The position numbers were made by a program, and so were the translations under genes. Shown in pieces: positions 1 through 27,290 of a DNA stretch of 27,290 bases (the first letter of the stretch is position 1; the number at the start of each line of letters is the position of its first letter). The notes beneath the pieces are model-generated. The model saw nothing but the letters and a program-made list of their open reading frames with translations, was not told the DNA's origin and searched no databases. The stretch is from a virus: positions 1-27,290 of the IMG/VR virus record IMGVR_UViG_3300049184_000070, one strand, 5' to 3'.

Positions 1-1
1 G

Positions 2-325
2 TTTCCGGGTGGCCTGTCGTGGGATCCGCGGCAGCGCCGTATCGGGGCGGCTGCGGTGGAGGGGCCGCCCTTGCACAGCAACTGTCGCTGTCGGGCAGTT
101 CCGTGGGACGACGCGTGGGTAGCCGCTGGCATTCCGTTCCCGCTGGCGCTGCGGCGGGAGGCGCACCGGTCGATCGCGTACGGGCGCGCCCGCCCGTCGG
201 AGTCCCGTGCGGCGCGGCTGCGGGCCGTACGTGAACTCCTGCGCTCAGAGTCCGACCTGCTGCCCGCTGTCGACGCTCGCGCCCGCCGCGCCCTACGAAC
301 CGGCAACTTCACTGCTGCCGCATAA
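2..325 (+). CDS. MuF-like minor head protein, C-terminal part (5' truncated by window)
   Basis: This is the last 107 codons of a gene that begins before the window; the frame is open from base 2 to the TAA at 323-325. The key motif is PPLHSNCRC (bases about 62-88), which matches the PPLHPNCRC-type signature at the end of phage Mu F-like minor head domains. Those proteins sit at the portal vertex inside the head and are often injected or needed for head assembly; the gene normally lies between portal and scaffold, as here. After the motif comes an Arg/Ala-rich tail, probably helical, with no further recognisable domain. The missing N-terminus could be a stand-alone MuF protein or a portal-MuF fusion; this cannot be told from the visible part. 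The assignment rests on one motif plus gene position. Confidence 0.72.
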   Translation, partial: FPGGLSWDPRQRRIGAAAVEGPPLHSNCRCRAVPWDDAWVAAGIPFPLALRREAHRSIAYGRARPSESRAARLRAVRELLRSESDLLPAVDARARRALRTGNFTAAA

Positions 326-376
326 ACCCCCGGCGCCCGTGACGGGCCGCCGCCAACCCCGTGATGGGAGAACACC

Positions 377-1138
377 ATGGGCATCCACCCCAACACCGAC
401 ACGGACGGCATCAGCGTGCCGCCCAGCACCATCCTCGGCCACCGCGCCGACGGCCGGCCGATCTACCCCATCGCGGGCGGAGCCGAGACCGACGACGACA
501 GTCCGGACATCGAGGTCGAGGTCGACGACACCCCCGACGACGAAGCCGACACCGAGGACGGGACGGAGTCGAAGGAGACACCGAAGCCCAAGCCGCCAAC
601 GCAGAAGACCGACCCGGAGCCTGACGAGGAGTACGTGCCTCCGTCGCGTGAAGAGTGGGAGCGCGTGCGCCGCACCCTCGCGAAGCGGAAGCAGGAGAAG
701 CTCGACGTGCAGCGGCAGCTCAACGAACTCCGCGACAAGCACCGCGAGCAGGAGACCGACACAGAGAAGGCCATCCGCGAAGCAGCGGAGAAGGCCGAGG
801 CGCGGTACAAGCCGATCGTGGTGAAGAAGGCCGCCCGCGCCGCGCTGATCCAGGCGGGGGCCACGGCCGCGGTCGAAGGCGACAAGGAGAAGACCGAGGC
901 GCGGCTGGCACGGCTCCTCAAGCTCATCGACGTGAGCGATCTGAGCGTGGAGGACGACGGCGAAGTCCTCGGGCTGGATGAGCAGGTTGAGGGCCTGCGC
1001 GCCGAGTGGCCGGAGCTGTTCGAGCCCAGGGAGAAGAAGCCGAAGGCCCGTCCGACGGGCGCACCGCGTCCGGCGGCGGTGGAGAAGCCGAAGTCGACGG
1101 CGGAGATCCACGCTGCGCGGATTCTCGGCAGGGCTTGA
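377..1138 (+). CDS. Capsid scaffolding protein
   Basis: A 253-residue protein directly upstream of the major capsid gene. Residues about 35-90 are an acidic, Pro/Glu/Asp-rich disordered stretch. Residues about 95-160 are a strongly charged helix rich in Arg, Lys, Glu and Gln, as expected for the coiled-coil core of scaffolds. The segment around residues 150-215 (alternating Ala/Leu helices, a leucine-rich LLKLIDVSDL stretch, then a short Glu-Gly loop) resembles GP20-type phage scaffolds. Scaffolds of this kind direct major capsid assembly into procapsids and then exit or are cleaved; no protease gene is visible, though one may lie upstream or be absent. The start is the ATG at 377, preceded by GGGAG at 366-370. 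Function is assigned from position and composition, not from a catalytic motif. Confidence 0.8.
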   Translation: MGIHPNTDTDGISVPPSTILGHRADGRPIYPIAGGAETDDDSPDIEVEVDDTPDDEADTEDGTESKETPKPKPPTQKTDPEPDEEYVPPSREEWERVRRTLAKRKQEKLDVQRQLNELRDKHREQETDTEKAIREAAEKAEARYKPIVVKKAARAALIQAGATAAVEGDKEKTEARLARLLKLIDVSDLSVEDDGEVLGLDEQVEGLRAEWPELFEPREKKPKARPTGAPRPAAVEKPKSTAEIHAARILGRA

Positions 1139-1275
1139 CGACCGAAGGTATATTCATCACCAGGTGAATTACTCCGGTGATCGGAGTACCTCACCGCCCT
1201 TGCTTGCGAAGGCGCCCGTGATGGGGCCCGAGCCCACAACTCGTTCCCCATCACGCCGCCCGCAGGAGGGCCTCA
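1139..1275 (+). promoter_or_regulatory. Hairpin-bearing leader upstream of the major capsid gene
   Basis: This 137-base gap is the longest non-coding stretch in the head region and holds two perfect inverted repeats. The first is tactccg/cggagta at 1170-1176 and 1182-1188 (7 bp, 5-base loop). The second is cgtgatgggg/ccccatcacg at 1217-1226 and 1246-1255 (10 bp, 19-base loop). The strong GGAGG of the capsid gene follows at 1265-1269. There is no T run after either stem, so classical terminators are unlikely; RNA processing, stability or translational control of the most abundant virion protein are plausible. An AT-rich patch (tatatt at 1149-1154) stands out in this GC-rich sequence, but I find no well-spaced -35 partner. 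Confidence 0.55.
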
Positions 1276-2190
1276 ATGGCGCGCAATACGCTCGAAGCGT
1301 GGATCCCCGAAGAGTGGGAGACCAGCCGAGTCATCCAGACCGTCAACCAGCTGTCCGCGGTCGAGGCGCTCGCCTCCCGCATCCCCATGGGCTCCGACAC
1401 CAAGCACGTCCCCCGCACCGCGGGCATGGGCGTGGACGTCGTGGCGAAGGGCGGCACCTACGGCGAGGACGTCAGCCTCAACGACGAAGTCCTCCTCACC
1501 GCGAGGAAATTCGGCAAGGCCGTCCGGATCGCCGAAGAGGACATCGACGACTCCGTCGCCAACATCATCAACGCGAAGATGATGGGCTGGGGCAAGTCCT
1601 ACGCGAAGATGATCGACAACGCGTCCCTCGCGGTGTCCGCCGCGGAGAACGGCACCACGATCCCGTTCACGTCGCTGTACCAGCTGCTGAACACCACCGA
1701 CTCCAACCTCAGCTACACCGGCGGCGACAACATCACCACCGCCTCCAGCGCAGGCGCGCCGACGTACGCCGAGTTCTCCACCGCCATCGGTGACGTCGAA
1801 TCCGGCGACTACTTCGACCCTGGCAACATGGTCGCGATCGCCCACCCGGCGTTCCGCAAGAGCCTCCGCGGGGTCCTCGACGACCAGAACCGGCCCATCT
1901 TCATGGAGGGCCTGTCCGGCACGCCTGACACCATCTTCAGTGTCCCGGTCCGCTGGTCTCTCGGCGCGAAGCTGTCCGCGACCGCCACCTCGGCTCCGAC
2001 TGGCCGCCCGATCATGGCGTTCGTCAACCCGGAGCTCCTCCTCCTCGGCGTCCGCTCCGGCCCGGAGTCCGTGTTCATCGACGGACGCGACGGACTGTCC
2101 GCGCTCACCGACGAGTCCATCCTCAAGATGCGCGCCCGCCGCGGTTTCGCCTCCGGCCACCCCGCCGGCGCGTCGATCCTCGTCGGCTAA
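1276..2190 (+). CDS. Major capsid protein (HK97 fold)
   Basis: A 304-residue protein with the look of a phage major capsid protein of the HK97-fold superfamily. There is a short N-terminal arm, then a region around residues 50-80 (Gly-rich, GVDVVAKGGTYGE) where the E-loop would lie, then a long amphipathic helix rich in Lys, Asp and Ala around residues 75-115 (spine-helix-like). Alternating strand and helix segments follow, and the C-terminus ends in FASGHPAGASILVG. The arm after the scaffold gene is too short to be a large cleaved delta domain, so scaffolding is probably supplied by the separate upstream protein. The start is the ATG at 1276 with a strong AGGAGG upstream. The gene is bracketed by hairpins, fitting a highly expressed unit. 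Confidence 0.9.
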   Translation: MARNTLEAWIPEEWETSRVIQTVNQLSAVEALASRIPMGSDTKHVPRTAGMGVDVVAKGGTYGEDVSLNDEVLLTARKFGKAVRIAEEDIDDSVANIINAKMMGWGKSYAKMIDNASLAVSAAENGTTIPFTSLYQLLNTTDSNLSYTGGDNITTASSAGAPTYAEFSTAIGDVESGDYFDPGNMVAIAHPAFRKSLRGVLDDQNRPIFMEGLSGTPDTIFSVPVRWSLGAKLSATATSAPTGRPIMAFVNPELLLLGVRSGPESVFIDGRDGLSALTDESILKMRARRGFASGHPAGASILVG

Positions 2191-2202
2191 CCACCCCCGT
2201 AC

Positions 2203-2235
2203 GCCACACCGCCCGACGGCTCCGGGCGGTGTGGC
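2203..2235 (+). terminator. Stem-loop after major capsid gene, terminator-like
   Basis: A perfect 13-bp inverted repeat: gccacaccgcccg at 2203-2215, a 7-base loop at 2216-2222, and cgggcggtgtggc at 2223-2235. It begins 12 bases after the capsid stop codon and ends before the next ribosome binding site. There is no U tract, which is common for actinobacterial intrinsic terminators. It may cause partial termination that lowers expression of downstream genes relative to capsid, or protect the 3' end of the capsid mRNA. Confidence 0.75.
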
Positions 2236-2255
2236 TCTAGGCAGGGAGGTGAGCC

Positions 2256-2720
2256 GTGGCAGCGAGGAAGACCACCAGCAGCAAGCCCGCAGACAAGGCC
2301 GGCACCGTAGAGAAGCAGGCCGAGCCCAGCGAGCGTGAGCGGCTGGAGCAGGAGCAGTTCCCTGCGAAGTCTGGCGCGCCCGAGGTCGAGGTCGACAAGC
2401 GGTCCGCCGACGGCTCGGAAGGGACGCGCTTCGTCAAGGAGTTCGTCGTCCTCGGCCGCGACTGGACGGGCGAGGAGTACCAGCACGAGGCGAACAAGGC
2501 CGGCGTTGTGAACGAGGCGATCCAGCGGGGCCTGCACCCGCGCGGAGACATCAGCTTCGACGGCTCTGAGGAGCACCCCGACGGTGTGTCGCTGACGCTC
2601 ACGTACTCGGTCGACACGGTGCCCGCCTCGGTGGACCACCACCCGGAGGACACCACCACCCCGCGTGACGTCATCGAAGCCGCTGGCGGCGACACCAGCA
2701 GCAGCAAGCCGGAGGCATAG
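2256..2720 (+). CDS. Unknown structural-region protein (154 aa)
   Basis: I do not recognise a family. The protein starts with a Lys/Ser/Glu-rich, probably disordered region (residues 1-55), followed by a more ordered part (about 58-130) with alternating strands (VKEFVVLGRDW, SLTLTYSV) and a helix (NEAIQRGL), and ends in another polar Ser/Lys tail. It starts at GTG 2256, five bases after GGGAGGT. The place between the capsid and the first connector is often taken by a decoration, head-stabilising or unknown protein in actinophages. The compact strand-rich core would fit a small capsid-associated protein, but this is only inference from position. Confidence 0.7.
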   Translation: MAARKTTSSKPADKAGTVEKQAEPSERERLEQEQFPAKSGAPEVEVDKRSADGSEGTRFVKEFVVLGRDWTGEEYQHEANKAGVVNEAIQRGLHPRGDISFDGSEEHPDGVSLTLTYSVDTVPASVDHHPEDTTTPRDVIEAAGGDTSSSKPEA

Positions 2721-2723
2721 GTC

Positions 2724-3167
2724 ATGGTCGACGCCTGGGCTACCGCGCAGCAGGTCCTGAACACCACGGGTGTGTCGGTGACCGATGCGCAGCTTGCCCA
2801 GGCGCAGGACGACATCGAGATCTTCACGAACCGGGTGTACGCCGACACGGCGCGACTCCGGACGCGGGATCTCTACTGGCTGGGCCGGGCCGTCGCCCGT
2901 CAGGCAGCGTGGATCGCGGGCCAGTTCGGGTTGGAGACGCGGCTGGATGCCACGCAGATCCAGCAGGATCAGGTCTCGACCACGCTGCAGGGTGACGGCC
3001 TGGTCCTTGCTCCGATGGCGGCCCGCGCGCTGCGCAGGGTGTCGTGGATGCGGTCCAGGACCGTGCACATCCGCTCCGCTGTGGAGGGGGCTGGCCCGGT
3101 CGGGAACGTCCTCTCCGACTCGGCGGATGACTCGCTGGCGTGGGCTCCCTATCACGGGGGTGGCTGA
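2724..3167 (+). CDS. Head-to-tail adaptor (connector) protein
   Basis: A 147-residue, mostly helical protein just after the capsid module. The first about 90 residues contain successive helices (AQQVLNTTGVSV, AQAQDDIEIFTNRVY, WLGRAVARQAAWIA), as in HK97 gp6/SPP1 gp15-type adaptors that bind below the portal ring and extend the connector. The C-terminal third is less regular. Order within the module (adaptor, stopper, tail completion, tail terminator) supports the role. The start is the ATG at 2724, three bases after the previous stop. The stop overlaps the next ATG (TGATG at 3165-3169), implying coupled translation. Confidence 0.75.
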   Translation: MVDAWATAQQVLNTTGVSVTDAQLAQAQDDIEIFTNRVYADTARLRTRDLYWLGRAVARQAAWIAGQFGLETRLDATQIQQDQVSTTLQGDGLVLAPMAARALRRVSWMRSRTVHIRSAVEGAGPVGNVLSDSADDSLAWAPYHGGG

Positions 3168-3496
3168 TGCAGGCCATCGCCACCACCAGGGTCAGCATCC
3201 TGCGCGGCACCACCACGGATGCGTGGGGCGACGAGCAGGACACCGACACAGCCCTGTACACGGGCATTCCGGCGTCGCTGATCGAGCAGTCCCGGCGGGT
3301 GACAACCCGGGACGACCCGACACCCCGGATCGTCCGCTACGCCGTGGCGAGGGTTCCGGCGGACACGGACGTGACGGACCAGGACCGGCTGCGGGATGAG
3401 CGGACTGGTGCGACGTACATCGTCGACTCGGTGTCCGCGATGACCAACCCGGCGATCGCAGTGGACCGACGGCTGGACCTTCGACGCACGACTTGA
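3167..3496 (+). CDS. Head-to-tail stopper (head closure) protein
   Basis: A 109-residue beta-rich protein. The sequence has the common pattern of phage head closure proteins: an N-terminal strand (TTRVSILRGT), a DAWGDE turn, a strand with an IPASLIEQS segment, then paired strands ending in a D-RLRDERTGATYIVDSV stretch. These proteins form a ring that closes the connector channel after packaging and offers the tail docking surface. A GTG at 3140 would add nine residues, but the ATG at 3167 overlaps the previous stop and gives the better start. Followed by a 105-base gap with only a 6-bp stem-loop (3502-3517). Confidence 0.72.
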   Translation: MQAIATTRVSILRGTTTDAWGDEQDTDTALYTGIPASLIEQSRRVTTRDDPTPRIVRYAVARVPADTDVTDQDRLRDERTGATYIVDSVSAMTNPAIAVDRRLDLRRTT

Positions 3497-3601
3497 TCAC
3501 TTTGCGGCTGCCCGCAACGCGATCACCAACCGAATAGGCCACACGCTCGGGGAGACCGGGCGGCCACCGTACGAGACCACTCTCTGGAGAGGAGGGCGGC
3601 C

Positions 3602-3973
3602 ATGGCGCGATCCGGTGTGCGGATCGACCCCGCTGCACGCGCACACGTCGACGCGGCGATCAACGAGTGGATGGAAGACACCATCGGTGCCGCCATCCTC
3701 GGGGATGCCCGCGACTTCGTGCCGAAGCGCTCTGGCCGCCTGCACGACTCTCTGCGCGCCGAGTGCCATGACAAGGTGCTGCGGGTCGGCTCGTTGGACT
3801 GCAACTACTCCACCGATGTGGAGCTTGGTACTGCCGCGCACGTCATCACGCCGCGCAACAAGAAGGCCCTGTACTGGCCCGGCGCGGACCATCCCGTCGC
3901 GCGCGTCAACCACCCCGGCACCGCGCCGAATCCGTATCTTCGGCCGGCTCTGTTCCAGCGGAGGACCGCATGA
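3602..3973 (+). CDS. Tail completion / neck protein (HK97 gp10-like)
   Basis: A 123-residue protein with the hallmark of the HK97 gp10 family: an N-terminal helix, the segment VPKRSGRLHDSL (family motif P-x-x-T/S-G-x-L-x-x-S), a strand-turn region, and the C-terminal signature HPGTAPNPYLRPAL. Family members sit at the head-tail joint and are needed for tail completion. The ATG at 3602 is preceded by GGAGAGGAGG, one of the strongest ribosome binding sites in the window, as expected after the 105-base gap that separates it from the stopper gene. Its stop overlaps the next start (ATGA at 3970-3973). Confidence 0.85.
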   Translation: MARSGVRIDPAARAHVDAAINEWMEDTIGAAILGDARDFVPKRSGRLHDSLRAECHDKVLRVGSLDCNYSTDVELGTAAHVITPRNKKALYWPGADHPVARVNHPGTAPNPYLRPALFQRRTA

Positions 3974-4419
3974 GCCTCCGTCTGCGGGCCACGCCCGAAC
4001 TCGTCGCCGCCGCCTGGCTGAAGACCGTGGTCGGTGATCGCGTCGCCACGACCCTCCCGAAGGACAACACGACGTGGGCGGCGTCCGGGTTCTGCACGCT
4101 CGTCGTCGCAGGCGGCACCCCCAACCTGTACGTGCCGCTGCGGGAGCCCGCGATCGGCGTGGACTGCTGGGCCGTCAACCCCGACTCGCAGAAGCCGCCA
4201 TGGAACAAGGCTGCCGCCCTCGCGGAAGCGATCCAGGCCGCCTGCTACGACCACCCCGCCATCCCGCAACGCCTCACCCTGCCCACGGGCTACCCCCAGG
4301 CGCAGGTGCTGTCGGCGTACACGACGGGCGAGCACCGCCGCATCCACGACGACGCCTCCTCCTATGCCCGCTACAGCATCCCCGGCCTCGTCATCGCCTG
4401 GACGGAGGTACCCGCATGA
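3970..4419 (+). CDS. Tail terminator protein
   Basis: A 149-residue alpha/beta protein in the position where tail terminators lie (after the gp10-like protein, before the tail tube). These proteins cap the tail tube at its final length and join it to the neck. The sequence shows an N-terminal helix (TPELVAAAWLKTVV), a strand with a glycine turn (CTLVVAGGTPNLYVPL), the segment IGVDCWAVNPDSQKPPWNKAAALAEAIQAAC (strand then helix, typical of the fold) and a C-terminal strand (GLVIAWTEVP). Start overlaps the upstream stop by 4 bases; the end overlaps the next gene in the same way. Confidence 0.78.
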   Translation: MSLRLRATPELVAAAWLKTVVGDRVATTLPKDNTTWAASGFCTLVVAGGTPNLYVPLREPAIGVDCWAVNPDSQKPPWNKAAALAEAIQAACYDHPAIPQRLTLPTGYPQAQVLSAYTTGEHRRIHDDASSYARYSIPGLVIAWTEVPA

Positions 4420-4643
4420 GCCGCTACGCCATCCAGGACGCCAGCCTCGGCGGGGACCTACTCACCTGGATGGGGCGCGTCATCGTCCACAACAGCCGGG
4501 GCGAACTGGAGTTCCTCCTCACCGGCGACATTCGCATCGTGCCGTGCCCGCGGTCTATTCCGCCCGAGCAGACGATCGAGCTGCCGTTCCTGCCGCAGTT
4601 CTCCCACCACCGCTTTCCACTTCGGCGAGAGGACTACCCGTAA
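4416..4643 (+). CDS. Small unknown protein of the tail operon (75 aa)
   Basis: A 75-residue protein beginning at an ATG that overlaps the tail terminator stop (ATGA). It is mostly strands: SLGGDLLTWMGRVIVHN, ELEFLLTGDIRIVPCP, and a Pro-rich end with QTIELPFLPQF. I recognise no family. A polypeptide of this size and strand content between tail terminator and tail tube could be a small structural or assembly factor. The stop codon overlaps the next start (TAATG at 4641-4645), so the gene is locked into the translationally coupled series, which supports that it is real despite its size. Confidence 0.65.
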   Translation: MSRYAIQDASLGGDLLTWMGRVIVHNSRGELEFLLTGDIRIVPCPRSIPPEQTIELPFLPQFSHHRFPLRREDYP

Positions 4644-4840
4644 TGCCGACCGTCCGTACGACCATGCGACCCGACCTGACGGTCGAGGTCGATGACATCG
4701 AGTACCTCGACCTGAAGCGGCAGGGCCTCCTCGTCGAGGACGAGCCTGCGGCCGAAGCCCCGCAAACCGACGCCGGACCGGCGCCGACCGTCAAGAAGCC
4801 CGTCGCCGTTTCGGGGACGCCGCGCAGCAAGGAGAGCTGA
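4643..4840 (+). CDS. Small unknown protein upstream of tail tube (65 aa)
   Basis: A 65-residue acidic protein. The first 35 residues (TVRTTMRPDLTVEVDDIEYL, then DLKRQGLL) look like a small folded strand-helix unit. Small proteins of this shape, with an evaYLdlkRqGLl-like core, are frequent in actinophage head-tail regions. The remainder is a Glu/Pro/Ala-rich then Lys/Ser-rich disordered tail. It starts at ATG 4643, overlapping the previous TAA, and ends three bases before the tail tube start. Function unknown. Confidence 0.62.
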   Translation: MPTVRTTMRPDLTVEVDDIEYLDLKRQGLLVEDEPAAEAPQTDAGPAPTVKKPVAVSGTPRSKES

Positions 4841-4843
4841 CCC

Positions 4844-5404
4844 ATGGCCGTTTCGACCGAGAACCTCATCCAAGGACCGGGCACCCTCTACAAGGGCGCG
4901 TACGGGGCGACTGAGCCCGCCGACACCGCCGTGAACGCGGCGCCGCCTGCGTCGTCGTGGACGGACATGGGCGGCACGCAGGACGGCGTGAAGCTGACCG
5001 TCGACCAGACCTACAGCGAGTTGGAGGTCGACCAGATCACCCTGCGCGTAGGGAGCAGGCTGACGAAGCAGGACTTCATGATCGAGACGTCGCTGGCTGA
5101 GGCGACGCTGGCGAACCTGTCCGTCAGCCTCAACGGCGGCACCAGCGCCTCGGGTTCGGGATACGAGTCCTTCGAACCCAACGTCACCAGCTCCGCGACG
5201 CAGCCGAACTACTTCGCCGTCATCCTCGACGGCTACGCCCCCGAACAGCTCCGCCGCCGCATCATCGGCCGCCGCATGCTCAACACCGAATCGTCCGAAC
5301 TGGCCTACACCAAGGACAAGCAGACCTTGATTCCGGTCAAGTTCGCCGGCCACTACGTCAGCTCGGTGATCGCACCGTTCCACATCACCGACGAAGTCAG
5401 CTAA
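4844..5404 (+). CDS. Major tail (tube) protein
   Basis: A 186-residue beta-rich protein in the canonical position directly before the tail assembly chaperones. Visible features of tail tube proteins are an N-terminal GPGTLYKGAYG segment, an early glycine turn (WTDMGGTQDGVKLT), a strand-rich core with Thr/Ser/Val alternation, SRLTKQDFMIETSLAEATL (the central helix region) and a C-terminal strand pair (KQTLIPVKFAGHYVS, then IAPFHITDE). Hexameric rings of this protein stack into the tail tube around the tape measure. The ATG at 4844 follows AAGGAGAG closely. No C-terminal Ig-like extension is present. Confidence 0.85.
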   Translation: MAVSTENLIQGPGTLYKGAYGATEPADTAVNAAPPASSWTDMGGTQDGVKLTVDQTYSELEVDQITLRVGSRLTKQDFMIETSLAEATLANLSVSLNGGTSASGSGYESFEPNVTSSATQPNYFAVILDGYAPEQLRRRIIGRRMLNTESSELAYTKDKQTLIPVKFAGHYVSSVIAPFHITDEVS

Positions 5405-5442
5405 CCCGCACCCTGTCCCTGCCCACCCGAGGAGCACCACCC

Positions 5443-5856
5443 ATGGCATCCACCACCCGTACCCGCCAGACCACCGCAGCACGGAAGAAGGCTGCGGCGC
5501 CCCGCACCGCAGCCGTCTCCGACCCGCTCGCCGACTTCGAACCCATCCGGATCGCCGCCGACGAGGAAGTCGAAGAGGACCGCGTGCCGCTGTTCTACAT
5601 CGGCGACACCGAGTACACGATCCCCCGCGAGATCCCCCCCGGCGTCGCCCTCCAGTACCTGCGCCACGCACGAGAGTCCGGGCACGAACTCGCCACCCCG
5701 CCGCTCCTCATCCGGGTCCTCGGCGAGGACGCCTACATGGCGCTGGAGCAGTCCAAGGCAGTGAAGGAGGACCAGCTGGAACGGATCGTGAAACTCATCG
5801 TCGACCTCGCGCTCGGGCAGGCGGAAGGCAAGGAGGGAAAAGCCCCAACTGGCTGA
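5443..5856 (+). CDS. Tail assembly chaperone (gpG-like, unshifted product)
   Basis: A 137-residue protein between tail tube and tape measure, the place of lambda G/GT-type chaperones. The N-terminus is Lys/Arg/Ala/Thr-rich and disordered (1-25). The body contains an acidic region and a strand pair (VPLFYIGDTEYTIPREIPPGVAL) followed by helices (LQYLRHARESG, AYMALEQSKAV, RIVKLIVDLALGQA). It ends at TGA 5854-5856 after running through a G GGA AAA slippery heptamer at 5835-5841. The chaperone coats the tape measure while tube subunits polymerise. Ribosome binding GAGGAG lies about 8 bases before ATG 5443. Confidence 0.83.
   Translation: MASTTRTRQTTAARKKAAAPRTAAVSDPLADFEPIRIAADEEVEEDRVPLFYIGDTEYTIPREIPPGVALQYLRHARESGHELATPPLLIRVLGEDAYMALEQSKAVKEDQLERIVKLIVDLALGQAEGKEGKAPTG
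5835..5841 (+). promoter_or_regulatory. Programmed -1 ribosomal frameshift site G GGA AAA
   Basis: In the frame of the chaperone gene the codons read GAG GGA AAA GCC, so the bases G GGA AAA fit the X XXY YYZ rule exactly, with five codons left before the TGA. A -1 slip joins the downstream open frame, which has no stop from here to 6212. This is the conserved arrangement in long-tailed phages. I see no convincing stimulatory stem or pseudoknot right after the site. Confidence 0.88.
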
Positions 5857-6212
5857 CCCAACTCGCGGACATGCTCCTCACCGCCCCGTGGACAGACACG
5901 GTCGGTGAACGCACCGCACAGACCGGCTGGGTCCTCGACCACCTCGACGACTTGGACGCGGACTTCCTCGCCATCTACGGCATCGACCTCGAACACGACG
6001 ACATCTCCGCCCGCCGCTACTTCGCGCTGGCGCACCGGCTCACCGCCTACTCGGGCGTCATGGCCGCCCGTGCCGAGAACGAACGCGAACGCTCCACCCC
6101 AACCCGCACCAGCAGCACCCCCGCACCCCCGCGGGACGACACCACAGAGCTGAGCCTGACCCAGTTCCGGGCGAAATTCCCCGGCCTGGTCAGCATCGGG
6201 CAGGGAGGGTAG
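5841..6212 (+). CDS. Tail assembly chaperone, frameshifted extension (gpT-like part of the GT product)
   Basis: This frame is entered by -1 slippage at 5835-5841, so the full product would be 133 residues of the upstream chaperone plus 123 here, about 256 in all. The joined reading continues SPNWLTQLADMLL and then a helical, acidic domain (residues GWVLDHLDDLDADFLAIYGIDLE), a DDISARRYFALAHRLTAYSG helix, and a Ser/Thr/Pro-rich linker before the C-terminal FRAKFPGL segment. The only ATG in frame (5871) has no evident ribosome binding site, which argues that it is expressed through the frameshift rather than on its own. In lambda the T part binds tail tube subunits and brings them to the tape measure. 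Confidence 0.82.
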   Translation, partial: SPNWLTQLADMLLTAPWTDTVGERTAQTGWVLDHLDDLDADFLAIYGIDLEHDDISARRYFALAHRLTAYSGVMAARAENERERSTPTRTSSTPAPPRDDTTELSLTQFRAKFPGLVSIGQGG

Positions 6213-6215
6213 GAC

Positions 6216-9200
6216 GTGGCCGGCTCATTTCGCATCGCAGAGGGGTTCGTCGAGGTCACCGCCGACGAGTCCGGCTACGACCGCGCCATGCAGCGGCTGC
6301 GGCAGTCGAAGAACAAAGTCAAGATCGGCGTCGAACTCGACGACCGCGAAGCACGAACAGCACTCGACCGCCTCACCCGCCCCCGCGTCATGAAAGTCCG
6401 CGTCGACCTCGACAAGACAGCGCTGACCCAGCTGAAGATGCGCGACGTTGAGGTCTCCGTCCTACCGAAGATCTCCGACGCCGCCTACCGGCGCGTACAG
6501 ACCCAGCTCGACCGGCTCACCGCGGACCGCGTCGTCAACATCCGCGCCAGCGTGGACACGCGTGTCGCGGCGCAGGAGATCCGCAACCTGATCCAGCGCC
6601 GCCAAGTCCGCATCGGCGTCGACGTCGACACGAGGGTGGCCGCGGACTCGCTGGCGAACCTCACCCGACGGCGCACCATGACCGTCCAAGCCCGCGCCGA
6701 CACAACCGCCGCCAACAACAGCCTCCGCTTCCTCACCCGCGACCGCACCGTCAACGTCCGCGCCAACATGTCCGGCCTCGGCGCACTCACCAGCCTCGCC
6801 TCCAACGCCGGAGGCGCAGCAGGCAGCGTCGGCATGCTCGGCTCACGGTTCGCCGCCCTCGCCGCCGCCGCCCTGATGGCGCTCCCCGCGGTTGCTTCCC
6901 TCAGCCAGGCCATCGTCTCCATGGGCCCCGCCGCCGCCATCGCCGTGCCGGCGCTCGGTTCCCTCATCACGATGGGCGCCGCACTCGCCGTCGGTCTCCG
7001 CGGTGTCGGCGGAGCATTCAAGGCCGCATCCGATGCCGGAGCTAAGACCGGCGCTTCGACTGCCAACACGGCCCGCGCCATGGCAGCCGCCCACCTCAAC
7101 GTGGCTCGCGCCGCACGAGCGTTGAAGGAAGCCGAGCAGGATGCTGCCCGGCAGATCGCTGAGGCCCGCCGTAAGGTCCGTGAGGCCGCCGAGGATGTTC
7201 GTGATGCCGAAGTGCGGGCGGCTGCCGACCGTAAGGCTGCACTGCGTCGGGTGGCCGATGCCGAACGGGACCTGGCGGACGCGCAGAAGTCTGCGGCGCA
7301 GGCGCAGGAAGACCTCAACGACGCCCGCAAAGAGGCCGCCGAGCAGCTCGAAGACTTGAACTCCCGTCTGGCTGGGGCGCAGCTCGATGAGCGGCAGGCC
7401 GTCCTCGACGTCACGGACGCGGAGAAGGACCTTGCCGCCGTCAAAGCCAAGGGATCCAAGGCGACCGCGGAGGAGTTGGCGCAGGCCCAACTCGACTATG
7501 AGCGTGCCGTCCAACGCCTGCGCGACCAGCAGACCGAGACCGTCCGGCTTCGTGAGGAGACCGCCGAGGCGAACGAGGCTGGTGTTGAGGGCTCCGACAC
7601 GGTGCGTGCGGCGCAGGACCGTCTCGCGGACTCGCAGCGCAACGTCGGGGACCGGACCCGTGATGTGCGGGATTCGCAGGTGGAGGCCGCGCAGGTCGCC
7701 AAGGACGGCGTCGAGGCGGTACGGGACGCGCAGCAGCGCCTCGCCGACGCCCAGCGTGGTGTCGCGGACGCGCAGATCGCCGCCGCCCGGCAGGTCCGCT
7801 CCGCGCAGGAGTCCCTCGCCGATGCGCAGCGGGCGGTGACTGCGGCGACGGAGCGGGGCGCCGCGGCCACCGACAAGTACGCGGAGGCCATGGCGAAGCT
7901 GTCGCCGAACGCGCGGGCGTTTGTCACCGCAGTACGGGACATGGGCCCGGCGTTCTCGGCGCTGCGGATGGAGGTCCAGGACCGCCTGTTCAGGGGGATG
8001 GGTGAGTCGTTCACCCGCATGGCGACGGCGTCGCTGCCCGCGCTGCGGTCGGGGCTCGGCGGGATGGCTGACGTCCTCAACAACATGGGCCGCGGGCTGA
8101 TGGACACCTTCACCAGGCTCGCGAACGAGGGCCTGCTGAAGCGGATGTTCGACGGGTTCACGACCGGCATGAAGCCGCTGGAGAAGGTACCCGGCCAGTT
8201 CAGCGAGATGTTCGTGAAGCTGGGTATTGCTGCCGCGCCTGCGATGAAGCGGGTGACGACGGCGATCGGGAACGCGTTCACCCGTGTCGGCGGGAAACTC
8301 GATCAGGCGTTCAAGTCGGGTCGTCTGGAAGAGGCGATCGGTAAGGCCCTGGACGTGGCAGTCCAGTTCGGGCGGCTCCTCGGGGACATCTTCGGCACCG
8401 TCGGCAACATCATGGACGCCGCCGCGGCAGGCGCGGGGGACGCCCTCGGGGGCCTTGGCAGTGTGTTCAAGGAGCTGCGGCGCATCACCGCGATGCCCGA
8501 AGTCCAAGAGGCCCTCACCGCGATCTTCAAGGCGCTCAACGACATCGCCAAACTCCTCGCCGGGACGTTCGGTGCCGTGATCCAGGCGGCGCTGCCGCTG
8601 CTGGCGAAACTCGCCCCGGTGGTGTCGGAGCTTGCGCAGAAGTTCGCGCCGGTCCTGGTGCGGCTTGCGGAGACCCTCGGCAAAGCACTCATGCCGATCA
8701 TGGATGCGCTGCTGCCGGTGGTCGAAGACCTCGGCGACATCATCGTGAACCTGGTTGAGGCGGTGATGCCGCTGCTGAAGCCGATCGGTGATCTCCTCGG
8801 GACGGTCGTCGCGGCGCTCGCGCCGGTCCTGCCGGTCATCGGGGACATCGTCACGATGCTTGTGCGGTCCCTCGTCACCGGTTTGAAGCCGGTGATCGCC
8901 GCGCTGATCCCTGCGGTGCGCACGTTCGGCCAGTTCATCGGCCAGCTGGCGCCGATGCTGACGCCGCTATATCAGGCGTTCGTGCCGCTGGTGCCTGTGC
9001 TCGGGCAGATGTCCGCCGCACTGATCAGGCTGGCGATGCAGGTCATTGAACCGCTGCTGCCGTTGATCGTCCGTCTGGCGGGCCTCATGTCTGGGCTGCT
9101 GGCGGGTGCGATCAACACGATCGTCCCGGTGATCACGACGGTCGTGAAGTGGCTGACGACGTTCGCGAACAAGGCGGCCGAGGTCGTGAAGTGGGTCGTC

Positions 9201-10856
9201 GACCAGTTCAAGATGCTCTACGACAAGCTCGTCGGGCATTCGATCATCCCGGATTTGGTGCGGGATATCGTCCGCTGGTTCACGTCGCTGTGGACGAACA
9301 CGAAGCGGATCTTCAATGTTCTGAAGGACTGGCTGGTCAAAACCTGGCGTGACCTGTGGTCGGGTATCCGCGACCGCTGGAACAACTTCTGGTCTGGGCT
9401 GCGGACGTCGATGTCGAACGCGTGGCAGTCCGTCCGCAACAGCGTGACGAACCTGCGGACGACGGTGTCGAACGCGTGGAACGGCCTGTGGAACGGCGCC
9501 CGCGACAAGATCACGTCGATCTTCTCCACGATCCGCGACCGGATCAGTTCCTTCAAGTCGGCGATGCGGGACGCGTTCACGTCACTGCGGGACAGCCTCG
9601 GCCGGATCTGGGACGGCGTGAAGGGGAAGATCGCCAGCCCTGTCCGCTACGTGATTTCCCAGGTGTACAACGGCGGTATCCGCCGCATGTGGAACGCCAT
9701 CGCCGGAAAGATCAACTCCAGCATCACGCTGCCCACCATCAAGCTCGGCTTCAACAAGGGCGGCGTCGTCCCCGGCCACGGCAACAGCGACACCGTCCCC
9801 GCCATGCTCACCCCCGGCGAACGCATCCTCTCCACGCAGCAGGTCGCCCAACTCGGCGGGCACCGAGGCATCGACGCCATGCTCGGCCAGGACCGGCCCA
9901 CCCAAACCGGCGGGAACCCCAGCAGGCAGCAGGAGCGCCGCCGTCAGCAGGGACCGGTACAGCACTTCGACGAAGGCGGCATCGTCGGAAACATCACCTC
10001 CGGCCTGGGCAAACTCGGCGACGCCGCATCCTGGGCCAAGGACCTCGTCGTCGGCGGGCTGAAGGAAGCCGCACAGAAGGCCCTGCGGTCCCTGGTCCGG
10101 CCGCTCATCGCACGCATCCCCAACACCGGCATCGGGAACCTGCTGCGGGGCCTGTCGAACAAGGCAGTCGACGGGATGATGGGCTGGTTCACCAAGGAAG
10201 ACAAGAAAGCCGTCGGCGGCCCTGGCGTCCAGAAGGCCCTCGCGTGGGCGAAGACACAGCACGGCAAGCCGTATCAGTGGGGCGGCAACGGCAACCCCAG
10301 CTGGGACTGTAGTGGTCTGACCTCGGCGATCGAGTCCGTGATCCGAGGGGAGCGCCCGCACCGCCGGTGGGCTACCGGCTCGTTCGTGGGGAACAGCGGG
10401 CCGTCCGGTTGGGTGCGGAACTTGAACTCCCCCTACATGATCGGCATCACCAATGCCGGTGTCGGCCACACTGCGGGCACCATCGCGGGCGTCAACGTCG
10501 AGTCGCGCGGCGGTGACGGTGTCATCGTCGGCAAGGGCGCCCGCTCCTACAAGGACAGCCTGTTCACCAGCCAGTGGGGTTTCGCGCCGGCCGCGAAGTT
10601 CGACTCGGGCGGACTGCTTCAGCCCGGCGCGACGCTCGCGGTCAACAAGACCGGCCGCCCGGAGCGCATCCTCAACCCGCAGCAGACGGCGATGTTCGAG
10701 CAGCTGGTGCGTACCGGGGGCGGCGTGACGATCGAGAACATCACCGTCAGCGGCACCTTCGACTTCTCCAGCAAGGCAGCCCGTAAGCAGGCCGCGAATG
10801 AACTGGTGGCGGAGATGAAGGAAGCCTTGCGGCAGTACGACAGGGGGCGCGCCTGA
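6216..10856 (+). CDS. Tape measure protein with C-terminal NlpC/P60-like peptidase domain
   Basis: The longest gene here, 1546 residues, starting at GTG 6216 close after GGGAGG. N-terminal residues 34-186 hold six or seven copies of a roughly 24-residue strand-helix repeat (for example RVVNIRASVD, QVRIGVDVD, TMTVQARAD). Residues about 198-267 are hydrophobic. Residues about 289-555 form a long charged coiled coil with repeated LADAQR-type units. Residues about 789-1000 are hydrophobic helical repeats, and 1050-1165 a Trp-rich repeat zone. The motif VPGHGNSDTVPAMLTPGER near residue 1190 is common at tape measure C-termini. The end carries an NlpC/P60-like fold: GKPYQWGGNG, then DCSGL with Cys1365, and GHTAGT with His1418 as likely catalytic pair. 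By the usual 1.5 angstrom per residue rule the tail would be near 200-230 nm. Confidence 0.95.
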   Translation: MAGSFRIAEGFVEVTADESGYDRAMQRLRQSKNKVKIGVELDDREARTALDRLTRPRVMKVRVDLDKTALTQLKMRDVEVSVLPKISDAAYRRVQTQLDRLTADRVVNIRASVDTRVAAQEIRNLIQRRQVRIGVDVDTRVAADSLANLTRRRTMTVQARADTTAANNSLRFLTRDRTVNVRANMSGLGALTSLASNAGGAAGSVGMLGSRFAALAAAALMALPAVASLSQAIVSMGPAAAIAVPALGSLITMGAALAVGLRGVGGAFKAASDAGAKTGASTANTARAMAAAHLNVARAARALKEAEQDAARQIAEARRKVREAAEDVRDAEVRAAADRKAALRRVADAERDLADAQKSAAQAQEDLNDARKEAAEQLEDLNSRLAGAQLDERQAVLDVTDAEKDLAAVKAKGSKATAEELAQAQLDYERAVQRLRDQQTETVRLREETAEANEAGVEGSDTVRAAQDRLADSQRNVGDRTRDVRDSQVEAAQVAKDGVEAVRDAQQRLADAQRGVADAQIAAARQVRSAQESLADAQRAVTAATERGAAATDKYAEAMAKLSPNARAFVTAVRDMGPAFSALRMEVQDRLFRGMGESFTRMATASLPALRSGLGGMADVLNNMGRGLMDTFTRLANEGLLKRMFDGFTTGMKPLEKVPGQFSEMFVKLGIAAAPAMKRVTTAIGNAFTRVGGKLDQAFKSGRLEEAIGKALDVAVQFGRLLGDIFGTVGNIMDAAAAGAGDALGGLGSVFKELRRITAMPEVQEALTAIFKALNDIAKLLAGTFGAVIQAALPLLAKLAPVVSELAQKFAPVLVRLAETLGKALMPIMDALLPVVEDLGDIIVNLVEAVMPLLKPIGDLLGTVVAALAPVLPVIGDIVTMLVRSLVTGLKPVIAALIPAVRTFGQFIGQLAPMLTPLYQAFVPLVPVLGQMSAALIRLAMQVIEPLLPLIVRLAGLMSGLLAGAINTIVPVITTVVKWLTTFANKAAEVVKWVVDQFKMLYDKLVGHSIIPDLVRDIVRWFTSLWTNTKRIFNVLKDWLVKTWRDLWSGIRDRWNNFWSGLRTSMSNAWQSVRNSVTNLRTTVSNAWNGLWNGARDKITSIFSTIRDRISSFKSAMRDAFTSLRDSLGRIWDGVKGKIASPVRYVISQVYNGGIRRMWNAIAGKINSSITLPTIKLGFNKGGVVPGHGNSDTVPAMLTPGERILSTQQVAQLGGHRGIDAMLGQDRPTQTGGNPSRQQERRRQQGPVQHFDEGGIVGNITSGLGKLGDAASWAKDLVVGGLKEAAQKALRSLVRPLIARIPNTGIGNLLRGLSNKAVDGMMGWFTKEDKKAVGGPGVQKALAWAKTQHGKPYQWGGNGNPSWDCSGLTSAIESVIRGERPHRRWATGSFVGNSGPSGWVRNLNSPYMIGITNAGVGHTAGTIAGVNVESRGGDGVIVGKGARSYKDSLFTSQWGFAPAAKFDSGGLLQPGATLAVNKTGRPERILNPQQTAMFEQLVRTGGGVTIENITVSGTFDFSSKAARKQAANELVAEMKEALRQYDRGRA

Positions 10857-12064
10857 TGGCCTTGTACAACTGGGGCGACACGACCATCGGCCGTATCCCG
10901 CTGCGGGAGACGTTCGCTGCGGCCGAGTCCGGCGGCGAGACACGGTCTCTGGACCTGGAGGGGCAGGAGTCGTATCCGCCGCTGACCCGCGCGCAGGTGG
11001 TGGCACGGCACGACGGCATCAACGCGCTCACGCCTGGCCAGTGCATCCCGGTCACGTTCACCGACAAGCCGGAGCGTTCGGGCTACTACACGGTGAAGTC
11101 CGCTGCGAGCACGTACACGGAGCATGTGGGTGACCGTGTCACCGCGGACTGGAAGGTCAGCTTGGAGCGGATCGGCTCCGACTCCGAAACCGACCTCCAG
11201 TCCCGCCTGACGGGCGCCGTACGCCTGAATGACTTTGCGTTGACCGGGGAGCGCTGGCACGCCCCGCCGATCGGGCACTACGCCTACTACACCGGCAGCA
11301 GCAACCCCACGACCATGACCCGCACCGGCGCGGACGGCGCGATGACCGTCTACCGGAGCGTGCCCGCGAACGTCTCCCCACGCTGGGGTTGCGCACCCAC
11401 GGACTATCTCGACGGGCGTGTGAAGGTCACCACCACCTCGGCGCAGGAGGTCTATGGCGTCGACGTGCCCCTCGCCGCCACCGGGTGGGCGCTGTCGAAC
11501 GGCCTCGTCAACATCACGCCCGGCGCTTCGGGAACGCTGGACGTGCAGGCCTACACGGGGAGCGCCTGGCACTCCAAAGAATGGAACGTGTCCGTCGCCG
11601 GGTCCGGCTCGTCGATCACGTCGTGGGACGGGGCGACCCTGCTCCGCAACGACCCCGAGATGTGCATCATGCGGCTGGTCAAGGGCCTGTCGCCGGGCCG
11701 GGCCAGCCTCGACCTCACCCTGCGCCGCGGGTCCCGCTTCGTCGAGGGCTACCTCCAGACCGGCACCAGCGCCACGCTAGCCGCCTACCGCAGCACGCTG
11801 GAGACCAACACCAGCTTCGCTGCGTCCGGGTACGTCACCGCCACCGGAGACGATGCCGACGGCAACAGGTTCGCCGTCGGCTCCGCCCGCACCTTCACCG
11901 CCCACACCAACGGCGGCGTCATCAAGTCCAGCGCCACGAGCCTCGACTTCTGGATCGGCGTCGAAGCCGGCGGCGGCTCAGCCGTGTCCGGGGATGCGGC
12001 CACAGACCTACGCAGCCAGTACGTCGCGTGCTTGCCGGAAGCCGTCTACGGCGTGAGGAGGTAG
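10856..12064 (+). CDS. Distal tail / minor tail protein
   Basis: A 402-residue protein directly after the tape measure, its ATG overlapping the tape measure TGA. The first about 120 residues (LYNWGDTTIGRIPL, then SLDLEGQESYPPLTRAQVVARHDGI and a FTDKPERSGYYTV strand) look like the N-terminal belt domain of distal tail (Dit-like) proteins: a short strand system followed by a turn naming the field-specific ligand of the tube. The remaining part (about 125-390) is Gly/Ser/Thr-rich and strand-dense, as in galectin-like carbohydrate-binding or jelly-roll inserts; this domain call is tentative. Dit hexamers form the hub between tube and baseplate. No enzymatic motif seen. Confidence 0.78.
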   Translation: MALYNWGDTTIGRIPLRETFAAAESGGETRSLDLEGQESYPPLTRAQVVARHDGINALTPGQCIPVTFTDKPERSGYYTVKSAASTYTEHVGDRVTADWKVSLERIGSDSETDLQSRLTGAVRLNDFALTGERWHAPPIGHYAYYTGSSNPTTMTRTGADGAMTVYRSVPANVSPRWGCAPTDYLDGRVKVTTTSAQEVYGVDVPLAATGWALSNGLVNITPGASGTLDVQAYTGSAWHSKEWNVSVAGSGSSITSWDGATLLRNDPEMCIMRLVKGLSPGRASLDLTLRRGSRFVEGYLQTGTSATLAAYRSTLETNTSFAASGYVTATGDDADGNRFAVGSARTFTAHTNGGVIKSSATSLDFWIGVEAGGGSAVSGDAATDLRSQYVACLPEAVYGVRR

Positions 12065-12066
12065 AC

Positions 12067-14955
12067 GTGGCCGTTCAGGAGGTGTTCAAAGCCCTCGGCT
12101 CGTGGGAGGTCAAACTCCTCGGGTCGGTGCCCCGTAACGTCCTCGATGCCATCGACTACTTTGGGCACGTCGCGATCATCCCCGGACGGCTGGACCCCGT
12201 CCAGTACGGCGACAACCTCCTCGACGTGGCCCGCTACGTCGGCGTCGTCCGCACGAAGACGATCGGTGACGACGGCCGCACCAACGCTCCAGCCGACGAC
12301 ATCTCAGTGGGTGGCGTGGGGATGGCGTTCTGGCTCGGCGACGAGGACGGCAAAGGCGACGTCTACGAGAACGCCATCGAAGCCGCCAGCGCAAGCTTCG
12401 CGGACACGATCAACATGCTCCTCCCCGCGTCCGGAGCCGTCACCGCAGGCACCATCCACTCCGTGGCCGGCACGTACACCGGACGGCACCAGTACGAGAC
12501 ACCCCGCACCGCCATCGGCTACGTGTGCGACACCATGTCCTCCGAGAGCGTGCCCGTCTCCTGGCGCGTCAACGGCGACGGCACGTTGGATGCCGGCCCC
12601 GACTCTGACCTGTTCGTCACCAACCCAACCTGCGTCATCCTCACCAAGGGCGCCGGCGAGGACATGGCGTTGCGGGCGCTGCCCGGCAGCATGGACGTCA
12701 CGCGGGATATGGAGGACTACTCCACCCGTGTTGTCCTCCTCGCCGAGGGTGAGGGCGACAGCATCGCTACCGGCGCTGCGGACATTGCCCCGGCCACCGG
12801 GTATAGGGACATTCACGGCAACCCGCTGAAGCTGACGCGGCTCGTCAGTGAGTCGGATACGTCGACGACGAACGCCGAGATCCGCGCTGCTCTTCAACTC
12901 AGCCGGTTCACGTCGACGCGGAACGCGCTCACCCTGTCCACCGCCGACTACGACGTCCACGGCAGCTTCAGGGTCGGCGACCGGGTGTGGGTGTACGACC
13001 CGGACGCCGGGCTCGTCGACACCAGCACAGAGATCGTGTTCCGGGGTCTGCGCCTGAACCCAATCAAACTCCAGGTCACCGAAACATCGTGGGCCATCAC
13101 CGACGGGTACACAGTCGCCTACCGGTCCGCCGACGGCACCTGGACGGACCTCACCGACCACGTCGACTTCGAGACCGATGGGACCAGCACGGTGACCGTC
13201 GGGGACTTCTCCCGGCAGCTCACCAACACCAGCACCGAACCCGTCGGCAGCCGACCCAACGCCGACACGTCCGTCCCCGGCATCCCCACCTTCGTGGAAC
13301 CCTTCGAAGGCACCGCCTACCTGGATGCCCGCGGCTTCACCCGCGCCCGCGTCATCCTCACCTGGAACGCCCCCAACAACATCGACGGCAGCACAGTGCT
13401 GGACGGCGACCACTACGAGATCCGGTACGCCGTCGACACCGACATGATCTACCCCGCCACCTGGACGCAGGTCTCCCAAGTCCGGTGGATGGACATGCAG
13501 ACGTGGGCGCAGCCGTTCGCCGCACCCGACGGGCAGTGGCAGGTCATGTACGTCGCCTGGGGCGAGACCACCGCCCAACTCCAAGACCTATCGCCCGGTG
13601 TCGGATACGACGTACAGATCCGCGCCGTCGACAAGACCGGCAACACCGGCACCTGGTCCGGGACGACGACGTTCGTTGCGTCGTCGGACAACCTGCCGCC
13701 GTCCACACCGGCCGCACCGTCGGTGGCCGCGTCTCGGATCGCAGTGCAGGTCACGCACGAACTGGGCAAGTCGTCCGGGGGCACGTTCAATCTGGAGTCG
13801 GATCTCCACCACTTGGAGATCCACGTCGACTACGAGCCTGGGTTCACCCCGTCGGAGTCGACGTTGAAGGCGAAGGTCAGTGCGACGGCGGGGATGATCC
13901 AGGCGCAGATCCCCGTGGTCGCCACCGTGCAGGTGGAGGAGACCTCGGCGCGCTATGTGCGCGTCATTGCCGTTGATCAGACCGGCAACAAGTCCGGCCC
14001 GTCCGACGCCGCCAGCGCGACCGCGCTCCTCATCGACGACGCCCACATCAGCGACCTCACCGTCACCAAGGTCACAGCCGGGGAGATCAGCGCGGACTGG
14101 ATCGTCGGCGCCCGCATCAAAACCGCCGACACCGGCACCCGCGTGGAGCTCTCCCAAGCAGGCATCGAGGCCTACAACAGCGACGGCACCCGCACCCTCT
14201 TCGCGGACGCCTCCACCGGCGACGTCAGCCTCATCGGACAGCTCTCATCCGGCGTCAGCGGCCGGCGTCTCGTCGTCAACCCCACGGGTGTCTCACAACC
14301 GCAGATCCGTCTTTACCCGACGTCCGGGTCCAACTACGCGCTCATCTCCTCTTACGACAACTCCAACACCCCCGCATCGGCGGCTGGCCTGCTGATGAGG
14401 ACCACAGCCGACGCCAACGACGTGTTCTCGCTGGTCGCGATGGACGAGCAGACTGCCACGTTCGGCCGCTGGGAGTTCGAGGCGAGCGAGGACCAGTTCT
14501 TCGCGAAGGGCGGCTACTCGAAGGCGGAGGATGCCCAGATCCGCACCGCCTGGTTCTCCGGGTTCGGGGGGGATTTCGGCGGGTCGTTCCTGGCGCAGCA
14601 GAACCGGGCGGAAGTCGGCTGGTTCGGGGCGACGACCGCGAACTGGAACTACATGCATTTCGACAACGACGGCATCACCCGCCATTACGGGATCTTCGCC
14701 CCGCAGTGTCTGACGGCCGGGTTCGCGACCATCACCCCCGTCGCGAACACGCCCACATCCGTCACCCTGACCGGGTTCGGGCCGCTCACGGGCAACAACT
14801 TCTACGGCTTCGTCACCGCACAGACCACGGTCATCGGGTCCGCAGTACACGGCGTCGCGCACACCAACGTGACCGCGTCCAGCATCACCGTGTGGGTGTA
14901 CCGGACGAACACCACGAACACCAACCTCGACTGGATGATCATTGGGAGGCCGTGA
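12067..14955 (+). CDS. Tail-associated (Tal-like) baseplate protein with fibronectin type III and fibre domains
   Basis: A 962-residue protein starting at GTG 12067, five bases after GAGGAGG; upstream in-frame sequence belongs to another reading. Residues 1-400 resemble the Tal/gp37-like hub domain of actinophage baseplates (WEVKLLGSVP, then the region GVVRTKTIGDDGRT, and a late VGDRVWVYDPDAGL strand pair). Residues about 410-535 form a fibronectin type III module (RVILTWNAP, HYEIRYAVD, YDVQIRAVDKTGNTG) and a second such module follows (540-650, ending YVRVIAVDQTGNKSG). Residues about 655-735 match the central-fibre segment IxDLTVxKVTAGEISA followed by RVELSQAGIEAYNSDG and ASTGDVSLIGQL. The C-terminal 200 residues are strand-rich, probably a trimeric receptor or shaft region. 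It likely forms the tail tip and contacts the host. Confidence 0.85.
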   Translation: MAVQEVFKALGSWEVKLLGSVPRNVLDAIDYFGHVAIIPGRLDPVQYGDNLLDVARYVGVVRTKTIGDDGRTNAPADDISVGGVGMAFWLGDEDGKGDVYENAIEAASASFADTINMLLPASGAVTAGTIHSVAGTYTGRHQYETPRTAIGYVCDTMSSESVPVSWRVNGDGTLDAGPDSDLFVTNPTCVILTKGAGEDMALRALPGSMDVTRDMEDYSTRVVLLAEGEGDSIATGAADIAPATGYRDIHGNPLKLTRLVSESDTSTTNAEIRAALQLSRFTSTRNALTLSTADYDVHGSFRVGDRVWVYDPDAGLVDTSTEIVFRGLRLNPIKLQVTETSWAITDGYTVAYRSADGTWTDLTDHVDFETDGTSTVTVGDFSRQLTNTSTEPVGSRPNADTSVPGIPTFVEPFEGTAYLDARGFTRARVILTWNAPNNIDGSTVLDGDHYEIRYAVDTDMIYPATWTQVSQVRWMDMQTWAQPFAAPDGQWQVMYVAWGETTAQLQDLSPGVGYDVQIRAVDKTGNTGTWSGTTTFVASSDNLPPSTPAAPSVAASRIAVQVTHELGKSSGGTFNLESDLHHLEIHVDYEPGFTPSESTLKAKVSATAGMIQAQIPVVATVQVEETSARYVRVIAVDQTGNKSGPSDAASATALLIDDAHISDLTVTKVTAGEISADWIVGARIKTADTGTRVELSQAGIEAYNSDGTRTLFADASTGDVSLIGQLSSGVSGRRLVVNPTGVSQPQIRLYPTSGSNYALISSYDNSNTPASAAGLLMRTTADANDVFSLVAMDEQTATFGRWEFEASEDQFFAKGGYSKAEDAQIRTAWFSGFGGDFGGSFLAQQNRAEVGWFGATTANWNYMHFDNDGITRHYGIFAPQCLTAGFATITPVANTPTSVTLTGFGPLTGNNFYGFVTAQTTVIGSAVHGVAHTNVTASSITVWVYRTNTTNTNLDWMIIGRP

Positions 14956-15182
14956 TGACGATCAAACCTGACGAGAACGGCGAGTGGCCCAGCCTCGACG
15001 AGTGGCCCACCGTCATCGCCGACATCACCTGCCGCACACCCGGCTGCCCGGTGGAGGGGGTCACGTACAGGGTGCCCATGCCGGAGAGCGTGGACGGCGT
15101 CTACCGGGCAGCATGCGTCCAGTGCAACACCCCGAACGACGACATCATCGTGATCCAGGCAGCGGAGGTGCCCAGTGCCTGA
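14955..15182 (+). CDS. Small Cys-rich protein, possible zinc ribbon (75 aa)
   Basis: A 75-residue protein whose ATG overlaps the stop of the baseplate gene (TGATGA at 14953-14958) and whose end overlaps the start of the fibre gene by 8 bases. Residues about 26-31 read CRTPGC and about 54-57 read CVQC, so four cysteines are spaced as in small zinc ribbons, with a strand pair between them. An N-terminal acidic/Trp segment (EWPSLDEWPTV) precedes. I know of no function. A metal-stabilised small protein between hub and fibre genes could be a tail tip component or fibre chaperone; this is inference from position only. Confidence 0.7.
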   Translation: MTIKPDENGEWPSLDEWPTVIADITCRTPGCPVEGVTYRVPMPESVDGVYRAACVQCNTPNDDIIVIQAAEVPSA

Positions 15183-16218
15183 TACCCCCACTACTCGCCT
15201 GGGGATGTACAAGTCACTGTCCGACGGCTCCGAGTTGGTCAGCTACACCACCGACATCGGCCAGAACCTCGACAAGATCGACGCGGCAGTCGGCTTCCAA
15301 GTCGTCACCTCCGGCACCCGACCCAGCAGCCCCTACAGCGGCAAGGGCATCGCCGAATCCGACACCTCATACCGCACCTACTTCTCCAACGGCACCAGCC
15401 CAGCGTCCGCATCCTGGGTGCAAATCCCCAACAGCAGCAGCACGTTCAACGCCGACCTCGACCTCACCAGCGGCAAACAACTCAACATCGGCACCAGCAG
15501 CAGCACCGCCGCCGTCGCCATCGTCATGTCCAGCACCAGCGACGACCTACTGTCCGGCCGCGTCACCGGAGACACCGCATCCCGCTTCCTCATCGAAGCC
15601 GACGGCGCCCACTACTGGGGACCCGGCGGAGCCTCCGCAACCGACGTGACCCTCACCCGCACCGGCTCAGGCGTACTCACCCTCACCGGAGGCCTCACCA
15701 CCTCCGGCAACCTGGCCACCTCCGGCACCCTCACCGCGACCGGCGCCCTGTCCGCCTCAAACTTCCCAGCCGGCGCGTGGTCGACGTACAGCCCGACGTG
15801 GACCACGTCGAGCGGGTCGAACACCCCCAGCTACGGCAACGCGACGATCACCGCCTCGTACACGAAGATCGGACGCACGGTCATCGTCAAGTTCGACATC
15901 GTGTTCGGCACCACCACCAACTTCGGTGGCGGCGGCACCGGCGACAACTGGCGATTCTCGCTGCCCGTGACCGCGGCGGCGACCACGGTCTGCGCGGGCT
16001 TCGCGGAGATCAACGACAACTCCTCGCTCGGCGCAGTCGCCGTCTGTCGCATCAACTTCCCCACCACGAGCACGTTCCAGCTGAACACCTCATCCGGGCG
16101 GGCGGACGCGGTAGCGATGTCTTCACCGAACTGGGGCATCGTCGACGCGGTCACCCCGTGGACGTGGGCAACGAGCGACGCGGTCCGCGGCAGCTTCAGC
16201 TACGAGGCGGCGTCTTGA
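15175..16218 (+). CDS. Tail fibre / minor tail protein 1
   Basis: A 347-residue protein starting at GTG 15175. Residues 1-45 (TPTTRLGMYKSLSDGSELV, then TDIGQNLDKIDAAVG) match the N-terminal attachment segment typical of actinophage fibres. A Ser/Thr/Asn-rich shaft follows (55-200) with short repeats TSGNLATSGTLTATGALSA around residues 180-198. The C-terminal about 145 residues begin with GAWSTYSPTWTTSSGS and contain SYTKIGRTVIVKFDIVF, a widely shared beta-sandwich tip seen in many phage fibres. Codon style changes sharply near base 15775 from C-ending to G-ending choices, which marks the shaft-tip border and suggests a swapped tip. Its 3' end overlaps the end of a convergent - strand gene by 23 bases. 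Confidence 0.8.
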   Translation: MPDTPTTRLGMYKSLSDGSELVSYTTDIGQNLDKIDAAVGFQVVTSGTRPSSPYSGKGIAESDTSYRTYFSNGTSPASASWVQIPNSSSTFNADLDLTSGKQLNIGTSSSTAAVAIVMSSTSDDLLSGRVTGDTASRFLIEADGAHYWGPGGASATDVTLTRTGSGVLTLTGGLTTSGNLATSGTLTATGALSASNFPAGAWSTYSPTWTTSSGSNTPSYGNATITASYTKIGRTVIVKFDIVFGTTTNFGGGGTGDNWRFSLPVTAAATTVCAGFAEINDNSSLGAVAVCRINFPTTSTFQLNTSSGRADAVAMSSPNWGIVDAVTPWTWATSDAVRGSFSYEAAS

Positions 16219-16477
16219 CTGCGGCACGGCCGGGGGCGTCCTTGGCCTCTGCTGGTCCGGGCTGGTCCGGGCCGGCGGGTGCGGCGGCGGCCTGCTTCAG
16301 GCGTTCGTTCTCCGCCTGTGCGGTGGCGAGCTGCTTTTCCAGCACGTCGACCTTCGCGCGGAGGATGAGCGTCTCGTCCTGGAGGTCGCTGACGCGTTTC
16401 CGGTAGACGGGGAACACGTCCTCGACGCTGACCTGCGTGCCCGGCTGCTGCGGCTGCTGGGGAGGGGTCTGGTTCAT
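16196..16477 (-). CDS. Small coiled-coil protein (93 aa)
   Basis: The last gene of the - strand operon. After a Gln/Pro-rich N-terminus (residues 2-13) comes VFPVYRKRVSDLQDETLILRAKVDVLEKQLATAQAENERL in spirit: a continuous heptad pattern over about residues 20-62 that should form a coiled coil, then a Pro/Ala/Gly-rich tail with a duplicated GPDQPGP-type sequence. No membrane segment or signal peptide. Its ATG overlaps the stop of the upstream glycosyltransferase (ATGA at 16474-16477), and its end runs 23 bases into the convergent fibre gene. It may act as an oligomerising partner of the enzymes upstream, or be an assembly factor; no family recognised. Confidence 0.72.
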   Translation of the reverse strand: MNQTPPQQPQQPGTQVSVEDVFPVYRKRVSDLQDETLILRAKVDVLEKQLATAQAENERLKQAAAAPAGPDQPGPAEAKDAPGRAAVKTPPRS

Positions 16478-17343
16478 GCGGTGACCGCCTTGTCTGCGAG
16501 GTCCCGGTACCTGTCGAGTAGGTTGCTGCCGTTGAGGAAGGCGTGCTGAGGGAAGAAGCTCCAGTGGCTGACCACGGCGTTCCCTCGGAGGATGTTCGGG
16601 GCGCCGGTGGCGAGCGGGTGGTGGATGGTGTGGAAACTCTCCTCCTCGTCGGGGACGAGGACTCCTGGCCCGTGTGGCAGGTTGGCGTACATGCTGCCGA
16701 GGCTGGCGAAGCAGCTGACGGAGAACTGGGTGCCGGGCTGGATGGGGAAGTCCTGGTAGAGGTAGAGGTCTTCGACGGTGCCAGCTTCGATGTGGTCGAG
16801 GAGGAGTTCGTGGAGCTTGACGGCGAAGGGGCCGTTGGCCCAGCCGTTCGGGTCCATGCAGTACTGCTTGACCTCTCCCCACTCCATCGGCACCTTGCCG
16901 CAGAGCTGGAGGAAGTGCGACACGACCGCGTTGTTGAAGATGATCGGGAACACGGCCGTGGGCGCGGGCATCTCCAGCCGGGCGCGTACGAGGTTCTCCA
17001 CGGCGTCCTCGTGCAGGTACACCACATCGTCATCGAGTCTCACGTACACGGCCTCGGGATCGGTCATCTCTCGGTAGGCGAGCCCTGTCCACCTCTGCTT
17101 GGGCAGGTTGCCGAGGTCGATGCCTTCGGGCCGGTGCTTGAGGTGGAACCAGTCGAACTGCTCGTTGAGTTCGTGGGCGTAGGCGATGTCGTCTTCCTGG
17201 CCTACGGGGTCGGTGTTGAGGTAGGCCCAGACTTCGTCGACGAGGCCGCGTTCGACGTCCCGCTGGAGGTACTTGATGAGGATGCTGTAGGTCCGGACCC
17301 TGCCGTAGGGGGTCCACGCAATCACCTTGTGGCCGTCGATCAC
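16474..17343 (-). CDS. Glycosyltransferase-like protein with DDD motif
   Basis: A 289-residue protein, start GTG 17343 with GAAGGAG seven bases upstream. It looks like a GT-A type glycosyltransferase: the N-terminal strand KVIAWTPYGRV is followed by helices, and the motif VRLDDDVVYL places Asp104-106 where the nucleotide-sugar/metal DxD signature lies. A helix and strand pair follow (TAVFPIIFNNAVVSHFL), then an acidic segment (DFPIQPGTQFSVSCF) and a His-rich region (ESFHTIHHPL) that could include the catalytic base and metal ligand. It does not carry the classical GT2 N-terminal pattern, so the family is uncertain. Cytoplasmic; no membrane helix. It belongs to the sugar cassette together with two other transferases and two epimerase-like genes. 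Confidence 0.75.
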   Translation of the reverse strand: MIDGHKVIAWTPYGRVRTYSILIKYLQRDVERGLVDEVWAYLNTDPVGQEDDIAYAHELNEQFDWFHLKHRPEGIDLGNLPKQRWTGLAYREMTDPEAVYVRLDDDVVYLHEDAVENLVRARLEMPAPTAVFPIIFNNAVVSHFLQLCGKVPMEWGEVKQYCMDPNGWANGPFAVKLHELLLDHIEAGTVEDLYLYQDFPIQPGTQFSVSCFASLGSMYANLPHGPGVLVPDEEESFHTIHHPLATGAPNILRGNAVVSHWSFFPQHAFLNGSNLLDRYRDLADKAVTA

Positions 17344-17972
17344 GAGTTGTCTCCTTCGTCAGACAGTTCTTGGGCGGGGGTTTCGCTGGCGCTCGCGCGG
17401 CGGCCGCCGGTCGGTACCGACTGGAGGTCTCGGGTGCGGGCGAGGTTGGCGTCGGTGATCCCGAACGGCCGGAACAGGCCACACGCTGCGCAGCGGCCGT
17501 AGATCCCGCTATCGAGGACGGGCATCGTGCACACGCAGGTGGAGTGCGCCCTCTTGATCGCCGAGCAGTCGGAATGGAACAGGCCACGCTCGCCCTGCCA
17601 CCAGCGGGCGCGCGGACCGTCCCACGAGTGGGAGAAGTTGACCGAGTCGCCTTTGATGCTGCGCCCGCCACACCAGGCGCAGCGCGTAAGCAAGCGGCGT
17701 CGCAGATGTTGGAGCGGGTGGATCTGAAGGCGCCAGTGATGAACGTGGAGTCGCCAGCGTTTCCCACGGCACGTCTTGTCGTCGAAACCGGACGGGTCGC
17801 GGTGCCACACCGTGATCAGGCTGGGCCAGAACAGGCCCCGTCCGGCGACGACCCAGAAGGCACCGCCGATCTTCCAGCGGGTGCCGGTCCGGGCGGCTTG
17901 TTCGGTCTTCCAGTCGTCGATGCGAGGCCACGGGCGGGGGATCTCGAACGCGCCGGTGAGCGGGTCATGCAT
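17340..17972 (-). CDS. Cys-rich putative zinc-binding protein (210 aa)
   Basis: I recognise the general type as a recurring Streptomyces/actinophage hypothetical, without known role. The start is ATG 17972, which overlaps the upstream stop by 8 bases. Residues 1-90 are basic and Trp-rich with several aromatic strands. Then come Cys98-x2-Cys101 (RCAWCGG), an SVNFSHSWDGP segment, a GLFHSDC unit (His133, Cys136), Cys146/Cys148 (TCVC) and Cys161-x2-Cys164 (RCAACG), which together could bind two zinc ions. The tail is Ser/Glu-rich. The cluster is not an HNH nuclease by motif, since the metal-binding His-Asn-His triad is absent. DNA, RNA or protein binding is possible. Being inside the sugar operon, it may not be functionally tied to it. 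Confidence 0.7.
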   Translation of the reverse strand: MHDPLTGAFEIPRPWPRIDDWKTEQAARTGTRWKIGGAFWVVAGRGLFWPSLITVWHRDPSGFDDKTCRGKRWRLHVHHWRLQIHPLQHLRRRLLTRCAWCGGRSIKGDSVNFSHSWDGPRARWWQGERGLFHSDCSAIKRAHSTCVCTMPVLDSGIYGRCAACGLFRPFGITDANLARTRDLQSVPTGGRRASASETPAQELSDEGDNS

Positions 17973-18735
17973 GGTGGGCCTCCGTGCGGCGGGTGGTGCG
18001 GTGCCTGGGGGGCCAGACGTGCGCGTCGTCCGGCCACGGCAGGTCAGGATGTAGCTTCCGCAGCAACTCCACGGTCGCGGCGTGATACCGCCCGCGGGTG
18101 TCCGACAGCTGGTCGGGGTGGACGCGCACGAAGTACAGCGGCGTCTCCACCACCGCATACCGAGTCAGCCCCGCCTTCCAGACGCGGATCCAGAAGTCCC
18201 AGTCCTCTGCCGTCCCGAACGTCCCCGGCACCGTCGCCTTCGGCGAGTAGCCGCCCACCTGCTCCCACGTCTCCCGCCGGAACAAGCCCTTGTCGATCAG
18301 CGGCGGCCAACGCACTAGGTCGTCCAGGCCGGCGTCGGGGAGGGAGGCTTGGATGTGGTCGGCTTCGCCGAACTGTTCGGCGTGCGGGATGACGAAGTCC
18401 CGGCAGCCGTCGGCGTTGAGGGCTGATAGGCAGCGGGCGACGCATTCCGGGTGCAGCTTGTCGTCGGCGGACGCGGTGAAGATGGCGTCGCAGCCGTCGC
18501 CGAGGGCGAGGCGTGCGGCGGCGTTGAGGCTGCCTGCCCAGCCGAGGCGCTTCCGGTTGCGGCGCATCCCAGTCCACAGGTGGGGGTGGTCGCGGAGCCA
18601 TTCGTGGGTGCCGTCGTCGCTGCGGTCTTCGGCGAGGTAGGCGTGCGCGGTGTGGGTTTGGGCGGCGATGGATTCGAGCATTTCGCCGAGCCACGGCCGG
18701 GCGTTGCGGGTGGGGATGATGACGCCGACTTTCAC
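17965..18735 (-). CDS. Family 2 glycosyltransferase (GT-A fold)
   Basis: A 256-residue protein with classical GT2 features. The start MKVGVIIPTRNARPWL is the N-terminal nucleotide-binding strand and helix; EDRSDDGT (residues 36-43) is the usual second motif; TASADDKLHPE (87-97, Asp91/Asp92) is the DxD-type metal site. A late GTAEDWDFWIRVW segment carries the ED-W signature of the acceptor side/catalytic base region. The usual role is transfer of a sugar from a nucleotide donor to a protein, lipid or polysaccharide acceptor. No membrane helices, so it is cytosolic or peripheral. The GTG start overlaps the stop of the upstream epimerase by 4 bases, so the two are translated together; that enzyme may supply or modify the donor. 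Family size is normal; acceptor unknown. Confidence 0.88.
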   Translation of the reverse strand: MKVGVIIPTRNARPWLGEMLESIAAQTHTAHAYLAEDRSDDGTHEWLRDHPHLWTGMRRNRKRLGWAGSLNAAARLALGDGCDAIFTASADDKLHPECVARCLSALNADGCRDFVIPHAEQFGEADHIQASLPDAGLDDLVRWPPLIDKGLFRRETWEQVGGYSPKATVPGTFGTAEDWDFWIRVWKAGLTRYAVVETPLYFVRVHPDQLSDTRGRYHAATVELLRKLHPDLPWPDDAHVWPPRHRTTRRTEAHHA

Positions 18736-19601
18736 CGCTGCTCTCCGATCCAGTTGAGCGTCTTGCGGATGCCGTCGAACCAGTGGGTGGTGGGCTTCCA
18801 GCCGCGTACGGCGGTGATGGCGGCGTTGTCGGTGACGACGCGCTGGAGGTCGCCGGGGAGGCGCTCGTCGTGGGTGACGCGATGCCGGGTGCCGGTTTCG
18901 ATTTCGAGGGCGTTCACGAGTTGCAGGAGTTGGAGCTCGTTCTCCGGTCCGCCGCCGACGTCGTAGGGCTCGGTCGCGGTTGAGTAGTCGGCGTGGTGTT
19001 CGACTATGTCGACAAGGAGACTCGTGAAGTCGTCGATGTAGAGGATGTCCCGGCTCTGGCTGCCGTCGCCGTGGATGGTGATGGGCTGGCGGTCGCAGAA
19101 GGCGCGGAGGAACCAGGTGACCCAGCCCGCCTCGCTCGTCCCGCGCTGGCCCGGCCCGTAGACGGTGGACGGGCGGAGGACGACGCTTGGCAGGCCGTAC
19201 AGCTCGCGGTAGAGGCGGAGATAGTCCTCGCCGACGGCTTTGGACAGGCCAAGGGGGGCGGTGAGTCCGTCGGCTCCGGGGTGGACCTTCACGGAGGACG
19301 TGAAGACGACGGGGACGTTACCCGCGAGCCGTGCGGCTTCGGCGACGTTGAAGGTGCCGATCACGTTGTCCGTGAAGTCGCGGGCCGGGTCTTCGAGGCT
19401 GACGCTGGTGGAGCAGGACGCGCCGAGGTGAACGATGACGTCCGGCCTGGTCTCCCTGATGATCGCGATCAGGTAGCCGAGGATCGTGGTCGTGGTCCCG
19501 TGTCGTTTGTCCATGCGGGTGACGGTGTGGCCGCGTGCTTCGAGTGCCTGGACGAGGTGGCTGCCGATGAACCCGGCCGCCCCGGTGACGAGGATGTTCA
19601 C
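18732..19601 (-). CDS. NAD-dependent epimerase/dehydratase-like protein lacking the catalytic tyrosine
   Basis: A 289-residue extended short-chain dehydrogenase. The N-terminal Rossmann signature TGAAGFIGS (residues 6-14) binds NAD(P), with a typical second strand (TVTRMDKRHG) whose Asp31 would favour NAD. The catalytic region should read P-Y-x-x-S-K but here reads PLGLSKAVGE: Lys121 is kept while the Tyr position (117) is Leu, codon CTT at 19251-19253 on the - strand. The FTSSVKV segment supplies the Ser/Thr. LRPSTVYGPGQ and an ILYIDDF segment follow as usual. Without the Tyr, normal oxidation/reduction is doubtful, so the protein may be a non-catalytic partner, use another residue, or have changed specificity. 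GTG start overlaps the preceding stop by 4 bases. Confidence 0.85.
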   Translation of the reverse strand: MNILVTGAAGFIGSHLVQALEARGHTVTRMDKRHGTTTTILGYLIAIIRETRPDVIVHLGASCSTSVSLEDPARDFTDNVIGTFNVAEAARLAGNVPVVFTSSVKVHPGADGLTAPLGLSKAVGEDYLRLYRELYGLPSVVLRPSTVYGPGQRGTSEAGWVTWFLRAFCDRQPITIHGDGSQSRDILYIDDFTSLLVDIVEHHADYSTATEPYDVGGGPENELQLLQLVNALEIETGTRHRVTHDERLPGDLQRVVTDNAAITAVRGWKPTTHWFDGIRKTLNWIGEQR

Positions 19602-19795
19602 AGGCTCACCGCGTTCTGCCAGGAGGCGTACTCGGGAAGGTGGGCCTGCGCGAATGCGGCGACGAGGGCGGCAGCGAAGTGGGCCTGCGCCTGAGTGGCG
19701 AGGGCCTGTGCTTCGTCGGGCTTGAAGGCGGTGCTCGTGGCTTCGGATTCGGTGAGGAGCCGCTCACCCTCGCGGTAATGCTCCGGGCCCGTCAC
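19598..19795 (-). CDS. Small GPEHYRE-type actinophage protein (65 aa)
   Basis: A 65-residue mainly helical protein. The N-terminus TGPEHYREGERLL followed by an Ala-rich helix (QAHFAAALVAAFA) is a pattern I know as a small recurrent protein of Streptomyces and their phages; its function is unknown. Two GTG starts are possible: 19804 and 19795. The second is chosen because GAGGAG lies 8 bases before it and because it overlaps the upstream stop as GTGA, like the neighbours. The alanine-rich helix is amphipathic rather than a membrane segment. Confidence 0.75.
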   Translation of the reverse strand: MTGPEHYREGERLLTESEATSTAFKPDEAQALATQAQAHFAAALVAAFAQAHLPEYASWQNAVSL

Positions 19796-20217
19796 GGCTT
19801 CCACTCCTCGCGGTAGTCCGGGTGGTCGGCGTACGGGAGCGCGAGGAGCGACAGGAGATCGTCGCTGGCTTCCCGGACCGGATCAGTGCCGACGCCCCAC
19901 TCTCCTGCGATGCGGAGTTCATCGGCCTGCATGGTCGGAAGGACATCGTCCAGGATCCGCCGCTTGGCCTCGACCTCGACAAGGACGCGCGCCGGGTCGT
20001 GGCGAATGATGTGGTCCCGCTCTCGCGGCCACGCGTACTTCACCCGAGGCTGGCGGTTCGTGTCCCAGACCCCAACGTCACTGTTAGGGCTGGGAATCCA
20101 GCGCGGTGCGGGATGCCCATCCCGGATGGCTGCCATGACGTTGGATCCGAGCACCAGCTGCACCGCTTCGAAGTCCTCGTCCAGCCGCGCCCGCAGGAAC
20201 CCCACCAGATCGCTCAC
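19792..20217 (-). CDS. DUF6221-like protein
   Basis: A 141-residue protein. It resembles the actinobacterial DUF6221 family by its opening FLRARLDEDFEA helix, the central HDPARVLVEVEAKRRIL helix and the closing LLALPYADHPDYREEW, all three typical of that family as I know it (assignment from memory of the motifs, not a search). The region between (residues about 30-70) is variable and contains several Trp/Pro residues. No enzymatic motif; function unknown, common as an orphan in Streptomyces mobile elements and phages. It starts with GTG at 20217, overlapping the upstream glycosyltransferase stop (GTGA), and its stop overlaps the next start the same way. Confidence 0.82.
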   Translation of the reverse strand: MSDLVGFLRARLDEDFEAVQLVLGSNVMAAIRDGHPAPRWIPSPNSDVGVWDTNRQPRVKYAWPRERDHIIRHDPARVLVEVEAKRRILDDVLPTMQADELRIAGEWGVGTDPVREASDDLLSLLALPYADHPDYREEWKP

Positions 20218-21224
20218 ACCGTCACCGCCTCGGGTACGCGGACGACGTCCTCCCAGCGGTGATGCAACGCCTGCATGATCGACCCCGACGCCTCACCCCG
20301 CGCCGCCATACCAATCCGCTGACGCAAGGCCGGGTCATCCGTGAGCTGCTTCAAATAGCGGCCCCACTCATGCTCATACCGGACCAGGAACCCGTTCTCC
20401 CCGTGCCGGATCACCCGCCGGTACGCCTCCGTATCCGACGCAATCAGCGGGATCCCCAGGACCGACGACTCCAGCCACTTCGTCGGGAACTTCGCCTGGT
20501 TGAACGGGGTGTCCCTGTACGGCGCCACCCACACGTCCCACTCCGAGACCCGCTTGAGGTACTCGTCAACCGAGGGCACCCAGCCCAATGCGCCGATACC
20601 GCGCCCGCGCAGTCCGAGGCGTATCGCACGCTCGGCGGAGATCCCCACGATCCGCACCTGCACCCCACCCGGCCGCGGGTACCGCGAGATCCGATTCAGC
20701 GCCCGCACCGCCTCCGGCAACTCCGCCACCGTCGACGATGTACCAGCCCAACCCACCGACAACGGCCGGTCCACTGCCGCGTAGTCCCGCTCCCAGCCCA
20801 ACAACTGCGCTGGCAGGCCATTCGGAATCACGCGGACGTTCGGCGCGTAGTCCCGAAGCACCTTCGCGAGCGGCTCGGTCACACAGGTGACGAGGTCCGC
20901 GACCGACATGTTGTGGGCCAGCCGGCCGAGCATGGCCGGAGTCCAGTCGCGGGCAGCCGGATTGGTCGGATCGATGTGGAAGTAATCGTCGTCCAGGTCG
21001 AGCACGAGGCGCTTGCCTCGGTCCTTCAGGTGCTGCCACATGTCCGAGGCGTCCGCAATGGCGACGCGGCATCCGACGATCGTGTCTACTGACGGCCAGT
21101 CGTGGGGTAGGCGTGTTCCGCAGGACACGGCGTGCCCCAGCCACGACAGGCCCATTGCGGGGAGCACCGCCCGGTAGTGTCCCGACCCTGCCATGTCGGC
21201 GGACCAGAAGTGGACGCGCGCCAC
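20214..21224 (-). CDS. GT4-like (GT-B fold) glycosyltransferase
   Basis: A 336-residue protein starting at GTG 21224. The N-terminal half shows VHFWSADMAGSGHYRAVLPA (donor-side Gly loop), LVLDLDDDYFHID, and VRVIPNGLP, the linker strand common in GT4 enzymes. The C-terminal half has SVGWAGTSSTVAELPEAV, KFPTKWLESSVLGIPLIAS, where a GT4 pattern E-x7-E is approximated, and TEAYRRVIRHGENGFLV. These point to a GT-B nucleotide-sugar transferase of the family 4 kind. The upstream gene ends one base before the start, so translation is coupled. A larger start region would extend upstream through unrelated frame, so the GTG is preferred. The acceptor is unknown; together with the other two transferases it could build a short glycan in steps. 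Confidence 0.82.
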   Translation of the reverse strand: MARVHFWSADMAGSGHYRAVLPAMGLSWLGHAVSCGTRLPHDWPSVDTIVGCRVAIADASDMWQHLKDRGKRLVLDLDDDYFHIDPTNPAARDWTPAMLGRLAHNMSVADLVTCVTEPLAKVLRDYAPNVRVIPNGLPAQLLGWERDYAAVDRPLSVGWAGTSSTVAELPEAVRALNRISRYPRPGGVQVRIVGISAERAIRLGLRGRGIGALGWVPSVDEYLKRVSEWDVWVAPYRDTPFNQAKFPTKWLESSVLGIPLIASDTEAYRRVIRHGENGFLVRYEHEWGRYLKQLTDDPALRQRIGMAARGEASGSIMQALHHRWEDVVRVPEAVTV

Positions 21225-21225
21225 G

Positions 21226-21609
21226 TCAGCCCGCCTTGGGCTGACTGGTGTGAACGGGCTGCCCGCTGTCGCTGGTCTTCGGTTCCTCGTCGACGAGGGT
21301 GTACGTCTTGCCGCCATCCTTCGACATGGCACGCGAGTCGCGGACGTTCTGCCAGATGGGGTAGCCGCTCATCTCTGAGCGGTCCTCCCACTCAGCAGGG
21401 TCGTCGGTGATCGCGGTCAGCGGCTGATAGCGGAGCAGCCTCTCCAGGTACGCAGCGCATTGGATGGCGGACGAGCCGGAGTGCCCCATCCCAGCAAAAG
21501 CAGCAACGACCTTGCACAAGCCCTCGGTGATCCACGGGTCCTCGCCGAGAAGCGTGAGTTCGCGGCGGGCGTGTGCGACGAGCGGGCTGTCAGTGGCGGT
21601 GCGGCCCAT
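21226..21609 (-). CDS. Small conserved actinophage protein (127 aa)
   Basis: A 127-residue protein starting at ATG 21609 with AAGGAGG 6 bases upstream, the strongest ribosome binding site in the operon. Its layout (SPLVAHARRELTLLGEDP, a helix FAGMGHSGSSA, then LTAITDDPAEW, WQNVRDSRAMSKDGGKTY) corresponds to a small family I have seen in Streptomyces and Mycobacterium phages, without assigned role. The DGGKTY unit is usually near the end, but this copy has an added acidic/Ser tail (about 20 residues). Conserved His, Asp and Trp residues might mean a binding site. It sits between an epimerase and a glycosyltransferase with gaps of 17 and 1 bases. Confidence 0.75.
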   Translation of the reverse strand: MGRTATDSPLVAHARRELTLLGEDPWITEGLCKVVAAFAGMGHSGSSAIQCAAYLERLLRYQPLTAITDDPAEWEDRSEMSGYPIWQNVRDSRAMSKDGGKTYTLVDEEPKTSDSGQPVHTSQPKAG

Positions 21610-21626
21610 AGCCGCCTCCTTCAGTG

Positions 21627-22580
21627 TCAGGCGGTCAGGTAGCCGGGGAGCCATTCGGTGGCGTAGTAGTCGACGGTCCGCCGGATGCCCTCCCCGAGCG
21701 GCACGAAGTCCGCAGCCGTCATCCCGATCTGCGCCAGCGTCGACGTGTCCGAGGTGACGACGGCGTTGGGGACTTCGCCGGGCCGCATCGGCAGGTGCTT
21801 GATCCCGACCGGTTCGCGGGCGGTGATCTCGGCGGCATACTCGGCAACGAGACGGGCGATGTCGTTGACCGTGACCGAGGACAGCGGGCCGACCTCCACC
21901 GGCTTCTCCGTAGGTCCTTGCTGCGCGGTGTGCTCCAGTGCGGTCACGAACGCGCGGGCGACGTCCTCGACGTACACGCAGTCGCTGATCTGCGTGCCGT
22001 CGCCGTACACCTCGATCGGCGCGCCAGTCAGCGCGCGGCACACGAACGAGGGTGCGATCTTGCGGACCTTCGATGTTCCGTAGGGCTTGGCGATCGACTG
22101 GCCGGGGCCGTACGCGTTGACCGGACGGACGATCGTGATCCGGCCGCCCTCGCGGTACAGGTTGTACATGCGGGCCAGGTCTTCGGCCGCCGACTTGGTG
22201 ATCGTGTAACAGCCCGTGCCGACAAGCCGGAAGGCGTGGTTGCCGACGCCTGCGTAGACGACCGGGAGATCGTATTGGGCGGCGGCTTCGAAGACGTTCA
22301 GGCTGCCGATGATGTTCGTTTCGGCGGACGGGCGCGGGTTGGTGATCGTCTCCTGCGTGCCGAGGACTGCGGCGAGGTGGATGATCCCGTCGGTGTGCGC
22401 GGCGGCTTCGGTGACGGCGGTGTCGTCGCGGACGTCGCCGAGGAACATCTCCTCGTTGGGTGCGAGGAGGTGGCGGCGGTCTTGGTGGTCCATGACGACG
22501 ACCTGGTGGCCGCGCGCGGTGAGTTCGCGCCTGATCCAGCTACCGATGAACCCTGCGCCACCTGTGACCAGCGTCTTCAT
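21627..22580 (-). CDS. NAD-dependent sugar epimerase/dehydratase
   Basis: A 317-residue extended short-chain dehydrogenase with an intact active site. The Rossmann signature TGGAGFIGS (residues 6-14), Asp31 in VVMDHQDR (NAD preference), the strand/loop FLGDVRDD, and the catalytic GCYTITKS (Tyr125 and Lys129) are all present. VRPVNAYGPGQ is the typical substrate-side segment, followed by YGDGTQISDCVYVEDVARAF, a family hallmark. It most probably epimerises or dehydrates a nucleotide-sugar that a transferase downstream consumes. The start ATG 22580 overlaps the preceding stop (ATGA) and has AAGGAGAG upstream. Both this and the other epimerase-like gene are of similar length, but only this one has the Tyr, so this is the likely active enzyme. 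Exact product unknown. Confidence 0.88.
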   Translation of the reverse strand: MKTLVTGGAGFIGSWIRRELTARGHQVVVMDHQDRRHLLAPNEEMFLGDVRDDTAVTEAAAHTDGIIHLAAVLGTQETITNPRPSAETNIIGSLNVFEAAAQYDLPVVYAGVGNHAFRLVGTGCYTITKSAAEDLARMYNLYREGGRITIVRPVNAYGPGQSIAKPYGTSKVRKIAPSFVCRALTGAPIEVYGDGTQISDCVYVEDVARAFVTALEHTAQQGPTEKPVEVGPLSSVTVNDIARLVAEYAAEITAREPVGIKHLPMRPGEVPNAVVTSDTSTLAQIGMTAADFVPLGEGIRRTVDYYATEWLPGYLTA

Positions 22581-22723
22581 GCGTTGCTCTCCTTGTTCTT
22601 GCTCCGGCCGCAGTGTGGGCAGGTTTGGTGTTTGGCGAGTGCGGTGTCGCGGGTGGCGGTGACGATGACGCAGCCGAGGATGAAGGCGGCGATGATCGCG
22701 GTGATGGCGATGGCAGTGTTCAC
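22577..22723 (-). CDS. Tiny membrane protein with Cys-x2-Cys tail (48 aa)
   Basis: A 48-residue gene. Start GTG 22723 (overlapping the upstream stop as GTGA) and stop at 22577-22579, overlapping the epimerase ATG. Residues 3-22 are a hydrophobic transmembrane helix of Ala/Ile/Leu; residues 34-40 read TCPHCGR, a Cys-x2-Cys pair; the tail is Lys/Asn-rich. Upstream is GAGGAGCAGCC, the ribosome binding sequence shared with two other genes in the operon. Membrane anchoring plus a zinc-knuckle half suggests a small inner-membrane factor, for example a partner of the glycosyltransferases. No family recognised. It is real by overlap, start signal and composition, despite the size. Confidence 0.75.
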   Translation of the reverse strand: MNTAIAITAIIAAFILGCVIVTATRDTALAKHQTCPHCGRSKNKESNA

Positions 22724-23550
22724 GGCTGCTCCTCGGTGAGGTCGCCGTCGGCGCCGATGACGAGGCGCCGGACGACGAGGGTGAGGTTGACCGTCACAAG
22801 GGACTCGCCGAGAGCGAAGTCTTCGATCTTTACGACGGTGCCCTTGGGGGTGTAGACGGAGACGCCGTTGATGCGGACCTCGCGGGGGACGACGATGCTT
22901 CCTCCGCCGTCCTCGGTGGGCTGGCTGTCGCTCGCGACGATTTCAACGACGGACGCGCGGGGCTTCATCGGCTGCTCCTTGTGCGGTGCGGGCTGCTGGC
23001 CGGGGCATGGGATGGCGTTGCCTTGCGGGTCGAGGTGCAGGACTCCACACCCGATGGCCGCCGCGAACTTGGTCGCCTCGTCCGGTTCGGCGTGGGGGCA
23101 TTGGACGGGCGTGCCCCACGGATCGGTGTGAACCTCGCCGCCGCACTCGGGGCGGGCGCATCCTCCACCCCCGCTAGAACCCTCGGGCGCGTCCGTGGAC
23201 TGGCCTGCTGCCACAACGGTGTGGGAGACGACACCCATGGCCTTGAGCTTGTCGAGGCTGTAGGTCGGCTCGGGTGCCTGGTGTGGTGTGGCGCCCTTGG
23301 CGCTGTCGTTCCATACGTAGCGCCCTGTCACTTCGCCATCTCCGCGCACGCTCGCATGCCAGCGCCCGTACTGGCCCCTGTCGTGCCCAACGCGGAAGGC
23401 GCACGTGTAGAAGTCGCCTTGTCCGGTTTCGAAGCGCGCGGTGCAGGGTGGCAGGTCAGCGTGTGTGCGTGCGACGTGGATGTCGAGTTGTCGGGATGGC
23501 GGTGAGGCATCGCAGTGCGGGCATTCCTCGCGTGCGTCGAAGTGGCTCAT
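22720..23550 (-). CDS. Cys/His-rich protein fused in frame to a small beta-rich protein (276 aa)
   Basis: One open frame from ATG 23550 to 22720. The N-terminal part (about 1-190) has CPHC with HVARTHAD (a C2H2-like finger, residues 9-29), a GDFYTCAFRVGHDRGQYGRWHAS strand pair, and a later CARPECGGEVH and QCPHAEPDE region, so several metal sites are likely. The C-terminal 82 residues (MKPRASVVEIVAS onward) form a beta-rich unit with VPREVRINGVSVYTP and VKIEDFAL, then VNLTLVVRRLVIG, resembling stand-alone small proteins of actinophages. The internal ATG at 22968 has a perfect AAGGAGCAGCCG in front. The two domains may be one protein, or a fusion made by loss of a stop; function unknown. Confidence 0.7.
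   Translation of the reverse strand: MSHFDAREECPHCDASPPSRQLDIHVARTHADLPPCTARFETGQGDFYTCAFRVGHDRGQYGRWHASVRGDGEVTGRYVWNDSAKGATPHQAPEPTYSLDKLKAMGVVSHTVVAAGQSTDAPEGSSGGGGCARPECGGEVHTDPWGTPVQCPHAEPDEATKFAAAIGCGVLHLDPQGNAIPCPGQQPAPHKEQPMKPRASVVEIVASDSQPTEDGGGSIVVPREVRINGVSVYTPKGTVVKIEDFALGESLVTVNLTLVVRRLVIGADGDLTEEQP
22966..22978 (-). promoter_or_regulatory. Internal ribosome binding site and start (GGAGCAGCCG ATG)
   Basis: Within the fused frame, GGAGCAGCCG at 22969-22978 is followed directly by ATG at 22966-22968. The same nine to ten bases precede the starts at 23550 and 22723. An independent 82-residue product (22720-22968) is therefore likely to be made in addition to, or instead of, the long protein. 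Confidence 0.6.
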
Positions 23551-23654
23551 CGGCTGCTCCCGATGACGAGGACGAAGTCGACGGCCATGACACCCGGCTG
23601 GGCAAGCACCACGAACGCGAACAGGAACGACACGGCGGCGCAGATGGCCCTCAT
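23547..23654 (-). CDS. Tiny hydrophobic protein (35 aa)
   Basis: A 35-residue gene. ATG 23654 overlaps the preceding stop (ATGA at 23651-23654), and its TGA at 23547-23549 overlaps the next ATG. Residues 3-18 (AICAAVSFLFAFVVLA) are strongly hydrophobic, and a second hydrophobic segment (VMAVDFVLVIG) follows after a QPG turn. It looks like a small hairpin membrane peptide or a single helix with signal-like character. The size is close to the lower limit, but the 4-base overlaps on both sides are just like those of its neighbours. Function unknown. Confidence 0.6.
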   Translation of the reverse strand: MRAICAAVSFLFAFVVLAQPGVMAVDFVLVIGSSR

Positions 23655-23926
23655 GAGCCGCCCCCATCTGCCTCAGCCACTTCGGCTCGATAGCGGGTCA
23701 GGGCGTAGTCGAGCAGGCCCATGACGCGGTGGTAGGGGACTTGCCCGCCGCCATCCGGCAGTGTGATCCCGACCTGCGTCAGGCCGTCTCCGTCGTCGTC
23801 GAAGCGCTGAGCGGCGAAGACGACTACCCACTCAGTCAGTACGCCTTGGGTGCCTTCGTTGCGCGCGACTTCTTCGATGGCCTGCGCGAGACGCTCGTAA
23901 GCGGCTCTCTGTTCGCGTTCGGTCAT
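23651..23926 (-). CDS. First gene of the - strand operon; small conserved actinophage protein (91 aa)
   Basis: A 91-residue protein starting at ATG 23926 with AGGAG 7 bases upstream, immediately preceded by the pseudoknot-like leader. N-terminal TEREQRAAYERLAQAIEEVARNEG is a charged helix, then LTEWVVVFAAQRF, a short acidic loop (DDDGDG) resembling a calcium-binding turn, GLTQVGITLPDGGGQVPYHRVMGLLDYALTRY and a polar end. I know this pattern as a small recurrent protein of Streptomyces and mycobacterial phages, without function. As the first gene of the transcript it is the one whose translation the leader would control. An upstream GTG (24004) would add 26 unusual Arg/His-rich residues and is rejected. 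Confidence 0.8.
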   Translation of the reverse strand: MTEREQRAAYERLAQAIEEVARNEGTQGVLTEWVVVFAAQRFDDDGDGLTQVGITLPDGGGQVPYHRVMGLLDYALTRYRAEVAEADGGGS

Positions 23927-23930
23927 GGCG

Positions 23931-24017
23931 CGGCTCCTGTGCGGGTGAGTGCGGGTAGTGGTGCGGGTTTTGCGGTGGCGGAGGAGCGACCCGCACAGAT
24001 GCACTCCTCCGCCACCG
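23931..24017 (-). promoter_or_regulatory. Candidate pseudoknot RNA leader of the - strand operon
   Basis: Read on the - strand, the transcript contains a perfect 14-bp stem (cggtggcggaggag/ctcctccgccaccg at 24017-24004 and 23986-23973) with a 17-base loop. The loop holds the octamer GTGCGGGT (23996-23989). Downstream lie three copies of its exact complement ACCCGCAC at 23968-23961, 23956-23949 and 23946-23939, the last directly touching the AGGAG (23938-23934) of the first gene. Loop-to-copy pairing would give a pseudoknot, and the three copies offer alternative partners. This is a plausible translational switch; whether it binds a protein, another RNA or only the ribosome is unknown. Confidence 0.6.
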
Positions 24018-24043
24018 GCCCCTCCGAAAGGGCCACGAGAACC

Positions 24044-24092
24044 ATCCTACGATTCATAGGAATTTGGCAAGCAAGCCCTATGATTCGAAGGA
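24044..24092. promoter_or_regulatory. Divergent promoter region with two operator-like direct repeats
   Basis: Two 16-base direct repeats, cctacgattcatagga (24046-24061) and cctatgattcgaagga (24077-24092), match at 13 of 16 positions and lie 31 bases apart, three helical turns. Each is a rough palindrome. The first overlaps TAGGAT, a -10-like hexamer on the - strand (plus bases 24044-24049), with TTGCTT 19 bases upstream of it. The second overlaps TATGAT, a -10-like hexamer on the + strand (24079-24084). One regulator bound at both could control both transcripts. The region is AT-rich compared with everything around. The -35 on the + side is not evident. Confidence 0.55.
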
Positions 24093-24115
24093 GGCGCCGA
24101 CGGTAGGAGGAACCG

Positions 24116-25312
24116 ATGCCCTTCCCAGACGGCGTAGAGGTGGTCACGGTCTCCGCCGGAACCACCGGATACCGCACCCTCGACGGCGAGCCCTACACAG
24201 GCACCATCCGCTTCACACCATCCGTCGCCCGCGTCACCTCAGCCGAGCACGGCGTCATCGCCCTCGGCCCCGTCAACGCCACCCTGTCCGCGTCCGGCCA
24301 GTTCACCGAAACCCTCCTCGCCACCGACGCCGACGACTTCAGCCCGACGGGCTGGACGTACCGGGTCGACGAAGAGTTCACCAACGCACCCGGCCGCAGC
24401 TACAACATCTCGCTGCCCGCCGCCGCACCCACCGTCGCACTGCCCTCCCTCGCCCCCGTCGAGTCCAGCAGCGGCACCGTCTCGGCGCCCGCCGTGCTCT
24501 CCGTCAACGGCGACACCGGCATCATCACCGGCCTCCTCGAAGCCGGAAACAACCTCGCCGACCTCACCTCGGCCGCCACCGCACGCACAAACCTCGGCCT
24601 CGGCACCGCAGCCATCAGCTCGGCAGCCTCCTTCGCCGCCACCACCCACGCGGCCACACACGGCACTGCGGGCAGCGACCCCATCACCGTCGCCCAATCC
24701 CAGATCACCGGGCTATCGGCCGCCCTCGACGCGAAGGCCGCCACCACGTACGTCGACTCCACATTCGCCACCCAATCCACCGTCACCACCATCGGCGGAT
24801 TCGTCACCGACTGCCTCAACCGCGTCGCCGCCATCGAACAAGGCACAGCCTTCCTCGCCGGACTCAACGTCGACGGCAACGCGCAAGTCTCAAACGGCAA
24901 CCTCACCGTCACCGACTTCGACAAGGGCTACCGCTTCCGCGTCGACGGCTCAGCACTCGACCTCGAAGCCACCGGCACCGACCTCATCATCAGCAACTGG
25001 AGCGGCGACGCCTTCAACGGCGACCAACACTCCTACGCCCGCCTCTCCGCCGACACCCTCAACACCCAATGGGCAGGCAAGTTCGAATCCGTCAACGCCC
25101 TCTACGGGGCCGCGGTCCACACCCTCGACCCCACCACCGGGGTCGCTTCCGTCGGTGGGAAGAACGGGCTCACCGCTGTGCGGCTGGCCGGCTTCAAGAA
25201 CAGCAGTGGCGCTCCGGCCGCGGGCACGTGGGACACGGGTGATGTGGTCCTCGACTCGGCCGGCGCCTGGCATTTGTGTACGTCGGGTGGAACGCCCGGT
25301 ACGTGGACGTGA
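24116..25312 (+). CDS. Tail fibre protein 2
   Basis: A 398-residue protein starting at ATG 24116, 7 bases after TAGGAGGA. Residues 1-100 are a strand-rich start (VVTVSAGTTGYRTLDGEPYTG, then GWTYRVDEEF), as in fibre attachment modules of actinophages. Residues about 135-200 carry SVNGDTGIITGLLEAG, the shaft unit DLTSAATARTNLGLGTAA and THAATHGTAGSDPIT, all recurring in long-tailed phage fibres. Residues 200-240 are a helical LSAALDAKAATTYVDSTF segment. The C-terminus (GTWDTGDVVLDSAGAWHLCTSG) is a typical small end domain. Codon style shifts from C-ending to more G-ending near base 25090, as in the first fibre, so the tip may have been swapped. It begins the + strand unit that runs to the lysis genes. 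Confidence 0.82.
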   Translation: MPFPDGVEVVTVSAGTTGYRTLDGEPYTGTIRFTPSVARVTSAEHGVIALGPVNATLSASGQFTETLLATDADDFSPTGWTYRVDEEFTNAPGRSYNISLPAAAPTVALPSLAPVESSSGTVSAPAVLSVNGDTGIITGLLEAGNNLADLTSAATARTNLGLGTAAISSAASFAATTHAATHGTAGSDPITVAQSQITGLSAALDAKAATTYVDSTFATQSTVTTIGGFVTDCLNRVAAIEQGTAFLAGLNVDGNAQVSNGNLTVTDFDKGYRFRVDGSALDLEATGTDLIISNWSGDAFNGDQHSYARLSADTLNTQWAGKFESVNALYGAAVHTLDPTTGVASVGGKNGLTAVRLAGFKNSSGAPAAGTWDTGDVVLDSAGAWHLCTSGGTPGTWT

Positions 25313-25325
25313 GAGGCAGGCCCTG

Positions 25326-25757
25326 ATGGCAACCCAGTGCAAGCTGTACCGCGGTCTCGCGCCGCAGTTGATTCCGCCGCAGACGTGGACGCTGCTGACG
25401 TTCGAGAAGACGATCCGCAACGACCGGTCGATGGCCCGCGACCGCTGCCTGATCATGCCGCCGTTCGACGGCGACTTCATCTGGTCGAGGAACCTGCGCT
25501 GGGCCGCCCTCACGCTTCCCGACGGAGACATCCGGCAGAGGCAGTTCATGTCCCGGTTCATACGCGACCCGCGGGGTGAACGCGACGACACCGGAGCCGC
25601 CGACCACGTTGCGACGCCGGGCCGGTCGTGGGAGACGACGACGTGGCAGTTCTACGGCGAGGCGTACCAGCCCGTCGGCGTGGAGGTGTGGCACGACCAC
25701 GACGATGACTGGCCGCTGGAGCATGCCCAGTTCGTCGGCACGACCTCCGATTACTGA
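25326..25757 (+). CDS. Unknown protein between fibre and endolysin (143 aa)
   Basis: A 143-residue protein, start ATG 25326 with GGCAGG upstream. It is aromatic and Arg/Asp-rich with many strands (QTWTLLTFEKTI, CLIMPPFDGDFIWSRNLRWAALTL, TWQFYGEAYQPVGVEVWHDHDDDW), likely a compact beta-sandwich. It resembles short proteins found between fibre and lysis genes of Streptomyces phages. The mid-part has ATPGRSWETTTWQF, and a cluster of acidic residues (DHDDDW) near the end might bind a metal. No family can be named. Tail tip or receptor-related functions are plausible because of neighbours and strand content; no signal peptide or membrane helix. Confidence 0.68.
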   Translation: MATQCKLYRGLAPQLIPPQTWTLLTFEKTIRNDRSMARDRCLIMPPFDGDFIWSRNLRWAALTLPDGDIRQRQFMSRFIRDPRGERDDTGAADHVATPGRSWETTTWQFYGEAYQPVGVEVWHDHDDDWPLEHAQFVGTTSDY

Positions 25758-25770
25758 GAGAAGGCACACC

Positions 25771-26520
25771 ATGGCACCACCCCTGAGCCACGACAGGCTC
25801 CTGACCATCCTCAGAAACGAGGGCGTCAAGCTCGCCGAGTATCCCGGCTGGCGGACCCGTGAGCGGGATGACGAGACGGGCAAGACGTTCGGTCCCGTGC
25901 ACCTGGTGTTGAACCACCACACCGTGTCGCGGGACTCCCTCCGCATCGTCGCCGAGACCGGGTACGCCGGACTGCCGGGGCCGCTCGCTCACATCCACCT
26001 GGCGAAGTCGGGGCTGGCGACGATGTGCTCGGGCGGCCGGGCGAACCATGCCGGGCTGATGGCGGTGAACGCGTTCGTCTCGTTCCGGGACGAGCAGTCA
26101 ACGCACCCGGCGCCGTCGAAGGCGTCGGGCACGGTCGACGGCAACGACTGCTCGTACGGCATCGAGGCGGAGAACCTCGGCGATGGTGTCGACGTATGGC
26201 CGCGCACCCAGTACGACGCTCTGGTGCGGATCAATGCCGCGATCTGCCGCGAGTACGGGTGGAAGGGCGACTCCTGTGCCGGGCACAAGGAGACCTCGGT
26301 CGAGGGCAAGGTCGATCCGCGGGGCCCGGTGGAGGGGTATGGGTCGCGTGGCCGGTTCGACTTCACCTTGAACCGGTTCCGTGAGGACGTCGACGAGCGG
26401 CTCGCCCATGCGGCCAGCTGGTCGCCTGGGACGGTCACGCCGCCGAAGCCTCCGACGGTGGAGGAGCGGCTGACTGCGCTGGAGAAGCGCGTTGCTGTTC
26501 TCGAAGGAAAGGGAGTCTGA
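25771..26520 (+). CDS. Endolysin: N-acetylmuramoyl-L-alanine amidase (Amidase_2-like)
   Basis: A 249-residue protein with the zinc amidase pattern. LVLNHHTV (His49/His50) supplies the first zinc ligand; ANHAG (His93) is a family motif after a strand; IEAEN (residues 131-135) is a typical core strand; CAGHKETS (His172) and KVDPRG (Asp182) give the remaining ligands. It cuts the bond between muramic acid and the first alanine of the peptide stem. No recognisable LysM, SH3 or peptidoglycan-binding repeat follows. The end is a Pro-rich linker and a short coiled coil (TVEERLTALEKRVAVLEG), which may oligomerise the enzyme. No signal peptide, so release depends on the adjacent holin-like gene. Start ATG 25771, GAGAAGG upstream. 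Confidence 0.9.
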   Translation: MAPPLSHDRLLTILRNEGVKLAEYPGWRTRERDDETGKTFGPVHLVLNHHTVSRDSLRIVAETGYAGLPGPLAHIHLAKSGLATMCSGGRANHAGLMAVNAFVSFRDEQSTHPAPSKASGTVDGNDCSYGIEAENLGDGVDVWPRTQYDALVRINAAICREYGWKGDSCAGHKETSVEGKVDPRGPVEGYGSRGRFDFTLNRFREDVDERLAHAASWSPGTVTPPKPPTVEERLTALEKRVAVLEGKGV

Positions 26521-26522
26521 CC

Positions 26523-26846
26523 ATGAACGTCAACCTCAATCAGGCCTACTGGATCGGCCTGCTCATCTCCGTGATCCTGCCTGTCCTTGTCGGACTCGTC
26601 ACGACGAGAGTCACCCACGAGGGCGTGAAGGCTGTCCTGCTGCTGGCGCTGTCCACGGCGAACGGGTTCCTGGTGGAGTACGCGGCGCCGGGCCCGGACT
26701 ACCACGTGGGTACGGCTGCGGTGCTGGCGCTCGTCTCTTTCGGCACCGGGGTACTCGCCCACTTCGGGTTCTGGAAGCCCACCGGGGTTGCCGGCCGGGC
26801 GCAGGACTCGCTGGTGAAGTCCGGCACGCATGCCGCGAACGCCTGA
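26523..26846 (+). CDS. Holin-like membrane protein (107 aa)
   Basis: A 107-residue protein starting two bases after the endolysin stop, with AAAGGGAG upstream. Three hydrophobic segments are visible: residues 9-30 (YWIGLLISVILPVLVGLV), 36-55 (VKAVLLLALSTANGFLVEYA) and 62-82 (VGTAAVLALVSFGTGVLAHFGF). The last is followed by a polar tail with Lys and Asn. Size, helix number and place after the endolysin match actinophage holins, which make the lesion in the membrane that lets the amidase reach the wall. No specific holin family motif seen. Confidence 0.82.
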   Translation: MNVNLNQAYWIGLLISVILPVLVGLVTTRVTHEGVKAVLLLALSTANGFLVEYAAPGPDYHVGTAAVLALVSFGTGVLAHFGFWKPTGVAGRAQDSLVKSGTHAANA

Positions 26847-26862
26847 CTGATCGGAGCACCAT

Positions 26863-27159
26863 ATGCCGGATGAGCCGACCCTCGGTGAGGTTGTCCGCCG
26901 GTTCGAGGATCGGTTCACCGACGTCCGCGATGACATTCAGCAGCTCGTCCGCCGCATGGACGAGAAGGTTGATCAGCGGATTTATGACTTGCGGCATGAA
27001 GCGCTGGCTGCGCGGGTGGCGACGTTGGAGACGTTGCGGGAGAAGGATGCGGAGAAGCTGGTGGCTACGCGCCGCTGGTTGATTGGTGCGGTGATTGTGC
27101 CGTTGGTTGGCATCCTCCTCCCGGTGATCATTTTGTTGACTCGGGGGGCTGGGTCGTGA
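26863..27159 (+). CDS. Coiled-coil membrane protein of the lysis cassette (98 aa)
   Basis: A 98-residue protein starting at ATG 26863, with GGAGC upstream. Residues 6-65 are a highly charged helix with heptad spacing (RFEDRFTDVRDDIQQLVRRM and a later LEKDAEKLVATRR segment). Residues about 70-92 (WLIGAVIVPLVGILLPVIILL) form one transmembrane helix near the C-terminus. Such helix-membrane proteins after the holin are usual in actinophages and may be second holins, spanin-like or holin regulators; the coil would face the cytoplasm. The GTGA overlap with the next gene couples them. Confidence 0.75.
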   Translation: MPDEPTLGEVVRRFEDRFTDVRDDIQQLVRRMDEKVDQRIYDLRHEALAARVATLETLREKDAEKLVATRRWLIGAVIVPLVGILLPVIILLTRGAGS

Positions 27160-27290
27160 GTCGGGTGCAGGTGCGGGCGGAGGAGCGCAGGCATCGGCGT
27201 GGGGATGTGCTGACGTGGGCGGGTGCTCTCGTGTTGGGGGCGGCGTTGGCGTGGATTGTGTTGTCGATTCAGGGGTTGAATCACGAGTTG
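27156..27290 (+). CDS. Membrane protein, 3' truncated by window
   Basis: Only the first 45 codons are visible, starting at GTG 27156, which overlaps the upstream TGA. The start is Arg/Glu/His-rich (RVQVRAEERRHRR), followed by one hydrophobic helix (LTWAGALVLGAALAWIVLSI) and a QGLNHEL continuation. The order basic then hydrophobic is that of a type II membrane anchor or an uncleaved signal. In comparable Streptomyces phages I recall such a start leading into a collagen-like Gly-Pro-rich protein, but that part is outside the window. Function unknown. Confidence 0.65.
   Translation, partial: MSRVQVRAEERRHRRGDVLTWAGALVLGAALAWIVLSIQGLNHEL

Follow-up and report, generated by a model that had tools for sequence, protein, structure and literature searches.

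In IncI-alpha plasmids, initiation at repZ is governed by a pseudoknot that arises when a hairpin loop pairs just upstream of the Shine-Dalgarno (SD) sequence of this gene; that pseudoknot is an activator and is blocked by an antisense RNA, the loop has a single partner and the controlled gene is a plasmid replication gene, all of which are unlike the leader described here or its phage setting. That leader pseudoknots can control initiation is also clear from the leaders of T4 gene 32 and of ribosomal-protein genes. T4 gene 32 was considered in a 2010 review to be perhaps the only case of a viral pseudoknot in translational autoregulation (PMC3014915). It resembles the present leader in that a phage mRNA contains a pseudoknot ahead of the ribosome binding site and short repeats that separate it from the start; however, the T4 repeats (UUAAA) are unstructured protein-binding sites, whereas here the repeats are candidate pairing partners that reach the SD sequence, and the T4 pseudoknot has one fixed partner 67 nt upstream. 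A pseudoknot has likewise been described upstream of the start of mycobacterial rpsO (PMC10931766). In the rpsO/uS15 and alpha operon/uS4 leaders, as proposed below, the pseudoknot that controls translation is situated at the initiation region or immediately before it, but these systems employ a single partner and, as ligand, a host protein for which the recognition motif is conserved; they contain no spare tandem partners and do not belong to phages. The nearest known system in host and position is the SAS/ESAS of Cluster K mycobacteriophages, in which short words repeated at translation starts are accompanied by an upstream inverted repeat, again in actinobacterial phages and with a lineage-specific consensus (PMC3203893). 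SAS contains the SD sequence itself and occurs 11-19 times per genome, and RNA pairing of the ESAS arms has little support (PMC3203893). By contrast, the leader reported here almost always occurs once per genome, its arms covary and its loop word is complementary to the repeats; the 13-bp GGGATAGGAGCCC found at many starts per Cluster K genome is not its repeat, and both word and copy number differ. No Rfam family matched at gathering score, and no description of one loop with several exact partners was found in the literature searched, which includes few of the subscription journals.

The leader was found in a window of 27,290 nucleotides, the whole stretch of viral DNA analyzed (IMG/VR record IMGVR_UViG_3300049184_000070, positions 1 to 27,290), between a divergent tail-fibre gene (24116 onward) and a leftward operon whose first gene starts with the ATG at 23926 on the - strand. 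On this strand, a main hairpin (S1) of 16 contiguous pairs, including one U.G, is formed by a 5′ arm at 24017-24002 and a 3′ arm at 23988-23973. L1 (CAUCU, 23997-24001) joins the 5′ arm to the loop word GUGCGGGU (GTGCGGGT in DNA letters, 23996-23989), the 5′ strand of the putative second helix (S2), which is flush with the 3′ arm (L2 = 0). As expected for an H-type pseudoknot, this loop is complementary to sequence 3′ of the hairpin, namely to three exact copies of ACCCGCAC: copy 1 (23961-23968), 4 nt past S1; copy 2 (23949-23956); and copy 3 (23939-23946), which abuts the SD sequence AGGAG (23934-23938). An earlier note made from the same letters had placed the loop, the three exact copies and the contact of the last one with AGGAG exactly; the hairpin it described is present, but is slightly longer than the 14 pairs given there.

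The region upstream of S1 bears on whether the element is transcribed. A small hairpin, P1 (GGCCCUUUCGGAGGGGCC, 24017-24034, - strand), lies directly 5′ of S1, and comparable hairpins (e.g., GGTTCTGGCTCAGGAACC) occur in the Streptomyces-type (group I) leaders; P1 and S1 compete for position 24017, because the last base of P1 is part of the outermost S1 pair. The hexamer TAGGAT (24044-24049, - strand) is a putative -10 element of the form TAnnnT, and all 40 group I leaders contain such a hexamer ahead of their P1 hairpin. Transcription is thus predicted to start near 24037 and the whole of S1 should be contained in the transcript, and a start downstream of 23973, which the earlier note had taken as incompatible with its proposal, looks unlikely. 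Two near-palindromic sites are also present between the divergent genes (24046-24091) and are probably the operator of a phage regulator: an outer, operator-like half CCTTCGAATCATAGG (24077-24091), common to Streptomyces-type leaders, nearly all of which have it as CCTTnGAATCGTAG at about 18-30 bp on the upstream side of the second site, and an inner motif CCTATGAATCGTAGG (24046-24060), of which the group I form is CCTACGAATCACAGG.

The element stands out from its background. A scan was set to accept any 7-mer as loop word, provided that two or more complements followed downstream and that the stem reached 9 bp. The leader was the sole match in the whole window, and 60 shuffled windows yielded two matches, neither with an 8-mer; even a weaker form of the element arose in none of 5000 shuffles of the leader itself. 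The window leader folds more stably than dinucleotide shuffles (z = -3.2; 0/200 equally stable), and ACCCGCAC occurs nine times in the window against 2.45 expected, with four of the nine at the leader.

The distribution of the element was examined by a word query that demanded the loop word and two exact copies only, without regard to hairpin or start. Among the 55 stretches recovered from viral records, 37 combined an uninterrupted stem of 9 bp or more with an SD sequence and start after the last copy, and 10 more contained the start with an interrupted stem, giving about 47 leaders; among the 62 stretches from the genome collection, 52 had neither stem nor start and eight were genuine elements, in Streptomyces, Kitasatospora, Catenuloplanes and Speluncibacter. 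The leaders, most of which were gathered by this exact-word, two-exact-copy query, carry two to four copies in viruses of Streptomyces, Gordonia and related bacteria, and nearly all viral records contain a single element. Two relatives whose first protein is 76% identical to that of the window (L002 and L003) have retained the loop word together with two exact copies, and S1 is altered on both arms. In group I leaders the word is always GTGCGGGT, even at loci found without asking for it, and 59 exonuclease-homologue loci from Streptomyces-type phages contained no other two-copy word; this invariance could also mean a second, sequence-specific constraint. A blastn search of one leader against phage and plasmid records returned nothing useful, genome searches with the tail-chaperone and L048 proteins added nothing, and the scanned part of phage ZL12 (about 50 kb) contained no match.

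To avoid bias toward one word, leaders were also fetched by protein homology with the word ignored: the tail assembly chaperone gene behind two elements led to similar proteins in Gordonia phages, and a word-blind scan of these loci revealed the element with a different word. It was present in all 18 isolated Gordonia and Nocardia phages examined, before the gene between the major tail protein and the tail assembly chaperone, and it precedes tail genes in Gordonia phages such as Gustav, Trine, Hedwig, Bowser and Schnabeltier. The RNA words are GUGCGGUG, UGCGGGG, GUGCGGG, AGCGGUGGG and GUGCAGC in isolated phages and GCGCAGGUC in a Mycobacteriales genome, and every word has at least two exact downstream complements (2-3 copies). 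In DNA letters, word and complement are GTGCGGTG/CACCGCAC in Mahdia, Gustav, Morrissey and Nocardia phage NS-I (three copies in NS-I), TGCGGGG/CCCCGCA in Trine, GTGCGGG/CCCGCAC in Upyo, AGCGGTGGG/CCCACCGCT in Widow and Puppers, and GTGCAGC/GCTGCAC in Kiko, all nine relatives of which carry GTGCAGC with 2-3 copies. The Mycobacteriales genome, identified by an HMM match, has GCGCAGGTC/GACCTGCGC, with the second copy between AGGAGGA and ATG. A Speluncibacter prophage (L109) encodes a weakly homologous protein (27% identity), and its leader has the Streptomyces word, GTGCGGGT/ACCCGCAC. The independent word changes are few, because the Gordonia words fall into few lineages. The comparison of related phages proposed in the earlier note supports its pairing idea, since homologous leaders keep the complementarity while the word differs. 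The annotated starts of Mahdia 13 (L161), Morrissey 14 (L163), Hedwig 14 (L252) and Schnabeltier 13 (L258) precede the aligned start, falling in the leader or ahead of it, and are probably too far upstream. At about 12050-12120 (+) of L229, a possible single-copy relative has the loop CTTCCGGC and, between its 14-bp stem and an SD sequence with a start, a lone complement GCCGGAAG.

Covariation in the stem was counted per element, because MAFFT loses the stem register in the group I alignment, in which RNAalifold (24 leaders) recovers the loop-copy helix only. In 56 non-redundant elements the hairpin sequence is highly variable and its pairing is retained through compensatory changes in both arms: 93.9% of 12 pairs are formed, compared with 50.5% when the 3′ arms are reshuffled (maximum 57%; 0/2000 reach the observed pairing), part of this gap being by construction, as registers were picked per element for the longest stem. 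In an alignment of eight leaders, 91.7% of the S1 and S2 cells are paired with the first copy and 89.5% with the second, 12 pairs have changed on both sides, and the score of 0.438 (0.167 and 0.174 in shuffles) was equaled in 0/500 shuffles; when the pairing is slid by 1-3 columns it falls to 36-46%, the collapse being evident already at one column. These counts are conservative, because the alignment misplaces letters of Kiko and, in part, of Mahdia and Widow. Compensatory change is thus seen in both helices, and RNA-RNA pairing is supported because the pairing is conserved while the sequence is not.

The geometry of the 56 elements is also regular. S1 is 10-17 bp long in all except one, L1 is 1-7 nt, L2 is 0 in 41 and never exceeds 3, the last copy is reached by an L3 of at least 12 nt in every case, and the S2 duplex amounts to -11 to -17.5 kcal/mol. 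A short L1, an L2 near 0 and an L3 that spans S1, as in an H-type pseudoknot, are therefore found for the last copy, but about half of the first copies depart from this arrangement. The first copy lies only 2-5 nt past S1 in 27 of the 56 elements and, at about 6 Å per nucleotide against about 40 Å for S1, is estimated to be unable to reach the loop unless S1 frays; by the same reasoning, copy 1 of the window is probably too near to pair with the loop while S1 is complete. This arrangement does not explain why two or more copies are present. The last copy is 0-23 nt before the start, mostly 9-14 nt, and is located between the SD sequence and ATG in L041, L046, L048, L060, L109 and L235. In elements with two exact units after a clearly degenerate one (e.g., 10 dEE elements), the degenerate unit is the stem-proximal one, which we read as a sign that selection acts on the copies close to the ribosome binding site.

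The genes behind the leader vary. In the window, the first gene (23651-23926, - strand) encodes a 91-aa protein of the DUF7213 family (PF23850, above cut-off), of which the relatives in L002 and L003 have the same leader, and it is followed by genes for a 35-aa membrane peptide, nucleotide-sugar epimerases, glycosyltransferases and others (16196-23654, - strand). Since the operon genes are mostly joined via 4-nt stop/start overlaps, the first start may set much of the operon. Gene order across 16196-23926 is mosaic among related viruses. The membrane peptide (MRAICAAVSFLFAFVVLAQP..., 23547-23654), which is below the usual length cut-off for gene calls, is the first gene in many relatives (L011, L013, L023, L027, L039, L050 and L064). 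From phage to phage the first genes are unrelated (DUF7213, the membrane peptide, a DnaQ-like exonuclease, HTH, HNH-like and others), and several are homologous to genes deeper in the window operon; as judged from these gene orders, the leader of Streptomyces-type phages holds its place while genes shuffle. A tie between the leader and the function of the first gene was rejected on these grounds, and gene-specific autoregulation is unlikely for the same reason. DUF7213 homologues lie directly before the terminase gene in the Streptomyces phages PHTowN, Dryad, Yara, Wentworth, phiRKBJ001 and Gibson (L004-L009), and no such leader was present at these distant first-gene homologues (PHTowN, Dryad, Yara and others).

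The concerted evolution of loop and copies makes it very probable that the two pair and thereby control the reading of the gene or operon. We consider it probable that the leader acts in cis, as an RNA element heading a phage operon, and that its S1 loop word pairs with a tandem copy to form an H-type pseudoknot; translational control is the best inference for its action. In this model, the long GC-rich S1 would present a loop word of 7-9 nt to one of several tandem downstream copies, with which it would form S2. Pairing with the last copy would place an 8-bp helix against the SD sequence, or between it and AUG, and would hinder 30S binding or initiation; melting of S2, or a shift to an upstream copy after S1 fraying, would free the site. 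In group I, occlusion would be steric, since the last copy does not cover the SD sequence there. From the arrangement of the sequences we infer that the pseudoknot forms in vivo and acts on translation by hiding or exposing the ribosome binding site, that its ground state is closed and that it needs no conserved trans partner.

Several other explanations can be weighed against this reading. That the element is chance or low-complexity GC-rich sequence has a negligible probability: most of the 62 matches in the genome collection are indeed repeats or chance, but the viral matches mostly combine stem and start, leader shuffles never yield the element and homologues keep it with other words, so that conservation with concerted change refutes this explanation. 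The words might instead be bound by a phage regulator that recognizes specific DNA or RNA sequences, as the earlier note had allowed for DNA, with the loop copy as one more inverted site and the words following the lineage specificity of the regulator. The invariance of the Streptomyces-type word at loci found without it would fit such a regulator, as would the Cluster K start-site repeats, for which a lineage-specific consensus is known and DNA-binding proteins are favored by the authors (PMC3203893). However, a fixed protein site needs neither an inverted copy in a compensated loop nor concerted change, whereas here the inverted copy is always in the loop of a covarying hairpin, flush with or near the 3′ arm, exact complementarity is kept in six other words, and the words also differ in length (7-9 nt); moreover, an operator abutting a start would be odd in the middle of a tail operon. 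We therefore regard protein sites as quite improbable.

The pseudoknot may alternatively protect the mRNA, or block 5′-3′ decay or transcription readthrough, rather than control initiation. A role in stability would be independent of the variable first gene and would suit both the Streptomyces-type structure close to the predicted 5′ end and the Gordonia/Nocardia element inside the tail cluster, with the major tail protein gene on one side and the chaperone gene on the other; it is unlikely nonetheless, as it explains neither why the last copy is consistently close to the start codon nor why copies occur between the SD sequence and ATG. An ordinary intrinsic terminator was rejected, since S1 is not followed by a U-run (at most 3 T in 8 nt in 56 elements). 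Pairing between molecules, in which the loop of one transcript would engage the copies of another, or an antisense RNA, with tandem copies providing valency, could account for the stem-proximal copy, which is usually present even though often too close for intramolecular pairing, and for the lineage-specific words. Viral records almost always contain a single element, however, and the last copy is always reachable in cis, where pairing would be kinetically favored, which makes intermolecular pairing very improbable.

Returning to the cis-acting pseudoknot, a broader proposal can be made more tentatively, with doubt slightly outweighing belief: the leaders may constitute an undescribed class of phage riboregulator, present in several groups of actinobacterial phages and moved between unrelated operons, in which the loop chooses among two to four redundant partners, copy number and position set the expression of the whole operon, and the word is lineage-specific and re-codable. 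If so, this would be a multi-register pseudoknot switch with a freely re-codable pairing word. The leader is common in actinobacterial phages, and the known translational leader pseudoknots of phages are few. Since words differ between close relatives, the loop, the copies and the copy number should be exchangeable in simple reporters, which makes the mechanism directly testable, and the element could serve Streptomyces and mycobacterial hosts as a small, re-codable part for translational control.

Two other kinds of repeat were met in the searches. The genomes of Saccharothrix, Lentzea and Crossiella (L096, L099, L129 and L143) contain arrays of GCGGGTTTG-like repeats in both orientations, which are unrelated to the leader. 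In L043 and L047, TTTTG-ACCCGCAC-CG units are arrayed with inverted partners at sites that do not precede a start, and represent a different repeat family.
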